Source of the DNA: Alphaproteobacteria bacterium | GTDB taxonomy: Bacteria; Pseudomonadota; Alphaproteobacteria; JAAEOK01 | Assembly: GCA_024244705.1 (NCBI GenBank) | Contig: JAAEOK010000033.1 | Location: 84,534 to 148,533, forward strand | DNA length: 64,000 bases | Reading direction: 5' to 3' | Shown: positions 1 to 64,000 of the stretch, piece by piece | How positions within the stretch are numbered: the stretch's first letter is position 1 | Layout of the letters: each line of letters opens with the position of its first letter | The notes under the pieces: model-generated | Databases searched by the model: none | Told to the model about the DNA's origin: nothing | The model's input: only the letters and a program-made list of their open reading frames with translations | Position numbers and translations under genes: made by a program

Positions 1-503
1 TCGGATTGATGACGTTGGACCACATCGACAGCATCGACGCCCATCCCTTGCTCGCCGGCCTCGGGCCGGAGCCTCTCTCCAACTCCTTCAGCGGACCGGT
101 GCTGGCCGCCGCCATCCGGGGCCGGCGGTCTTCGATCAAGGCCGCGCTGCTCGATCAACGGGTGGTCGCCGGGATCGGCAACATCTATGCGTCGGAAGCC
201 CTGTACCAGGCCGGTATTTCGCCGCGGCGGCGGGCGGGCACGGTCCAGCGCGGGCGCGCCGACCGCCTCTCCGCGGCCATTCGAACCGTCCTCGAACGGG
301 CGATCGAGGCCGGCGGGTCGTCGCTCCGCGACCACCGGCAGGCGACCGGCGAGTTGGGTTATTTCCAGCATCAATGGGCGGTCTACGACCGCGCCGGGGC
401 GCCGTGCCCGGACTGTTCCTGCGACCATGCGGCGAACGGCGGAATCCGGCGCATCGTCCAGCAGGGCAGGTCGACATTCTATTGTCCCCTGCGGCAGCGA
501 TAG
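1..503 (+). CDS. mutM: formamidopyrimidine-DNA glycosylase, 3' part
   Basis: Base-excision repair glycosylase that removes oxidised purines such as 8-oxoguanine. The window starts inside the gene: the reading frame is open from the first base, so about the N-terminal 40% including the catalytic Pro-Glu is missing. Visible are the [12 protein letters not shown] region, the H2TH DNA-binding segment ([20 protein letters not shown], the family hallmark) and the C-terminal GRSTFYCP zinc-finger region. The finger is unusual. The first half reads CPDCSCDH and the last expected Cys of the C-P-x-C-Q-R ending is Arg (CPLRQR), so one of the four zinc ligands is lost. Upstream of the enoyl-CoA hydratase in the same direction. 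Identity is certain; whether the altered finger still binds zinc is not known. Confidence 0.93.
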
Positions 504-600
504 GGTACAACGCCCACCGCGCGACAGCCGGCGATCCGACCCGCCCGTTGCCGTCGATCACGTTTTTCTCGACCGACCCCATAACACGCGGGAGCAAGCA

Positions 601-1377
601 ATGGCTTACGAGAACATCATTGTCGAGAGGCGCGATGCAGTCGGCCTCATCACCCTGAATCGCCCCAAGGCACTGAATGCCCTGTGCGATGCGCTGATGA
701 TCGAATTGAAGCATGTGCTCGACGATTTCGAAGCCGACGACGCCATCGGCTGTATCGTCGTCACCGGCAACGAGAAGGCTTTTGCCGCCGGCGCCGATAT
801 CAAGGAAATGCAGACCCGCGATTACATGGATGTCTACCTCGGCGATTTTATCACCGGTGATTGGGAGCGTTTGGCGAGTTGCCGCAAGCCGGTGATTGCC
901 GCAGTCGCGGGGTATGCGCTCGGCGGCGGCTGCGAGGTCGCGATGATGTGTGATTTCATCATTGCCGCCGAGAACGCACTGTTCGGCCAACCGGAAATCA
1001 AGATCGGCACCATCCCCGGCTCCGGCGGCACCCAACGTCTGACCCGCTTCGTCGGCAAGTCGAAATCGATGGAGATGTGCCTGACCGGCCGCATGATGGA
1101 CGCCGACGAGGCCGAACGTGCCGGCCTGGTGTCGCGGATCGTTCCGCTCGAATCGCTTCTCGACGAGGCGCTCAAGGCGGCGGAGACGATCGCCAAGTTG
1201 TCGCGGCCTTCGGTCTTGATGGCCAAGGAAGCCGTCAATCGCGCCTATGAAACCTCGATGGCCGAGGGAATTCGATTTGAGCGACGGCTGTTCCATTCGA
1301 CGTTTTCGACGGCCGACCAGAAAGAGGGCATGCAGGCGTTTATCGAAAAGCGCGATCCTGATTTCAAGAACCGCTGA
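601..1377 (+). CDS. enoyl-CoA hydratase (crotonase family)
   Basis: 258-residue crotonase that hydrates trans-2-enoyl-CoA to 3-hydroxyacyl-CoA in fatty acid beta-oxidation. It closely resembles the mitochondrial short-chain type. The oxyanion-hole segments [10 protein letters not shown] (residues 61-70) and ALGGGCE (106-112) are present, and so are both catalytic glutamates, Glu112 in [11 protein letters not shown] and Glu132 in [12 protein letters not shown]. Length is standard. The ATG at 601 gives the canonical N-terminus. It sits between mutM and rpsT, an arrangement common in alphaproteobacteria. The exact acyl chain preference cannot be read from the sequence. Confidence 0.95.
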
Positions 1378-1483
1378 ATTGGGCCGGCGCCGGTTTCGCC
1401 GCAGCGCAGCGAAGGGGTTGACGCCAATCTGTCTGCCCTGTACAAGCGCCGTTTCATCGGTATTCGAGCAATGAGAAACGGTC

Positions 1484-1747
1484 ATGGCGCACCATAAATC
1501 GGCGCGCAAGCGCATCCGCCGCAACGCCAAGCGGGAGGTCATCAATACCGCCCGCCGAAGTCGCATCCGGACGTTCGTCCGCAAGGTCGAGGACGCGATC
1601 AAAGGCGGCGACAAGGAGAAGGCCGCCGAAGCGTTGCGCGCGGCTCAGCCCGAGATTCATCGCGGCGTCTCCAAGGGCGTGATTCATCGCAATACGGCCG
1701 CCCGGCGATTGTCCCGTCTATCAGCGCGCATTAAGACCCTCTCCTGA
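1484..1747 (+). CDS. rpsT: 30S ribosomal protein S20
   Basis: 87-residue basic protein of the small ribosomal subunit that binds the 5' domain of 16S rRNA. It starts [17 protein letters not shown] and ends in the S20 pattern [24 protein letters not shown]. Length and composition (very Lys/Arg/Ala rich) are typical. It lies upstream of dnaA in the same direction, a conserved alphaproteobacterial neighbourhood, and is followed by a clear intrinsic terminator, so it is probably a single transcription unit separate from dnaA. Confidence 0.98.
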
Positions 1748-1771
1748 CCGATCACTGTAGTTCGGTGCGCT

Positions 1772-1796
1772 AGCCCCTCCCGTGGAGGGGCTTTTT
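1772..1796 (+). terminator. rho-independent terminator of rpsT
   Basis: A perfect 9-bp stem (AGCCCCTCC / GGAGGGGCT, 1772-1780 with 1784-1792) with a CGT loop runs directly into five T residues. It lies 25 bp past the rpsT stop codon and is the best intrinsic terminator in the window. Confidence 0.93.
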
Positions 1797-2296
1797 GATT
1801 CCGGTCGCTCGACCATCGCGTCGGCGATCAGGCCGCGTCGCAAAAGTGTGATGATTCTGTCACGCGACTGAAAATTTTCGCAGGTTCACGATTCGGTCCG
1901 GTTGCGAATTGCCATCGTCGTCGGTTAAAGTGACCTTCGCGTGATCGTTCATTGGCAAGTCAATCACGTAGACGTGGGAAGTAAAAATGTTCATTCTTCC
2001 CGTTTTTACTTAAAGAAGGTTAAGAAAGGACGACAAGTCAATAATAATGCTCGATCCTTTCCCCCTTCAAATACGAAAACAACGATCGGACTGACGAAAC
2101 GCCGCCGGCGAGGCATTCGTCGAAACGGGGTCGGTTCGCGCGCCGGAATACGGCGTCACAGCTTTGGGGGAGGGTATGGTGCTCGGACACCAATTGAGCA
2201 CAGAGGGCATATTGGTCAACACGATCAAGACTCATACGAACTGCTGCAAACGGCGGCCGCAACGTAGCCATTTCGATCGAGCGGGGAGGCGCTGAG
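1797..2296 (+). other. long dnaA leader/promoter region without a gene
   Basis: About 500 bp between the rpsT terminator and dnaA, clearly more AT-rich in its middle part (about 1850-2060) than the flanking genes. The open frames inside it have no Shine-Dalgarno and no recognisable product. No TTATCCACA-type DnaA box was found, so it is read as the dnaA promoter and leader, not an origin. A possible promoter is TTGCGA (1902-1907), 17 bp, TTAAAG (1925-1930); this would leave a leader of roughly 360 nt. Confidence 0.5.
1976..2011 (+). promoter_or_regulatory. overlapping alternative inverted repeats in the dnaA leader
   Basis: Two inverted repeats share bases. GGGAAG (1976-1981) pairs with CTTCCC (1996-2001). 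AAGTAAAAA (1979-1987) pairs with TTTTTACTT (2003-2011). In RNA the two hairpins would exclude one another; in DNA they could be a protein site. Function is inferred only from position about 290 bp upstream of the dnaA start. Confidence 0.35.
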
Positions 2297-3646
2297 ATGG
2301 CGCGGTCGCTCGAGACCTTGTGGGCTCATGTTCGCGTCCGCATGCGCCAGGAATACGGCGAAGCAGAATTCAAGAGCTGGCTCAAGCCGCTCACCATCAT
2401 TGATGCCCGCGAGAACAGATTGCGATTGGCGGTCACCACCCGGTTCATGCGCGACTGGATCCAGAACCATTACGCGGAACGCATCCGCGACATCTGGAAC
2501 GACGAGGGCGGCGACGTCACCGGGGTAGACATCGCGATCGCCACCTCGCAGTCCTCGAGCTCTTCCTACACGCGTACCGCGGCGAGCGAGGCCCGGATCT
2601 TCGACCATACGGGAGAATCGCGGATCGGTGCGCCGCTCGATGCGCGGTTCACGTTCGCCAATTTCATCGTCGGCAAGCCGAATGAACTCGCCCATGCCGC
2701 CGCGCAGCGCGTGGCAGAGGCCTCGGCGGTCCCCTTCAACCCGTTGTTCTTGTATGGCGGCGTCGGGCTCGGCAAGACCCATCTCATGCATGCGATCGGC
2801 TGGTGCATCCGCGAGCGCGATCCGTCGCGACGGGTCGTCTACATGTCGGCCGAGAAGTTCATGTTCCACTTCATCCGCGCCGTTCGCTACAAGGATCAGA
2901 TGGCGTTCAAGGAGCAGTTCCGCTCGGTCGATATCCTGATGATCGACGACGTCCAGTTCATCAGCGGAAAAGATTCCACACAGGAAGAATTCTTCCATAC
3001 CTTCAACGCCTTGATCGACCAGAACCACCAGATAATCATCTCCTCCGACAAATCGCCGTCGGATCTCGACGGCCTCGAGGAACGGCTGCGGTCGCGCCTC
3101 GGCTGGGGTTTGGTGGCCGACATCCATCCCACCTCCTATGAGCTTCGCCTCGGCATCCTGCAGTCGAAGGCGGAGACCCTGAAAGCGGAGATTCCGATCA
3201 AGGTCTTGGAATTCCTCGCCCACAAGATCACCTCCAACGTCCGTGAGCTGGAAGGCGCCCTCAATCGTATCGTCGCTCACGCCACGTTGGTCGGCCACGC
3301 GATCACGCTGGAGACCACCCAGGACGTGTTGCAGGACCTGCTGCGGGCCAATGACCGCCGGGTCACCATCGACGAGATTCAGAAGAAAGTCGCCGAGCAC
3401 TTCAACATCCGTCTTGCCGATATGCATTCGGCGCGGCGGGCGCGGGCGGTCGCGCGGCCCCGTCAGGTGGCGATGTACCTCGCCAAACAGCTAACGGCGC
3501 GTTCGCTTCCCGAAATCGGGCGCAAGTTCGGCGGCCGCGACCACACCACGGTGATGCACGCCGTGCGCAAGGTCGAGGAGCTCAAATCGAACGACCGCGC
3601 CTTCGCCGAGGACGTCGAGCTGCTGCGCCGGATGCTCGAAGGATAG
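2297..3646 (+). CDS. dnaA: chromosomal replication initiator DnaA
   Basis: 449-residue AAA+ initiator that binds DnaA boxes, melts the origin and loads the DnaB helicase. Domain I is at residues 1-80, followed by a Ser-rich linker (domain II). The AAA+ domain has Walker A GGVGLGKT (154-161) and Walker B LMIDD (214-218). The C-terminal DNA-binding domain carries the signature GGRDHTTVMHAVRKVEEL from residue 412. Length is typical of alphaproteobacteria. The ATG at 2297 is preceded by a purine-rich GAGCGGGGAGG. The next gene, murI, is convergent, so dnaA is not in an operon with dnaN here. Confidence 0.98.
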   Translation: MARSLETLWAHVRVRMRQEYGEAEFKSWLKPLTIIDARENRLRLAVTTRFMRDWIQNHYAERIRDIWNDEGGDVTGVDIAIATSQSSSSSYTRTAASEARIFDHTGESRIGAPLDARFTFANFIVGKPNELAHAAAQRVAEASAVPFNPLFLYGGVGLGKTHLMHAIGWCIRERDPSRRVVYMSAEKFMFHFIRAVRYKDQMAFKEQFRSVDILMIDDVQFISGKDSTQEEFFHTFNALIDQNHQIIISSDKSPSDLDGLEERLRSRLGWGLVADIHPTSYELRLGILQSKAETLKAEIPIKVLEFLAHKITSNVRELEGALNRIVAHATLVGHAITLETTQDVLQDLLRANDRRVTIDEIQKKVAEHFNIRLADMHSARRARAVARPRQVAMYLAKQLTARSLPEIGRKFGGRDHTTVMHAVRKVEELKSNDRAFAEDVELLRRMLEG

Positions 3647-3715
3647 AAATTTCGGGTGTGTTGCCGGGGATCGGACCGATCTCCGATTATCGCCCGATCT
3701 CGTTGATCCAAAACC

Positions 3716-4609
3716 CTAACCGCCGCCGACGTGTGTTCCACATGTGCGACCTACGCGCTTCGTGGCGACCGTCGCGAACGCCACCGGCGCGGCCAGAAAC
3801 CGGGTCGCCATTTGGCCGGCCCGCGCTTCGTCCCCGGTCGTGAGGTACCTGACCCGGCCGCGTTCGTCGGCCTTGCGGCGAAATTCCGGATGGCGATCGA
3901 GGTAGGCGACGAGGCTGCGCGCGATCTCGCTCGGTTGATCGAGCACACGGGTCGTCGGCGCGAGGGCGGCGGCGAACAAGTGCGAAATCAGGGCGTAATG
4001 GGTGCATCCGAGAATGACCGCATCCGGGTCCGTGCCGAGGCGTCTGACCAACCCGGCAGCGAAACGGGCGACGCCATCGCTGAGTACGCGCTCCGACGCG
4101 CCGCTCTCGATCTCGGCGACCAGCCCGGGGCATTGCTGCTGGATCACGGCGATATGGGGCGCCCGCGCTTTTATTTCCTTGCGCCATGCGGAGGTGAACG
4201 TGGTCCGCGTGGTGGCGAAGACGCCAATCGATTGCGGCTGTCGGGCGCCGTTGTTCCGGCACCGGCAAATGCGGCCATCCCAGGACCTTCCGGTAACGCC
4301 CTCGACCATCGGCACGAACACGCCCAGTATACGATTGTTGGGCCAGGCTTGCGGCAACCAGTCCCTCTGCAACGGCCGTAGCGCCGCCGCCGCCGCCGTG
4401 TTGCAAGCGACGATGACAATGGTGCAGCCGTGCTGGAACAGCCGCTCGGCGCCGGCGCGCGTCAAATCCTCGATCTCCGCGACCGAACGGTCCCCATAAG
4501 GGGCATTGGCGTGATCGCCGAGATAGGTGAAGTCGCGGTTGGGGAGCGCCCCCCTTAGGGATTGCAGCACACTCAACCCGCCGCTGCCGGAATCGAAAAC
4601 ACCTATCAT
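3716..4609 (-). CDS. murI: glutamate racemase
   Basis: 297-residue cofactor-independent racemase making D-glutamate for peptidoglycan. It starts MIGVFDSGSGGLSVLQ, the family N-terminus, which fixes the start at 4609 although the frame is open further upstream. Both catalytic cysteines are present: Cys69 in VACNTAAA and Cys202 in LGCTHYAL. The glycine-rich GDHANAPYGDRS loop is intact. About 15 extra residues rich in Arg, Cys and Asn follow the VPMVEG segment. It lies antisense between dnaA and dnaN, splitting the classical dnaA-dnaN pair, and converges on dnaA with 69 bp between the two stops. Confidence 0.95.
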   Translation of the reverse strand: MIGVFDSGSGGLSVLQSLRGALPNRDFTYLGDHANAPYGDRSVAEIEDLTRAGAERLFQHGCTIVIVACNTAAAAALRPLQRDWLPQAWPNNRILGVFVPMVEGVTGRSWDGRICRCRNNGARQPQSIGVFATTRTTFTSAWRKEIKARAPHIAVIQQQCPGLVAEIESGASERVLSDGVARFAAGLVRRLGTDPDAVILGCTHYALISHLFAAALAPTTRVLDQPSEIARSLVAYLDRHPEFRRKADERGRVRYLTTGDEARAGQMATRFLAAPVAFATVATKRVGRTCGTHVGGG

Positions 4610-4983
4610 GGCGTGTCGGAATCTAGGGGCAGATTGTGGCGGAATTGCTGCGCCGTTTGCCGCTTCGTGGCGGCGGCGGTCGGCCAGTCGACGCACGGCT
4701 GACCCGGCGGCCGGTCGGCTGCCTCCTGGGCCATCTGCGGCCGCCGGGCGGCGGTCCTCGAACGGTTCCGGCCCCGGCGCCGAGATTGAGAGATAGAACT
4801 TTGAAAAATATGGACCTTTTTATGATGGAATTTGCAATCGAGTGCTTATCAAGCGGTCCCTTCGTGATATACTGTTCGCCCGTTGCCGCATCCGTCGAAA
4901 TCCGCGGGTTCCCAGACCGGCGGCGGGGTCAAAGCCATGCCACGCCGGCGTGAACCACAACGAAAAACGACCGACGGATCGCC
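4610..4983 (+). other. murI-dnaN divergent intergenic region
   Basis: 374 bp between divergent starts. The part next to murI is GC-rich (4610-4790). The part from about 4799 to 4880 is AT-rich and contains the likely dnaN promoter. No protein-coding frame with a ribosome binding site and no canonical DnaA box was found. Confidence 0.5.
4846..4873 (+). promoter_or_regulatory. candidate dnaN promoter
   Basis: TTATCA (4846-4851), 16-bp spacer, TATACT (4868-4873), inside the only AT-rich stretch before dnaN. The predicted transcript would have a leader of about 105 nt. Pattern match only. Confidence 0.45.
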
Positions 4984-6102
4984 ATGAAACTTGTGATAGA
5001 ACGAGCGGCTCTTCTGAAGTCGCTGGCCCATGTGCAAAGCGTGGTCGAGCGCCGCAACACCATCCCCATACTCTCCAACGTCCTCATCGAAGCACGCGAC
5101 GGGCGGCTGAAACTGACGGCGACCGACATGGACCTGGCGATCGTCGAGAGCGTGGCCGCGGAAACGCCGCAGGATGGCGATACGACGGCCCCGGCGCATA
5201 CGCTGTACGATATCGTTCGCAAACTCCCGGACGGCGCCCAGGTCGAGTTCAATGCCGATGGCGACCGCTCCCAGCTGGCGATCATGGCGGGGCGGTCGTC
5301 GTTCTCGCTAAGCTGTCTGCCGACCGAGGATTTTCCGCAGACCGACGGCGCCGATTTTCCAACCGAATTCCAGCTCGCGGCGGAGGAATTGCGCGGCTTG
5401 ATCGACCGCACGCGGTTTGCCGTGTCGACCGAAGAAACGCGCTACTATCTCAACGGAATATATTTCCATTGCGCCGACGGCGAGGGCACCAGCGTATTGC
5501 GGGCGGCGGCGACCGACGGCCACCGCCTGGCCCGGGTCGAAATGCCGCTGCCCGTCGGGGCCGAGAACATGCCTGCGGTCATCGTCCCCCGCAAGGCGGT
5601 CGGCGAATTGCGCAAATTGATCGATGAGACCAGCGAGCCGATCACGGTGTCGCTGTCGGAAACCCGCGCCCGCTTCGCCTTCGGCGACGCGGTGCTGACG
5701 ACGAAGCTGATCGACGGCACCTTCCCCGACTATGAGCGCGTGATTCCGACCGAAAACGACAAGGTGCTGGAAGTCGACCGCAAGGTCTTTGCCGAGGCCG
5801 TCGACCGCGTGTCGACGATCTCGACCGAGAAGTCGCGCGCCGTCAAGCTCGCAGTGTCCGAGGGCTCGCTGGTGCTTTCGGCGACCAGCCCGGAGAACGG
5901 CAGTGCGACCGAGACGATCGAGGTCTCGTACCAGGCGGACGGCCTCGATATCGGTTTCAATTCGAGGTACCTCCTTGATATTGCGCAGCAAATCGAAGGC
6001 GATGGCATCCGCTTCGTGATGGCCGATGCATCGTCGCCGACCCTGGTCCAGGATTTGGCCGACGCCAGCGCCCTGTTTGTCCTGATGCCGATGCGGGTGT
6101 GA
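4984..6102 (+). CDS. dnaN: DNA polymerase III beta sliding clamp
   Basis: 372-residue processivity clamp; three repeated clamp domains of about 120 residues form half of the dimeric ring around DNA. It starts MKLVIERAALLKSLAHVQSVVERRNTIPIL-type, ends ADASALFVLMPMRV, and has the central ATDGHRLARVEMPL segment, all family hallmarks. The stop codon overlaps the GTG start of recF (GTGTGA), so the two are translationally coupled. First gene of a probable dnaN-recF-gyrB operon. Confidence 0.98.
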   Translation: MKLVIERAALLKSLAHVQSVVERRNTIPILSNVLIEARDGRLKLTATDMDLAIVESVAAETPQDGDTTAPAHTLYDIVRKLPDGAQVEFNADGDRSQLAIMAGRSSFSLSCLPTEDFPQTDGADFPTEFQLAAEELRGLIDRTRFAVSTEETRYYLNGIYFHCADGEGTSVLRAAATDGHRLARVEMPLPVGAENMPAVIVPRKAVGELRKLIDETSEPITVSLSETRARFAFGDAVLTTKLIDGTFPDYERVIPTENDKVLEVDRKVFAEAVDRVSTISTEKSRAVKLAVSEGSLVLSATSPENGSATETIEVSYQADGLDIGFNSRYLLDIAQQIEGDGIRFVMADASSPTLVQDLADASALFVLMPMRV

Positions 6103-7265
6103 ACACGGTCTTGCAACAGATGCCGGTCGCGGCCGATCGGCCCCGTACGGCGGTGACGCGTTTGACCCTGTCGGCGTTCCGTTGCTACGGCCACGCGCGC
6201 GTCGAGGCCGATCGGCGCCCCCTGGTGCTGACCGGGCCCAACGGCGCGGGCAAAACGAACCTGCTCGAAGCGCTGTCATTCCTGTCGCCGGGGCGCGGCT
6301 TGCGGCGGGCCAAATTGGCGGAAATCGATCAGCATGGAGGATCGGCCGCGTGGGCGGTGGCAACGACGGTGGCGGGCGCCGATGGCGCCGTCGAAATCGG
6401 CACCGGCCGCGACCCGCTCTCGGCCGGCGGGGTCGGCCGACGGGTGGTCCGCATCGACGGTGCGCCGGCCGGCCAAAACGCCTTGTCGCAATGGGTTTCG
6501 ATGCTGTGGGTGACGCCCGAGATGGACCGGCTGTTCGTCGATGGCGCCGGCGCCCGGCGGCGCTTCCTCGACCGCCTGGTCTTCAGCTATGACGCCGCCC
6601 ACGGCAGCCGCATCAACGCCTACGATCATGCCATGCGCGAGCGTTCGCGGTTGCTGCGGGACGGGGCGGCGAACGATTCCTGGGCCGGTGCGCTCGAAGC
6701 GATGATGGCCGAGCACGGCGTCGCCATCGCGGCGGCGCGGGCGGAAGTGGTGGCGCGCCTCGATTCGGCGGCGCGGCTCGGCGTCGGCCCGTTTCCCCGC
6801 GCCGCGATCGCGATCGGCGGTATCGTCGAAGGCTGGCTGGCGGATATGCCGGCGCTCGCCGCGGAAGACCGCCTACGGGCGCTTCTCCACGACAGCCGCG
6901 GACGCGATGCCGAAAGCGGCGGTGCCGCGGACGGCCCCCATCGCAGCGACCTGGATGTGCACCATGTCGGCCGAAATCTGGCGGCCGCCCTGTGCTCCAC
7001 CGGCGAGCAAAAGGCCTTGCTGCTGTCGTTGGTGCTGGCTCACGCGCGCCTGTTGGCTGCCGAACGCGCGGCAACGCCCATCCTGCTGCTGGATGAAGTC
7101 GCCGCCCACCTCGACCGCGACCGGCGGGCGGCGCTATTCGATGAAATCTGCGCGCTCGACATGCAGGCATGGCTGACCGGAACCGACGACCTCCTGTTCG
7201 AAGCCTTCGGTACACGAGCCAACCGATTGAGTGTCGAAAACGCGACGATCAGTGCCGCGGCGTGA
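6099..7265 (+). CDS. recF: DNA replication and repair protein RecF
   Basis: 388-residue SMC-like ATPase of the RecFOR pathway, loading RecA at gapped duplex DNA. Walker A is GPNGAGKT (residues 46-53, followed by NLLEALSFLSPGRGLR). The ABC-type signature is replaced by the RecF-typical STGEQKALLLSLVLAHARL segment, and Walker B LLLDEVAAHLD lies near the C-terminus. The GTG start overlaps the dnaN stop; an ATG seven codons later is the alternative. Directly followed by gyrB. Confidence 0.95.
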   Translation: MNTVLQQMPVAADRPRTAVTRLTLSAFRCYGHARVEADRRPLVLTGPNGAGKTNLLEALSFLSPGRGLRRAKLAEIDQHGGSAAWAVATTVAGADGAVEIGTGRDPLSAGGVGRRVVRIDGAPAGQNALSQWVSMLWVTPEMDRLFVDGAGARRRFLDRLVFSYDAAHGSRINAYDHAMRERSRLLRDGAANDSWAGALEAMMAEHGVAIAAARAEVVARLDSAARLGVGPFPRAAIAIGGIVEGWLADMPALAAEDRLRALLHDSRGRDAESGGAADGPHRSDLDVHHVGRNLAAALCSTGEQKALLLSLVLAHARLLAAERAATPILLLDEVAAHLDRDRRAALFDEICALDMQAWLTGTDDLLFEAFGTRANRLSVENATISAAA

Positions 7266-7268
7266 TGA

Positions 7269-9722
<2,454 letters not shown>

Positions 9723-9731
9723 CCGGGTCGG

Positions 9732-10247
9732 TCAGCCGGTGGCGTCCCCGGTATCCGCGTCGCGCGGCTCCGGCATGGCGACGAAAATCATGACGCCGAG
9801 GATGATGGCGGCGAACATGCCGGCGGTCTCCTGAGCGTTCCAGATCTTCGACTGCCACATGGCGAACCACTCGCTGGCGACGACCAGAAAGCCGAAACCA
9901 TAGAGCAGGAAGCCCATCAGCAGGCCGAACACCGCCAGTGACTTGGCCCGGTTGAAGTTTTCCGAACCGCCGGCCCAGGAAATCATCAGCCTGAGCGCGC
10001 CGAGCCAACAGAAAAAGGCGGTCAGGCCCTCCCATCCGATGATCAGCCAATAGGCTTGGATCTGCAGGATGGGATCGTCGATAGCGCGCCACATCAGATT
10101 CGGCGATTGGTACGTCGTATCCATGCTGAGGACATGGCGGACAGCGGCAAAGTTGCTGTCGAAATCGACGACGTTGCCATAGACCACGAGCGAAAAAAAC
10201 GCCGCGATCACCGTGACCGCGACAATCTTTGCCATTCGTATCGTCAT
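9732..10247 (-). CDS. DUF2165 family small integral membrane protein
   Basis: 171-residue predicted inner-membrane protein with four hydrophobic segments: residues 5-25, 65-88, 102-125 and 140-160. It has the DUF2165-type pattern: a first helix followed by NVxDxxSNxxxVxHVLSMDT, then RAI and a membrane region ending in a tryptophan-rich SEWFAMWQSK..WNAQ. No enzymatic motif is visible and the function of the family is unknown. Convergent with gyrB (9 bp apart) and divergent from the penicillin-binding protein. Confidence 0.8.
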   Translation of the reverse strand: MTIRMAKIVAVTVIAAFFSLVVYGNVVDFDSNFAAVRHVLSMDTTYQSPNLMWRAIDDPILQIQAYWLIIGWEGLTAFFCWLGALRLMISWAGGSENFNRAKSLAVFGLLMGFLLYGFGFLVVASEWFAMWQSKIWNAQETAGMFAAIILGVMIFVAMPEPRDADTGDATG

Positions 10248-10431
10248 TGTCGGACCCTGGCCTTTCCGCCCTCACCTATTCACCGGCGCCGAATGTAATC
10301 GGGGATTCTCACCAGGCCAAGCGGCCATTCACCTCGCATTCAGCAAATCGGTGACATTTTTTCGACGCGATGACGGGACCGGCGCGCGATGTGGTATATC
10401 GGTCGCGGCGGACAGGGGCAGACACGGATCA

Positions 10432-12513
10432 ATGGCGGTCGAGCGCAAAAAGGGACCGGGGCCGCATAACGCGACCGACGGCGTCGCGGCGCAGAAGAAA
10501 TCGCCACCGCGCGGCACGCGCGGCGGGCCGTGGCGGATCTGGCGATGGCTGGCGGTGTCGGCGGTTTGGCTCGGATTCGGCTTCGGCATGCTGCTCGCCT
10601 GGTACGCCCACGACCTGCCCGACACCTCGGCGCTGGGCAGCGCGACGCGGCGGCCAAGCGTCACCCTGGTCACCGGCGACGGGCGCATCATCGCGAGCTA
10701 TGGCGACCTTTACGGCGAGCCGCTCGGCCTGGGCGATCTGCCGTCTCACCTCAAGCAAGCCGTCATCGCCACCGAGGACCGCCGGTTTTACGAGCATTTC
10801 GGGGTCGATATCTGGGGCGTGATGCGCGCCATAATCGCCAATCTCTGGCACGGCGAGATTCGCCAGGGCGGCAGTACCATCACCCAGCAACTGGCCAAGA
10901 ACCTGTTCCTCACGCCCGATCGGACGATCAAGCGCAAGGTCCAGGAAACGATGCTCGCGCTGTGGCTCGAGGGCCACTACACCAAGGACGACATCCTTAC
11001 CATTTATCTCAACCGGGTCTATTTTGGCGCCGGGACCTATGGCGTGGACGCCGCCGCGCGCAAGTTTTTCGGCAAATCCGCGCGCGATCTCAATCTGTAC
11101 GAATCGGCGATGCTCGCCGGCCTGCTCAAGGCCCCGTCGCGCTACAATCCGGCCAACGATCCGGAGACCGCCAAAGGCCGGGCCGATCAGGTCCTGGTCA
11201 GCATGCTCGATTCCGATTACCTCAGCGAGGCGGAGGTCGCCAGCGGCCACGTCGTGCCCAATTTCCGCCACCCGTCGGTCCGCAGCGGAGAGCTCTACTT
11301 CGCCGACTGGGTCTTGGAACGCGTGCACGACCATGTCGGTTTCACCGATCGTGATCTCTTTGTCGTGACCACCCTCGATACCGAGCTTCAGGAACTTGCC
11401 CAGCACGAGGTCGGAACGACGCTCATCGCCGAGGGCGCCGAGCTCGCTGTCGGCCAGGCCGCCTTGGTCGTCCTGTCGCCCGACGGCGCGGTGCGCGCCA
11501 TGGTCGGTGGACGCGATTACGGCCAAAGCCAATTCAATCGCGCCACACAGGCCCTTCGCCAGCCCGGATCCGCGTTCAAGATTTTCGTCTATCTGGCGGG
11601 GCTTCAGGCCGGATTTCGACCGGACGACGTGCTGGTCGACGGCCCGATTCGCGTCGGCCGCTGGCGGCCGACCAATTATACCGGCAAGTACCGCGGCGCG
11701 ATGACGATCAAAGAGGCGGTGGCGCGGTCGGTCAACACCATCGCCGTGACCGTGACCGAACGGGCCGGGCGCGGCCGGGTCATCGACAATGCCCGCCGGC
11801 TCGGTATTTCGTCCAATCTCAAGGCCGAGCCGTCGCTGGCGCTGGGCAGCCACGAGGTCCATTTGGTCGAGCTGACCGGCGCCTACGCGGCGCTCGCCAA
11901 CGGCGGCTATCGGGCGGCCCCGTTCGGTATCGCCGAAATCCGCGACCGCATGGGCGAGGTTCTGTTCCGGCCGAACATGCCCGCCGAACGGACCATTCCC
12001 CTGTGGCAGGTCGGGGCGATGAACGAGATGTTCGTCAACGTGATCGAGAACGGCACCGGCCGCAACGCCCGGGTCGGCCGGCCGGCCGCCGGCAAGACCG
12101 GGACCAGCCAGGATTGGCGCGATGCCTGGTTCGTCGGCTACACCAGCGCATTGGTCGCCGGCGTATGGGTCGGCAACGACGACAATACGCCGATGAACGA
12201 GGTCACGGGCGGCAACCTGCCGGCCCGCCTGTGGGGCAATTTCATGGCCAAGGCGCTGCACGATACCGAGATGGCCGCGCTGCCCGGGATCGGCACGTAC
12301 AACAAGCGCCGGGCGGCCGCGCCGGCGCAAATCGACGACCGCCCGGCCGTGGTTGTCGTGTCGCCGCAGCCGGTCCGCAAGGGCGAAGTGCGTGAGTCGC
12401 CCGCAACCCCGCCGCGGACGGCCGAATCAACCGGTGGCGTCGGCCCGGCGGTCGAACAGAATGGCGAGGTGTTTAGCGGTCCGGTATCGACCCAGGGCCT
12501 GTTCGAGCGCTGA
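10432..12513 (+). CDS. class A penicillin-binding protein (PBP1A-type)
   Basis: 693-residue bifunctional peptidoglycan synthase: a glycosyltransferase polymerises glycan strands and a transpeptidase cross-links them in the periplasm. An N-terminal cytoplasmic tail is followed by one membrane anchor at about residues 36-60. The GT51 domain shows ATEDRRFYEHFGVD (near residue 110) and QGGSTITQQLAKNLFL. The transpeptidase has the catalytic SxxK as GSAFK (near residue 380), SVN, and KTG as AGKTGTSQ (near residue 555). The C-terminal 60 residues are Pro/Ala-rich. ATG at 10432 is chosen because it gives a short basic tail before the anchor; the frame is open far upstream. Confidence 0.93.
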   Translation: MAVERKKGPGPHNATDGVAAQKKSPPRGTRGGPWRIWRWLAVSAVWLGFGFGMLLAWYAHDLPDTSALGSATRRPSVTLVTGDGRIIASYGDLYGEPLGLGDLPSHLKQAVIATEDRRFYEHFGVDIWGVMRAIIANLWHGEIRQGGSTITQQLAKNLFLTPDRTIKRKVQETMLALWLEGHYTKDDILTIYLNRVYFGAGTYGVDAAARKFFGKSARDLNLYESAMLAGLLKAPSRYNPANDPETAKGRADQVLVSMLDSDYLSEAEVASGHVVPNFRHPSVRSGELYFADWVLERVHDHVGFTDRDLFVVTTLDTELQELAQHEVGTTLIAEGAELAVGQAALVVLSPDGAVRAMVGGRDYGQSQFNRATQALRQPGSAFKIFVYLAGLQAGFRPDDVLVDGPIRVGRWRPTNYTGKYRGAMTIKEAVARSVNTIAVTVTERAGRGRVIDNARRLGISSNLKAEPSLALGSHEVHLVELTGAYAALANGGYRAAPFGIAEIRDRMGEVLFRPNMPAERTIPLWQVGAMNEMFVNVIENGTGRNARVGRPAAGKTGTSQDWRDAWFVGYTSALVAGVWVGNDDNTPMNEVTGGNLPARLWGNFMAKALHDTEMAALPGIGTYNKRRAAAPAQIDDRPAVVVVSPQPVRKGEVRESPATPPRTAESTGGVGPAVEQNGEVFSGPVSTQGLFER

Positions 12514-12528
12514 TCATAGGTGCGGCGG

Positions 12529-13734
12529 TCAGTGTATTGCCGCCGCGTGGTGCCGCAGCGGCCAGGTGAGCGTGGCGTAGCTGACCAAGGCGCCGCAGCC
12601 CATGATCAGGATCGCGGTGATCATCGGGATTTGGGTGCCGTCGTCGAACGCGGCGGCGGCGATGCCGGTCAGCGCCGCCAACGCCATCTGCACGAATCCG
12701 AGAAGCGCCGAGGCGACGCCGGCCATCCGCGGGAAGGGTGCGATCGCTCCGGCGATCGTATTGGGCAGGACAATGCCAAGGCCGACCATATAGAGGATCA
12801 CCGGCCCGACCACGGTGACCACGGTGGGTTCGGCAAAGGTTGCCAGCGCCGCGCCAAGCACGCCCGACGCCGCGGCGATCGCGGCGCCGGCCAATATCAT
12901 GGTGTCGAGACCGAAGCGGGGCGTCAGCATCGCCACCGACAGCGTGCCCGTCATGTAGCCGACCACGATGAGCGAGAAATAGAGGCCGAAATTTTCGACC
13001 GCCACGCCGAGAAATTCGATCAGTACGAACGACGAGCCGGAAATGAAGGCGAACAATCCGCTATAGGCGCAGGCCGCGCACAAGACATAGCCGAGATAGG
13101 CGCGGCTGCGAAACAGCGCGGCATAGTTTTCCGCCAGCCTGCCCAATCGGGTTGCCGTATGGTCGCGATGCTGGTTGGTCTCGTGCAGGATCGACAGGAT
13201 CCCGAGCATCAGGACGATGCCGACGGCGGCGAGGACGACGAAATTGCTGCGCCAGCCGAACCAGATCGTCAGGTAACCGCCGAGAAAGGGCGCCACCGCC
13301 GGCACCAGGCCCATGGCCGTGCCCATATAGGCGAGCATCTGTGCGGCGCGCTCACGGCCATAGAGATCGCGCACCACGGCGCGGGCGAGAACCGGGCCGG
13401 AACAGGCGCCAACGGCCTGGAAGAACCGTGCCACGATGAGCTGGTCGATGGACTGCGCCAGCGCGCAGGCGGCGCTGGCACCGACGTAGAGGCAGACCCC
13501 GCCGAACATGACCCAACGCCGGCCGAAACGGTCGCTGAGCGGACCGTAGATCAACTGGGCGCAGGCGAACCCGGCGAGGAACATGCTCAACGTGAGCTGC
13601 ACGCGATCCGGCCGAACATCGAACGCCGCGGTCAGGATCGGCAGCGACGGCAGGTACATGTCCGTCGAAATCGGCCCCATGGCGACCAGGCCGATGAGCA
13701 GGGCGCCGAGCATCGTCGAGACGCGGGTGGTCAT
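12529..13734 (-). CDS. Bcr/CflA-family multidrug efflux MFS transporter
   Basis: 401-residue, 12-helix major facilitator transporter of the drug:H+ antiporter type. The N-terminus has the Bcr/CflA signature GPISTDMYLPSLPILTAAF. The loop between helices 2 and 3 reads YGPLSDRFGRRWVM (MFS motif A), and helix 5 carries the antiporter-like GLVPAVAPFLGGYL. Substrate cannot be deduced. Convergent with the penicillin-binding protein; the genes are only about 15 bp apart. Confidence 0.93.
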   Translation of the reverse strand: MTTRVSTMLGALLIGLVAMGPISTDMYLPSLPILTAAFDVRPDRVQLTLSMFLAGFACAQLIYGPLSDRFGRRWVMFGGVCLYVGASAACALAQSIDQLIVARFFQAVGACSGPVLARAVVRDLYGRERAAQMLAYMGTAMGLVPAVAPFLGGYLTIWFGWRSNFVVLAAVGIVLMLGILSILHETNQHRDHTATRLGRLAENYAALFRSRAYLGYVLCAACAYSGLFAFISGSSFVLIEFLGVAVENFGLYFSLIVVGYMTGTLSVAMLTPRFGLDTMILAGAAIAAASGVLGAALATFAEPTVVTVVGPVILYMVGLGIVLPNTIAGAIAPFPRMAGVASALLGFVQMALAALTGIAAAAFDDGTQIPMITAILIMGCGALVSYATLTWPLRHHAAAIH

Positions 13735-13865
13735 GAAACGGGGATCCGGACCAATGAACGTTCGCGTCAGGCTTATACCAGGGATTTCCCGGTCCGGCTC
13801 AGACCATCCGGTCCGACAGGCTGCCCGCGGGGATCAGTCCCGATCGGGCGCGGCAAGGGCGTGAT

Positions 13866-13892
13866 CGGCTCACTTCGTTTCGATGTGAGCCG
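13866..13892. repeat. short inverted repeat
   Basis: CGGCTCAC (13866-13873) and GTGAGCCG (13885-13892) form an 8-bp perfect stem with an 11-nt loop, directly beside the larger palindrome at 13919. Together they may be one composite intergenic repeat. Confidence 0.5.
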
Positions 13893-13918
13893 TGAATCGC
13901 GCCCTAACATATTGAGTG

Positions 13919-13968
13919 AGAGCAAGATTCACGTTTCAGATCGATTCGATCTGAAACGATCTTGCTCT
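13919..13968. repeat. 50-bp palindromic intergenic repeat overlapping a gene end
   Basis: Outer arms AGAGCAAGAT / ATCTTGCTCT and inner arms GTTTCAGATCGA / TCGATCTGAAAC around a single central base form a nearly perfect 22-bp stem. There is no T-run on either side, so it does not look like a terminator. It has the build of a dispersed palindromic repeat. On the minus strand it supplies the last codons and the stop codon of the thioesterase gene. Confidence 0.8.
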
Positions 13969-14390
13969 AAGGCATAGGTGACCAGCGCCTTGGCAACCGG
14001 CATCTCGCCATCGGCCGTCGATTCGAAAACGTCGCTTTCCATCACCGAAATCGTGCGGCCGCCGCGCAGCACATGGGAGCGGACGACGATGTCGCCGCCG
14101 CGCGCCGGTCTCAAGTAGTTTATCTTGAGCTCGATCGTCGCCACCGCGGTGCCGGCCGGCGCCTGCGTCAAGGCCGCGCAACCGGCGCAGACATCGGCCA
14201 TCGCCGCGAACACCCCGCCATGGACGAGGCCGTCCTGCTGCCGGTGCTGGGGACCGGGAACCAGGGTCATTTCGCAGCGCCCCGGTTCGAGCGCGGTGAC
14301 TTCGTAGCCGAGGAGGCGGCGAAATCCCTGTTTGGCGACGGTTTCCCGGATGAAGGCGTCGACCCGGTCGTCGAGCGCGCCGGCCGTCAA
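13929..14390 (-). CDS. PaaI-family hotdog thioesterase
   Basis: 153-residue single-hotdog acyl-CoA thioesterase. The family motif is QDGLVHGGVFAAMADVCAGCAA (HGG with the downstream helix), followed by IELKINYLRPARGGDIVVRSHVLRGGRTISVMESDVF. The start is a TTG at 14390 overlapping the stop of ada (TTGA). A strong Shine-Dalgarno GGAGG (14401-14405) lies 10 bases upstream, which decides the start and implies coupling to ada. The last dozen residues (EQDRFRSNRSET) are encoded by the palindromic repeat at 13919-13968, so the natural C-terminus has probably been replaced. Confidence 0.88.
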   Translation of the reverse strand: MTAGALDDRVDAFIRETVAKQGFRRLLGYEVTALEPGRCEMTLVPGPQHRQQDGLVHGGVFAAMADVCAGCAALTQAPAGTAVATIELKINYLRPARGGDIVVRSHVLRGGRTISVMESDVFESTADGEMPVAKALVTYALEQDRFRSNRSET

Positions 14391-15454
14391 CCCGCTCTTT
14401 CCTCCGTGAGCAACTGTTGCTTGCGTTCCAGCCCCCAACGATAGCCGTGCAGGCGGCCGTCGCTGCCGAGTGCGCGATGGCAGGGGATGACGATCGAAAC
14501 CGGATTCGTAGCGCACGCCCGCCCCACCGCGCGCGATGCCGTCGGCGCCCCGATGATGGCGGCGATTTCCTTGTAGGTCCGCAATTCGCCATAGGGGATG
14601 CTCCGCAGCGCCTGCCAAACGCGCCATTGGAATGCGGTCGCGCAGACGTCGAGCGGCAGATCGATCTCGCGGGTACCGCCGGCGAGATGGCCGACCAGGG
14701 TCTGCACCCAAACGCCCAGGGCGCGGTCGTCGCGGTCGATCTCGGCGGCCGGGAATTCGGCCCGCAATTCGCGCTCGAGCGCTGCATCGTCATCGCCGAA
14801 GCCGACGAAGGCGATACCCGTTTCCGTCGCCGCGACGATGATCCGGCCGAGCGCGCAATCGGCGACGGCGAACCGCAGATTGGCGCCGAGGCCACCTTTC
14901 TTGTAGGTCGCCGGCGTCATGCCGAACCGCGACACCGCATTCTCATAAACCCGGCTCGACGACCCATAGCCCGATTCGTAGAGCGCGCCGGCGATGTCGT
15001 CGCCCGCTTTGAGCTTTTGGCGAAAGCGGCCGTGACGGCGCGATTCGGCATAGGCGCGGGGGCTCAGCCCCATGATCCTGGAAAACACACGCTGCAGGTG
15101 GGACGGGCTGGCGCCGACCTCGGCGGCGAGAGCGGCCAGGGTCGGGATCTCCGCGTCCGCCTGATCCAGGATGGCGACGACTTTGCGCACCAAGGCGACC
15201 TGGGGGTCGCCCGCGCTGTCGTCCGGATGGCAGCGCCGGCAGGCGCGAAATCCCGCCTTGCGCGCAGATTCGACGTTCGGGTAGAAGGCGACGTTCTCGC
15301 GCTTCGGCAGGCGCGCCCGGCACGATGGCCGGCAATAGATTCCCGTCGTCTTGACGGCAACGATGAACTGGCCGTCGAGCCGGGCATCATTGTCCCGGAC
15401 CGCCTGCCACATGGTGGTTTCCGACATGGTCGTCATATCCTTGCTGAGTTTCAT
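14387..15454 (-). CDS. ada: bifunctional Ada regulator / O6-methylguanine-DNA methyltransferase
   Basis: 355-residue adaptive-response protein. The N-terminal zinc domain has Cys41, Cys45, Cys72 and Cys75 (YCRPSC...ACRRC), with Cys41 in the position of the methylphosphotriester acceptor. An AraC-type helix-turn-helix follows (PSHLQRVFSRIMGLSPRAY; GYGSSSRVYENAVSRFGMTPATYKKG). The C-terminal methyltransferase has the suicide cysteine in NPVSIVIPCHR (Cys325). All parts are present, so it should both repair alkylated DNA and activate its own transcription. It is followed by the thioesterase with a 4-base overlap. Confidence 0.96.
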   Translation of the reverse strand: MKLSKDMTTMSETTMWQAVRDNDARLDGQFIVAVKTTGIYCRPSCRARLPKRENVAFYPNVESARKAGFRACRRCHPDDSAGDPQVALVRKVVAILDQADAEIPTLAALAAEVGASPSHLQRVFSRIMGLSPRAYAESRRHGRFRQKLKAGDDIAGALYESGYGSSSRVYENAVSRFGMTPATYKKGGLGANLRFAVADCALGRIIVAATETGIAFVGFGDDDAALERELRAEFPAAEIDRDDRALGVWVQTLVGHLAGGTREIDLPLDVCATAFQWRVWQALRSIPYGELRTYKEIAAIIGAPTASRAVGRACATNPVSIVIPCHRALGSDGRLHGYRWGLERKQQLLTEERAG

Positions 15455-15509
15455 GACGCCATCTTGGCCGCCCTCGGGATTTCCCTCTATCCGGCGTTTG
15501 CGCGGTAAT

Positions 15510-16226
15510 TCAGCCGTAGCAATGCAGCTTCTCGCCGTGCCGAAGCAGCCACTTCTCCGCCGTTTTCGGATCCGTAGTCAGGTCGGCGACGAGGTCATGA
15601 AACCGCGCGCCGTGATTGGGTTCCGCGAGGTGCGCGACTTCGTGCGCGACAACATAGTCGAGAATGTGGTCGGGCGCGAGAACGAGCCGCCAACTGAAAC
15701 TCAGTTGGCCGTTGGCGGCGCAGCTCCCCCACTGAGACCTGGTGTCGCGGACGGTGACGCGAATCACCGGGCGACCGAGGCGGGCGGCCTTTTCGCGGGC
15801 CCGGTCCGCGAGCTCCCGACGGGCCTCGCGTTTCAGCCAGTCGGCGACGCGACGCGGCAGGTGTGAGCCGTCGCCGGCGACGCGGATCTCACCGTCCTCG
15901 CACCACACACCGCGACGGGCCAACGGAAGATGGACGATGCGATGGTCGACGCCGCGCAGCGGGATGACGACGCCGTCGGCAAATCGCCGACGCGGCGGCC
16001 ATGTCGCCACCCGGGTCGCGATCCAGCCGGCGTGATCGTGGACGAAATCGAGGCCCTCGCGCTCCGCCGTCCGCTGGGGCAGGGTCAGGACGACACCGCG
16101 CGCCGCCGGATCGAGGCGCAGGCTCATGCGGCGGGCCCGCGCATGGCGGCAGATGCGCAACGCGATCGTTTCGTCGCCGAGGACGAGTTCGCGGCGCTTT
16201 TCGCTCGCCGCGGTTCGCCTAGCCAT
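15510..16226 (-). CDS. YgjP-like (DUF45/SprT-type) zinc metallopeptidase
   Basis: 238-residue predicted metallopeptidase of the YgjP/DUF45 family. An N-terminal beta-rich part (ARRMSLRLDPAARGVVLTLPQ) is followed by the RDTRSQWGSC segment. The zinc site is HEVAHL starting at His195, with a downstream NHGARF where the third ligand is expected. Its start overlaps the phaZ stop by 8 bases, so it is probably co-translated with phaZ. Substrate unknown for the family. Confidence 0.88.
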   Translation of the reverse strand: MARRTAASEKRRELVLGDETIALRICRHARARRMSLRLDPAARGVVLTLPQRTAEREGLDFVHDHAGWIATRVATWPPRRRFADGVVIPLRGVDHRIVHLPLARRGVWCEDGEIRVAGDGSHLPRRVADWLKREARRELADRAREKAARLGRPVIRVTVRDTRSQWGSCAANGQLSFSWRLVLAPDHILDYVVAHEVAHLAEPNHGARFHDLVADLTTDPKTAEKWLLRHGEKLHCYG

Positions 16227-17427
16227 GATTGCGCAGGAAGGCCTTCAACTCGGGAAACACGCGGCTGCGCCAATGTCGGCCTTGAATGAGGCCGAGATGG
16301 CCCGCCTGGTCCACGGTCAGTTGCCGTCGCATCGCCGCCGGGAGGCCTGTGCAGATATCGTGGGCGGCATGGGTCTGGCCGGGCGCGGCGAGATCGTCCT
16401 GGCCGGCCTCGACCGTCATCAGCCGTGTTCGACGGAGCGATTCGGGTGCGACGCAGCGCCCGCCCACTTTCATCTTGCCCCGCGGCAGGTGGGTTTCGCG
16501 AAACACCCGTCGCATCATGTCGGCGAAGAATTCCGCCGGCAGGTCCATCACCGCCAGAAAGCGGTCATAGAATTCGCGATGGGCGCGAACGCCGCCGCTG
16601 TCGCCTCGGATCAAATTGTCGACGAAACCGATATGGGCGCCGATCTGGTCTTCGAAGGATGCTGAAATATAGGCGTTTATTTGAAGATAGCCGGGGAAGA
16701 CGCGCCGTCGTGCGCCGCCGTAATAGAACGGGACTTCGGCGACGAGGTTGCGTTCGAACCAGGCCAGCGGATGGCCGTTGATGAAGCGGTTCAGGGCGTT
16801 CGGGTTGATCCGCACGTCGATCGGTCCGGCGATCAGCGTCAGCGATCGCAAGTGCGGCTTGTTACCGGATTGCGCCCGCAGGGCTGCCGCGGCGAGCGCC
16901 GGAACGGTGGCTTGGCTGAACGCGACGACATCCGCGGCGGCGCCGATGCAGTCGATGAACTCGCCGACATAGTCGATCTGGTCGTCGAGACCAAACCGGC
17001 CCGCGGCCAACGGCACCTCCCGGGCGTCGGCCCACTCGGCGATGTAGACGTCGAACTCGGTCAGCAACGCCCCGTAGAAATCCTCGAACAGCGACGAAAA
17101 ATGCCCCGATAGCGGATTGACGACCAGCATCGGCGGACGCGCGCCGGGCCGGGACGCCTGCAGATGCAGCAAACGGCCGAACGGCCTGTCGGCGACGACC
17201 CGCAGCGTAACCTGGCCGAGACGATGGGCCGCGGCGATGGCGGTGAGGTCGAGGTCGGGCGGCGCGTGGCGCGATGTGGCGCGCCCCAACAGCTCGCCAT
17301 AGGCCGCCGCGGCGCGACCGAAAGCAGTCCCGAAAAGCGGCCACATCGGGTGGCAAAGCGCGGCCTTGGTGACCGGTGTCACGGCCCCGAAGGCGAACCG
17401 CCCCATGTCATACATATAGTAGTGCAT
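16219..17427 (-). CDS. phaZ: intracellular polyhydroxyalkanoate depolymerase (PhaZ type)
   Basis: 402-residue alpha/beta-hydrolase-fold protein of the intracellular PHB depolymerase family, which mobilises storage polymer from carbon granules. Family landmarks are the N-terminal MHYYMYDMGRF, PPMLVVNPLSGHFSSL, the Asp region VEAGQDDLAAPGQT and the His region VDQAGHLGLIQG. The nucleophile region reads VVAFSQATVPALAA: Ser171 stands where characterised members have the catalytic Cys of a CQP motif. A Ser nucleophile could still work, but activity should not be assumed. ATG at 17427 is preferred over a GTG four codons earlier. Confidence 0.88.
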   Translation of the reverse strand: MHYYMYDMGRFAFGAVTPVTKAALCHPMWPLFGTAFGRAAAAYGELLGRATSRHAPPDLDLTAIAAAHRLGQVTLRVVADRPFGRLLHLQASRPGARPPMLVVNPLSGHFSSLFEDFYGALLTEFDVYIAEWADAREVPLAAGRFGLDDQIDYVGEFIDCIGAAADVVAFSQATVPALAAAALRAQSGNKPHLRSLTLIAGPIDVRINPNALNRFINGHPLAWFERNLVAEVPFYYGGARRRVFPGYLQINAYISASFEDQIGAHIGFVDNLIRGDSGGVRAHREFYDRFLAVMDLPAEFFADMMRRVFRETHLPRGKMKVGGRCVAPESLRRTRLMTVEAGQDDLAAPGQTHAAHDICTGLPAAMRRQLTVDQAGHLGLIQGRHWRSRVFPELKAFLRNHG

Positions 17428-17531
17428 CCCCTTGCCCACCCCATGTCATGTGGTTGTTCGGGGTCAATTTGGGCCGGAACTATAGTCTGGGATGCCGCGG
17501 CCGTCACGTTTTTTGCCGCACAGGAAAATCT

Positions 17532-18125
17532 TCAGGGCAGCTCCGCGAGCGCGGCCGCGATCTCCTCGGGGTTCGAATTGTGGCTGAAATGGCGGACATA
17601 GCGCCCGTCAGGGCCCATCAGGTAGATGAACGAGGAGTGATCGACCAAGTAGTCATCGCCCTCGCCCGCCTTCTTGAAATAGACGCGATAGGACCGGGCC
17701 GCCGCCGCGACCTGCTCCGGCGTTCCGGTCAAGGCCACCAGGCGCGGATGAAAATTCGCGGCGAAGCTTTTCATCTCGGCGACCGTGTCACGCTCGGGAT
17801 CGATGGTGATGTAGATCGGCTCGATGCGGTCAGCTTCGGTGCGGTCGAGCGACTCGAGCGCGATGGTCATGTTCTGCAGCGAGGTCGGGCAGACATCGGG
17901 GCAATAATTGTAGCCGAAATAGATCAGCATGTGGCGCCCGGCGAAATCCGTATCCCGGCGTGTCTCGCCGTTCTGGTCGACCAACTCGAAGGGCCCTCCG
18001 ATGAGGGCTTCACCGGTCGCGATTGGGGTTGTTTGCTGCCACATCGGCAGCAACAGCCTGGCCCCGATACCAATGGCGAAGGCAGCGGCCACCACCGCGA
18101 CAATCACAACGATTCTGCTCGGCAT
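17532..18125 (-). CDS. SCO1/SenC family copper chaperone
   Basis: 197-residue membrane-anchored thioredoxin-fold protein that delivers copper to, or reduces, the CuA site of cytochrome c oxidase. One N-terminal membrane segment (residues 4-27) precedes the periplasmic domain. The copper ligands are CPDVCP (Cys75, Cys79) and a distal His163 in VDHSSFIYLM. ATG at 18125 (MPSRIVVIV) is the only start giving a proper anchor. Its upstream space is interrupted by the IS1-like element, whose left end is 83 bp from this start, so its original promoter may have been displaced. Confidence 0.94.
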   Translation of the reverse strand: MPSRIVVIVAVVAAAFAIGIGARLLLPMWQQTTPIATGEALIGGPFELVDQNGETRRDTDFAGRHMLIYFGYNYCPDVCPTSLQNMTIALESLDRTEADRIEPIYITIDPERDTVAEMKSFAANFHPRLVALTGTPEQVAAAARSYRVYFKKAGEGDDYLVDHSSFIYLMGPDGRYVRHFSHNSNPEEIAAALAELP

Positions 18126-18200
18126 GGTTTGGTTTCGTCCCTTTGTCGCGCGGCCCGACCCCAAGAAATGAGCCGAGCGGTCGACGATCGCAAGCGGCAG

Positions 18201-18208
18201 AACGTCGC
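18201..18208. repeat. target-site duplication, left copy
   Basis: AACGTCGC directly outside the left terminal repeat; the same 8 bases occur at 21690-21697 outside the right one. Confidence 0.93.
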
Positions 18209-18228
18209 GGTAGTGTCTCAGTTTGAAA
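18209..18228 (+). repeat. left terminal inverted repeat
   Basis: GGTAGTGTCTCAGTTTGAAA, exact inverted copy of 21670-21689. The transposase stop codon (18218-18220) lies inside this repeat. Confidence 0.95.
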
Positions 18229-19099
18229 TATTTTTCTTGTAAGAACTTGTCCGTCCCGGTCTCGGCGCGCGCGCGTCGATCAAGCCCACAACCCATTCCA
18301 TATCGCGCAAGGTATCGGTGACGCCAGTGGCCATCGCCGGACTGACTTTGTGCGCCTTGTGAATACGGCAGAAATTGTACCAGACGAAATACAGCGCCAG
18401 CGCGTGGCAATGGTTCTCGACCTTCTTTGAAAACGCATTGGTCAACCGCGTGAACCGGCGCATGGACATCCGCATGGTGAGATTGTGGCGCTCTACATGC
18501 GACGTGCTCACGTCCTTGGGATCGGGCTTACCTTCAACGGGTTGCTTCTTCGCGCCGATGCACTCAGCTGGGCTGTAACGGCCCTTGGCGCTCTCAGGCG
18601 CGGCACCGTAGAGCTTCACCAACTGCGCATAGTCAATGTCCGCACCGAAAGCACCTTCAACCGCTTCCAGGTACGCCTTGTGGCCGTCCATGGTTAACTG
18701 CACGCGATTAGCCAGCCGGTCGCGCAAATCGTCCATAAGCTCCATTGCGTACTGAGAGTCGCGGCCGCCGACCATCCAAGACAGGATCATCTTGCTTTCA
18801 TTGTCTAGCGCCGCCCACGTCCATACGTCGCCAGCATAAAAGGGAGCGGCCTTGGCCTTCGCCACGTTCTTTTGCTTGGCGTAGGTGAACGACCAGATTT
18901 CGTCGCACTGGACCTTGCGGGCCTTCACATCGTGAACATGCTCATCGTGATAGGCCGCACATGCTTTGCCGGCGTCCACTAGCAACTTCGTGACGGTATT
19001 GATTGATACCCCTGCCACGCGGGAGACAGATCGCATGGACAAGCCCTCGACCAGCATGGAAAGGATTTGGACTCGCTTCTCTAGGGGCAATTTGTTCAT
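18218..19099 (-). CDS. IS1-family-like DDE transposase
   Basis: 293-residue transposase. The N-terminal helix-turn-helix ([20 protein letters not shown], residues 21-40) is followed by the catalytic core with a DDE triad: Asp66 (QCDEIWSF), Asp138 ([10 protein letters not shown]) and Glu203 ([11 protein letters not shown]). The C-terminal [30 protein letters not shown] is characteristic of the long single-frame IS1-type group; no frameshift is needed, unlike classical InsAB'. ATG at 19099 (MNKLPLEKR) matches the usual start of this group; a TTG 13 codons upstream is possible. All catalytic residues are intact, so it is probably active. Confidence 0.9.
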
Positions 19100-19148
19100 G
19101 CCCCTAATATATGCACTTATATGCTTATCGTCAAGCAACTATTTCATA

Positions 19149-19613
19149 TCAGAAAGGCACGTCATCATCGGATTCGCAATTATTTGGGCTACCAAAACCC
19201 GATGGCGGCTCATTCTCTGGTTCTTCAACCTCGAAATGTTCAAGTTCAATTAATCCGTATGTGTTGGGCGCGGGTCGTGTAAAAACCTCGTGGCGACGCA
19301 CATATGCTGCCAACGACCCGGTTAGTGATGCTTTCGTTTCGCGAGTTAAGTCCTTTCCCAAGCGCCGCAGAAGATCATCAATATGAACCGGAATGCCCGC
19401 CTCCATAATGGCGTCCCGAGCCTGCGCAGCCATGCTCCCCTTCCGCAACGGCGTGTTATCCTCGGCAGCGTCCGGATTTTCTTTCTCCACAGCTCGCTGA
19501 ATGTCTTTCAAAGCCTGGAGATATACTTTCGCAGCATCGAGCTTGCGCTCAAGCGTTTGAACTTCCACCTCTTTTCGTTTGATCTTGGTTTCGATAATTG
19601 ATCGCTCTGACAT
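19149..19613 (-). CDS. transposon cargo: coiled-coil / winged-helix protein with SSB-like C-terminal tip
   Basis: 154 residues, not assignable to a named family with certainty. Residues 1-46 are a charged heptad-like coiled coil. Residues 61-123 (AAQARDAIMEAGIPVHIDDLL...GSLAAYVRRHEVFTRPAPNTYGLIEL) look like a HARE-HTH-type winged helix. Residues 124-154 are acidic and disordered and end in ESDDDVPF. The last six residues closely copy the DDDIPF tip by which single-stranded DNA-binding protein recruits its partners. An AGGGAG ribosome site lies 9 bases before the ATG. It is divergent from dinD across 67 bp and followed by the transposase on the same strand, 49 bp downstream. Role inferred, not demonstrated. 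Confidence 0.75.
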   Translation of the reverse strand: MSERSIIETKIKRKEVEVQTLERKLDAAKVYLQALKDIQRAVEKENPDAAEDNTPLRKGSMAAQARDAIMEAGIPVHIDDLLRRLGKDLTRETKASLTGSLAAYVRRHEVFTRPAPNTYGLIELEHFEVEEPENEPPSGFGSPNNCESDDDVPF

Positions 19614-19680
19614 GGCATAGACTCCCTTATGCGATGCATGGTATAACTTTCATCACATGCAGCGCAAGGAACTATACAAA

Positions 19681-20535
19681 ATGAAGGATGACCTACCCAG
19701 CGATCCGCGATACCGCAACACAATGAACCGCCTGGAAGCCGCAAAGAGGACTGCGGAGAACGGTGCAGATTATTGGTTTGCACGAGAAATACAGGGCATT
19801 CTCGGGTATGTAGAATTTAGAAATTTTGAAGGTGTGATGGAGCGGGCTCGGACCTCAATGAGTTCAAACGGCATTGAGCCGTCGCATCATCTTGTTGAAA
19901 CCACCAGGATGATGAAAATTGGAAAGGGGGCCAAGCGTAAGGATCGCGACTTTTTTCTCTCACGCGCAGCCTGTTATCTCATTGCAATGAATGGTGAGCC
20001 ATCAAAACCCGAGATTGCTGCCGCCCAGGCCTATTTCGCCATTCAGACCAGAGCCCGCGAGATCGAGCAAGCCCAATCCGAGGACGAAAAGCGCCTTGAA
20101 GAGCGAGATAAGGTTACCGAGTCGTTTAAAGCGGTCAGCAGCGCGGCAAAAGAGGCGGGTGTAACAGGGGCGAAGCAAAGACTATTCCACAACGCTCGAT
20201 ACGAGGGCCTATACAGGCTGACATCCAGACAATATCGCAACGAAAAGGGTTTCGGTGCGGACGAAAACGCCTTTGATCGTATGGGAGTTCTTGAGTTGTC
20301 AGCGAATGACTTTCAAATGAACCTGGCGGCTGAAACGATCCAAAAGGAAATCATCGAGGGTGAGGTTACGGCAATTAGAAAAAACAAAGAAATTGCTATG
20401 CGGGTCCGGAGAACGATGATCAATAGCGGCTCTGTTCCGCCCGAACAGCTTCCCCTTGCCGAACCAATCAAAGAAGTGCGCAAACGCATCAAGGCCTCGA
20501 AGAAAGCTAACCCTCGTTTGCCCAACGCTTCTTAG
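19681..20535 (+). CDS. dinD: transposon cargo: DinD family protein
   Basis: 284 residues, matching DNA-damage-inducible protein D along its length. The N-terminal part has YWFAREIQGILGYVEFRNFEGVMERA, then MMKIGKGAKRKDRDFFLSRAACYLIAMNGEPSKPEIAAAQAYFAIQTR. The C-terminal half contains FHNARYEGLYRLT, MGVLELSANDFQMNLA and VRRTMINSGSVPPEQLP. E. coli DinD is SOS-induced and acts against RecA filaments. ATG at 19681 is chosen because AAGGA lies 7 bases upstream; an in-frame ATG at 19657 has no ribosome site. No alphaproteobacterial LexA box (GTTC-N7-GTTC) was seen upstream. The 3' end overlaps the convergent KGG-type gene by 29 bases. Confidence 0.88.
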   Translation: MKDDLPSDPRYRNTMNRLEAAKRTAENGADYWFAREIQGILGYVEFRNFEGVMERARTSMSSNGIEPSHHLVETTRMMKIGKGAKRKDRDFFLSRAACYLIAMNGEPSKPEIAAAQAYFAIQTRAREIEQAQSEDEKRLEERDKVTESFKAVSSAAKEAGVTGAKQRLFHNARYEGLYRLTSRQYRNEKGFGADENAFDRMGVLELSANDFQMNLAAETIQKEIIEGEVTAIRKNKEIAMRVRRTMINSGSVPPEQLPLAEPIKEVRKRIKASKKANPRLPNAS

Positions 20536-20743
20536 CAGCCTTCCGAGCGATCTCAGATCTCCGCTCGTCGGTTAACTTTTCGGCGCGCGCCTTTCCGCCC
20601 TTTCGCCCAAGCTCGACAGCGGCCTTGTTTTTGCCGTCGTCGGTTAGCTCGTCTTCTTCCTCGCCAGTCGCGATCTTGGCAACCTTGATGGCGTTGCCGA
20701 TCACGTCTGCGGGGCGCTTCTGTCCTTGGGGGCCTTTAGGCAT
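20507..20743 (-). CDS. transposon cargo: small KGG-motif basic protein
   Basis: 78-residue basic protein starting MPKGPQGQKRPADVIGNAIKVAKIATGE and ending in GRKGGKARAEKLTDERRSEIARKAAKKRW. The GRKGGKAR pattern resembles the KGG repeat of stress proteins. Very similar short proteins are common on plasmids and islands under vague names such as RNA-binding protein, with no proven function. Its ATG lies inside the end of the upstream 63-residue gene (8-base overlap), indicating coupling and supporting this start. Convergent overlap with dinD. Confidence 0.7.
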   Translation of the reverse strand: MPKGPQGQKRPADVIGNAIKVAKIATGEEEDELTDDGKNKAAVELGRKGGKARAEKLTDERRSEIARKAAKKRWANEG

Positions 20744-20927
20744 ATCGAGTGAGCCCATAGTCAGCAATCAGCTTATCAACTTTGCGAAGTTCCGCTAGCA
20801 ACCCTTTAACCTCAATATGACGACCAGCGTTGCGGGCCTCGTTAAGACACTTCGCAAATTCATCGCGCATGCGCAGCACGGCCTTGGCATGTTCCTCAGG
20901 GCTGGGTACGCGTGTCTTAGTCTGCAT
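20736..20927 (-). CDS. transposon cargo: 63-residue hypothetical protein
   Basis: Starts MQTKTRVPSPEEHAKAVLRMRDEFAKCLNEARNAGRH and is predicted to be mostly helical and charged. The ATG at 20927 has GGAGAA five bases upstream, which decides against the upstream in-frame start at 20957. It overlaps the next gene by 8 bases, forming a two-gene unit with the KGG-type protein. No family recognised; the size and coupling recall toxin-antitoxin or plasmid-maintenance pairs, but nothing in the sequence proves this. Confidence 0.6.
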   Translation of the reverse strand: MQTKTRVPSPEEHAKAVLRMRDEFAKCLNEARNAGRHIEVKGLLAELRKVDKLIADYGLTRYA

Positions 20928-21070
20928 GATTTCTCCAATGCTTACCGCTAAGTACATAACACATAGATAACTGGTTTCTTAGGGAAAAATCAATCTATTG
21001 CGATTTCCCGCCTTCAACGCCATATTTAGGTCACGGAATAACAATAGAAACCAACCGGAAGGAGGCCACT

Positions 21071-21103
21071 ATGACCACTTTTCGAGAAGGTTGGGGCGGC
21101 TAA
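21071..21103 (+). CDS. 10-codon leader or severed N-terminus before the DUF4760-like gene
   Basis: MTTFREGWGG followed by TAA, with an excellent ribosome binding site (GGAAGGAGG ending 5 bases before the ATG). It is in the same frame as the downstream gene, separated only by the TAA and two codons. Either it is a leader peptide coupling translation to the GTG at 21110, or it is the original N-terminus of that protein cut off by a nonsense mutation. Confidence 0.55.
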   Translation: MTTFREGWGG

Positions 21104-21109
21104 TTTGCT

Positions 21110-21649
21110 GTGGCTCCAGAACCGCAGGACTTAGTTGTCCATTGCCAATGCGCTACAGAGTATGGCCCCTGGATCACCGCAGGGGCCATACTTATTTCTG
21201 CCTCAGTTGCCGCGTGTGCTGCCATTGGCTCCATTCGCGAGCAACGGAAAATTGCCAAGAAACGAGCCACACTCGATCTACTGAGCCGGAAGGAATGGGA
21301 TTCGGATTACATTGAGGCTAGAAAAGTCTTTCTTGGCTTGAGAGACGAAGACCCGGGCTTAGTTGAATGGGCCAAACCTGAACATCGCAAGACACCTCAA
21401 GTAACTAATATTAAAAACACCCTAAACGATTACGAACTAATCGCCATAGGCATAAAAGAAAACATATTAGATGAGGAACTATACAAACGTTGGTTCAGGT
21501 CATCTTTTCTAAAAGATTGGCATAAATCCCGCGATTTCATAGTAACACTGCGCGAACGAGATGGAGTGCCGACATTATTTTGTGAGTTTGAGTGGCTTGC
21601 TAAGAAGTGGGGCGCTGAGCCACAGGGCAATCTCCCGCTAAAACGCTGA
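21110..21649 (+). CDS. transposon cargo: DUF4760-like membrane protein, possibly 5'-interrupted
   Basis: 179 residues from a GTG start. One membrane helix (WITAGAILISASVAACAAIGSI, about residues 21-42) is followed by a cytoplasmic part with RATLDLLSRKEWDSDYIEARKVF and LNDYELIAIGIKENILDEELYKRWFRSSFLKDW, the pattern of DUF4760 proteins (function unknown). The GTG has no good ribosome site; the strong one belongs to the in-frame ten-codon segment at 21071. The native product may therefore be 13 residues longer in relatives. AT-rich codon use marks it as foreign. Last gene before the right end of the element. Confidence 0.65.
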   Translation: MAPEPQDLVVHCQCATEYGPWITAGAILISASVAACAAIGSIREQRKIAKKRATLDLLSRKEWDSDYIEARKVFLGLRDEDPGLVEWAKPEHRKTPQVTNIKNTLNDYELIAIGIKENILDEELYKRWFRSSFLKDWHKSRDFIVTLRERDGVPTLFCEFEWLAKKWGAEPQGNLPLKR

Positions 21650-21669
21650 GCGCAGTCAACCCCGCCCAT

Positions 21670-21689
21670 TTTCAAACTGAGACACTACC
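21670..21689 (-). repeat. right terminal inverted repeat
   Basis: Exact reverse complement of the left end over 20 bases; identity stops at base 21 (A versus T). It lies 20 bp after the stop of the DUF4760-like gene. Confidence 0.95.
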
Positions 21690-21697
21690 AACGTCGC
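21690..21697. repeat. target-site duplication, right copy
   Basis: AACGTCGC directly outside the right terminal repeat; partner of 18201-18208. Confidence 0.93.
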
Positions 21698-21703
21698 GGC
21701 CGA

Positions 21704-22114
21704 CTATGCCGCGGCAAAAAAGGCGGCGACCACCGCCGCGCCGCCGACCAGGTTGAGCACCATGCTGAGCCCATGGAGGCGGCGGAACGAGCGGGCGGCG
21801 CCGCTGTCTCCGCTGTCACGGCGATCGCGCAGATCGGCCATCCGGGGCAGCAAGAGAACGCGCATGGCCATGAAAAGCGCCGCGGCAACCGCCAAAATCC
21901 GGCCGGCCGTGGGGCTGTCGAAGCCGACCAGCATGGCCGCCACGGCGGCGCCGAGCGCCAACACTAGGTAATATACGGGAAACAGGTGACCGACCAACTG
22001 CCCCGCAGTCTCGCGCGGCAGGACGCGAAACGCGGTCGGCGCCACGACGGCCGTGAAATACGCCAAGCCGCCAACCAGTGCGCCGGCAATGAGTAATCCC
22101 AGCGCGTGTATCAT
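21704..22114 (-). CDS. DUF4149 family membrane protein
   Basis: 136 residues with four predicted membrane helices, roughly residues 4-24, 44-62, 68-90 and 112-134. The pattern LIAGALVGGLAYFTAVVAPTAFRVLPRETAGQLVGHLFPVYY is that of DUF4149 proteins. Function unknown. The transposon sits 15 bp past its stop, separating it from SCO1, which before the insertion would have been the next gene on the same strand. This raises the possibility that the two were once cotranscribed. Confidence 0.8.
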   Translation of the reverse strand: MIHALGLLIAGALVGGLAYFTAVVAPTAFRVLPRETAGQLVGHLFPVYYLVLALGAAVAAMLVGFDSPTAGRILAVAAALFMAMRVLLLPRMADLRDRRDSGDSGAARSFRRLHGLSMVLNLVGGAAVVAAFFAAA

Positions 22115-22165
22115 GGCGATTCGCCCTCGATCCGGCTCGACCGCCTCGGCGACCGCCGAAAAAGC

Positions 22166-22849
22166 CTAGTTGGTGTATTTCGCGACGACGTCCTTGAGCC
22201 CGGTCGCGCCCGGGTTGCTGAATTTGCGCTCCAACACGATGGCCCGCGCGGTGGCCGACTCGGAACCGTAATATTCCTGTTCCTGGTCGTCGCGCTCATA
22301 GACCACCGAGCCCTCGAACGACAGGCCCGCGAACAGCCCGACATTCTTCGTGAAGACGGCGATATCGCCGCCGAAATTGGTCGTTACCGCGCCACCGATC
22401 CCGCCCCCGATCGGCCCCAGGGCGATGCCGGCATCGACACCGAGTTTGGCGTTGTTGGAGATGATCGCGTCGAGGCCGTTGTCGGTCATGATCGCCATCA
22501 GGACCTCGGAATCCTGGACCCCGATCTGGAATCCGACGCTGCCGGAGCCCATGGTGTAGAAGGCCGGATCGCTCCAGTCGCCGTTACTGTTGCGGGCCAG
22601 CAGAACACCGTTGCCGCCCTCGGCACCGACGACGAAGGCGGCCTTCCATACGCTCGGAAATACCAGCACCGCCTTCGCGCTCTTCAGCGTCTTGCGCAGC
22701 GGCTCCGCATCCTCTTCGGTCGCCATCCGCTCGAAGATCTCCGCTGCCGCTGCTACCCGCTCCTGGTTGTCGGCGCGGGCCGGTGCCGCGATGGCGACGG
22801 CCGCAGCCAAAACCGCGGCCGCGGTCAAGACACCCAACTTGTTCAACAT
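22166..22849 (-). CDS. SYLF (YSC84-type) lipid-binding domain protein, secreted
   Basis: 227 residues. A signal peptide (MLNKLGVLTAAAVLAAAVAI, cut near APARA-DNQ) precedes a SYLF/Ysc84 domain: SAKAVLVFPSVWKAAFVVGAEGGNGVLLAR, WSDPAFYTMGSGSVGFQIGVQDSEVLMAIM, LGVDAGIALGPIGG and FAGLSFEGSVVYERDD. The domain binds phosphoinositides in eukaryotes; the bacterial role is unclear and probably periplasmic. ATG at 22849 has GGAGAA upstream, which settles the start. Confidence 0.88.
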   Translation of the reverse strand: MLNKLGVLTAAAVLAAAVAIAAPARADNQERVAAAAEIFERMATEEDAEPLRKTLKSAKAVLVFPSVWKAAFVVGAEGGNGVLLARNSNGDWSDPAFYTMGSGSVGFQIGVQDSEVLMAIMTDNGLDAIISNNAKLGVDAGIALGPIGGGIGGAVTTNFGGDIAVFTKNVGLFAGLSFEGSVVYERDDQEQEYYGSESATARAIVLERKFSNPGATGLKDVVAKYTN

Positions 22850-23023
22850 CGGATTTCTCCCCACTGTTCGCGCTCCTGCGTCATTTCGTTGGAACCAGCC
22901 CTGGGGCCGGTGCGATGACGACCGGTGCTATTCAGCTTGCCGTTGGGTCGGCGCGCCGTTCGGCTTGACCGCTATGGTACGGAATTAGGCGATCACGACC
23001 AACAAGAAATCCGCGCTGGAGCG

Positions 23024-23644
23024 CTAATGGGGGATCCGGTTGATGGCGACGATCCGCCAGGCGCCATGCCCCGGCTCGGGCCCGGCGATGTGGTCGAGCC
23101 GGGTCAGCGACAAATTGTCGATCGAGAAGGCGATCGCCGTTTGCGGATCGATTCCAAGCGCATGAGCGATCGCGGCGCGGATGGTGCCGCCATGGGCGAC
23201 GATCACGATGTCGCGCCCGGCATGGGCGGCGAGCAAGCGTTCGATGGCCGGCACCACCCGGTCGATGAGATCGGCGAAGCTTTCGCCGCCGGGCGGCGCC
23301 GTGTGTGCGGGCGCGATCCAGAACCGGTGCCACTCGCCGTGGGCACTGAAAATTTCGTCGCGGACCTGGCCCTGCCAAATACCGAAACTCTGCTCGGAAA
23401 GGTCCCGCTCGACGACCAGCGGCGTCGGTGCCGCCCCTGCCTTGCCCAAGGCGTCGGCGGTCTGATGCGTGCGTTGCAGATGGCTGGCGACCCACACCGC
23501 GTTGTCCGGCAGGAGCGGCGCCAGGGCGGCGAACGGGGCGCCGTCCGAGACGTCGGCGGCAATGTCCTGTTGGCCATAGATGCGGCCGCCGTTGTCGATC
23601 ACCGGCGCGTGGCGGATCCACCAGCAACGGGTGACGACGGTCAT
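23024..23644 (-). CDS. cobC: histidine phosphatase, probable alpha-ribazole phosphatase
   Basis: 206-residue histidine phosphatase superfamily protein. The phosphate pocket is WWIRHAPV (RHA version of the RHG motif), with GQQDI, the second arginine in ASHLQRTHQTADAL, the acid in GESFADLIDRV and the second histidine in VIVAHGGTIRAAI. Its ATG overlaps the cobS stop (ATGA). Coupling to cobS supports removal of the phosphate from adenosylcobalamin-5'-phosphate or alpha-ribazole phosphate, the last steps of cobalamin synthesis. The assignment rests on context as much as on sequence. Confidence 0.85.
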   Translation of the reverse strand: MTVVTRCWWIRHAPVIDNGGRIYGQQDIAADVSDGAPFAALAPLLPDNAVWVASHLQRTHQTADALGKAGAAPTPLVVERDLSEQSFGIWQGQVRDEIFSAHGEWHRFWIAPAHTAPPGGESFADLIDRVVPAIERLLAAHAGRDIVIVAHGGTIRAAIAHALGIDPQTAIAFSIDNLSLTRLDHIAGPEPGHGAWRIVAINRIPH

Positions 23645-24426
23645 GCCGCGATTACCGCAGCGACCAGAACGGCCATTTCGACGGCCTGCTCCATGGCGCC
23701 GAGGACGTCGCCGGTATAGCCGCCGATCTGGCGGCGGGCGATGACGACCAGCAACCAGCCGGCGGCGGCGGCCAGCAGAATCGCGAACAGGCCGGCGAGC
23801 GGTCCGAGGAACAGCAGCGTCAGCGCCGCCCCCAACGCCAACGCGGTGGTGACCGATCGCCGCGGCGGGGTGCCCGCCGTCGCCCCCAATCCGTCGGCAC
23901 GGGCCGGAGCGAGGCGGTCCATCATCGCCGGCATGGCGGCGCGGGCGGCGGCATGGGCGGCGATCAGGGCGGCGGCCACCGACCACGGCGCAGCCAGCGT
24001 GGCGAGCGCCGCGGTCCGCAGGGCGACGGAAAAGATGAGGGCCAAGACGCCATAGGCGCCAAGCCGGCTGTCGCGCATGATGTCGAGCTTGGCGCCGCTG
24101 TCGGCGCCGCCGCCGAACGCGTCGGCGACATCGGCCAAGCCGTCTTCGTGGAGGGCGCCGGTGATCAATACGGTCGCCGCGACGGCGGCCAACGCCGCAA
24201 TCCACGGCCCGCTGCCGACGGCGCCGGCAAGCGCGAATACGGCCGCCGCCATCAGGCCGATGCCGGCGCCGACCAGGGGAAAGGCGGCCATCGATCGCGC
24301 CAGCGGCTCGTCTCGATCAGGGTCCGTGGCGGCGACCGGAATGCGCGTGAGGAACGCCACCGAGACCGATAGGTCGCGGCGCCATCTGGTCAGGCCTTCA
24401 TCAGGAATCTCGCCGCGTTCCGCCAT
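23641..24426 (-). CDS. cobS: adenosylcobinamide-GDP ribazoletransferase (cobalamin-5-phosphate synthase)
   Basis: 261-residue inner-membrane enzyme joining adenosylcobinamide-GDP and alpha-ribazole. It has several Ala-rich membrane helices, the conserved TGALHEDGLADVADAFGGG loop and the MRDSRLGAYGVLAL segment, both diagnostic. A second ATG six codons upstream is possible; neither has a good ribosome site. It is coupled to cobC downstream and divergent from cobT across 72 bp, too short for a cobalamin riboswitch plus promoters, and none was seen. Confidence 0.95.
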   Translation of the reverse strand: MAERGEIPDEGLTRWRRDLSVSVAFLTRIPVAATDPDRDEPLARSMAAFPLVGAGIGLMAAAVFALAGAVGSGPWIAALAAVAATVLITGALHEDGLADVADAFGGGADSGAKLDIMRDSRLGAYGVLALIFSVALRTAALATLAAPWSVAAALIAAHAAARAAMPAMMDRLAPARADGLGATAGTPPRRSVTTALALGAALTLLFLGPLAGLFAILLAAAAGWLLVVIARRQIGGYTGDVLGAMEQAVEMAVLVAAVIAA

Positions 24427-24498
24427 AGCCCGCCGTTTTGGCATTTTTGGCTGGCGAAGGCGAGCCCGTTGTAAGACAGTCGCCGGCCCCTTAACTGG

Positions 24499-25536
24499 AT
24501 GGCCGATATCATGCCCGCTGCCCCGTCCCAGGTGACGCTCGACGAGATCCGCCGCCTGATCGCCGAACTGCCGGGGCCCGATCTCGCTGCCGCCGAATCG
24601 GTCGCGGCACGCGAGGCGACGTTGACCAAACCGCCAGGTGCGCTCGGCCGGCTGGAAGAGTTCACCGCCTGGCTGGCGGCGTGGCAGGGGCGGTCGCCGC
24701 CGTCCCTCGACCATCCCCGGGTGTCCGTCTTTGCCGGCAACCACGGCGTCGCCCGGCGCGGGGTGTCGGCCTTTCCCAGCGAGGTCACCGCCCAGATGGT
24801 CGGGAACTTCACCGCCGGCGGCGCCGCGGTCAACCAGATCACCAAGCTGATCGACGCCGATCTCAAGGTCTACGAGCTGGCGCTCGACCAACCGACCGCC
24901 GATTTCACCGAAGCACCGGCGATGAGCGAGGAGGAATGCGCCCATGCCATGGCCTACGGCATGATGGCGGTCGAAGCGGGCCTCGACGTCCTCTGCCTTG
25001 GCGAGATGGGCATCGGCAACACGACGGCGGCGGCGGCCCTCGCCCTCGCCCTGTTCGGCGGCGAGGCGGCGGATTGGACCGGCCCCGGAACCGGCGTCGC
25101 GGGGACGGCGCTGACGGCGAAGATCGATACCGTCGCCCGGGCGGCCGCCCTGCACCGTCCGGCAGCCACCGATTCCTTCGACCTGCTCTGTCGTCTCGGC
25201 GGCCGCGAATTGGCGGCCATCGCCGGCGCGGTCCTGGCCGCCCGCCTGGCGCGGACCCCGGTCATCCTCGACGGCTATGCGGCGACGGTCGCCGGCGCCG
25301 TCATTCATACCGCCGACCCGTCCGGGCTCGATCATTGCCTGATCGCTCACATCTCGGCCGAGCCGGGCCATCGCCGGCTGCTCGAGCGGCTCGACAAGCG
25401 CGCCGTGCTCGATCTCGACATGCGTCTCGGCGAGGCCTCGGGCGCGGCGCTTGCGGTTTCCGTCCTACGCGCCGCGCTCGCCTGTCACACCGGGATGGCG
25501 ACCTTCGCCGAGGCCGGTGTCAGCGACAAGGACTAG
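24499..25536 (+). CDS. cobT: nicotinate-nucleotide--dimethylbenzimidazole phosphoribosyltransferase
   Basis: 345-residue enzyme that makes alpha-ribazole-5'-phosphate, the lower ligand of cobalamin. Landmarks are TKPPGALGRLEEF, VFAGNHGVARRGVSAFP, LGEMGIGNTTAAAAL and, near the C-terminus, LDMRLGEASGAALAV with the catalytic Glu. Start is the ATG at 24499 (an ATG four codons later is possible). Its stop overlaps the end of the convergent DMT transporter by 4 bases. Together with cobS and cobC it covers nucleotide loop assembly. Confidence 0.96.
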   Translation: MADIMPAAPSQVTLDEIRRLIAELPGPDLAAAESVAAREATLTKPPGALGRLEEFTAWLAAWQGRSPPSLDHPRVSVFAGNHGVARRGVSAFPSEVTAQMVGNFTAGGAAVNQITKLIDADLKVYELALDQPTADFTEAPAMSEEECAHAMAYGMMAVEAGLDVLCLGEMGIGNTTAAAALALALFGGEAADWTGPGTGVAGTALTAKIDTVARAAALHRPAATDSFDLLCRLGGRELAAIAGAVLAARLARTPVILDGYAATVAGAVIHTADPSGLDHCLIAHISAEPGHRRLLERLDKRAVLDLDMRLGEASGAALAVSVLRAALACHTGMATFAEAGVSDKD

Positions 25537-26480
25537 CCGCGCGGGCCACGCCGATCTTGGAGCGTGACGCCGATCGCCGCGACGATCACGCAAGCCATCG
25601 CCAGCAGGGCCGGGGCATCGAGAACCTCGCCCAGCAGAATGACGCCGACGGTGCCGGCGGCGGCCGGTTCAAGGGTGACCAAGATGCCGTAGGTCCGGGG
25701 CGTCATGCGCTTCAGGGCCTCGAACTCCAGGGTGAAGGGGACCGCGGTCGAGAGCAGGGCGATCGCGATCACCGGCAGCACCAGTTCGGGCCGCCCGGTG
25801 ATGGCGCTGGCTTCGACGATGCCGAACGGCAACAGGAACAGGGCGGCCACGGCCATGCCCAAGGCCAAGCCGATGCTGCCGTCGAGCGCACGCCCGGCGC
25901 GCGTGCTGACGAGGGCGAACGCCCCCCACCCGCACCCAGCCAAGATCGCAAACACCACGCCGACCGGGTCGAGCTCGGAGCCGATCGCCGGTGTCAGCAG
26001 ACCAACGCCGCCGAGCGCCAAGCCGACCCAGAGAAAGTCGCGCCATTGGCGCGAAGTGGCGGCCGCGACCGCGAGCGGGCCCATGAACTCGATGGTGACC
26101 GCGATACCCAGCGGGATGCGGGCGATGGCCTGGTAGAAGAAGAAATTCATCGCCGCCACGACGAAGCCGAACAACAGGATCAACTTCCATTGGGCGCGAA
26201 CCTTCGGTTCGAGGACGGGGCGGGCGACGATCACCAGGAAAACGGCGCTGACCGCGACCCGCAGGAACGCGGTTCCGGCGGCGCCCAATACCGGGAACAG
26301 GTCGATCGCGATCGCCGCCCCGATCTGTACCGAAATGATCGAAAACAGGACCAGTAGCGGCGGCGGCACCGCGCCGAACACACGCGATAGGGTGGCCGGG
26401 CTCTTAGCGCCGGTGGGCCTTTCCGGCGGTCCCAACGGGGCAACCGGCAAGACCGTTAGATCGTGTGGTGGCGTGACCAT
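25533..26480 (-). CDS. EamA/DMT family exporter (RhtA-like)
   Basis: About 315 residues, ten predicted helices in two EamA repeats. Similarity to the threonine/homoserine exporter RhtA is suggested by the first repeat (LFSIISVQIGAAIAIDLFPVLGAAGTAFLRVAVSAVFL) and by TVEFMGPL-type IEFMGPLAVA and LSTAVPFTLEFEALKRM. Probably exports amino acids or related metabolites; substrate unproven. ATG at 26480 is chosen; a GTG 12 codons upstream is also open. Confidence 0.85.
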   Translation of the reverse strand: MVTPPHDLTVLPVAPLGPPERPTGAKSPATLSRVFGAVPPPLLVLFSIISVQIGAAIAIDLFPVLGAAGTAFLRVAVSAVFLVIVARPVLEPKVRAQWKLILLFGFVVAAMNFFFYQAIARIPLGIAVTIEFMGPLAVAAATSRQWRDFLWVGLALGGVGLLTPAIGSELDPVGVVFAILAGCGWGAFALVSTRAGRALDGSIGLALGMAVAALFLLPFGIVEASAITGRPELVLPVIAIALLSTAVPFTLEFEALKRMTPRTYGILVTLEPAAAGTVGVILLGEVLDAPALLAMACVIVAAIGVTLQDRRGPRG

Positions 26481-26567
26481 GGCCGCCACATAGCATGGGC
26501 CCTTCGGCGACGCCACCGGCGCGCGGACCGGCCCGCGCGAGGCGGACAGTTGCGTGTAAAATGCCGA

Positions 26568-26603
26568 TTGACATACCGACTGTGTAACATCATATTTTAC
26601 ACA
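26568..26603 (+). promoter_or_regulatory. higBA promoter with overlapping operator
   Basis: TTGACA (26568-26573), 17-bp spacer, CATATT (26591-26596). An inverted repeat TGTGTAA (26581-26587) / TTACACA (26597-26603) straddles the -10 box, the usual place for autorepression by a HigA antitoxin. The predicted transcription start falls at or next to the A of the higB ATG at 26603, so the mRNA may be leaderless. Confidence 0.7.
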
Positions 26604-26878
26604 TGCTCGGGACGTTCAAACATAAGGGGCTGGAGGAACTGCACCACTCTGGGCGTACTGCGAGGATCAACAAGCAGTTTCATGCTCGGATTATCCGCAG
26701 ACTCGACGCCCTAAATGCAGCGGTTGCTTTGGCCGATTTGAACGTTCCGGGATTTGACCTTCATCCCCTGCACACGACGCCCATTAGATATTCAATTCAC
26801 GTCAACGGGCCGTGGTGCATAACGTTCGAATGGGATGACGACACGGCCAACAAACTGGATTTTGTCCAATACCACTAG
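26603..26878 (+). CDS. higB: RelE/HigB-type toxin
   Basis: 91-residue type II toxin of the HigB/RelE fold, an mRNA-cleaving ribosome-dependent RNase. The family pattern is FKHKGLEELHHSGRTARINKQFHARIIRRLDALNAA, then PGFDLHPL and the C-terminal RYSIHVNGPWCITFEWDDDTANKLDFVQYH with the conserved Arg and His residues. There is no Shine-Dalgarno before the ATG. Toxin-first order with the antitoxin 9 bp downstream is typical of higBA. Confidence 0.93.
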   Translation: MLGTFKHKGLEELHHSGRTARINKQFHARIIRRLDALNAAVALADLNVPGFDLHPLHTTPIRYSIHVNGPWCITFEWDDDTANKLDFVQYH

Positions 26879-26887
26879 GAAGGCACG

Positions 26888-27190
26888 ATGACTAAGAACC
26901 GCGAACCCACTCACCCTGGCGCACTGCTCCGCGAAGACGTCTTGCCGGCGCTGGGCGTGTCTGTCTCTCAGGCCGCCAAGGATATGGGCGTTACCCGCCA
27001 GAACCTTCACCGTATCTTGCGTGAGGAAGGGCCGGTTACCGCCGTCATGGCCGTCAGACTCGGCGCCTACTGCGGGAACGGACCCGGGCTATGGCTGCGA
27101 ATGCAGACTGCCCATGATCTTTGGAAGGCCAGCCGCGATATGAAAGACCAGGCCCGCGAGATACAGAAGCGATCGCCAGCCTCGGTGTAA
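26888..27190 (+). CDS. higA: HigA-type antitoxin
   Basis: 100-residue Xre-family antitoxin. It starts with the HigA hallmark REPTHPGALLREDVLPALGVSVSQAAKDMGVTRQ and has a helix-turn-helix in VSQAAKDMGVTRQNLHRIL. The C-terminal GNGPGLWLRMQTAHDLWKA is also typical. It neutralises HigB and probably represses the pair through the inverted repeat overlapping the promoter. Ribosome site AGGAAGG precedes the ATG. Confidence 0.94.
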   Translation: MTKNREPTHPGALLREDVLPALGVSVSQAAKDMGVTRQNLHRILREEGPVTAVMAVRLGAYCGNGPGLWLRMQTAHDLWKASRDMKDQAREIQKRSPASV

Positions 27191-27217
27191 CACGAAAAAG
27201 GCCTGCCGCGTCGACGC

Positions 27218-28048
27218 CTATTCCCCCTGCTGCAGCAACAGGCCCTCGCGGCGGGCGGCGTGGATCGTGTAGAGGAACACGACCGACGCCAGCACGATGT
27301 AAAAAACGTTGAGCGCGACGGCGCTGGCGAACAGGCCGAAATCGAAGCGGTGTTCGATCAGCACCCCGCGCATGCCTTCGAAGACGTAAGACGACGGCAA
27401 CGCCCAGGCGACCGGCTCCAACCAGTCGGGCAGGGTCGAAATCGGATAATAGATGCCGCTCAGCGGCGCCACCGCGAAGATCACGAACCAGGCCAAGCTT
27501 TCCGCACCCAAGCCCCAACGCAGAATCAGCGCCGACACCAGCAATCCGACCGACCAACCCATGACCAGCAGGTTGGCGAAAAAACCGATCAGCGGCACGC
27601 CGAGGCTGAAGATATTGAATTCATAGAGCGGGATCGCCAGCACCATCGCCGGGGCGACGCCGATGATCGTACGCACCGTGCTCATCGCCATCAGCGCCAG
27701 GACGAATTCGTGCGCCCGCAAGGGCGAGACGAAGAGCTGCGCCAAATTGCGCGACCACATCTCCTCGAGGAACGAGACCGAGACGCCGATTTCGCCGCGA
27801 AACAAGGTGTCCCACAGCATGACGGCGCCGATCAGAACGCCGGCGGCGGTGGCGACCCAAGAGCTGTGGGTGGCGAAGAACTGGCTGATGAAGCCCCACA
27901 GGATCATCTGCACCAGCGGCCAGTAGGCAAGCTCGAACAAGCGCGGCCACGAGCGGCGGATGATGTACCAATAGCGCAGGATCATGGTGCCGACGCGGTA
28001 AAGCGAGATCCATCCGCCGGAACCGCCGCTGTGGGCGTGGTCGGTCAT
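27218..28048 (-). CDS. ABC-2 type transporter permease
   Basis: 276-residue membrane protein with six predicted helices of the ABC-2 exporter type. RSWPRLFELAYWPLVQMILWGFIS begins the membrane part, FLEEMWSRNLAQLFVSPLRAHEFVLALM is the coupling region, and APLSGIYYPISTLPDWLEPVAWALPSSYVFEGMRG is the typical C-terminal signature. Its ATG overlaps the stop of the ATPase gene (ATGA). Substrate unknown; such pairs export polysaccharide, drugs or lipids. Confidence 0.9.
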   Translation of the reverse strand: MTDHAHSGGSGGWISLYRVGTMILRYWYIIRRSWPRLFELAYWPLVQMILWGFISQFFATHSSWVATAAGVLIGAVMLWDTLFRGEIGVSVSFLEEMWSRNLAQLFVSPLRAHEFVLALMAMSTVRTIIGVAPAMVLAIPLYEFNIFSLGVPLIGFFANLLVMGWSVGLLVSALILRWGLGAESLAWFVIFAVAPLSGIYYPISTLPDWLEPVAWALPSSYVFEGMRGVLIEHRFDFGLFASAVALNVFYIVLASVVFLYTIHAARREGLLLQQGE

Positions 28049-28788
28049 GCCGCTGCCGGATCGGGGGTGCGGGCGATGTGAAGAAAGACCTCCTCCATAT
28101 CGCGCCGCCCATAGCGCGCGATGAGCTCCTGCGGGCCGCCGCGATCGACGATGCGGCCGGTCCGCATCATCAGCACGTTGTCGCACAGGCGTTCGACCTC
28201 GCCCATGTTGTGGGAAGCGAGCAGGATGGCGGCGCCGGTGCGGCTGCGATAGGCCTCGAGATAGCCGCGAATCCAATCCGCCGTGTCGGGATCGAGCGAT
28301 GCCGTCGGCTCGTCGAGCAACAACAGCTCGGGTTCGTTCAACAGCGCCTTGGCCAACGCCAGCCGGGTCTTCTGGCCGGATGAGAAGGTGCCCGTGTCGC
28401 GCTGCAACATATCGCTGATCTGTAGTTCCTCGGCGAGACGGCCGATCGTCGCCTCGGTGTCGCGAATGCCGTAGAGCCGGGCATAGATGTAAAGGTTCTC
28501 CTTGGCCGTCAGGCGCCGCGGCAGATCGACATAGGGCGACGAGAAATTGAGCCGCGGCAGGACGCGGTGGCGATGACGCAGCATGTCTTCGCCGAAAATG
28601 GCGATCCGGCCGCGGGTCGGCAGCAGCAGGCCGAGCAGCATCGAGAGCGTCGTCGTCTTGCCGGCGCCGTTGCCGCCGAGCAGCGCCGTCACCGACCCCT
28701 GGGGAACGGCGAAATCGACCGCGTTCACGGCGGTCAGGTCGCCGAAATCACGGGTCAGATTCTCGACTTGGATCGCGGGCACGGACAT
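28045..28788 (-). CDS. ABC transporter ATP-binding protein
   Basis: 247-residue nucleotide-binding subunit partnering the downstream ABC-2 permease. Walker A is GGNGAGKTT, the Q-loop region is FSSPYVDLPRRLT, the signature is FSSGQKTRLALAKALL (SSGQK in place of LSGGQ), Walker B is LLLLDEPTASLD and the switch histidine is in ASHNMGEV. The degenerate signature is seen in several exporter ATPases. Divergent from regB, 75 bp between the starts. Confidence 0.93.
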   Translation of the reverse strand: MSVPAIQVENLTRDFGDLTAVNAVDFAVPQGSVTALLGGNGAGKTTTLSMLLGLLLPTRGRIAIFGEDMLRHRHRVLPRLNFSSPYVDLPRRLTAKENLYIYARLYGIRDTEATIGRLAEELQISDMLQRDTGTFSSGQKTRLALAKALLNEPELLLLDEPTASLDPDTADWIRGYLEAYRSRTGAAILLASHNMGEVERLCDNVLMMRTGRIVDRGGPQELIARYGRRDMEEVFLHIARTPDPAAA

Positions 28789-28863
28789 TGCGACAATATG
28801 GCCGCAATCGATGCCGCTGCCAACGGCCCGCGAACGGCCCGGCAGCGCGCCAAGGAGGTGACG

Positions 28864-30207
28864 ATGGTGGATACTGCATTCACGCCCGACGGGGCCGCCG
28901 CGCGGCAGTTCGACAGCGAACGACGGGTCGGGTTGCGGACCTTGGTCCTGATCCGCTGGGTCGCCGTGATCGGTCAGGCGGTGACGCTGCTTACCGTCCA
29001 TTACGGCTTCGATTTCCGCATCCCCATCGTGCCGGCGCTCGCCGCGGTGGCGGCCTCGGCGCTGTTCAACCTGGCGCTGACCTTCCGGCGTCCGCTCAAA
29101 TCCCGGATCAGTCCCGTCGAAGCGGCGACCCAGCTCGGCTACGACATCCTCCAGCTCGGTGTCCTGCTGTTTCTGACCGGGGGGCTGAAGAACCCCTTCG
29201 CGCTGTTGGTTCTGGTCCCGGTCACGGTCTCCGCGACGGTGCTGTCGCGCGGCCATACCATCGTCCTCGGCATCCTCGCCGCAGTTGTCATAACCGCCCT
29301 GGCAATCGCCCACCTTCCCTTTCCGGCGATCGGCGAGCCGGTGCTGCTGCCCGATTTCTACATGCTCGGCCTGTGGGAGGCGATGATCCTGGGCACCGTC
29401 TTCATCGCCGGCTACGTGGCCAGCGTCAGCGAGGAAGCGCGCCGCCTGTCGACCGGGTTCGTCGCCGCCCAACTGGCGCTGGCGCGGGAGCAGCAACTGG
29501 CGGCGGTCGGTGGACTGGCGGCGGCGGCGGCGCACGAGCTGGGCAGCCCACTGAGCACGATCGCCGTGACCTCACGGGAAATGGCGCGCGACCTGCCGCC
29601 CGGCAGCGAACTGCAGGCCGATGCCGAACTCCTGGTCGAACAGAGCGAACGGTGCCGGCGTATTCTGGCTCAGTTGGGACGGCCGCTCGAACCCGATGCC
29701 CTGTCGCCGATGGCGCAAATGCCGATCGGCGTCCTGGTCGAAAGCGCCGCCGAGCCCTATCGCGATGAGAGGGTCGAGCTGCGTTTCGAAGTCGGCGCCC
29801 AAGCGGGCGGCGGCCGCAGCGGCGAGCCGACGGTGCCGCGGCGGCCGGAAATCGTCCAGGGGCTCGGCACCCTGATCCAGAACGCGGTCGAGTTCGCGGC
29901 ACACACGGTGGCGATCGAGACCTGGTGGACCGACGGCGAAATCGTTGTCGAAATAGCCGATGACGGCCCCGGCTTTCCGCGCGCCATCCTCGAACGGTTC
30001 GGCGAACCGTACATTTCCAATCGGGCCGGAGAAGACGGCCATATGGGGCTCGGTATCTTCATCGCCGTCACCCTGCTCGGCCGCACCGGCGGCATCGTCC
30101 TGTGCGGCAACCGCCCGGGCGGCGGCGCCACCGTGGAAGTACGCTGGTCGCGCCGGGTATTAGAGGAGATAATGGCGCTCGGAATGGAAAGAGACGCCGA
30201 TCGATGA
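28864..30207 (+). CDS. regB: RegB/PrrB-type redox-sensing histidine kinase
   Basis: 447-residue global redox sensor kinase. Six N-terminal membrane helices contain the quinone-binding heptapeptide GGLKNPF (residues 106-112). The H-box AAHELGSPLSTIAV has His224, and the redox-active cysteine is Cys264 in SERCRRILAQLG, in near-identical positions to His225 and Cys265 of Rhodobacter RegB. The ATPase domain has NAVEFAA, DDGPGFP and MGLGIFIA. A perfect AAGGAGGTGA precedes the ATG. Its stop overlaps the regA start. It should control respiration and carbon/energy genes with oxygen. Confidence 0.95.
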   Translation: MVDTAFTPDGAAARQFDSERRVGLRTLVLIRWVAVIGQAVTLLTVHYGFDFRIPIVPALAAVAASALFNLALTFRRPLKSRISPVEAATQLGYDILQLGVLLFLTGGLKNPFALLVLVPVTVSATVLSRGHTIVLGILAAVVITALAIAHLPFPAIGEPVLLPDFYMLGLWEAMILGTVFIAGYVASVSEEARRLSTGFVAAQLALAREQQLAAVGGLAAAAAHELGSPLSTIAVTSREMARDLPPGSELQADAELLVEQSERCRRILAQLGRPLEPDALSPMAQMPIGVLVESAAEPYRDERVELRFEVGAQAGGGRSGEPTVPRRPEIVQGLGTLIQNAVEFAAHTVAIETWWTDGEIVVEIADDGPGFPRAILERFGEPYISNRAGEDGHMGLGIFIAVTLLGRTGGIVLCGNRPGGGATVEVRWSRRVLEEIMALGMERDADR

Positions 30208-30743
30208 ACGACGACGCCGACCGTACTTTGCTGATCGTCGACGACGACCGCGCTTTGCGCGAACGCCTCGGCCGGGCGATGGAGAAACGCGGCTTCGCGG
30301 TGACCCTGGCGGCCAACGCCGCCGAGGGAATCGCCGCCGCCGACGGCCAGCCGCCGGCCTACGCGGTGGTTGACCTCAATCTCGGCGATGCCAGCGGTTT
30401 GGAGGTCGTCAAGGCGCTGCGCGATGCCCGGTCCGACAGCCGGATCATCATGTTGACCGGTTACGGCAACATCGCGACCGCGGTGGCGGCGGTCAAGGCG
30501 GGCGCGGTCGACTACCTGCCCAAGCCGGCCGACGCCGATGCGGTCGAGGCCGCCCTGCTGACCGAATCGGATGCCCTGCCGCCGCCGCCGGCGAACCCGA
30601 TGTCGGCCGACCGCGTGCGTTGGGAACATATCCAACGCGTATTCGAACAGTGCGACCGCAACGTCTCGGAAACGGCGCGGCGGCTCAACATGCACCGCCG
30701 CACCCTGCAGCGCATCCTCAACAAATACGCGCCGCGGCGGTGA
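30204..30743 (+). CDS. regA: RegA/PrrA-type response regulator
   Basis: 179-residue partner of RegB. The receiver domain has the acidic pair in IVDDDRAL, the phosphoacceptor Asp57 in VVDLNLG, and Lys in YLPKPAD. A short proline linker leads to a Fis-type helix-turn-helix VSETARRLNMHRRTLQRILNKYAPRR, the nearly invariant RegA C-terminus. Starts inside the regB stop codon (ATGA). Confidence 0.95.
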   Translation: MNDDADRTLLIVDDDRALRERLGRAMEKRGFAVTLAANAAEGIAAADGQPPAYAVVDLNLGDASGLEVVKALRDARSDSRIIMLTGYGNIATAVAAVKAGAVDYLPKPADADAVEAALLTESDALPPPPANPMSADRVRWEHIQRVFEQCDRNVSETARRLNMHRRTLQRILNKYAPRR

Positions 30744-30804
30744 TGGGGGCCGACTCGTGGCGGTCTGAATCGAGCCAATTCGGCTCTAAACGGTAGCGCG
30801 GAAC

Positions 30805-31275
30805 ATGGACGAAAATTCAGGACCGGCGACCGGCGGATGCCACTGCGGAGCGGTGCGCTACGAAGCCACGGGGGCACCACTATACGTTCCCTATTGCCAC
30901 TGCGGGACATGCCGCGGGACGACCGGCGCGCCCGTTGTCTTGTTCGTCATGTATCGGCAGGAGCAAGTGCGCTTCACCCGGGGCGAGCGTAAGGTCTATC
31001 GCTCGTCGCCGGAAGTGCAGCGCACCTTCTGCGCCGAATGCGGCACGCCTCTGTCCTACGAAGGCGATTGGGGCGGCAATGCGATCATCGAGTTCTACGT
31101 CGGTACGCTCGATGATCCCGAGACCTTCACGCCCGACCGGCACACATTCTATGGCGAGCGCCTTGGCTGGTTCGACGTGGCGGATGGATTGCCCCGGTAC
31201 AACGGATCGAGCGCCGGCTCCCGCCCCGACAGCCACGGTCCCGCTATTGAGTCCGAGCCACCGTCGAACCGCTGA
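30805..31275 (+). CDS. GFA / CENP-V family zinc protein
   Basis: 156-residue protein of the glutathione-dependent formaldehyde-activating enzyme family. Zinc-binding cysteines occur in the standard order: GGCHCGAVRYE, YCHCGTCR, FCAECGTPL. Members are small sulphur-binding zinc enzymes, mostly of unknown substrate; a real formaldehyde role is proven for few. The 3' end overlaps the convergent cysteine-peptidase gene by 32 bases. Confidence 0.9.
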   Translation: MDENSGPATGGCHCGAVRYEATGAPLYVPYCHCGTCRGTTGAPVVLFVMYRQEQVRFTRGERKVYRSSPEVQRTFCAECGTPLSYEGDWGGNAIIEFYVGTLDDPETFTPDRHTFYGERLGWFDVADGLPRYNGSSAGSRPDSHGPAIESEPPSNR

Positions 31276-31987
31276 ATTTGAACCCGGCGCTCGCGGCAAC
31301 GCGCACTGTCTTCGGTTCCTTTTTGGGCGACCGCGGATACGAATAGACCCACCACCCCGTCTCGTTGATCGCATAGATCGGACGGTAGGAGTGAATGCGG
31401 CGGGTATCGGTGACCCGCGCGATCTGGTTGTCGAGTGCCCAGACTCGCGTGCCGTCGAAGACGACCAAGATGGCGTGCTGACGATGGGTTTCGAGGTCGT
31501 TGACCACGAGGATTCGCAAGTCGCGCGTGGCGACGCCGGCGGCGCGCAATGTCAAGTACTTCGCGATCGCGTAGTCCTCGCAGTCGCCGCCGCGGGCCAA
31601 GAGCTGGCGCGGTGATGCCCAGTAGTCGCTACGGCCGTAATTGTTGGCGTCGGAAACATAGCGCGCGCGGTTGAAATAGGAATTGACGACGCCGAGCTGG
31701 GCCTTGCGGTCGAGGTCACGGAGCGAGGCGACAAAGACCGACCACGCATCGTCGGCGCAATTCACTTGCTCGCCCGTAGCGCAGGGCGTGCCGCGATGGG
31801 TGGCCGACGCGAAACGCCGCAGGGCCGACGCCCATTTGGTGTGCCGATGGAAGCCCGGTACAAAGAGCTCTTGGCTACCGAAGAACGATGAATCGGCGGA
31901 TGCCTCGGAGATCGGCGCCAGGGCCGCGAACAGGCCGAACGAGACGGCCGGAAGGACCCCACAGAACAGATATTTACGACGCCGCAT
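31244..31987 (-). CDS. transglutaminase-like cysteine peptidase (BTLCP), copy 1
   Basis: 247-residue secreted protein: signal peptide (residues 1-32, cut after EASA), then a bacterial transglutaminase-like cysteine peptidase domain. The triad is Cys136 (GGDCEDYAIAKY), His171 (RQHAILVV) and Asp186 (ALDNQ). The family includes the periplasmic adhesin protease LapG. A tandem paralogue lies directly upstream on the same strand with all catalytic residues at the same residue numbers. No LapD or large adhesin gene is in the window, so the substrate is unknown. Confidence 0.9.
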   Translation of the reverse strand: MRRRKYLFCGVLPAVSFGLFAALAPISEASADSSFFGSQELFVPGFHRHTKWASALRRFASATHRGTPCATGEQVNCADDAWSVFVASLRDLDRKAQLGVVNSYFNRARYVSDANNYGRSDYWASPRQLLARGGDCEDYAIAKYLTLRAAGVATRDLRILVVNDLETHRQHAILVVFDGTRVWALDNQIARVTDTRRIHSYRPIYAINETGWWVYSYPRSPKKEPKTVRVAASAGFKFSGSTVARTQ

Positions 31988-32132
31988 CCGCCTCTTAGGC
32001 TTTTTTGATCGACTCTAAGCTCGATTTCGATGCTAGGAGATTATGGTTAACAAATGGTTAACGGCGAGAATCGCCGTGGAATCGCCGCCGTTTTCTCAGC
32101 AAAGATTCGGTCACTTCGGCGCCCGCCACGTC

Positions 32133-32786
32133 TCAGTTGGCGTGGAGCCACAAGCCGGCTTCGTTGACCGAATAGACCGGGCGGTAGGAGTGAATGCGGC
32201 GGGTATCGGTCACCCGCGCGATCTGGTTGTCGAGCGCCCAGGCGCGCTCATCGTCATAGACGACCAGGATCGCGTGCTGGACGTGGTTCTCAAGATCGTC
32301 GAGCACCAGGATCCGCATTTCCCGGGCGCTCATTCCCGCCGCGCGCAGCGCCAGGTATTTCGCGATCGCGTAGTCCTCGCAATCACCGCCGCGCGCCAGC
32401 AGCTGGCGCGGCGTCGCCCAATAGTCGCCAACGCCGTAATTCCGCCGGTCGCTGACATAAGGCGCGGTGTTGAAGTACGCGTTGACCTCGGCCAGCTGGT
32501 CGGCCCGATCCAGGCCGCGAAGCGATTCGACGAAGCGGTCCCATTTCACGTCCGAGCACTTGCCGTCGCGCGTCGGCAAGCAGTTGCCGATGTTGCCGCC
32601 TCCCGGCGCGACCCGTTCGAGGATGCCGGTCCATTTCGCGTGGCCGGAGATCTTGGTGGTGGCGATCTCGTGGCTGCCGAACAATTGCGGGGCGGCTTTG
32701 GCGTCCGCGGCACTGAGCGCCACGGCAAGGAGGAACGCCGCCATAGTTAATACAATCTTAACGATAGAGTGTTTTTCGTACGGCAT
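32133..32786 (-). CDS. transglutaminase-like cysteine peptidase (BTLCP), copy 2
   Basis: 217-residue paralogue of the neighbouring gene: signal peptide (residues 1-32), catalytic Cys136, His171 and Asp186 in the same contexts. The stretch around 32165-32235 matches 31355-31425 base for base in long runs. The two proteins differ mostly in the 60-80 region and at the C-terminus, where copy 1 has about 25 extra basic residues. ATG at 32786 follows GAGGAAAAGG. Tandem duplication with later divergence is the simplest reading. Confidence 0.9.
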   Translation of the reverse strand: MPYEKHSIVKIVLTMAAFLLAVALSAADAKAAPQLFGSHEIATTKISGHAKWTGILERVAPGGGNIGNCLPTRDGKCSDVKWDRFVESLRGLDRADQLAEVNAYFNTAPYVSDRRNYGVGDYWATPRQLLARGGDCEDYAIAKYLALRAAGMSAREMRILVLDDLENHVQHAILVVYDDERAWALDNQIARVTDTRRIHSYRPVYSVNEAGLWLHAN

Positions 32787-33030
32787 CGCCTTTTCCTCGG
32801 CCTCCAAAGCCGGGAAAAGGTTGCGCCTGAACCAATTAAATTGAGGTATATAAGTAGCTTACCGGAGGTAAAGCTTTGCTCGCTTTTGGCGAAAATGCAA
32901 TACAACTTATACGATAGATTCGGCGGCACCGATGCCGCCGTTTCCCGCCGCGACACGGCGTCCGGCACCCCAACCGGGTTCTTTTAGAATGGTTTAATTA
33001 GATCGGACAGCGCATTAGAATGTCTCGCAA
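32787..33030. other. AT-rich divergent promoter region
   Basis: 244 bp between divergent starts (cysteine peptidase copy 2 and the phosphatase), with a marked AT-rich stretch at about 32830-32920. It also has a perfect 8-bp hairpin CGGCGGCA-CCGA-TGCCGCCG (32921-32940) followed by TTT. No gene with a ribosome site was seen. Confidence 0.45.
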
Positions 33031-33762
33031 ATGACACCAATCCCCGCATCAGTGCCCGACGGCACCTGTGTCTACGCGGTCGGCGATATCCACGGCCGGC
33101 ACGACCTGCTGATCGCCTTGCAGGAGATGATCGTGGCCGACGCCGGGAGGCGAAACCCCGAGCGCCGGGTCGTCGTCTATCTTGGCGACTATGTCGATCG
33201 CGGCCCCGAGTCTCGTGCCGTCGTCGAGGCGTTGGCGACCACCGCCCTGCCCGGGTTCGAGGTCGTGCACCTGATCGGCAACCATGAATCCTTCCTGCTG
33301 CGTTTTCTCCAGGACGCCGAGGTCGGACCGATCTGGTTCTACAATGGCGGCGCGTGCACGCTCGAAAGCTACGGCGTCGAGGCCGGCGCGCTCGATCGCG
33401 CGGCGCTCGCGGCAGCCCAGGACGATTTCCAGGAAGTCCTGCCGGCCCGCCATGAGCAATTCCTGCGCGGCCTCGCGCTCAGCCATGTCGAGGGCGATTA
33501 CGCTTTTGTCCATGCCGGCGTTCGGCCCGGAATCCCGCTCGCCGAGCAACGGGCCGAAGACCTGATGTGGATCCGCGACGAGTTCCTCGACGCCAATGAC
33601 AATCATGGCCACGTCATCGTCCACGGCCACTCCATAGCGTGGGAACCGGAGGTCCGCGTCAATCGTATCGGCATCGATACCGGGGCCTTCGCGTCGGGGG
33701 TGCTGACGGCGCTGGTTCTCGACGGCGCGGAGCGGGGGTTCCTGCAGACCAAAGGCCACTGA
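33031..33762 (+). CDS. PPP-type metallophosphoesterase (Ser/Thr protein phosphatase family)
   Basis: 243-residue enzyme with the complete PPP signature: GDIHG (metal site 1) in VYAVGDIHGRHDLL, GDYVDRG, GNHE in LIGNHESFLL, and the later histidines in FVHAGVRPG and VIVHGHS. Length and motif spacing fit bacterial PrpA/PrpB-like phosphatases, which can act on proteins or on nucleotides such as diadenosine tetraphosphate. Substrate undetermined. It leads a same-strand run with gmhA and hldE but with 75 bp between. Confidence 0.9.
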   Translation: MTPIPASVPDGTCVYAVGDIHGRHDLLIALQEMIVADAGRRNPERRVVVYLGDYVDRGPESRAVVEALATTALPGFEVVHLIGNHESFLLRFLQDAEVGPIWFYNGGACTLESYGVEAGALDRAALAAAQDDFQEVLPARHEQFLRGLALSHVEGDYAFVHAGVRPGIPLAEQRAEDLMWIRDEFLDANDNHGHVIVHGHSIAWEPEVRVNRIGIDTGAFASGVLTALVLDGAERGFLQTKGH

Positions 33763-33837
33763 ACGCCGTGGTGTTGATTGACGAGACGCCGGCCCCATGT
33801 TCCCTTACGGGCTCTCTGCCATGGCGTGACGGACGCA

Positions 33838-34416
33838 ATGGATCTCGACGAATTCTTTGACCGTGAAATGGAGGAGCATGGGCAGGTGCTGGCCGCGACG
33901 CGGGCGGCGCTCAAGCAGCCGTTCGCGGCGCTCGTCGCGTGCTGCGCCCGATCGCTGCGCGACGGCGGCAAGATTCTGCTCTTCGGCAATGGCGGCAGCG
34001 CCGCCGATTGCCAGCACCTGGCCACCGAGCTGACCGTCAGGTACAGCCGCGACCGCGCGCCGATCGCCGCCCTCGCCCTGACCACCGACAGCTCGGCGCT
34101 GACCGCCGGCGGCAACGACCTCGGCTTCGACCAGATCTTCGCGCGCCAGGTCCGGGCACTGGGGCGGGCCGGTGACGTGGCGATCGGGATCTCGACGTCC
34201 GGCCGCAGCGCCAACGTGATCAGCGGGCTGCAGGCGGCGCGCGACATGGGCCTCATGGCGGCGGCGCTCGGCGGCGGCGACGGCGGCGACCTGCCGGGCC
34301 TGGCCGAACCGTTGCTCCTCGTGCCGAGCCGTGTTACCGCCCGCATCCAGGAAATGCACATCACCTTGGGGCAGATGCTGTGCGGCGCCCTGGAACAGGA
34401 GCTCGACCTGGTATGA
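33838..34416 (+). CDS. gmhA: D-sedoheptulose-7-phosphate isomerase
   Basis: 192-residue SIS-domain isomerase, first step of ADP-heptose synthesis for lipopolysaccharide. Key parts are KILLFGNGGSAADCQHLATELTVRY, IAALALTTDSSALTAGGND, GISTSGRSANV and the C-terminal EMHITLGQMLC, all diagnostic for GmhA. ATG at 33838 gives the usual N-terminus; the frame is open upstream. Its stop overlaps the hldE start (ATGA). Confidence 0.95.
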   Translation: MDLDEFFDREMEEHGQVLAATRAALKQPFAALVACCARSLRDGGKILLFGNGGSAADCQHLATELTVRYSRDRAPIAALALTTDSSALTAGGNDLGFDQIFARQVRALGRAGDVAIGISTSGRSANVISGLQAARDMGLMAAALGGGDGGDLPGLAEPLLLVPSRVTARIQEMHITLGQMLCGALEQELDLV

Positions 34417-35873
34417 CCAAGCGCTCGCGGCTCGCAACGCAGCTCGAATCGATCAGGGATTCCCGCGTCCTCTGCGTCGGCGACGCCATGCTCGACCGCT
34501 ACGTCTACGGCGGTGTCGAGCGCATTTCGCCGGAGGCGCCGATCCCGGTCCTTCACGTCGGGCGCGAGACGGTGATGCTCGGCGGCGCCGGCAATGTCGC
34601 GCGCAATATCGTCGGCTTGGGCGCCAAGGTAGATTTCGTGACGGTGGTCGGCGAGGACGTGGCCGGCCGCCGCATCGCCAAGCTGCTGTCGGCCGAATCC
34701 CATATTTCCGGCCGCGTCATCTCCGACGCCAAGCGCCAAACCCCGGTCAAGACGCGGTTCATCGCCGGCGGCCAGCAATTGCTGCGCGCTGACGAGGAAT
34801 CGGTGACGCCGCTGCGCAACGAGGTGGCGGAGCAACTGTGCGCCCGGGCCGAACGTCTGCTGTCCAAATCGGGGGCCCTGGTCCTCTCCGACTACGCCAA
34901 GGGCGTGCTGCGCCCGGCCGTGGTGGCGCGCCTGATCGCCACCGCCAACAAGGCCGGTCGGCCGGTGGTGATCGACCCCAAGGGCATCGATTACGGCCGC
35001 TATACCCGGGCCGACGTGGTCACCCCCAACCGACGCGAGCTCGGCCTGGCGACCAACATGGACGTCTCGGGCGATGCGGCGATCGAGGCGGCGGCCCGCG
35101 AGCTGATGAAGAAGAGCGCGGTCGGCGCCGTCCTGGTGACCCGTGGCGTCGAAGGCATGTCGCTGATCGATCAGGGCGGACCCCACCATTTCCCGGCCCA
35201 GGCACGGGAGGTGTTCGATGTGTCCGGCGCCGGCGACACCGTGATCGCGGCCATCGGCGCGGCGATGGCGGCCGGCATCCCCCTGCCCGACGCGGCGCGG
35301 CTGGCCAATCTGGCGGCCAGCATCGTGGTCGGCAAACTGGGCACCGCGGTGAGCTACGCCGACGAATTGCGCCACGTGCTGCAGCGCCAGGACCTGGCCG
35401 CGACCGAGGCCAAGATCGTTGCCGTCGACCAAGCCGCCGACCAAGCCACGGCGTGGCGCGAGGATGGCCACCGCATCGGCTTCACCAACGGCTGCTTCGA
35501 CCTGCTGCACCCCGGACATATCGCGCTGCTGGCCCAGGCGCGCGGTGCCTGCGACCGGTTGATCGTCGGCCTCAACACCGACGCCTCGGCGCGTCGGCTG
35601 AAGGGCGCCGGTCGGCCGATTCAGGGCGAGATGGCGCGCGGCGCCGTGCTCGCCTCGCTGGCCAATGTCGATCAGGTGGTGCTGTTCGAGGAAGACACGC
35701 CGATGGCGCTGATCGAGGCGATCAAGCCCGACATCTTGATCAAGGGCGCCGATTACACCCGCGACCAGGTCGTCGGCGGCGACTTCGTCGAATCCTACGG
35801 CGGCCGCGTCGTGCTGGCGAAACTGGTGCCCGGCCACAGCACGACCAACACGGTCGCCAAGCTGGTCTCATGA
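34413..35873 (+). CDS. hldE: bifunctional heptose 7-phosphate kinase / heptose 1-phosphate adenylyltransferase
   Basis: 486-residue fusion enzyme for ADP-heptose. The N-terminal ribokinase-like kinase (about residues 1-320) has GDAMLDRYVYGGVERISPEAPIPVL, DYAKGVL and the anion hole FDVSGAGDTVIA. The C-terminal nucleotidyltransferase begins near residue 350 with GFTNGCFDLLHPGHIALL (HxGH motif) and ends ILIKGADYTRDQVVG...PGHSTTN. Coupled to gmhA; the phosphatase GmhB and epimerase HldD are not in the window. Confidence 0.97.
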   Translation: MTKRSRLATQLESIRDSRVLCVGDAMLDRYVYGGVERISPEAPIPVLHVGRETVMLGGAGNVARNIVGLGAKVDFVTVVGEDVAGRRIAKLLSAESHISGRVISDAKRQTPVKTRFIAGGQQLLRADEESVTPLRNEVAEQLCARAERLLSKSGALVLSDYAKGVLRPAVVARLIATANKAGRPVVIDPKGIDYGRYTRADVVTPNRRELGLATNMDVSGDAAIEAAARELMKKSAVGAVLVTRGVEGMSLIDQGGPHHFPAQAREVFDVSGAGDTVIAAIGAAMAAGIPLPDAARLANLAASIVVGKLGTAVSYADELRHVLQRQDLAATEAKIVAVDQAADQATAWREDGHRIGFTNGCFDLLHPGHIALLAQARGACDRLIVGLNTDASARRLKGAGRPIQGEMARGAVLASLANVDQVVLFEEDTPMALIEAIKPDILIKGADYTRDQVVGGDFVESYGGRVVLAKLVPGHSTTNTVAKLVS

Positions 35874-35904
35874 GCGGGGGACAGGATAAGGAGCAATACC
35901 CACG

Positions 35905-36669
35905 ATGAACGGCAAGATAGTCCTCAGCATCGGGCTCGCCGTGTTGGCGGCGGCCTGTACCGGTCCCAAGGCTAATCTGCCGACCTATGGGCAGCCGGCC
36001 AATGTCGCGGCTACCTCGGCCGCCACCGACGGCATCCCCAATTCGGTGCAACGCGACGGCCAGTTCCGCCAGCGCGACGTCGAAGCCATCGTCGCCCGCC
36101 TGTCGGGGGCGATCCTGCAGCCCGACATGTGCCGTGTCGTCGATTGCCCGCGCAGCGGCGGCTATGCGGTCGTCATCGTCGACGAGGATACGGTCAACGC
36201 GGCGACCGACGGCGAAATCATCTATGTCGCCACCGGCCTGCTCGATTTCGTCGACAACGACGGCGAACTGGCCGCCGTGCTGTCCCATGAGATCGCCCAC
36301 GGCCTGCTCGATCACCGCTCGTCCAAGCAGCAGGACGCCATGCTCGGCGCCATGCTCGGCACCGTGGTCGGCGCCGCGGTCGGCGTCGATGCCAGCAATC
36401 TGGGCGCCAATCTGGGCGCGCTCACCTACAGCAAGGAATACGAGCGCGAGGCCGACTATGTCGGCATGTACATCATGGCGCGCGCCGGCTACGGCCTGCG
36501 CGACGCCTATACGATGTGGCAGCGGATGGCCGGGATCTCGACTTCCCAGGGCAGCTTCCTCGATTCGCATCCCGCCTTCACCGAGCGGCTGGCGCTGGTC
36601 CGCGCCACCAACGACGAGATCGCGCGCAAGATGCAGACCGGCCAAACCCTGGTGCCGGCGATCAACTGA
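35905..36669 (+). CDS. M48 family metalloprotease, lipoprotein
   Basis: 254-residue exported lipoprotein: signal with lipobox LAAACT (Cys19), then an M48 peptidase domain. The zinc site is LSHEIAHGLLDH, with the third ligand in EYEREADYVGMYIM. A glycine/alanine-rich loop separates them. Outer-membrane or periplasmic quality control similar to LoiP/BepA relatives is likely. An AAGGAG site is 11 bases upstream of the ATG. Convergent with mmcB (19 bp). Confidence 0.92.
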   Translation: MNGKIVLSIGLAVLAAACTGPKANLPTYGQPANVAATSAATDGIPNSVQRDGQFRQRDVEAIVARLSGAILQPDMCRVVDCPRSGGYAVVIVDEDTVNAATDGEIIYVATGLLDFVDNDGELAAVLSHEIAHGLLDHRSSKQQDAMLGAMLGTVVGAAVGVDASNLGANLGALTYSKEYEREADYVGMYIMARAGYGLRDAYTMWQRMAGISTSQGSFLDSHPAFTERLALVRATNDEIARKMQTGQTLVPAIN

Positions 36670-36688
36670 TCCCGACGCGGTCCGTCGC

Positions 36689-37144
36689 CTACGGCCGCGG
36701 GTCTTCGACGCCGCGCAGGCGAGCCGCGGCGACCAAGGCAAAATTGAGAATCAGGTGGCGGCGGCGGGTGCCGTTGAGCTTCTGCTCGGCGGCCGGGCGG
36801 ACGATCTCGGCGTGATAGGCGTCGGCGATGATCAATCCCTGGTCGGCGGGCAGGATGACATCGGGAAAACCCGGCGGCACGGCGAAGTAGAAGGCGTCGC
36901 AATAGGGCAAGTATTCCGGCCACTTGCCGTCGGCGCGGAAATCGGCCTCCGACGACTTGATCTCGACGACGATGACATGGCCGTCGCGGTTGAGCGCGAA
37001 CACGTCGGCGCGGCGGCGATTGCGCAAGGTGAATTCGGCCACCGACTGGTAACCCGCATCGGCGAGAAACCGGGACACGCCGCGGACCAAGTCGGCGGCG
37101 ATCGACGTCCCCGGAAGGGTGTCGCCGCCCGCCGGTTCAGCCAT
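36689..37144 (-). CDS. mmcB: MmcB-family putative DNA-repair endonuclease
   Basis: 151 residues, a PD-(D/E)xK-type nuclease domain: RRRADVFALNRDGHVIVVEIKSSEADFRADGKWPEYLPYCD. The Asp and the ExK pair are in place, and the C-terminus is RRHLILNFALVAAARLRG. In Caulobacter the family member is SOS/mitomycin related. ATG at 37144 is preferred to a TTG six codons upstream; neither has a strong ribosome site. Alphaproteobacteria-restricted family, supporting the taxonomy. Confidence 0.88.
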   Translation of the reverse strand: MAEPAGGDTLPGTSIAADLVRGVSRFLADAGYQSVAEFTLRNRRRADVFALNRDGHVIVVEIKSSEADFRADGKWPEYLPYCDAFYFAVPPGFPDVILPADQGLIIADAYHAEIVRPAAEQKLNGTRRRHLILNFALVAAARLRGVEDPRP

Positions 37145-37257
37145 CGCCGTCGCGGCGGGCAATCTCTATCGGTCGTGGTCTTCGAGGCGGCATCGCATCC
37201 TGCTGAAACGACCGCCGATCTTGGCGTGCCGGCGGCCGCTTGGCAACCGAAGACGGA

Positions 37258-37470
37258 TCAGCAAACCCCCGTCGCTGGCCGGCGGCGGGCCTTCAGCTGG
37301 CGCGCGCCGCGGTCGAGGCGAGAGGCGGCGAAGGTGGCCATCCGGGCCAAGCCGGAAAGCAGCACGGCGGTATGGTCGGCGACCGGACGCGGCGCCGGTA
37401 CGATGCGCAGGCCGGCTTCGGTTTCGATTCCGCCGGCGCGGGCAATGCTGGTCGCGAAAATGTTCATCAT
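37258..37470 (-). CDS. 70-residue hypothetical protein divergent from a LysR regulator
   Basis: Starts MMNIFATSIARAGGIETEAG and ends in a basic tail (RQLKARRRPATGVC). A very good Shine-Dalgarno AGGAGGG lies 7-13 bases before the two adjacent ATGs (37470 or 37467), and an AT-rich 148-bp region separates it from the LysR gene, so it is probably expressed. No family recognised. LysR regulators often control the gene transcribed away from them, so it may be the regulator's target. Confidence 0.55.
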   Translation of the reverse strand: MMNIFATSIARAGGIETEAGLRIVPAPRPVADHTAVLLSGLARMATFAASRLDRGARQLKARRRPATGVC

Positions 37471-37618
37471 TTTTGAGCCCTCCTAAATTTCTCAAAGCTC
37501 CAAATCTGTATTAACCAATTAAATAAGCTTATCAATTTAGGATGACAAACGACGATTTCTCCTCATATAGTTGAGAATATCTCATAAATAGAAAGCGCGT
37601 TCAAAGAGGAGCCCCGAG
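37471..37618. promoter_or_regulatory. divergent promoter region with two palindromes
   Basis: AT-rich 148 bp between a small gene and a LysR gene. It contains ATAAGCTTAT (37523-37532), a perfect 10-bp palindrome, and TGAGA-ATA-TCTCA (37573-37585). Either could be the LysR site; neither can be assigned by reading. Confidence 0.4.
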
Positions 37619-38596
37619 ATGAGCCGTCACCTGCCGCCCCTGAACGCCCTGCGCGCCTTCGAAGCCGCCGCCCGCCACCTCAGCTTCACCCGCGCGGCGG
37701 CCGAGCTCAACGTCACCCCGGGCGCGATCAGTCATCAGGTCAAGGGACTGGAGGAGATCGTCGGCCAACCCCTGTTTCGGCGCCGGGCGCGGGCGCTGTT
37801 GCTGACCGAGGCCGGGCAGCGCGCGCTGCCGGCGCTGCGCGACGGCTTCGATTTGCTGGCCGACGGCGCCGCCGCCATGGAGCGGCAAGACGATTCGGGG
37901 ATCCTCACCATCACCACCTCGCCCTCGACGGCGGCACGATGGCTGGTGCCCCGGCTGGACGGGTTCTATGCCCGTCATACCGACATCGATATCCGCCTCC
38001 ACGCCACCCTCGACATGGTCGATTTCGCCCGCGACGGCATCGATGCCGCCGTCCGCTACGGCCGCGGCCACTATCCGGGCACTTACACCGTCCTGCTCAG
38101 CAAGGACGTCATCACGCCGGTGTGTAGCCCAACCCTCCTTGAGGGCGACCATCCGCTGCGCCGCCCCGAAGACTTGCGCCACCACCATCTGATCCATGTC
38201 GACATCGCCGAATTCCAGGGCATTTATCCGACCTGGGACATGTGGCTGAAGGCGGCCGGGGTCGCCGGGATCGATACCCGCCGCGGCTCGCGCTTCATGA
38301 TCGCCGAGCTGGCCATGCGCGCCGCCGTCGAAGGCCAGGGCGTGGCGCTCGGCGAGAGGCTCTTGATCGCCGACGACATCGCCAGCGGCAGGCTGGTCGC
38401 GCCGTTCGATCCGGCGCTCAATCTTCGTCCCGACTTCGGCTATTACTTCGTCTGTCCGGAAGGCCGCGAGACCGACCCGCGGATCGCCGCCTTCCACGCC
38501 TGGCTGGTCGAGGAGATGGCCAAGCCCGGCGGGAAACCACAGCCGCAACAGGCAGCCCCGAATCGTCATCCCGAGCGCGACGCGGCACCTGAGTGA
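37619..38596 (+). CDS. LysR-type regulator, GcvA-like
   Basis: 325-residue transcription factor. The N-terminal winged helix LPPLNALRAFEAAARHLSFTRAAAELNVTPGAISHQVKGLEE is of the GcvA subgroup. The effector domain contains LVPRLDGFYARHTDIDIRLH, DGIDAAVRYGRGHYPG and MAIEGQGVALG-type AAVEGQGVALG. The C-terminal 30 residues are a Pro/Gln-rich extension. GAGGAG is 10 bases before the ATG. Target probably the divergent small gene or its own promoter; effector unknown. Confidence 0.92.
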   Translation: MSRHLPPLNALRAFEAAARHLSFTRAAAELNVTPGAISHQVKGLEEIVGQPLFRRRARALLLTEAGQRALPALRDGFDLLADGAAAMERQDDSGILTITTSPSTAARWLVPRLDGFYARHTDIDIRLHATLDMVDFARDGIDAAVRYGRGHYPGTYTVLLSKDVITPVCSPTLLEGDHPLRRPEDLRHHHLIHVDIAEFQGIYPTWDMWLKAAGVAGIDTRRGSRFMIAELAMRAAVEGQGVALGERLLIADDIASGRLVAPFDPALNLRPDFGYYFVCPEGRETDPRIAAFHAWLVEEMAKPGGKPQPQQAAPNRHPERDAAPE

Positions 38597-38679
38597 CGCG
38601 GCGCAGACGCGGGATCCCGGTTTTGCGGCGCACCGATTTACGCTGCACCGCGCCCGGGATGACGATGGACCGTCTGCCG

Positions 38680-39834
38680 TCAGACGCGTTTGAAGTGCTT
38701 GCTGAGCGCCAGGCCCTGCCCCTGATAGCTGGAGCCGGTCTGGCCATATAATTCCTGTGGCGGGTCGGTCAGCCGTTCGTAAACCAGCCGGCCGACGGTC
38801 TGGCCGTCCTCGAGGATGAACGGCACCTTGTGGGAGCGCACCTCGAGCACCGCGCGGGAGCCGGCACTGCCGTCCTCCGAATAGCCGAAGCCGGGATCGA
38901 AGAAGCCGGCGTAGTGCACGCGAAACTCGCCGACCTGGGTGTCATAGGCGACCATCTCGGCGGCATAGTCCGGCGGCACCTTGACCGTTTCCTTGGACAC
39001 CAGAATGTAGAAATCGTTGGGATCGAGAATCAGCTGGCGCCGCTCGTTGGCGTAGATCGGATCCCAATAATCGAGCGGCTCGTAAGCGGCGATGCGGTCG
39101 ACGTCGATCAGCCCGGTGTGGCGCTTGGCGCGGTAGCCGACGAGGCCGCTATCCGGGTCGCCGGCGAGGTCGACCGTGAAGTCGAGGGCGCCCTTGCGGA
39201 TATTCTTCTTGTCCGCCGCGTCGCCGACCAAATTGACCCGCTCGTGGAGCGCGCGCAGCCGGGCATCGTTCGGCGGCGGCGAGCCGCGGCGCAACCGCAT
39301 CTGGTTGAGCCGGGCGCCCTGGCGGACGACGATGCCGAAGGTGAGCGGCGAGATTTCGGCATAGAGCGGGCCCCGATAGCCGGCCGCGACACGGTCGAAT
39401 TCGCCCGCCCGGTCGGCGATCAGGCGGGTGAAGACGTCGATCCGGCCGGTCGAGCTCTTCGGATTGGCGACGCCGGACAAGGCGTGGCCGAGATTCAAAT
39501 GTTCGAGCAACGGGACGACATAGACGCAGCCGGTCTCGAGGACGGCGCCTTGGCGGAGGTCGATTTCGTGGAGGCTGAACTGGGCGACGCATTGCTCGAC
39601 CGTGCGCTCGGGGCCGGGCAGGAAACTGGAGCGCACGCGGTAAGCGACGGCGCCGAGCCGAAGATCGAGGCTGGCCGGCTGGATCTGGTCGTCGGCGATA
39701 TCGGGAACGGCGAGGATTTCCCGCGCCCGGATCAATTCGCGCAGCACATGGGACGGCATGATGCCGGTGGTGTGGCGCGGCTCGCTGTTGTCGGCCTCGG
39801 TCATTTCCGGGAAAAGATGTGTCGCGGTGCTCAT
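38680..39834 (-). CDS. dcd: dCTP deaminase, long form
   Basis: 384 residues, the alphaproteobacterial long 2'-deoxycytidine 5'-triphosphate deaminase, about twice the E. coli Dcd length. It converts dCTP to dUTP for thymidylate synthesis. Landmarks are TTGIMPSHVLRELI, DQIQPASLDLRLGAVAYRVRSSFLPGP, GCVYVVPLLEHL, the core ANPKSSTGRIDVFTRLI and the second-domain VHYAGFFDPGFGY. ATG at 39834 (MSTATHLF) is chosen although the frame stays open far upstream through a promoter-like AT-rich stretch. Confidence 0.9.
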   Translation of the reverse strand: MSTATHLFPEMTEADNSEPRHTTGIMPSHVLRELIRAREILAVPDIADDQIQPASLDLRLGAVAYRVRSSFLPGPERTVEQCVAQFSLHEIDLRQGAVLETGCVYVVPLLEHLNLGHALSGVANPKSSTGRIDVFTRLIADRAGEFDRVAAGYRGPLYAEISPLTFGIVVRQGARLNQMRLRRGSPPPNDARLRALHERVNLVGDAADKKNIRKGALDFTVDLAGDPDSGLVGYRAKRHTGLIDVDRIAAYEPLDYWDPIYANERRQLILDPNDFYILVSKETVKVPPDYAAEMVAYDTQVGEFRVHYAGFFDPGFGYSEDGSAGSRAVLEVRSHKVPFILEDGQTVGRLVYERLTDPPQELYGQTGSSYQGQGLALSKHFKRV

Positions 39835-40264
39835 TGCTGATCGCAGGGTCGCGGCCGTGGCCTGTAACGCCTCGCCGTCGGGGATTTTCCGGCCAGAATT
39901 CAACGCCGACCCTAAATAAAACGCGGTTCCCTGTAAAGTAATAGTCAAATGTACGAACGCTTCGCGAAAAGAGCGAATAATACCCGGACGATCCACATAT
40001 TTATCCACAGTTTCGTCGCCGAAACGATACCGAGGTTCATCGCTCTGGGCCCACTCCGGCGCGCCAAGTCGGTCATCCGGGCAGGTGCGCCGTGGAACAC
40101 GATCGCCGACCGGCCGTCGGCTGCGCCCGGCCGCCGACGGTGCGCTTCGATAGGCATGGACCAGAAATCGATTGTCGCAACGAGAAGCGGGCGATGCGGG
40201 CTTATCGGCAGGGGGGTAGCCGCCGTCGCCCGCATCGCCCGGCCCAGCCGGTTGGCGGACGACG
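39835..40264. other. region without a convincing gene; contains one perfect DnaA box
   Basis: 430 bp upstream of dcd. The part from 39905 to 40020 is AT-rich and probably holds the dcd promoter. The rest is GC-rich with several open frames but no ribosome site or recognisable product. The only notable site is TTATCCACA at 40001-40009. Confidence 0.5.
40001..40009 (+). promoter_or_regulatory. perfect DnaA box
   Basis: TTATCCACA, exact consensus, the only one noticed in the window. A single box argues against an origin; it could make dcd transcription responsive to DnaA, in keeping with its role in nucleotide supply, but chance occurrence is possible. Confidence 0.4.
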
Positions 40265-40489
40265 TCACCGGGCGGCGACATCGCCCCGGTCGGCACGGGA
40301 GCCCGTTTGGAGAGATAGGCCTTGGCCATGAGGGAGCATGGCCGGCGTCCGTGCCGGACGACCGGGGATCGGCCGGGAAGGTATTCGGCGCGGTTGGCGG
40401 GCTTGGCTATGAATCGGCGCCCGCCGGCGCCCGCCGAGGCGGCGCATATAGAAGACGACAAACCCGGCGAGTGCGTTGAACCGGTCCAT
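40265..40489 (-). CDS. possible 74-residue hypothetical protein
   Basis: Starts MDRFNALAGFVVFYMRRLGGRRRAP with GAGGAG seven bases upstream of the ATG; the rest is Arg/Pro-rich. The short hydrophobic start followed by a basic run could be a small membrane-associated peptide, but the composition is also that of a random frame in GC-rich DNA. Kept because of the good ribosome site. Confidence 0.3.
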   Translation of the reverse strand: MDRFNALAGFVVFYMRRLGGRRRAPIHSQARQPRRIPSRPIPGRPARTPAMLPHGQGLSLQTGSRADRGDVAAR

Positions 40490-40533
40490 GGGTGCGCTCC
40501 TCGACTATCGGATCCGTGGGCTTGCCGAAGCGG

Positions 40534-41073
40534 TCAATTGGCGCGCGCCGATGAAATGCGGGCCGACTTGATGCGGGCATTCTTTATGCGCGCCGATTGG
40601 ATCCGCTGATGGCTCTGGCGGTAGTGCTTGTAGCGCCGGTTGTCCTGGCGCCAATCCTGCCGGAAGTCGCGCCGGTCGACCCGCCGGTCCTGCCGGAAAT
40701 CCCGGGTATCCTGGCGCCGGTCGACCCGAAAGTCTTGGCGGTCGTCACGGGTCAGTTGGCGAAATTCGTCGCGGGTGATGTCGCCGTCACGGAGCGCCTG
40801 CCGGTTGTCGCGCACATCCGTTCTGAAGTCCCGGACATCGGACCGTCGTTCGACGCGGAATTCGGTCACGTCCTCCCGCCGCTCCTGGCGAAAATCCCGA
40901 AGGTCGTCGCGCTTTTCGCGGAAGAAGCGGCGGTGCGCGGCGTCGGCGTTCATCGCCGGGATCCATTGCGGGGCGTTGGGATCCGTGGTGTCGCCGGTGT
41001 CTTGGGCCATCGCCGCCCACGGCGCCATCAGGGCGGCGGCCACCAAGATCGTGATCGTCTGCAATCGGTTCAT
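40534..41073 (-). CDS. secreted Arg/Asp-rich repeat protein
   Basis: 179 residues, no named family recognised. A signal peptide (residues 1-24, cut after AAMAQ) precedes a short Asp/Pro region. From about residue 45 to 145 there is a degenerate 7-11-residue repeat built on R-x-D-x-R-D-F-R-Q-D/E-R-R (examples: RDFRQERRED, RDFRQDRRVDRRDFRQD). The C-terminal tail repeats ARIK/ARIS (QSARIKNARIKSARISSARAN). Alternating charges predict a long charged helix or disordered polyampholyte in the periplasm. GGAGGAG precedes the ATG. It is divergent from the DUF6502 gene, with three shared palindromes between. Confidence 0.75.
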   Translation of the reverse strand: MNRLQTITILVAAALMAPWAAMAQDTGDTTDPNAPQWIPAMNADAAHRRFFREKRDDLRDFRQERREDVTEFRVERRSDVRDFRTDVRDNRQALRDGDITRDEFRQLTRDDRQDFRVDRRQDTRDFRQDRRVDRRDFRQDWRQDNRRYKHYRQSHQRIQSARIKNARIKSARISSARAN

Positions 41074-41091
41074 GATCTCCTCCATCTAAAC

Positions 41092-41108
41092 GTGGGAATA
41101 ATTCCCAC
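41092..41108. promoter_or_regulatory. 17-bp palindromic operator, site 1
   Basis: GTGGGAATAATTCCCAC, perfectly symmetric around its central A. 19 bp upstream of the repeat-protein start. Same family as the sites at 41128 and 41158. Confidence 0.8.
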
Positions 41109-41127
41109 TTGATTTGAGGGAAGATAA

Positions 41128-41144
41128 GTGGGATATTTTCCCAC
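41128..41144. promoter_or_regulatory. 17-bp palindromic operator, site 2
   Basis: GTGGGATATTTTCCCAC, arms GTGGGA / TCCCAC. Centre 36 bp from site 1 and 30 bp from site 3. Confidence 0.8.
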
Positions 41145-41157
41145 GTCAAGAAAAAAT

Positions 41158-41174
41158 GTGGGATTGATTCCCAC
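41158..41174. promoter_or_regulatory. 17-bp palindromic operator, site 3
   Basis: GTGGGATTGATTCCCAC, arms GTGGGA / TCCCAC. 39 bp upstream of the DUF6502 start. Shared consensus of the three sites: GTGGGAWNNWTTCCCAC. Confidence 0.8.
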
Positions 41175-41213
41175 TTAGGCTAGTCTGATGCCTTCGAAGC
41201 CCCGGAAACTGCC

Positions 41214-42068
41214 ATGGACCAACCGACCCCGCCCGCCGCCCTGATCGCCGCCATCCAGCGGCTGATGCGGCCGTTGGTACGGGTGCTGCTGGCTCACGGC
41301 ATCACCTATCCGAATTTCTGCGCCCTCTTGAAGCGGACCTATGTCGACGTCGCCGAGGCCGACCCGAATTTGGAAAGCGGCGGCAAACCGCCGACGACGA
41401 GCCGCATCAGCGTCGTCACCGGCGTGCATCGAAAGGATGTCAAACGCCTGCGCGCGGAGCAGGCCCCGGCGCTGGAGCCGTCGGCGATGACGAGCGTCAG
41501 CACGCTGGTCATCGGCCGCTGGGTCGGCACCGCGGAATATCTCGACGAGCGGGGACAGCCCCGCGTCCTACCGCGGCGCGGCGACGGTCCCTCGTTCGAC
41601 GGCCTGGTCGAGTCGGTGAGCAAGGATGTCCGCCCGCGCACACTACTCGACGAATGGCAGCGCCTCGGCCTCGTCACCGTCGACGCGGCCGACAACGTGA
41701 CCCTCGACACCGAGGCCTTCGTGCCGCGCGAGGGCTTCGACGAACTGGCTTATTTCTTCGGCCGCAACCTCCACGACCACATGGCGAGCGCCGCCTCCAA
41801 CCTGCTCGGCGAGCGTTCGCCGCTGTTCGAGCGCGCCGTTTTCTATGGCGGCCTGACCGCGGAGTCGGTCGCCGCCATCGAGGAACGGGCCGAGGCCGCC
41901 GGAACCGAGGCGTTGCGCACGATCAACCGCGAAACCTTGGCCCGCCGCGACGACGACAGGGGGAAACCCGACGCCACCCGGCGCCTGCGCTTCGGCGTCT
42001 ATTTCTACGAGGCCGAGGACAGCGACGCGGGCGACCCGCCGCCGCCCGGCAAGGACAACGGGCGCTAG
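41214..42068 (+). CDS. DUF6502 family protein, probable DNA-binding regulator
   Basis: 284 residues matching the DUF6502 pattern: N-terminal LRLMRPLVRVLLAHGITYPNFCALLKRTYVDVAE-type start, then TTSRISVVTGVHRKDVKRLR, which looks like a winged-helix recognition segment, and STLVIGRWVGTAEYLDERGQPRVLPRRG. The second half is helical (DELAYFFGRNLHDHMASAASNLLG) and the tail acidic. The promoter region carries three palindromes, so autoregulation is likely. Four bases separate it from the DUF5666 gene. Family function is unproven; the regulator reading is inferred from the helix-turn-helix-like segment and context. Confidence 0.75.
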   Translation: MDQPTPPAALIAAIQRLMRPLVRVLLAHGITYPNFCALLKRTYVDVAEADPNLESGGKPPTTSRISVVTGVHRKDVKRLRAEQAPALEPSAMTSVSTLVIGRWVGTAEYLDERGQPRVLPRRGDGPSFDGLVESVSKDVRPRTLLDEWQRLGLVTVDAADNVTLDTEAFVPREGFDELAYFFGRNLHDHMASAASNLLGERSPLFERAVFYGGLTAESVAAIEERAEAAGTEALRTINRETLARRDDDRGKPDATRRLRFGVYFYEAEDSDAGDPPPPGKDNGR

Positions 42069-42072
42069 AAAC

Positions 42073-43242
42073 ATGCCCGATCGCCGCTTCATTCGTTCGC
42101 TTGCCGTGGCCGCCCTGTTCGGCTTGGCGTCCCCGATCGCCGGCTGCGCATGGCTCGATAGCCGCCTCGGAGGCACGCCGGAAACGGCCCAGTCGGGCGG
42201 CGAGGGTGGCATCGGCGGCACCGGCATCGGCGACGATAGCGGCGGCATCGGCGGCACCGGTATCGTCGGCACCATCACCGCCTTCGGCAGCATCGTCGTC
42301 AACGGGCTTCACGTCGATTATGCGCCCGACCTCCCGGTGCACTCGGTATACGGCCCCCAGACCCCGGAGGCCTTCGCCGTCGGCCAGGTCGTCGCCATCG
42401 AGGCGGTGGCGCGGGACGGGGCATTGACGGCGCGGACCGTCGAACTCCAATACCCGGTCACTGGCCCGGTCGAGCGGATCGACCGCGCGGCCGGCGAGAT
42501 GGTCGTCCTCGGCCAACGGGTGCGGCTCTCCGACGAGACCTTTGCCGCGACCGGCGGCCGTGGCGCGGCGCCGGTACTCGACGGCTTGGCGGAAGGCACC
42601 TATGTCGATGTCAGCGGCCTGCGCGACGGCGACGTGATCGCGGCCAGTCGGGTCGCACCGCGTTACCGGGGCGGGATTTCAAGCATCCTCGGGCCGGTGA
42701 CGGCGAGCGGCCCGGGTGGTGTCGCGATCGGCGGGCAGCGGGTCGATTTCACCAACGGCGGCGCGCCCGATGTCCGCGTCGGCGAGGTCGTCCAGGTGGC
42801 CGGCGACGGCGCCGGCCATACCCTGCGTGTCGACAGCTTGCGGCGAATGCCGATGGTTCCCTTCGACGGCCGGATGAAGCGGCTATCGATCGAAGGATAC
42901 GTGGCGCCGGGCACGGTCGGGCCGGGGCTCAGGCTCGGCGGCGTCGCGGTCGATCCCGCCACGCCGGCGGGCCGCAATCTGCGGCGCGGTGAACGGGTCA
43001 TCCTGTCGGGCGATGTCGAGGCCGGCGGGCGCATCGTCCCGCAACGGATCGAGCGGGTTCGCCACCGCCTACCGGCGCGGACGACGGCACCCGGCGCCGG
43101 TGGCGACCGGCCGACGCCCGGCACGCCCCGAACGCGCACCCGGCAACCCGGCGGTGCGCCTGCGGTGGAGCGCAATCGCCCAGCCAGCACGCCGGTATCG
43201 CGGAAGAAGAGAACCGCCGGCGGCGACGGCCGCGATCGATAG
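42073..43242 (+). CDS. DUF5666-domain lipoprotein
   Basis: 389 residues. Signal peptide with lipobox SPIAGC (Cys25), a Gly-rich linker with two copies of GGIGGTGI, then repeated beta-rich modules of DUF5666 type (VGTITAFGSIVVNGLHVDY; GPVERIDRAAGEMVVLGQRVRLSDET; ILGPVTASGPGGVAIGGQRVDF). The Pro/Arg/Thr-rich C-terminus looks disordered. Probably anchored in the outer membrane facing the periplasm. Located 4 bp after the DUF6502 gene, clearly one operon. Function unknown. Confidence 0.8.
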   Translation: MPDRRFIRSLAVAALFGLASPIAGCAWLDSRLGGTPETAQSGGEGGIGGTGIGDDSGGIGGTGIVGTITAFGSIVVNGLHVDYAPDLPVHSVYGPQTPEAFAVGQVVAIEAVARDGALTARTVELQYPVTGPVERIDRAAGEMVVLGQRVRLSDETFAATGGRGAAPVLDGLAEGTYVDVSGLRDGDVIAASRVAPRYRGGISSILGPVTASGPGGVAIGGQRVDFTNGGAPDVRVGEVVQVAGDGAGHTLRVDSLRRMPMVPFDGRMKRLSIEGYVAPGTVGPGLRLGGVAVDPATPAGRNLRRGERVILSGDVEAGGRIVPQRIERVRHRLPARTTAPGAGGDRPTPGTPRTRTRQPGGAPAVERNRPASTPVSRKKRTAGGDGRDR

Positions 43243-43401
43243 CATCCCCTCCGCGTGCCGTCCCCGTCATCCGGGGAGAGCGTTCACAAGCCCGTATCGG
43301 CGTGCAACACTCGATGATCTATCGCGCGGTTGGTTCTCCCGGCCGTATGCCCGGCCGGGGGTTCGCGACCGCGCCGATCCCATCCGCTGGTGGATTCCCG
43401 C

Positions 43402-44652
43402 ATGAACCCATTTGACGCCGCCGCCATCCTGATCGTCCTGGCCGCCGCGCTCGGCTACCTCAACTACCGGGTCCTCGGCCTCCCCCATACCATCGGCCTC
43501 GTGGTCATGGGGGCGCTGGCCTCGCTGGCGATCGTCGCCGCCGATGCGTTGTTCCCCCAAGCCGGGCTAGGCGCGTCGGTGCGCGGCTACCTGCGCGAGA
43601 TCGATTTCCACGACGCCCTGATGCACGGCATGTTGTCGTTCCTGCTGTTCGCCGGCGCGCTCCATGTCGACCTCGACGCGCTGATGCAGCGGCGCTGGAC
43701 AATTCTTTCGCTGGCCACCTTCGGCGTATTGCTGTCGACGGCGATCGTCGCCTTCCTCTTTCAGTGGATCGCGGCGGTGGCCGGTTTCGAGGTCCCGTTG
43801 CTGTGGTGCCTGGTGTTCGGCGCGCTGATCAGCCCGACCGACCCGGTCGCGGTCATGAGTGTGCTGAAATCGGTCAAAGTCCCGCCCACGCTCGAAGCCA
43901 AGATCGCCGGCGAAAGCCTGTTCAACGACGGCGTCGGTGTGGTCGTGTTCTCGATCCTGCTCGCCGCGGCGGTCGGCGCCGAGGAGTTCTCGGTCGCCCA
44001 CGCGGCCGAGTTGTTCATCGTCGAGGCCGGCGGCGGCGTGGCGCTCGGTCTCGGCGCCGGTTGGCTGGCCTATCGCGCGATGAAGGCGATCGATGAGCAC
44101 AATCTGGAGGTCATGATCACGCTCGCCCTGGTCATGGGCGGCTACGCCCTGGCCCATGCCCTGCACGTCAGCGGACCGGTGGCGATGGCCGTCGCCGGCC
44201 TGTTCATCGGCAATCACGGCGCCCGCTTCGCCATGAGCGACCTGACCCGCGAACACGTGACCCGGTTCTGGGAGCTGGTCGACGAGATCCTCAATTCGGC
44301 GCTGTTCCTGTTGATCGGGCTCGAGGTGGTGGCGATCGCGACCGATTTTCGGCATCTCGCCGTCGGCCTGGCGGCGATCGCGATCGTGCTGGTGGCCCGC
44401 GCGACTTCGGTGGCGCTGCCGATGGCCGTGCTTGCCCGTCGTGCGCCGTTCACGCCGGGCGCGTTCCAGATCCTGGTGTGGGGCGGCGTCCGCGGCGGCA
44501 TCTCGATCGCCCTGGCGCTGTCGCTACCGGAGGGCGCGATCAAGGAGACCATCCTGACCGCGACCTACGTCGTGGTCGTTTTCTCGGTCGTCATCCAAGG
44601 CTCGACCATCGGCCATGCCGTGCGTCGCTTTGTCGGCGAACGGGATTCGTGA
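43402..44652 (+). CDS. CPA1-family Na+/H+ antiporter
   Basis: 416 residues with about 12 membrane helices. The ion-binding motif of CPA1 exchangers is present as GALISPTDPVAVMSVLK, followed by AGESLFNDGVGVVVF and late RGGISIALALSLP. ATG at 43402 gives the correct first helix; the frame is open upstream. Exchanges sodium (or potassium) for protons at the inner membrane. No partner subunits nearby. Confidence 0.93.
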   Translation: MNPFDAAAILIVLAAALGYLNYRVLGLPHTIGLVVMGALASLAIVAADALFPQAGLGASVRGYLREIDFHDALMHGMLSFLLFAGALHVDLDALMQRRWTILSLATFGVLLSTAIVAFLFQWIAAVAGFEVPLLWCLVFGALISPTDPVAVMSVLKSVKVPPTLEAKIAGESLFNDGVGVVVFSILLAAAVGAEEFSVAHAAELFIVEAGGGVALGLGAGWLAYRAMKAIDEHNLEVMITLALVMGGYALAHALHVSGPVAMAVAGLFIGNHGARFAMSDLTREHVTRFWELVDEILNSALFLLIGLEVVAIATDFRHLAVGLAAIAIVLVARATSVALPMAVLARRAPFTPGAFQILVWGGVRGGISIALALSLPEGAIKETILTATYVVVVFSVVIQGSTIGHAVRRFVGERDS

Positions 44653-44690
44653 CCCGGACAGGTATCCCGCCAATCATGTAATCCAAGGTG

Positions 44691-44707
44691 TGGAGCGGCA
44701 CGCTCCA
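44691..44707. repeat. hairpin between convergent genes
   Basis: TGGAGCG-GCA-CGCTCCA, a perfect 7-bp stem in the 76 bp between the antiporter and the convergent glycosyltransferase. No T-run, so only a weak terminator candidate for either strand. Confidence 0.35.
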
Positions 44708-44728
44708 GAGGCGCAGGCCCGCATGGGG

Positions 44729-45691
44729 CTAACGGCCGGGCTCCCCGGCTACAGGGTCGGGAAACGTCTTGCCCAGGTTTTGCACCGCCTGAACGAAGGT
44801 CCCGACCTGCTTGCCGATGTTGTGGGTCGCGTCGTAAAGGCAGTGCCGGCTTTCCAGGCGATCGGCCTCGTCGGACACGACGCTGAGGCGCGCGCCGCGC
44901 CACAGATCGGCGGCGATACGCCTCCAGCGCCGCAACCTGAATGCCCGGCCGAATGGCGTCTCGCCGACATCGGCGCTGTAGCGGACGAGCAGGTAGGCCG
45001 CCGCCCGGCCCTGCTTGACGCCCTGGACAAACAGCGCGGCGACGGTTCGCGGGTTGCGGTGGTAGACCACCGCGTCGGGGGCATAGGCGAACCTTGCCTT
45101 GTGATGAAAGAGCGCGCGAAAGCTCAACTCCGTGTCCTCGCCATAGCGCATGCCCTCGTCGAAATATCCGACCTTGGCAAGACAGGACCTTCGAAAAAGG
45201 ACATTGCCGGTGATGGCATAGGGGAATCGTTCGTCGGACAGCGCGGCCTCATGATCGAAGCATTTTTCGCCAAATCTTTCGATTTCGCTGTCGGCGCCGA
45301 GAGACCTGACCGGTCCGCCGATGAATTCGACGTCGGGATCGGCATGCGCCGCCTCGAGAAGACATCGCAGCCACGACGGTTCGGGCACGCAGTCGGCGTC
45401 GGTCAGGGCGATGAATTGATTGCCCGCGCGCCGCATGCCGGCGTTGCGCGCGGCGGCGGCACCGCGGCGCGCTTCTTCGACGACGGTTACATCGCCGCCA
45501 TAGGAGCGAAGCACGGCATTCGTGTCGTCGGTCGATGCATTGTCGACGACGATGATTTCGAACCGCGACCGCGGGTAGTCTTGGGCAAGAATGGCGTCGA
45601 TACAATCGCCGACAATCCCCGCCGCGTTGAATGCCGGGATGACGACGCTCACCGTCGGGTATTCCAACATGTCGGACGACGGCGACGACAC
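44729..45691 (-). CDS. family 2 glycosyltransferase
   Basis: 320-residue GT-A enzyme. N-terminal VSVVIPAFNAAGIVGDCIDAILAQDYP and IIVVDNASTDDT bind the nucleotide sugar. The metal-binding DxD is ALTDADCVPEP, and the acceptor/base region is YGEDTELSFRALF. The C-terminal region may associate with the membrane surface. Translation begins at a GTG immediately after the stop of the upstream glycosyltransferase, or at the ATG seven codons later. Probably surface polysaccharide or glycolipid synthesis; acceptor unknown. Confidence 0.9.
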   Translation of the reverse strand: MSSPSSDMLEYPTVSVVIPAFNAAGIVGDCIDAILAQDYPRSRFEIIVVDNASTDDTNAVLRSYGGDVTVVEEARRGAAAARNAGMRRAGNQFIALTDADCVPEPSWLRCLLEAAHADPDVEFIGGPVRSLGADSEIERFGEKCFDHEAALSDERFPYAITGNVLFRRSCLAKVGYFDEGMRYGEDTELSFRALFHHKARFAYAPDAVVYHRNPRTVAALFVQGVKQGRAAAYLLVRYSADVGETPFGRAFRLRRWRRIAADLWRGARLSVVSDEADRLESRHCLYDATHNIGKQVGTFVQAVQNLGKTFPDPVAGEPGR

Positions 45692-47470
45692 TTACTCGGC
45701 CAGCTTGCTCGAAAGCGACGGGTCGATATCGCCCAGACCGTCATCGGTATCGCTCCGCCCCGGTGTCGCCTCGAGCTCGTCGAGCATCCGCAGCACGGCC
45801 TGCAACCCGGGTGTGTCGCCGTATTTATGGAAATCCTTCTCGAACGGATTGCTGTACTCCGGTTCCATCCATCCGATCAGAGCACCCATGAGGGCGAGGA
45901 AATTCTGGCGACTCGGATCCTGTCTGAATTTTGCGCCCAGTTCGGTGAACAATTCGCTCTGCCAAACGCCGAACCCGCTTTCGTGGCGTCGCCGGGATTC
46001 GAGTATGAAATACCGCAGATAGATCGTCTCGTCGGTCCACGCCACGCCGTGCAGTCCCAGGGTGTTGGTGAAGGGGTCGCGACCCGATCCTAGTGCCTGA
46101 ACGGCATAATTGTATCCATCGGCCCGCAAGCGGCGGTTCTGCTCGACATCGCATCCGGCGACATTACGGAAGGGGTAGTTGCGGACGATGTCATGGCGGT
46201 GGATCTTGACCCCCTGCACCGGACGCCCGAGATGAACATCGTGCAAATAGGCGCAGTAGAGAGCGATGTTTGGCGGCTGTGACTTGATCGTCCTATGGAG
46301 CGTGCGCACGGCGTGCGGATAGAGCAGCATGTCTTCGTCGACCTGCACGAAGTAGGGCGTCTTGCAACGGTCGTGCATGCGCTGGTTTGCAGCGCTAATC
46401 GGTGCCACATGGTCGATGATCTCGAGCCGAAACCGGCAGTCCTGCCGGCGCAGGAAACTGAGGCAGGACTCGTAGCTGGGGGCGCCGACGGTCAGCACGA
46501 ACACGGTCACTTCGTCCGACAAATCCGGCTTCCCTTCGGCGATTTTGATTGGTGCCGTTCGATCGACCGAACGCGCAAGCGGGCGGACCACCTTGTAGAA
46601 TTGCTTGCTCCGCTTTTCCCAACTCCAATTGGCAATGGTCGTTTGCATTGCCGTGGCTAATTGTGTGTGCCGTAGGATCGCTTTTTCGACCGCATCGTGA
46701 ATCGTTACAATTTCACGATCGACCAGCATTCCGTTCTCACCGTTGCGAATGAGTTCCGTCATGTTGCCGACCCGGGTCGATACAAGGGCGCAACCACTGG
46801 CCGCTGCTTCGAGCGCGACGTTCGGCGTCCCTTCGGTCCGGCTGGTGCACACGAACACCGTGCCCGTGTTGTACCAGTCCGCCATCTCCTCCGGCGCCAG
46901 GTTGCGATCGCTAAACGAATCGACGAGACGGAAATTCGTGCAAATGCCCTGGCGTTCGAGTCTCGTGGCAAGCGGTACGGCGTATTCGTCGTAGCCCTTC
47001 AGTTCGCGCATCAACTCCGAACCGCACCACAGCACCTTCGGTTGCCTCTCGGCGATCGGCTTGCGAACGTTGAAAATGTCCAAATCGACCCCGATCGGGA
47101 TCATCACACCGTGAGCCGGCCGGCCGGCATTGTTCCAGGTCGCATAATTGGCGAAAACGACGAGGTCCGATTTGTCCAGCACGTCCGCCAAGATATTGGA
47201 CCGCTCCGGCCAGCCGTTGTTCCAGATCGATACCAGCTTGGTCGGCCAGTTCAGCCGCTGCAGTTCATCCCGCACCTTGCGGATCGACTGAAAACGGCAG
47301 AGCACCAAAATGTCGGGCGGCGCGTCTCCCAACGCCTCTTTGAGGTCGGAATCGTGAAGGTAGGCCGCCAACGACACCTCGAAATCGGGCGGCGCATATT
47401 TCTGCAGGGCGACCGCGTTGTTGTAATAGGCCCAGCCCTCGACGTCGTATAGAATCTTTAGTGTGACCAA
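45692..47470 (-). CDS. two-domain glycosyltransferase (GT4 fused to a GT-A domain)
   Basis: About 592 residues. The N-terminal half is a GT-B glycosyltransferase with the GT4 signature RTEGTPNVALEAAASGCALVSTRVGNMTELI. The C-terminal half, beginning near DEVTVFVLTVGAPSYESCLSFLRRQDC, is a GT-A-like domain with a DED motif in YFVQVDEDMLLYPHAVRTL and HGVAWTDETIYLRYF. Two catalytic units in one chain suggest sequential sugar additions. Start uncertain: TTG at 47470 (VTLKILYDVEG follows) or TTG at 47527. Directly abuts the GT2 gene downstream. Confidence 0.82.
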   Translation of the reverse strand: MVTLKILYDVEGWAYYNNAVALQKYAPPDFEVSLAAYLHDSDLKEALGDAPPDILVLCRFQSIRKVRDELQRLNWPTKLVSIWNNGWPERSNILADVLDKSDLVVFANYATWNNAGRPAHGVMIPIGVDLDIFNVRKPIAERQPKVLWCGSELMRELKGYDEYAVPLATRLERQGICTNFRLVDSFSDRNLAPEEMADWYNTGTVFVCTSRTEGTPNVALEAAASGCALVSTRVGNMTELIRNGENGMLVDREIVTIHDAVEKAILRHTQLATAMQTTIANWSWEKRSKQFYKVVRPLARSVDRTAPIKIAEGKPDLSDEVTVFVLTVGAPSYESCLSFLRRQDCRFRLEIIDHVAPISAANQRMHDRCKTPYFVQVDEDMLLYPHAVRTLHRTIKSQPPNIALYCAYLHDVHLGRPVQGVKIHRHDIVRNYPFRNVAGCDVEQNRRLRADGYNYAVQALGSGRDPFTNTLGLHGVAWTDETIYLRYFILESRRRHESGFGVWQSELFTELGAKFRQDPSRQNFLALMGALIGWMEPEYSNPFEKDFHKYGDTPGLQAVLRMLDELEATPGRSDTDDGLGDIDPSLSSKLAE

Positions 47471-47723
47471 TGGGTCCCCGCCCCGTCCGTGTCCTCCACC
47501 GCATCTGATATCATCGAGCCGTTCCAATGGCTAGGCGGAAGCGACTAAAATTTCGAGCGATATTCAACCATGGCGTCGAGCGTGGCCCTAACGCCATTGC
47601 CTTCCTGGCCCAGCATTGATATCCGAGGGCGCAGCCGGATCGGTTTGCTATCCGCGCCGTGACTTGGGCCGTGCGGAGTTTGGATCGCGCGAAGTATCCA
47701 GGCGCAACAGGGATTGAATTCCA

Positions 47724-48539
47724 ATGTCCGAAAGAACGGGACCGCCGCGAGCCACAATCATTATTCCGCTTCGCCGGCAAAGCGATGTGTATCTCGGGCA
47801 TTGCGTTCGTTCGGCGCTCGCCCAGACCATCACCTCGGAAGTGATCGTCGTCGTAGCGGCGAATACGCCGGAGCGGAACCTGGCCACGCTGCAAAGGATC
47901 CAGGACGATGCGCCGGCACTAAGGATCATCGTTCGGGAACGCGATAGTTTCGCCGACGCTTTCAATACGGGGATCAAGACTGCCGCCGCCGACCGCATCG
48001 GGTTTCTTCTTTCCGACGATTGGTTGGATCCGACCGCCGTTGAAGAATGTATCCGCCGCGACGCGGACATCGTATCGACGGACATCGAGTTCTATGCCGC
48101 GGACGGCTCGACCAAGCTAGAACTTCGCCCACCGCATACGGCGGAAAAATATGCGAGCCTGACCACGCTGTTGGCCAAGGCCAGCTTTCTTTCCTATTTC
48201 TACCTGTTCAAGAAGCCCTGTCTGAAGGCGGTGGGTGGCGTCGACGAAACGGCCGGGCTGACCGGCCCCGACGATCTCGACCTGATTTGGAGCCTGCTCG
48301 AACACGGTGCCACGGTATCGGTTGTGGAGAAGAAGCTCTACAACTGCCGCGACCACGACGGAGAAAGGCTCACGCTCCGCGATAGGGATCTTCAGATCGC
48401 CGACCTGAAGAAGATCCTCGACAAGCACAGTATTGTCGAACCGGAACGCGAGCGAATCGTCCGCCACCACGCCCGGTGGTACGGCCGGACACTGCTCGAG
48501 GTGGTTCAGGAACGGGGATCAATTCCGAATGTCCAATAG
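47724..48539 (+). CDS. GT2-like glycosyltransferase, tandem copy A
   Basis: 271 residues. GT-A start RATIIIPLRRQSDVYLGHCVRSALAQT, then VIVVVAANTPERNLATLQ. The usual DxD position reads GFLLSDDWLDP. The second half has KKPCLKAVGGVDETAGLTGPDDLDLIWSLLEHGATVSVVEKKLYNCRDHDGERLTLRD. The C-terminus is a charged helix. It is strongly similar along its length to the next gene, which starts 11 bases before this one ends. Divergent from the GT4/GT-A gene. Confidence 0.85.
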   Translation: MSERTGPPRATIIIPLRRQSDVYLGHCVRSALAQTITSEVIVVVAANTPERNLATLQRIQDDAPALRIIVRERDSFADAFNTGIKTAAADRIGFLLSDDWLDPTAVEECIRRDADIVSTDIEFYAADGSTKLELRPPHTAEKYASLTTLLAKASFLSYFYLFKKPCLKAVGGVDETAGLTGPDDLDLIWSLLEHGATVSVVEKKLYNCRDHDGERLTLRDRDLQIADLKKILDKHSIVEPERERIVRHHARWYGRTLLEVVQERGSIPNVQ

Positions 48540-49326
48540 AACCGAGCCGCCGCCGGCAACGATCATCATCCCGCTTCGCGTACAGGACGACACTTATCTT
48601 GACCGATGTGTGCGTTCGGCCCTCGACCAAACCATCGCCTGCGAGGTCATCGTCGTCCACGCGGCCGACACGCCCGAGCGCAACCTAAACGCGTTGCGAA
48701 AGCTGCAGCAAGACGCACCCTCGTTAAAGGTCATGATCGAGGAACGCGCCAATTTTGCCGCCGCGTTCAATACCGGGATCAAGCATGCGACTGCGGACCG
48801 GATCGGCTTCCTGCTTTCCGACGACTGGTTGGAACCGACGACGGTAGAGGACTGCATTGACCGCGATGCCGACATCGTATCGACCGACATCCAGTTCTAC
48901 GCGCCGGACGGCTTGACCAAGCTCGATCTTCGCAAACTTCACACGGCGGAGTGGTATGAGACTCTGCCAACACTGATGGACAAGGCGGACTATCTCTCGT
49001 TTTTCTACCTGTTCAGGAAAGCGTGCCTGGAGGCAGTGGGCGGAGTCGACGAGACGGTCGGGCAGACCGGCCCCGATGATCTGGATCTTATCTGGAGCCT
49101 TCTGGAGATCGGCGCCTCGGTGTCGATGGTCGAGAAGAAACTCTACAATTACCGGGACCATGACGGCGATCGGCTGACCCTGAGGAATCCGGATCAGCAG
49201 ATCGCGGATCTGAAAAAGATCCTCGACAAGCACAACATCGTCGAGCCGGAGCGCGGGCGCGTCATCCGCCAACACGCAATGTGGTTCGGCAAGACGCTCC
49301 GCCAGGTGGTTCAGGAGCGAGCCTGA
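48529..49326 (+). CDS. GT2-like glycosyltransferase, tandem copy B
   Basis: 265-residue paralogue of the preceding gene: PATIIIPLRVQDDTYLDRCVRSALDQT, VIVVHAADTPERNLNALRK, GFLLSDDWLEPTTVEDC, TGPDDLDLIWSLLEIGASVSMVEKKLYNYRDHDGDRLTL. ATG at 48529 lies inside the end of copy A, so the two are translationally linked. They probably act on related acceptors or form a heteromer; which sugar is added is unknown. Confidence 0.85.
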   Translation: MSNRTEPPPATIIIPLRVQDDTYLDRCVRSALDQTIACEVIVVHAADTPERNLNALRKLQQDAPSLKVMIEERANFAAAFNTGIKHATADRIGFLLSDDWLEPTTVEDCIDRDADIVSTDIQFYAPDGLTKLDLRKLHTAEWYETLPTLMDKADYLSFFYLFRKACLEAVGGVDETVGQTGPDDLDLIWSLLEIGASVSMVEKKLYNYRDHDGDRLTLRNPDQQIADLKKILDKHNIVEPERGRVIRQHAMWFGKTLRQVVQERA

Positions 49327-49353
49327 CCTCTGCCGCGTTGTCTTGCACTGAGA

Positions 49354-49530
49354 CTAGGACGTGGGCTCGTGAACGCGCAGCCACAGCCCGAAAATGGCAA
49401 GCTTGATGAAGGCGAGGACGTTCGCTGTCAGCTCGTCGAACCTTGTTGCGATGCGGCGACAGTGCTTGATCGGACTGAAAATTCACTCGACCCGAATTCG
49501 GTCGCGATAAAGATACGGGCCGCAAGAGGC
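49354..49530 (-). pseudogene. IS5-type transposase relic (C-terminal end)
   Basis: On the minus strand the frame reads LYRDRIRVE, then TGA (49483-49485), then IFSPIKHCRRIATRFDELTAN and, further on, LAFIKLAIFGLWLRVHEPTS and a stop at 49354. This matches the end of IS5-family transposases (RIERMFxRLKxxRRIATRYDKLAxNFLAFxxLAxIxIWLR). The TGA replaces the conserved Arg codon (CGA to TGA). The upstream part is not recognisable beyond about 49530, so only a fragment remains. Confidence 0.75.
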
Positions 49531-49703
49531 CGAAGTGCCGACGCGCTGGAAGCTGCGCCGGGCGGTGCGGACGGTCAATGAGGTGCCGGGGGTCTTCGCC
49601 ACTCTCCGCCATGCCCCGATTGCCTGCTTCTCGACTGGGGTGTTGGTGGATGGCATAATTCCAAAAAAGAACAAGCCGAACACCAGCAGCGGAGGGACGG
49701 GAG

Positions 49704-51386
49704 ATGGCGACTAAGGCTCCCAGCTATGCGCATGGCGCCAGCGCGACACCGCTCATCGGCGAGACTATCGGTGTCCGCTTCGACCGCACGGTGGAGCGCT
49801 GGGGCGTCCGGCCCGGCCTCATTGTCTCCCAGCAGAGCATCCATTGGACCTACCAGGAGCTCGGGGCAAAGGTCGATGCCTTCGCGGCTGGACTTCTGGC
49901 GCTGGGGCTCAGGCCCAGCGACCGTATCGGCATCTGGTCGCCCAATAATGCGGAGTGGGTGGTTACGCAATTCGCGACCGCAAAGGCGGGGCTCATACTG
50001 GTAAACATCAATCCAGCTTACCGGCTGGCGGAGCTGGAATACGCGCTTAACATGGTGGGTTGCCGGGCGCTGATCACGACAGAGAGCTTTAGGAGCAGCG
50101 ATTACGTGGGCATGATCAATGCTCTGGTACCGGAACTGGCGTCATCGGATCCCGGCCAACTGAAGGCTGACAAGTTGCCGGAGCTTCGAACCGTGATCCA
50201 GATCGGGGGCGCTCCTGTTGCGGGCACGTTCGGCTTCGAGACGGTCTATAGCATGGGCAGGGAGGCGGAGCGGGCGCGGCTTGCCGAGCTCAAGGGCACG
50301 ATGCAATTCGACGATCCAATCAATATCCAGTTCACCTCCGGCACCACGGGACTACCTAAGGGCGCAACGCTGACGCACCACAACATCCTCAACAATGGCT
50401 ATTTCCTCGGCGAGGCTATGCACTTCGGTCCGGAGGACAGGGTGTGCATTCCCGTGCCGCTCTATCATTGCTTCGGCATGGTGATCGGTAACCTCGCGTG
50501 CATCACACACGGTTCAGCCATGGTGCTGCCGGGCGAGGGGTTCGATCCGCTGGTGACGCTGAAGACCGTGTCTGACGAAAAATGCACCGCGCTTTACGGT
50601 GTGCCGACGATGTTCATCGCGGAACTCGACCATCCGGAGTTCCCTTCGTTCGAACTGTCGAGCCTCCGGACCGGAATGATGGCGGGTGCACCATGCCCGA
50701 TAGAGATAATGCGCCGTTGCGTTGAGGACATGCATCTTTCGGAGATGACCATTGGCTACGGCATGACCGAGACGAGTCCGGTCAGCACGCAAACGCTGAT
50801 CGGCGACTCGCTCGAAAAGCAGACGGGTACGGTGGGCCGAGTCCATCCGCACGTGGAGATCAAGATCATCGACCCCGAAGGGCGGATCGTACCGCGCGGG
50901 GAGACGGGAGAGTTCTGCACGCGCGGGTATTCGGTGATGCTCGGCTACTGGGACGATGCAGAGAAAACGGCCGAGGCCATCGACGCCAACGGCTGGATGC
51001 ACACAGGCGATCTCGCGACCATGGACGAGGACGGCTACTGCAAGATCGTGGGGCGCATCAAGGACATGGTGATCCGCGGCGGCGAGAACATCTATCCGCG
51101 CGAGATCGAGGAGTTTTTGTACCGGCATCCGGCCGTGCAGGACGTGCAGGTGTTCGGCGTTCCGGACGAGCGTTACGGCGAGGAGCTGTGCGCCTGGATC
51201 CAAGTGCGATCAGGCGAAACCCTGACCGAGGAAGATGTGAAGGCCTTCTGCACGGGGCAGATCGCGCACTACAAGGTGCCGCGCCACATCCGGTTCGTGG
51301 ACGATTTCCCTATGACGGTGACAGGCAAGATTCAGAAATTCGTCATGCGAGAACGAATGGCCGAGGAGCTAGAGCGGCTTCAATGA
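49704..51386 (+). CDS. AMP-forming acyl-CoA synthetase
   Basis: 560-residue adenylate-forming ligase that activates a carboxylic acid to its CoA thioester. P-loop [18 protein letters not shown] (from residue 211), [10 protein letters not shown], the adenylate-binding [36 protein letters not shown] and the C-terminal lysine in [12 protein letters not shown] are all intact. It resembles the AtuH/medium-chain fatty acyl-CoA synthetase group. Good ribosome site GGAGGGACGGGAG. It lies between an IS5 relic and a 19-bp inverted repeat, and its codon use looks less uniform than its neighbours, so recent acquisition is likely. Confidence 0.93.
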
Positions 51387-51639
51387 ACTCGGAGCCATTC
51401 TGACGGAGCGGTTTTGGCCACCGGGCAGGAGCGAGGAGCGATGGCATGCCGGCGCATATCGAGCGACGAGCGACGCCCCCGGCGGTCAAAACCGCCCGTC
51501 CCTTAAGGGTTCCATCCGGCGGCCGCCCAAGGCGTCGGCAAGCTTGCCCGATGCCCAGGCGTCGCGCCGCACTTGCTTCCTTGTGGATCGGCACGCCGGA
51601 TGCGAAACAGAATTGACTCGGAGTTCATTGAAGCCGCTC
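51372..51639. repeat. 268-bp segment bounded by a 19-bp perfect inverted repeat
   Basis: GAGCGGCTTCAATGAACTC (51372-51390) and its exact reverse complement (51621-51639); a further 12-13 bases inward match imperfectly. The left arm includes the last codons and stop of the acyl-CoA synthetase gene. The interior has no clear gene. It may be a MITE-like element or an inverted partial duplication left by a rearrangement. No certain target duplication. Confidence 0.6.
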
Positions 51640-51871
51640 CAGTATTCCAAATCACGCGTTCCTGGTTTCCCCCCGAATCCCGACGAAGGTTTTGAAGCGC
51701 GAGGTCTCGACCGGGCGGCGCGTCGCAGGGTCGGCACAAAACCAAGGACCGATGTGGTCTTGCGGCGCGATCTCCCAACTCCACGGTCGACGGCAGCCTA
51801 TACAAGTTGCGCGCCGGGCCTCACCATGGCGGACCCGAAGGAGAAACAAAAGTCAGCTGTGGAGACCCGGC
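51387..51871. other. 485 bp without a recognisable gene
   Basis: Holds the inverted-repeat segment (to 51639) and a further 230 bp before the epoxide hydrolase. Several frames are open on both strands, but none has a ribosome site plus a recognisable product; probably debris from past insertions plus the epoxide hydrolase promoter. Confidence 0.5.
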
Positions 51872-53020
51872 ATGACATCGGTCCGTCCCTTCCACATCGA
51901 CGTCCCCGACGAGACCCTCGCGGCCATCCGCGCCCGGGTCGCCGCCTATCCCTGGCACGAAATGCCCGACGACGACGGCTGGGACTACGGCACCAACCTC
52001 GACTACATGAAAGAGCTCTGCGCCTATTGGGTCGAGGACTACGACTGGCGGAAACACGAGGCCGCGATCAATCGTTTCCCCCATTTCAAGGCCAATGTCG
52101 ACGGCATCGACCTCCATTTCATCCACGAGAAGGGCAGCGGCCCGGCACCCCTGCCGCTGATCATCAGCCACGGCTGGCCGGGCTCGATCGTCGAGTTCCT
52201 CGATTTCATCGAGCCGTTGGCCCACCCGGAACGATTCGGCGGCCATGCCGAAGACACCTTCGATGTCGTCGCCCCGTCACTGCCGGGATTCGGCTTCTCC
52301 GGCCGGCCGCCGCGCCCCTACGGTCCGCGCAAAGTGGCCGACGTATTCGCGACCCTGATGACCGATGTGCTGGGGTATGACGGGTATCTGGCCCAGGGCG
52401 GCGACTGGGGGGCCGCGATCTCGAGTTGGCTCGGCTTCGAACACGCGCCGGCGTGCAAGGCGATCCACCTCAACTTCATGACCATGCAAAACCCGGACGG
52501 CCCGCGGAACCCGGAGGAGGAAGCCTGGGCCGAACGCTTCGAGCGCGGGCAGGTGATGCAGAACGGCTACCGCACCCAGCAGGCGACCAGGCCGCAAACC
52601 TTGAGCTACGCCATGATGGACAGCCCGGTCGGCGTCGCCGCCTGGATCGTCGAGAAGTTCCACGGATGGTCCGACATCGAGGGCGATGACGTCGAGAGCG
52701 TTCACAGCAAGGACATGATGCTCACCAACATCATGGTCTACATCGTCACCCGGACCTTCAACACGGCGTCCTGGATTTACTACGGGCGGCGCGAGGAGGG
52801 CGGCCGTACGCTGTCGCGTGAGGGCAAGCGGGTCGAGGTGCCGACGGCCTGCGCCCTGTTCCCGGAAGAACTCCTGCCATGGCCGCCGCGCGCCTATGTC
52901 GAACGCATGTACAACGTCCGGCGCTGGACCGAGATGCCGCGGGGTGGCCACTTCGCGGCGCTCGAGGCGCCGGAGTTTCTGCTCGACGACATCCGCGCCT
53001 TCGCCCGCGCGTTGCGCTAG
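51872..53020 (+). CDS. epoxide hydrolase family protein (EHN type)
   Basis: 382-residue alpha/beta-hydrolase of the microsomal epoxide hydrolase-like group. An N-terminal EHN domain (RPFHIDVPDETLAAIRARVAAYPW...HFKANVDGIDLHFIHEKG) is followed by the oxyanion motif SHGWPGSIVEF. The nucleophile is Asp178 in GGDWGAAISSWLG, and the catalytic His is in RGGHFAALEAPEFL. Opens epoxides to diols or acts on related substrates. ATG at 51872 gives the standard N-terminus; the frame is open upstream. Convergent with the DapA-like gene. Confidence 0.92.
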   Translation: MTSVRPFHIDVPDETLAAIRARVAAYPWHEMPDDDGWDYGTNLDYMKELCAYWVEDYDWRKHEAAINRFPHFKANVDGIDLHFIHEKGSGPAPLPLIISHGWPGSIVEFLDFIEPLAHPERFGGHAEDTFDVVAPSLPGFGFSGRPPRPYGPRKVADVFATLMTDVLGYDGYLAQGGDWGAAISSWLGFEHAPACKAIHLNFMTMQNPDGPRNPEEEAWAERFERGQVMQNGYRTQQATRPQTLSYAMMDSPVGVAAWIVEKFHGWSDIEGDDVESVHSKDMMLTNIMVYIVTRTFNTASWIYYGRREEGGRTLSREGKRVEVPTACALFPEELLPWPPRAYVERMYNVRRWTEMPRGGHFAALEAPEFLLDDIRAFARALR

Positions 53021-53089
53021 AGGGGCGCTGAGAAATCGCTCTTGGCGCTCGCGCCGCCGGAACCCCAGCGGCGCCGCCGGCCGCAGCGT

Positions 53090-54055
53090 TCAGCCGCCGA
53101 ACACGAACCCCAAATCGTCCAGCTTTCGCTCGACATCGGCGCGCGCGGCATCGCCGAGCTCGATCATCGGTGGGCGGACGCGGAGCCAGTCGGCGTCGCC
53201 GCGGGCCCCGGCGACGAGGTTCTTCAGCATCGGAATCATGGGCTGGGTCTGGATGGTCTCGCGGATCGCGGTTGCATAAGCCTGGCGATCCTCGGTCTCG
53301 CCGTCGGACGCGGTCCAGGAACCGTAGACCCGGCGGACGGCGGCGGCGTGCACGTTGGCCGTCGCCGTGATGCACCCGGCGCCACCCTGTTTCAGGCCAT
53401 CGAGAAGCAGCACCTCGGAGCCGGGAAAGATCGCGAGGTCGGGAAACGCCGCGAGAAACGCGGCCAGCGAGTCGGGATCGCCGGAGCTGTCCTTGACGCC
53501 GCCAATGGTGTCGGGAAACGACGCCACCAATCGTTCGATCAGGCCCAGGGTGATCGGCACCCCCGACAGCTTGGGGAAGTGATAGAGGCAGATCACCAGG
53601 TCGGGGTCGGCGACCCGGTCGATGACTTCGCCATAGCTGCGGTGCAGCGCCTCGTCGCTGACGCCCTTGTAATAGAACGGAGGCAGCATCAGGACGTTGC
53701 GGCAGCCGAGTTCGGCGGCATGCCGGGTCAGCGCGACGGTGTCGGTGAGGGCACAACACCCGGTACCGACCATCAACCGGTCGGTCGGCACGCCCGCGGC
53801 GACCACCGATTCCAGCACCGCCTTTCGCTCGGCGACCGAGAACGAGTTCGCCTCCCCGGTGGTCCCGAACAGCCCGACGCCATGACAGCCGCCCTCGAGC
53901 AGCCAGGCGACGTGTTCATGGAGACGCCCGGTGTCGGGGTTGAGGTCGGCGTCGACCGGGGTCAGGGTCGGGCACCAAACCCCATGTAGCCGTTTGGCGT
54001 CGACGTTCGGTGCGGCCGCACGCGCGGAGGGAGGGTCGGCGAGTTTCGCGGTCAT
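53090..54055 (-). CDS. DapA/NAL-family lyase or aldolase
   Basis: 321-residue (beta/alpha)8 enzyme forming a Schiff base with a keto-acid. The conserved GLFGTTGEANSFSVAER, Tyr158 in CLYHFPKLSG and Lys188 in GGVKDSSGD are present. It differs enough from housekeeping DapA, and its position in a catabolic-looking operon suggests a degradative aldolase or dehydratase rather than lysine synthesis. ATG at 54055 follows GAAGGAAA. Last gene of a minus-strand run beginning at 56487. Confidence 0.88.
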   Translation of the reverse strand: MTAKLADPPSARAAAPNVDAKRLHGVWCPTLTPVDADLNPDTGRLHEHVAWLLEGGCHGVGLFGTTGEANSFSVAERKAVLESVVAAGVPTDRLMVGTGCCALTDTVALTRHAAELGCRNVLMLPPFYYKGVSDEALHRSYGEVIDRVADPDLVICLYHFPKLSGVPITLGLIERLVASFPDTIGGVKDSSGDPDSLAAFLAAFPDLAIFPGSEVLLLDGLKQGGAGCITATANVHAAAVRRVYGSWTASDGETEDRQAYATAIRETIQTQPMIPMLKNLVAGARGDADWLRVRPPMIELGDAARADVERKLDDLGFVFGG

Positions 54056-54160
54056 CTTTGTTTCCTTCGGTGTCGTCGCATGGTGGTCGGCGCTCGATGA
54101 GCCACCCATATATCACCACACGAGGCGTGGCCTGTCCAAAGCGGCAGGCGGCGGCCGCGT

Positions 54161-54544
54161 TTATCCGGTGACCCGCTTGTAGTAGGTGTCCTTCTTGAGC
54201 ACCTTGCCATCGCGGAATTCCCACAGATCGCAGCCCAGGCAATCGATCCGTTCGCCATTCTCGAGCGTGCCCTGGACCCGCCATTCCGACAACGCCTTGT
54301 CGCCCATGATCCAATTGCGTCCATCGACCCATTGCAGGTCCGGAATCGCCGCGAAGCGGTCGCGCAGCGCTGCGCCGATCGCCTCCCGGCCCTTGAAGAC
54401 CTGGCCCCAGGGCTCCGGTCCGGCGGCGAGGTAGAACTCGCCGTCGTCGGCGAAGTAGGCGAGGATCGCATCGACGTCCTTGCGATTGAAGGCGGCAACG
54501 ATTTCTTCGACCAGCGCCAGCGTCACGCCGCTACTCTCGACCAT
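54161..54544 (-). CDS. NTF2-like (SnoaL-type) protein
   Basis: 127-residue cone-shaped NTF2-fold protein: VEEIVAAFNRKDVDAILAYFADDGEFYLAAGPEPWGQVFKGREAIGAALRDRF and a C-terminal CDLWEFRDGKVLKKDTYYK. Such proteins are small isomerases, cyclases or hydrolases, or only bind ligands. ATG at 54544 is decided by AGGGAGGAA upstream. Third gene of the monooxygenase cluster; the role is probably in the same pathway. Confidence 0.85.
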   Translation of the reverse strand: MVESSGVTLALVEEIVAAFNRKDVDAILAYFADDGEFYLAAGPEPWGQVFKGREAIGAALRDRFAAIPDLQWVDGRNWIMGDKALSEWRVQGTLENGERIDCLGCDLWEFRDGKVLKKDTYYKRVTG

Positions 54545-54590
54545 CGGTTCCTCCCTGTGAATCGTATCGACCGCGCCCACCGCCGGCCGG

Positions 54591-55406
54591 TCAGCCGGCG
54601 GCCGCGGCGCGAGCCGGATTCAACGCTTCCTCGAGGAACGGCACAAGGCGGGAATTGACCGCATCGGGATCTTCGGCCAGGGCCATGTGCCGCAGCCCGG
54701 GCAACACCGCGGCGCGGGCTCCGGGGATGAGGGCCGCCATGCGGCGGGTCATATCGGGCGAATTGCCGGCATCCTGCTCCGCGGTCAGGACCAACGTCGG
54801 GCAGCGGATTTCGGCGATAGCCGTGGCCAACGGCAAATCGCCGTCGGCCAAGAGGCGGTAAATCGCCGGATAGACGGCGGGATCGTTGGCCAGGATCCAG
54901 CCCCGAACCCGGTCCAGGATCTCGGGGTTGTCGGCCGCGAAGCCGGGCGTGAACCAGCGTTCGAGCGCGGCGTCAACGGTCGCGGCGGGGCCGCATTTCG
55001 CGGCCAGATCGACGCGGGCGAGAATGCCCTCGCGCTCGCCGGGCGTGCGGCCGTGGGCGGCGTGCAGAATGGCCAGCGCGGCGACCCGATTGGGGTGGGC
55101 CAATGCGAAGGCCTGGACGATGAGGCCGCCGAGGGAAAAGCCAACCAGGCCGAACCGATCCACTCCCGCCGCGTCGGCGAGCGCGGCGAGCTGATCGACG
55201 TATTGCTCCATGCGGCAGGGAATCTCGGGATCGGCGCTGTCGCCATGGCCGAGAATGTCGTAGGCGAGGACCGTGAAGTGAGCGGCGAGCGCCGAGGTCT
55301 GCCATTGCCACATGTGGCGGTTCATGCCGAGCCCGTGGACCAGCACGACCGGCGGTCCCGACCCGGTGACTTCATAGGCCGTGCCGCCGTGGCGGCGTCC
55401 GGCCAT
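54591..55406 (-). CDS. alpha/beta hydrolase
   Basis: 271-residue hydrolase. Oxyanion region VVLVHGLGMNRHMW, YDILGHGDS, nucleophile elbow LVGFSLGGLI (Ser in GFSLG), acid near LVLTAEQDAGNSP, and His in GLRHMALAEDPDAVN. It resembles 3-oxoadipate enol-lactonase/ring-cleavage product hydrolases, fitting a catabolic pathway. ATG at 55406 chosen for the standard fold start. Confidence 0.88.
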   Translation of the reverse strand: MAGRRHGGTAYEVTGSGPPVVLVHGLGMNRHMWQWQTSALAAHFTVLAYDILGHGDSADPEIPCRMEQYVDQLAALADAAGVDRFGLVGFSLGGLIVQAFALAHPNRVAALAILHAAHGRTPGEREGILARVDLAAKCGPAATVDAALERWFTPGFAADNPEILDRVRGWILANDPAVYPAIYRLLADGDLPLATAIAEIRCPTLVLTAEQDAGNSPDMTRRMAALIPGARAAVLPGLRHMALAEDPDAVNSRLVPFLEEALNPARAAAAG

Positions 55407-55428
55407 CGCGGCGCCCTCGCTGCGCCGC

Positions 55429-56487
55429 CTACTCCGCCGCCGCCTGGCGTTCCTGGAACGCCGGCATGACCTCGTCGATGAACAGCCGCAGCGACTTTTT
55501 CTGCTCCGCCAACGGCAGGCCGTAGCTGGCGCAATAGCAGAAATAATCGACGCCCAGCGCCTCATAACGCTTGAGCGTGGCGATGGCCTGATCGGGGGTG
55601 CCGAAGATAAGGTTTTCGAGCAGCTTCTCGCGCTCGTACTCGCCTTGGTTCTGCAGCATCTCGAACGGCACCTCTTGGGGGAAGCCGTCGACGACCGGGG
55701 CCAGATTGCGGAACAAATTCTCGAACTGTCGGCCCTGGTGCTGGAGCGCCTCGATGTAGACGTCGCTTTCGTCCGCGTTGCCGTAGATCGCGGCGTGGCG
55801 CATGGTCATGAAGCGCGGCCGGGCCACACCGGGGCTCTTGGCGAGCGCCGATTCGAACCGTTCCATATAGGTCTCGACCTCGGAAAACGGCCGCGTCAGG
55901 GCCCAGGTCATGACGCTGTAGCCGTCCTTGACCGCGGCATCGAAGGTGCCGGGATCACGGGCCGCGACCCAGATCGGCGGGTGCGGTTTCTGCACCGGCT
56001 TGGGCACCGAGGTCGCGGCCGGGAACTGCCAATACTCCCCGTCATGTTCATAATCGCCGGCCCACAGCGCCTTCAGCGCGGGAATCATTTCGAGCATCAT
56101 CGGCACGCCCTGGTTCTGGTTCATGCCGCCGGCCAGGCGGTCGAACTCGCGCTGGTAGGCGCCCTTGCCGATGCCGAATTCGAGGCGTCCGCCCGACAAC
56201 AGATCGAACATCGCCGCCTCGCCGGCGAGCTTGATCGGGTGCCAATAGGGCGCGACGACGACCGCCGTGCCGAGGCGGATACGCGAGGTATGGGCGGCCA
56301 AATGCGCCAACAGCTGGAACGGGCCCGGCGCGATCGTCATTTCGATGGCGTGATGCTCGGCGGCCCACGCGATATCGAACCCGCCGTCGTCGGCCATCTG
56401 CACCATTTCGGTGGTATGGCGGGCGACCTCGCCCATGTCATGGTCCGGTTCGAGACGTTCCATGTTAATGACGAGATTGAAGCGCAT
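55429..56487 (-). CDS. luciferase-like FMN-dependent monooxygenase (LLM class)
   Basis: 352-residue TIM-barrel flavin enzyme of the bacterial luciferase family: FNLVINMERLEP, FDIAWAAEHHAIEMTIAPGPFQLLAHLAAHTSRIRLGTAVVVAPYWHPIKLAGEAAMFDLLSGGRLEFGIGKGAYQREFDRL-type core (given here only as the family pattern), PIWVAARDPGTFDAA and a C-terminal GTPDQAIATLKRYEALG. It needs reduced FMN from a separate reductase, not found here. ATG at 56487 follows AGGAGGAT. First gene of the cluster, divergent from the LysR gene. Confidence 0.92.
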   Translation of the reverse strand: MRFNLVINMERLEPDHDMGEVARHTTEMVQMADDGGFDIAWAAEHHAIEMTIAPGPFQLLAHLAAHTSRIRLGTAVVVAPYWHPIKLAGEAAMFDLLSGGRLEFGIGKGAYQREFDRLAGGMNQNQGVPMMLEMIPALKALWAGDYEHDGEYWQFPAATSVPKPVQKPHPPIWVAARDPGTFDAAVKDGYSVMTWALTRPFSEVETYMERFESALAKSPGVARPRFMTMRHAAIYGNADESDVYIEALQHQGRQFENLFRNLAPVVDGFPQEVPFEMLQNQGEYEREKLLENLIFGTPDQAIATLKRYEALGVDYFCYCASYGLPLAEQKKSLRLFIDEVMPAFQERQAAAE

Positions 56488-56616
56488 CGGTCTATCCTCC
56501 TGTTGTCGCGCGAGACGGCGCTGCGGCGCGTCGCTTCGGACCAAACGTTCAGTAATCGCCTAAAGACGGCGCGCCGTAAACTTGAAAAATGCTGCGTCTT
56601 GCGTAACATTTTAGTC

Positions 56617-57546
56617 ATGCAAAGCCTGCGCGCGCGATTACCCCCGCTAAACAGCCTGGTCGCCTTCGAAGTCGCCGCCCGCCATCTCAGTTTCACCCTC
56701 GCCGGGGAGGAACTGCACGTCAGCCGCGAGGCCGTCAGCCGTCAAATCCGGTCGCTGGAACGGCACCTGGGTATCCGGCTCTTCGTCCGCTTGCACCGGG
56801 CGCTGAAATTGACCAAGGCCGGCGAGGTCTTTCTTGGCGATGTCCAGCGCAGCCTCGAGGAAATCGCCCGCGCCACCGGCGCGGTGCGCCGCACCAGCGG
56901 CCCGGCTCGGGTCACGATCTCGGCCACCATCGCCCTGGCATCTTTCTGGCTGACCCCGCGGCTGCCCAAATTTCGCGCCCGCCAACCAAACACCGAAATA
57001 CGGGTGGTGGTTTCCGACGCGCCCCTCGATCTGGCGAACGAAGGCATCGACGTCGGCCTCCGCTATGGCGACGGCGACTGGCCGGGCGTCATCAGCACGC
57101 GCCTCTTCGACATCGAATCTTTTCCGGTCTGCACGCCTGACTACCTGGCATCCGGACCGCCGATTGCGCGTCCCGCCGACCTGACGCGCCATACCTTGCT
57201 GAACCTCGACGGCGAGGTGCACGCGGTGGAGGATTGGCAATGGTGGCTGCGCGACGCCAAGGTCGAACCCGACGGCCCACTCCATGTGCTCGGCTTCGAC
57301 AGTTACGCCAACGTGATCCAGGCCGCCCTCGACGGCCAGGGCCTGGCCCTCGGTTTCAGCCACATCCTCGACGGTCTGCTGAGCGCGGGAGCCCTGGTGC
57401 GGCCGCTCGATGCCGCCTTGAGCAAGGGATTGGCGGTCTACCTGGTGACGCCCCGCGGCGGCGCCCCGACCAGGAGCGCCCAGGCGTTCTTCGACTGGGT
57501 CCTCGGCGAGGCGCGGTCGCACGGTGCGGCGGCAGCTGAAACCTAG
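56617..57546 (+). CDS. LysR-type regulator, GcvA-like
   Basis: 309 residues. The N-terminal winged helix LPPLNSLVAFEVAARHLSFTLAGEELHVSREAVSRQIRSLERHLG is of the GcvA group. The effector domain has ASFWLTPRLPKFRARQP, EGIDVGLRYGDGDWPG and AALDGQGLALGFSHI. It faces away from the monooxygenase gene across 129 bp and is the obvious candidate regulator of that cluster. No clear ribosome site; ATG at 56617 gives the family start. Confidence 0.92.
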   Translation: MQSLRARLPPLNSLVAFEVAARHLSFTLAGEELHVSREAVSRQIRSLERHLGIRLFVRLHRALKLTKAGEVFLGDVQRSLEEIARATGAVRRTSGPARVTISATIALASFWLTPRLPKFRARQPNTEIRVVVSDAPLDLANEGIDVGLRYGDGDWPGVISTRLFDIESFPVCTPDYLASGPPIARPADLTRHTLLNLDGEVHAVEDWQWWLRDAKVEPDGPLHVLGFDSYANVIQAALDGQGLALGFSHILDGLLSAGALVRPLDAALSKGLAVYLVTPRGGAPTRSAQAFFDWVLGEARSHGAAAAET

Positions 57547-57611
57547 CGCTCGGCCGGCCCGCGTTGCCCTGCGGTCGCCGCGAACGGGATCTCCCGTCAC
57601 TGCAGAATAAA

Positions 57612-57664
57612 ACGTACGATCGTTTTCAATGTAAATTTTTCAATTGCAATATACGAACGATCGT
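57612..57664 (+). promoter_or_regulatory. paired operators upstream of TetR
   Basis: ACGTACGATCGT (57612-57623) and ACGAACGATCGT (57653-57664) are near-identical direct repeats with a palindromic core ACGATCGT. Their starts are 41 bp apart in an AT-rich promoter region ending 15 bp before the tetR ATG. Likely autoregulatory TetR sites. Confidence 0.65.
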
Positions 57665-57678
57665 GTTATTCTTTAAAA

Positions 57679-58293
57679 ATGAACAAAGGCGCAAAAACCC
57701 GTCACGCCATACTCGACCGAGCCCTCCGGTTGGCCAGCGTGGTTGGCCTCGATGGTCTGACGATCGGCGGCCTGGCTGCCGAGACCGGTCTGTCCAAGAG
57801 CGGTCTGTTCCTCCATTTCGGCTCCAAGGAGAAGCTTCAGATCGCCGTCCTCGATGCCGCCGCCGAGCGTTTTACGCGGGACGTCATGGTGCCGCTCCGA
57901 CGCACCCCTGCGGGCCTGCCGCGTCTCCGCGCGCTGTTCGAGAACTGGCTCGCCTGGGGCAAGGCCTCCGACCTGCCGGGCGGCTGCGTGTTCCAGACCG
58001 CGGCGATCGAATTCGACGACCGCGAGGGCGCGGTCCGCGATGTCCTGGTCACCATGCAGCGCAATTGGCACGAGCGAATCGCGCGCCTCGCTGACCGCGC
58101 CCGTGCCACCGGCGACCTGCGCCCGGATTTCGATCCCCATCAATTCGCCCACGAGCTTCATGCCATCATCCTTGGCTGCTATCACGCCCACCGGCTGTTG
58201 CGGGATCCCGACGCCGAGACCCGCGCTCGGCGCTCATTCGAGGCTCTGTTGGACAGGGCCAAATCAACCACCCCATTGACAGCAACGGCCTGA
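57679..58293 (+). CDS. TetR/AcrR family regulator
   Basis: 204 residues. Helix-turn-helix GLDGLTIGGLAAETGLSKSGLFLHFGSKEKLQIAVLD is complete, and the C-terminal domain resembles the TetR_C family with GGCVFQTAAIEFDDREGAVRD. Two copies of a palindromic site precede it, so autorepression is likely. Three bases separate it from the alpha/beta hydrolase gene, its probable co-regulated partner. Confidence 0.92.
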   Translation: MNKGAKTRHAILDRALRLASVVGLDGLTIGGLAAETGLSKSGLFLHFGSKEKLQIAVLDAAAERFTRDVMVPLRRTPAGLPRLRALFENWLAWGKASDLPGGCVFQTAAIEFDDREGAVRDVLVTMQRNWHERIARLADRARATGDLRPDFDPHQFAHELHAIILGCYHAHRLLRDPDAETRARRSFEALLDRAKSTTPLTATA

Positions 58294-58296
58294 CCC

Positions 58297-59157
58297 ATGA
58301 TGACGACCAGAGGAAATGCGATCACCCGTGCGGCGCCGCTGGTGCTGGGCCATGTCCTGCCCGGAATCGGCGCCCGCTGGCTGGAACGCCACCTGACCAG
58401 TCCGACGCGGCCCTTCGTGCTCACCGAGGCGGACCCGATCATGGCGGCGGGCCATCGCTTCCGCGTGCCCCATAACGGCGGTTGGCTGCAGGCCTGGCAA
58501 TGGGGAACCCGCGGACCGGCTATACTGTTGCTCCACGGCTGGGACGGCTATGCGGCCCAGCTCAAGGCTTTTGTCGACCCGCTGGTCGCGGCGGGGTTCC
58601 GTGTCGTCGCGCTCGACGCCCCGGCGCATGGCGATTCCGACGGCACGACCACCGACCTCGTCGACTATGCGGCGGCAATCCTGGCGGTCGCCGGCATTGT
58701 GGGCCCGCTGCACGGTGCCGTCGCCCACGCCTGTGCCGCGCCCGCCTTGGCGTTTGCCGCCACGACCGGCCTCGCCCTCGACGCCATGGTGCTGATCGCC
58801 CCGCCCCGAACCATGGGCGGTCATGCGCGCGACTTGCGCGTGGCGCTCGGCCTGCCCGGGTCGGTCGACGCACCGATGCGACGGCGACTCGAGCGGCGGC
58901 TCGGCCTGTCCTGGGACCGGCTGGCGCTCGATAACCTGATCGCCGATATCGAGGCGCGCGTCCTGGTCGTTCACGACCGCAACGACCCGACGGTGCCGTG
59001 GCGAGACGGCGCATCCGTCGCCGATGCGGCGCCCCGCGCCAGGTTGATCACCACGCAGGGACTGGGACACCTCGGCACCCTCGACGACCCTGACGTCGTC
59101 GACAGCGCGGCGGCGTTTCTCAACGGCTCGGCTGTTCGGCACGACATCGAACGATAG
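58297..59157 (+). CDS. alpha/beta hydrolase fold protein with altered nucleophile
   Basis: 286 residues. The fold is clear: ILLLHGWDGYAAQLKAFVDPLVAAGFRVVALDAPAHGDSDG, an acid in LVVHDRNDPTVPW and a histidine in TTQGLGHLGTL. The nucleophile elbow, normally GHSxG, reads VAHACAA: Ala145 replaces Ser and Cys146 follows. Either Cys146 acts, or the protein is a non-enzymatic member. Operon partner of the TetR gene 3 bp upstream. Confidence 0.85.
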   Translation: MMTTRGNAITRAAPLVLGHVLPGIGARWLERHLTSPTRPFVLTEADPIMAAGHRFRVPHNGGWLQAWQWGTRGPAILLLHGWDGYAAQLKAFVDPLVAAGFRVVALDAPAHGDSDGTTTDLVDYAAAILAVAGIVGPLHGAVAHACAAPALAFAATTGLALDAMVLIAPPRTMGGHARDLRVALGLPGSVDAPMRRRLERRLGLSWDRLALDNLIADIEARVLVVHDRNDPTVPWRDGASVADAAPRARLITTQGLGHLGTLDDPDVVDSAAAFLNGSAVRHDIER

Positions 59158-59364
59158 GCGCCGGCCGCGCCCGGACGGACCTCGCGCAGCAGGTCCATTG
59201 CCAAGCCTCGGCGACGATCGAGCCGTCGCTGGCGTGGCGGATTTCCCAAGCCTACGACGTGCGCCCGGGTGAAATCGCGCCGTCCAATCGACCCCGACCT
59301 CTCACCACTTCCCCAGACCGTGACGGCGGACTATCTTATGCTTGGTTTCCAGGGAGTACCCACT

Positions 59365-60342
59365 ATGTCCGACCTCGCCGATCAACGGGACGACCCGCAG
59401 GTCCGGCCACGCTATACCGGCCTGCCGACTTTTATGCGCTGCCCCTACTCGGAGGACCTCGACGACATCGACATTGCGCTGATCGGCATTCCTTTCGACG
59501 GCGGCGTGACCAACCGCACCGGCGCCCGACACGGTCCGCGCGAGATTCGCAACCAATCGAGTCTGATACGCAAGATCAACCAGGCGACGGGCCTGCGGCC
59601 GTTCGACGTTTGCCGCGTCCGCGACGTTGGCGACGCTTGGGTCGAAAGGCCGTTTACGCTCGAAGGCGCGCTCGACGAGATCGCCGCCTTCTATCACCGC
59701 ATCCAGGACGCCAATGTGGTGCCGATCTCGGCCGGCGGCGACCATTCGGTGACGCTGCCGGTGTTCCGCGCCCTCGGTCGCGACCGGCCGCTGGGAATGG
59801 TCCACTTCGATGCCCATTGCGACACCGGCGACGATTATCTGGGGTCGAAGTTTCATCACGGGGCGCCGTTCCGCCGCGCCGTCGAGGAAGGTTATCTCGA
59901 TCCCCAACGAACCATCCAGATCGGAATCCGCGGACCGCTCAACGACCCCGACGTGTGGAAGTTCAGCCACGATTCGGGCATGCGCGTCATCTATATCGAG
60001 GAATTCTACAAAATGGGCGTGGATGCCGTCATCGCCGAGGCACGGCGCGTCGTCGGCGACGGCCCGACCTATATCAGCTTCGATGTCGACGGCCTCGATC
60101 CGGTCTATGCCCCCGGTACCGGAACGCCGGAGGTCGGCGGGTTCACGACCTTGGAGGCGCAGCTGATGATCCGTGGCCTGCAGGGCCTCGACCTCGTCGG
60201 CGGCGACGTCGTCGAGGTGGCGCCGCCCTTCGACCCCAGCGGCAACACGGCCCTGGTCGGCGCGTCGATGATGTTCGAGATCCTGTGCGTCATCGCCGAT
60301 GCCGTCGCGGCGCGGCGCCAACTCAAAGAGGTGGCGGAATAG
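59365..60342 (+). CDS. agmatinase/ureohydrolase family enzyme
   Basis: 325-residue binuclear manganese hydrolase cleaving a guanidino group to urea. Metal ligands are in SAGGDHSVTLPV, VHFDAHCDTGDD and SFDVDGLDPVYAPGTGTPEVGG; IPFDGGVTNRTGARHGPREIR is also typical. Agmatinase (SpeB) is the first guess, but guanidinobutyrase or guanidinopropionase cannot be excluded. AGGGAG eight bases before ATG 59365 decides the start over upstream in-frame codons. Confidence 0.9.
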   Translation: MSDLADQRDDPQVRPRYTGLPTFMRCPYSEDLDDIDIALIGIPFDGGVTNRTGARHGPREIRNQSSLIRKINQATGLRPFDVCRVRDVGDAWVERPFTLEGALDEIAAFYHRIQDANVVPISAGGDHSVTLPVFRALGRDRPLGMVHFDAHCDTGDDYLGSKFHHGAPFRRAVEEGYLDPQRTIQIGIRGPLNDPDVWKFSHDSGMRVIYIEEFYKMGVDAVIAEARRVVGDGPTYISFDVDGLDPVYAPGTGTPEVGGFTTLEAQLMIRGLQGLDLVGGDVVEVAPPFDPSGNTALVGASMMFEILCVIADAVAARRQLKEVAE

Positions 60343-60379
60343 CGGCCGGCCGTCCGCGCCGTGAATCGACGGCGCCGGC

Positions 60380-60487
60380 CTATCCGGCCAGAACGGCGAT
60401 GATGGCGATGACGATCACCGCACCGACGACGCTAAGCCCCATTCTGTTGAAGGCCGATTGTTCCGACCACCATTGCCAAAAGTTCAT
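60380..60487 (-). CDS. 35-residue single-helix membrane protein
   Basis: MNFWQWWSEQSAFNRMGLSV and a purely hydrophobic run (VGAVIVIAIIAVLA) ending in Gly, then TAG. The N-terminal half is amphipathic and holds three Trp; the second half is one membrane helix. AGAGGGG lies 4 bases before the ATG. It lies between the convergent agmatinase gene and the divergent desaturase gene. Too short for homology by eye, but the ribosome site plus clean helix support a real gene. Confidence 0.6.
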   Translation of the reverse strand: MNFWQWWSEQSAFNRMGLSVVGAVIVIAIIAVLAG

Positions 60488-60585
60488 CTGCCCCTCTCTT
60501 TCCACTAGCCGCCCGGTGGCGAACCCGGGAAACCGGCACGATTGTATCGCCGATCGCCAGCATTGCGACGTGCTATAGTCCGATC

Positions 60586-61611
60586 ATGGCCGGGAACGCA
60601 AGCCTTGGCGGTGGCGGCGCGGATCGCGGACGGGAGTTTCGCGATGACCTCCGCCGGCGCAGCCTGCCGGCCGATATCGTCAAGCGGCTAACCATCATCG
60701 ACCCCGCGCGGGCGACCCTATCGGTCGCCGAGACCGTCGCCGCGACGGCGGTCTTCGTCGCCTTTGGCGCCTATTTCTGGACGTGGTGGGCGGTGCTGCC
60801 GGCGATGGTGCTGATCGCGTCCCGCCAGCAGGCCTTTTTCATACTCGCCCACGACGCCGCCCATTACCGTTTGTACAAAACGCGATGGCTGAACGACCTG
60901 GTCGGCCGCGCCTGCGGCACGGTGATCGGCATATCGATGTGCGCCTATCGCGTCGTTCACCGGCTGCACCACAACCACCTCTACGAGCCGCAGGATCCGG
61001 ATATCCCGATTCACGCCGGCTACCCCCGGGGCCGGGCCTATCTGGCACGCAAACTGGCCAAGGACACGGTCGGGCTCACCGCCTACAAGACCTATGCCTA
61101 TTTCTTCGGCGCACCGGCACCAAACGACCAGCGCGACGCGCTGAACCGGCCCCTCGACGACACCGCCCCGGCGTTGCGGTCGGCGGCGCTCAACGACCGC
61201 TGGGCCGTCGCCGGCTTCCATATCGGCATGCCGATCATCGCCTTCGCCACCGGTTGGGGATGGTTCTACGTCATTCTGTGGATAGTGCCGCTGGTGACCT
61301 TGTTGCAGCCGATCCTGCGGTTTCGCGCGATCTGCGAGCACGGCGCGGTCACCGACCTATCGTCGCCCCTGACCGCGGCACGAACCAATTTGGGGCCGTT
61401 TTGGCTGCGCTGGCTGCTGTTCCCGCACGACGTCAATTACCACGTCGAGCATCACATGTATCCGGCGGTCCCCCACTACAACCTGGCGGCGTGCCACCGA
61501 GAGATGGCAAGACGGGGTCTGCTCGACGGCGCCGAGGTGCGGCACTTTTTCGACACTGCGGGGCGCGTCTTCGCCGATCCGCGACGCCCGCACGAAGCGC
61601 ATCCGGCCTGA
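60586..61611 (+). CDS. membrane fatty acid desaturase / hydroxylase
   Basis: 341-residue di-iron membrane enzyme with the three histidine boxes HDAAH (ILAHDAAHYRLY), HRLHHNH and HVEHH (NYHVEHHMYPAVPHYNL), and four predicted helices. Introduces a double bond or hydroxyl into an acyl or related chain at the inner membrane. Electron donor not encoded nearby. Regiospecificity cannot be told. Confidence 0.9.
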   Translation: MAGNASLGGGGADRGREFRDDLRRRSLPADIVKRLTIIDPARATLSVAETVAATAVFVAFGAYFWTWWAVLPAMVLIASRQQAFFILAHDAAHYRLYKTRWLNDLVGRACGTVIGISMCAYRVVHRLHHNHLYEPQDPDIPIHAGYPRGRAYLARKLAKDTVGLTAYKTYAYFFGAPAPNDQRDALNRPLDDTAPALRSAALNDRWAVAGFHIGMPIIAFATGWGWFYVILWIVPLVTLLQPILRFRAICEHGAVTDLSSPLTAARTNLGPFWLRWLLFPHDVNYHVEHHMYPAVPHYNLAACHREMARRGLLDGAEVRHFFDTAGRVFADPRRPHEAHPA

Positions 61612-61678
61612 TTTTCCACCCACCCGCGATGACCGCGAGACCCGCGCCGAAGCGATCCGACGAGAGCCGGACAATCGC

Positions 61679-62743
61679 CTAACGCGACGACGCGCCGTCG
61701 GCGAGATACCCGGCAAGGAGGGTCCGTGCGTCGGTTTCCGAGACCTCGATATTGGCGATGCGATAGACCATGACCGCGGTATCGAGGGCGGTCGCCTCGG
61801 TGGCGCCGGTCTCCAATGCGCCGCGATAGGCGCGCGCCGCGGCGGCCGCATCGTCCGCGGTCAGACGCTTGGCCTTCCGCCGGCGGCTGCGGCGGGCGGC
61901 GCTGTGTTCGGATTCGATGATCGCCACGCCGAGAATGACGACGACGCCGCCGCCGAGGATCAGCCAGGTCGGGCTTTCGTTGAGGAGCAGGATGCTGAAA
62001 ATGACCGACAGGACCGGCAGCAGCAGCAGGAACGGCATGACCAGATTGACCGGGTGCTTGCCCAGCAGGTGGTACCATATACCGTAACCGAGGGCGGTCA
62101 TGACGAGGGCCAGATAGAGCACCACGCCCCAGGCCTCGAGGCTGGCGTTGCGGATGACCTCGATCTGGTTCGATTCGAACAGGTAGGAGGCGACATAAAG
62201 TTGAGGGGTGGCGAAGACCGCGACCCAGGCGATCAGCGTGAAGCCCCCGACCTGGCCGATCGCCCGCACCATGACCTGGCCGCAGGCCCAGAAGAAGGCG
62301 CCGCCCATGACCAGGAAGACCGGCATCAAATTGCCTTGCACCTTTGGCTCGCCGCCGATCATGACGACGCCGGCGAAGGCCAGGACGAGGCCGACGAAGC
62401 GGCGCCAGCCGAAATGCTCCTTGAGGAATAGGGTCGCCAGCAGCGCCGCGAACGGCACCTCGAGCTGGACCACCAGGACCGCGGTCGAGGCGTCGAGGCG
62501 GGCCAGGCCATTGAACGTGAGGCTGTATTGGAGCGCCCCCGAAATCAGCGCGATCAGAAAGATCCAGCCGGTCAACCGCCATGGCGGCTTGACGAACCAC
62601 ACCAACACCAGCGCGGTGATGGTGAACCGCAACGCCATCATCAGGATCGGCGGAAACTGATCGAGCCCCGCCTTGGCGAGGGTGAAGCCAAGACCCCAGA
62701 GAGTGGCGACGAGGATGGCGAGGAAAGTATCGCGGAGACCCAT
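61679..62743 (-). CDS. EamA/DMT family transporter with C-terminal extension
   Basis: 354 residues: ten helices in two EamA repeats (LVATLWGLGFTLAKAGLDQFPPILMMALRF; WLILGGGVVVILGVAIIES), then a cytoplasmic tail of about 75 residues (basic RRSRRRKAKR, then an Ala-rich helical segment with RAYRGALETGATEATALDTA). The extension is unusual for the family. Substrate unknown; probable metabolite exporter. Confidence 0.88.
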   Translation of the reverse strand: MGLRDTFLAILVATLWGLGFTLAKAGLDQFPPILMMALRFTITALVLVWFVKPPWRLTGWIFLIALISGALQYSLTFNGLARLDASTAVLVVQLEVPFAALLATLFLKEHFGWRRFVGLVLAFAGVVMIGGEPKVQGNLMPVFLVMGGAFFWACGQVMVRAIGQVGGFTLIAWVAVFATPQLYVASYLFESNQIEVIRNASLEAWGVVLYLALVMTALGYGIWYHLLGKHPVNLVMPFLLLLPVLSVIFSILLLNESPTWLILGGGVVVILGVAIIESEHSAARRSRRRKAKRLTADDAAAAARAYRGALETGATEATALDTAVMVYRIANIEVSETDARTLLAGYLADGASSR

Positions 62744-62872
62744 GCGCGCTCCAAAACCGTCTAGGCGCGGCCGGACCGAGGTGTGAAGGGCCGCACCCTA
62801 ACGCCTTCTCGCATTGGATTGAATAGGTTCCGTGCCGGCCGCCAGGGCATGCCCCGGGCCCAATAGTGAGCG

Positions 62873-63448
62873 CTAGGCGGCCTGCTTCGCCAGCGCCTCG
62901 TCGATGACGATACGGGCCACCGCCTTGGCGCGGCGGGCAGCGCTCTTGCGGCCGGCGACATGGGCCAGGCTGATGGCGCCTTCGACCAACAGCATCAGCT
63001 CTTCGGCGAGCCGCGCCGGGTCGGCGGCGCCGGCGGCGGCGGCGAGATCGCGGAGGTAGGCGCCGACGGCATGCTTGTGCTCGGCGGCGGCACGATGGGG
63101 CGGCGAATTCGGATCGCCGTATTCGGCAGCCGCATTGACAAAAGCGCAGCCGCGAAAATCGCCGTGATGAAACCACTCATCGAGGACATCGAAAAAGGCA
63201 AGCAAACGGTCCCGCGGCGCGTCCGCCCGGCGCGCGACTTCGGCGAAGGCCCAGTCGCGAAAGGCCGCGCTGCGGGCGGACAAAACCTCGAGGATCAGGT
63301 CGTCCTTGCTGCGGAAATGATTGTAGAGGGTCATCTTGGCGACCCCGGCCTCCTCGAGGATGCGATCGACCCCGGTGGCGTGGAACCCCTCGCGGCAGAA
63401 CAGCCGGGTGGCGGCCGCGACCAACTGGTCTCGTTTGGACAGCGACAT
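62873..63448 (-). CDS. TetR/AcrR family regulator
   Basis: 191 residues. Helix-turn-helix GFHATGVDRILEEAGVAKMTLYNHFRSKDDLILEVL is of the AcrR/YxaF type; the ligand domain contains FRGCAFVNAAAEYGDPNSP, typical of repressors of quinone or electrophile stress genes. It is divergent from the AhpD/CMD gene, its likely target. Confidence 0.92.
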   Translation of the reverse strand: MSLSKRDQLVAAATRLFCREGFHATGVDRILEEAGVAKMTLYNHFRSKDDLILEVLSARSAAFRDWAFAEVARRADAPRDRLLAFFDVLDEWFHHGDFRGCAFVNAAAEYGDPNSPPHRAAAEHKHAVGAYLRDLAAAAGAADPARLAEELMLLVEGAISLAHVAGRKSAARRAKAVARIVIDEALAKQAA

Positions 63449-63674
63449 TGGGCCTCCTTAGACGAACTATTCTGTTTTATAGCATGTTCAGTTTTTCGTG
63501 AAAAGCAGATATTTGCGCTGACCGTGCCCGGATATCTAGGATTCTTATGTTCTGAGTAAGGACACGCCGGTCTTGAAAACAGAACGACCTGTCTATATAT
63601 CCTATAACATTGCGGCTCAGCGGCCGTGGCCGTCGTCTCGCGCCTTGCAACAATTCACCGATCAGGAGGATTCC
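63449..63674. promoter_or_regulatory. divergent tetR / ahpD-like promoter region
   Basis: 226 bp, AT-rich in parts. ACAG-AACGAC-CTGT (63580-63593) is a symmetric TetR-type site near the AhpD side. GAACTATTCTGTTTT near 63464 shares its TTCTGT half-site on the tetR side. Assignment to the divergent TetR is inferred. Confidence 0.45.
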
Positions 63675-64000
63675 ATGCCCCGTATCGGACCCGTTACCGC
63701 CGAGAATGCCCGACCGAATGTCCAGCGATCGCTCGACGGCGTCGCCGCGACCCTCGGCTTCACGCCCAATCTATTCCGCACATTCGCCCACTCGCCGGCG
63801 GTGCTCGAGGCCTATCTGGGCCTCGGCCGGTCGCTCAAGAACACCACCCTGACGGCGGCCCACCGCGAATCGATCGCGCTTACCGTCGCCGGCATCAACG
63901 GGTGCGATTATTGCGCCTCCGCTCATACCGCGGCGGGGCAGGGCGCCGGCCTCGACAACGCAGAACTCGTCGCCAATCTGGCCGGTGCCTCCAGCGACGG
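63675..64000 (+). CDS. carboxymuconolactone decarboxylase / AhpD-like protein, 5' part
   Basis: Open to the end of the window (108 codons visible). Starts MPRIGPVTAENARPNVQRSL after AGGAGG. The AhpD-type core ALTVAGINGCDYCASAHTAAG carries the CxxC and the nearby His of peroxidase-active members. Probably a peroxidase or disulphide reductase in oxidative or electrophile defence, under control of the divergent TetR. Confidence 0.88.
   Translation, partial: MPRIGPVTAENARPNVQRSLDGVAATLGFTPNLFRTFAHSPAVLEAYLGLGRSLKNTTLTAAHRESIALTVAGINGCDYCASAHTAAGQGAGLDNAELVANLAGASSD

Follow-up and report, generated by a model that had tools for sequence, protein, structure and literature searches.

At single-stranded DNA, bacteria organize replication and repair around a hub, the six-residue tip of SSB, and the C-terminal peptide of SSB serves as docking site not only for RecO but also for further SSB partners. 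For RecO, docking on the last nine residues of SSB is described in PMC7913777, and DinD of E. coli is listed in PMC4457935 (citing Uranga 2011) among regulators that target the RecA nucleoprotein filament. HARE-HTH domains (PF05066) occur as modules in defence systems, where they are proposed to discriminate modified DNA (PMC10853773), and a mobile-element regulator that engages recombination proteins is known in the SaPI2 repressor Stl2 (PMC11846896), which we use as an analogy of mechanism only and with no claim of homology. Here, we show using pattern and profile searches, structure prediction, phylogeny and comparison of gene neighbourhoods that P0001, a small protein encoded in a 64,000-nucleotide stretch of alphaproteobacterial DNA (the window), is one of a hitherto unnamed family of DinD partners, in which the pairing with dinD, the domain architecture, the tail motifs and the intergenic words are conserved. 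DinD itself is known; the two-gene module with an SSB-like tip is a new variant of the DinD module, and no description of the partner–dinD pair was found in the literature searched, which took in few subscription papers.

P0001 (154 aa; 42 homologues) is encoded at 19149..19613 on the minus strand, and translation of this reading frame ends in ...NNCESDDDVPF. Translation, family alignment and tip count all mark the last six residues, DDDVPF (residues 149-154; 19152..19169, minus strand), as an SSB-like tip at the extreme C-terminus. The host genome has a single SSB gene, whose product ends in DDLDDDIPF. As in SSB, the acidic residues and the final hydrophobic-Pro-Phe follow a disordered linker. 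Unlike SSB, however, P0001 has no match to the SSB profile (PF00436) and carries its tip on a predicted coiled coil and winged helix without an OB fold; the tip is moreover optional in the family, and partner binding by it is putative.

A structure model from the single sequence was poor and was dropped in favour of an AlphaFold2 model based on 39 homologue sequences (mean pLDDT 86.7). The latter contains a helix at residues 3-45 that forms the coiled coil (19479..19607, minus strand), a HARE-type winged helix at residues 61-121 (19251..19433, minus strand) that ends in the family signature FxRxxPNT[FY]GL, and a low-confidence tail at residues 122-154. The best Foldseek matches are winged-helix domains, including Z-alpha (probability 1.00, target TM up to 0.85), and the HARE-HTH profile matches 22 of 39 family members (best E 3.9e-08), although not P0001 itself. 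The order of coiled coil, HARE-type winged helix and disordered tail is constant across the homologues, which are probably dimeric. In contrast to HARE-HTH domains as such, the family adds a coiled coil at the N-terminus and a tail that bears motifs, and distant HARE-like homologues end at the fold and have neither tail, tip nor DinD. A preliminary description of the window, made from its letters and reading frames, had given the same coordinates, the ending ESDDDVPF and a coiled coil with winged helix, all of which hold, the fold with the support of AlphaFold2 and Foldseek.

Direct searches with P0001 returned no true relative in its own genome, in 96 and 385 further genomes of the class, or among plasmids and phages, nor did exact 8-mers of P0001 in viral and genome contigs. 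Five weak matches from the class (L002-L006; E 0.001-0.007, partial alignments at 30-41% identity) were attributed to chance, L003 and L004 after inspection. The family was instead found via a degenerate DNA pattern for the winged-helix motif FxRxxPNT[FY]G[LF]. All 7 stretches with this pattern in viral contigs are true homologues; the 74 in genome contigs comprise 34 members of the family proper, 9 distant HARE-like proteins whose chain stops with the fold or shortly after it, and a remainder of chance or doubtful matches. With one extra homologue from a later alignment search (L208), the total comes to 42, spread over Alphaproteobacteria, other Pseudomonadota, Acidobacteriota, Verrucomicrobiota, single cases elsewhere and contigs of viral collections. 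Because this motif is part of the winged helix and not of the tail, the search did not favour the tip, and tip counts are unbiased by the query.

We defined the strict tip as [DE][DE]...hydrophobic-Pro-Phe/Trp/Tyr at the last residue. It is present in 19 of the 41 alignment rows tested, P0001 among them, where shuffling of these tails would yield 0.0105, which excludes chance for the family; with L208 added and the cut row L116 left out, 19 of 41 homologues with a complete C-terminus have it, in addition to P0001. The forms found (DDDVPF, DDEIPF, DEEIPF, EEDVPF, DDDIPW, DDDAPF) make up an SSB-like repertoire. Where present, the tip forms the extreme C-terminus without exception; the tails that carry it, 15-66 residues long, vary in linker length and sequence and defy alignment apart from the tip, while the coiled coil and winged helix are conserved. 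The loci collected by that stage contain 7,587 ORFs with a length of at least 80 aa, and 22 of these carry the tip: 18 of the family, 2 SSBs and 2 from one viral contig. The latter two non-SSB ORFs (L047, 2402-2722 and 8172-8663, plus strand) end in EDEIPY and DDDLVPF and are other possible bearers of an SSB tip. Mapped on the family tree, the presence of the tip implies about 10 changes, and well-supported branches force at least 5 of these, so that the tip has been recurrently gained or lost; the nearest relatives of P0001 are L152, ending in GDDIPF, and L173, ending in DDDIPR. The resemblance to SSB that the preliminary description had noted, and its expectation of a conserved end behind a varying linker, are thus borne out among the tip-bearing homologues. 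It had also held that homologues without the tip would speak against the idea, and about half of the family indeed lacks it while the other half keeps it at the very end; the tip is therefore optional and not universal. Could it simply be an acidic tail that folds onto the protein's own winged helix, unrelated to SSB partners? The tails are acidic and disordered, and degenerate endings exist (DDEIDF in L177, DEEDSPF in L164, DDDIPR in L173), but generic acidity would not need the hydrophobic-Pro-Phe/Trp kept at the very end, and shuffled acidic tails almost never yield it, so that we consider self-inhibition of this kind improbable.

The neighbour of P0001 across a gap of 43 bp is a dinD gene (19657..20535, plus strand), encoding a Bro-N domain protein, DNA-damage-inducible protein D. 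Its product scores marginally above the curated NF008573 equivalog cut-off (243.4 bits against 242; 243 in a second search) and matches the phage-defence candidate PDC-S13 of PADLOC (E 3.5e-85). Besides the window, dinD is directly divergent from the partner gene in 35 of 41 homologue loci; extension of the two loci cut at their edge (L173 and L159) raises this to 37 of 41, and inclusion of L208 to 38 of 42. Four loci lack the pair: L110 and L187, which form the two longest branches of the tree, L116, in whose genome DinD was not found, and L181, a fragment of 35 aa. None of the 40 other loci from the same pattern scans has dinD. Distances between DinDs and between their partners co-vary (Mantel r 0.66, 0 of 2000 permutations). 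In the class, DinD is present in 16 of 385 genomes sampled, and among these DinD loci only that of the window has the partner, with no other tip-bearing neighbour in them; as other DinDs of the class lack the partner, the two-gene module is a distinct and rare version of DinD. In the genome of L173, the dinD gene next to the DDDIPR-ending homologue has one in-frame TGA (L215), and the pair there looks like a decaying copy in which both genes degenerate together.

Near-obligate pairing with dinD, and a tip peptide nearly identical to that of SSB, would both be accounted for if DinD itself had a pocket for the SSB tip: the partner's tip would hold DinD in the manner of an antitoxin until SSB on excess single-stranded DNA displaces it, which would explain why a dinD partner copies SSB. 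This is the main rival to the reading that we prefer (see below), yet we regard it as unlikely, since 19 of 36 DinD-paired members have no tip and most DinDs of the class stand alone. Of the hallmarks of toxin–antitoxin systems, only a divergent, autoregulation-like gene layout was observed.

The tails hold a second motif. In P0001 it reads PPSGFG (residues 136-141; 19191..19208, minus strand), and a PPxxFG-like motif is found in 34 of 36 DinD-paired tails against 0 of 2 unpaired complete tails (Fisher p 0.0085, with few independent events). The SSB-like tip is present in only 17 of the same 36 paired tails, which indicates that it is not essential to the module. With PPxxFG near-universal and the tip in about half of the tails, we tentatively assign the former to contact with DinD and the latter to outside partners. 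The divergent intergenic region (19614..19656) contains an operator-like motif. Of 11 loci in the window's clade, 10 have a CATCACATA-type word with at most 1 mismatch upstream of the partner gene (no more than 3 in shuffles); of 12 loci that are mostly acidobacterial, 9 have a TTTCCATCT-type word there (no more than 4 in shuffles). Shared descent inflates these counts, although the proteins of these loci share only about half of their residues. Conserved operator-like words next to the gene for a winged-helix protein suggest that the partner autoregulates the divergent pair.

What might a partner of DinD do with the tip of SSB? We give a probability of roughly 45% to the reading that P0001 is a DinD partner that regulates itself and, through its optional tip, docks on SSB-binding proteins and so controls DinD at single-stranded DNA; tip binding and the function of the module we infer from the sequences described above. 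The winged helix would bind the divergent promoter, leaving the pair autoregulated, the PPxxFG motif would contact, hold or guide DinD, and the tip, where present, may occupy the SSB-tip pocket of host RecO, RecG, PriA, ExoI and the like. The partner would thereby compete with, or ride on, the SSB interactome at single-stranded DNA, where it could restrain or deliver DinD, a protein whose relative in E. coli acts as a modulator of RecA filaments. As DinD acts on the RecA filament in E. coli, both genes point to the RecA/SSB axis, and our data suggest that partner and DinD form a previously undescribed control module for recombination. The proposal in the preliminary description that P0001 blocks or modulates recombination is plausible and is strengthened by the link to DinD. 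A more tentative version, possible but short of even odds, sees a horizontally mobile pair of genes whose winged-helix regulator, imitating the SSB tail, senses or captures the SSB interactome and thereby switches DinD on or off, as a recombination or anti-phage switch triggered by single-stranded DNA. Repeated possession of an SSB tip by a non-SSB family that is nearly always encoded with DinD would connect dinD, an SOS gene that is poorly understood, with the SSB interactome and place DinD in a context open to testing, and it would also show mobile modules recruiting the SSB hub by mimicry. The tip-less relatives are natural controls, and the last two residues offer a ready test site.

By analogy with Stl2, which engages phage recombinases (PMC11846896), the tip might also act as a bait or dominant-negative, sequestering SSB-binding recombination mediators of host or phage and so blocking recombination or derepressing dinD during phage infection. 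The match of DinD to PDC-S13 would fit such a role, as would the type III restriction or SNF2/HKD-type defence genes that adjoin some homologue loci. Such neighbours, however, are confined to a minority of loci and many others are housekeeping genes, so that a defence-island context applies to a minority only, and we hold the bait to be rather improbable.

Finally, the pair in the window is carried by a transposon. P0001 lies inside a 3,481-bp IS1-type element, single-copy in the host genome, with perfect 20-bp terminal inverted repeats: the left one, GGTAGTGTCTCAGTTTGAAA (18209..18228, plus strand), is 100% complementary to the right one (21670..21689, minus strand), and these are the only two copies in the genome. 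The element is flanked by identical 8-bp target-site duplications, AACGTCGC, at 18201..18208 and 21690..21697. It encodes the transposase, P0001, DinD, two small ORFs and a further cargo protein with a DUF4760 domain (21110..21649, plus strand; PF15956, E 2.9e-39). The transposase (18218..19138, minus strand; likely start an ATG near 19099) matches PF03400 with 32.5 bits (cut-off 24.1) and is 61-67% identical to IS1 transposases of alphaproteobacterial plasmids; its match to NF033558 (E 1.4e-20) stays under the cut-off, which marks a divergent IS1 branch. With a DDE transposase, terminal inverted repeats and an 8-bp duplication the element is thus of the IS1 family, and the preliminary description was right to call P0001 transposon cargo. 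Its suggestion that the tip could guide transposition to replication forks is not supported. The partner gene does lie just upstream of the transposase gene and in the same direction in the window, L120, L159 and L162, and in three cases (the window, L120 with CGTCGCCG and L162 with CAACGGCG) the pair sits in an element with both ends and an 8-bp duplication. But such a transposase is near at most 6 of 41 homologue loci, most pairs sit outside transposons while nearly all homologues are paired with dinD, and the transposon-borne homologue of L162 has no tip, which argues that the tip is not a transposition feature. Among 26 elements of the transposon family examined, moreover, only that of the window has a P0001-type gene. 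Fork targeting, or any role as transposition accessory, is therefore very improbable; under our preferred reading, in which the partner controls DinD, the transposon would be one vehicle of the two-gene module and not its purpose.

The transposon family resembles IS1 cargo transposons and differs from them in its diverse swap-in cargo and in a small basic protein encoded by all elements examined. Its members measure 1.4-4.3 kb, have repeats of the type GGTAGTGTC... and mostly 8-bp duplications, and carry XRE/IrrE (M78), P63C, DinD or other genes; besides the window (18209-21689) they were found in L011-L014, L017, L018, L037, L041, L044, L045, L052, L055, L056, L058, L062, L063, L066, L067, L069, L075, L076, L078, L087, L101 and L103. 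The small basic KGG/RWKK protein (20507..20767, minus strand, in the window) is present in 26 of 26 elements, which suggests that it is the constant second gene of the transposon; its sequence has the form MPKGPxGQKRPADVIG...KGG...RWKK, and it is annotated as 'histone H1' in Mesorhizobium. Three cargo proteins that resemble a coiled coil with winged helix (L037:2035-2619, L045:5441-5983 and L069:1131-1589) were rejected as members of the P0001 family, as they do not match the family profile and their disordered tails lack the SSB tip. L030, L060, L077 and L086 contain MITE-like elements of about 0.4 kb that share the inverted repeats of the family and retain a remnant of the transposase.
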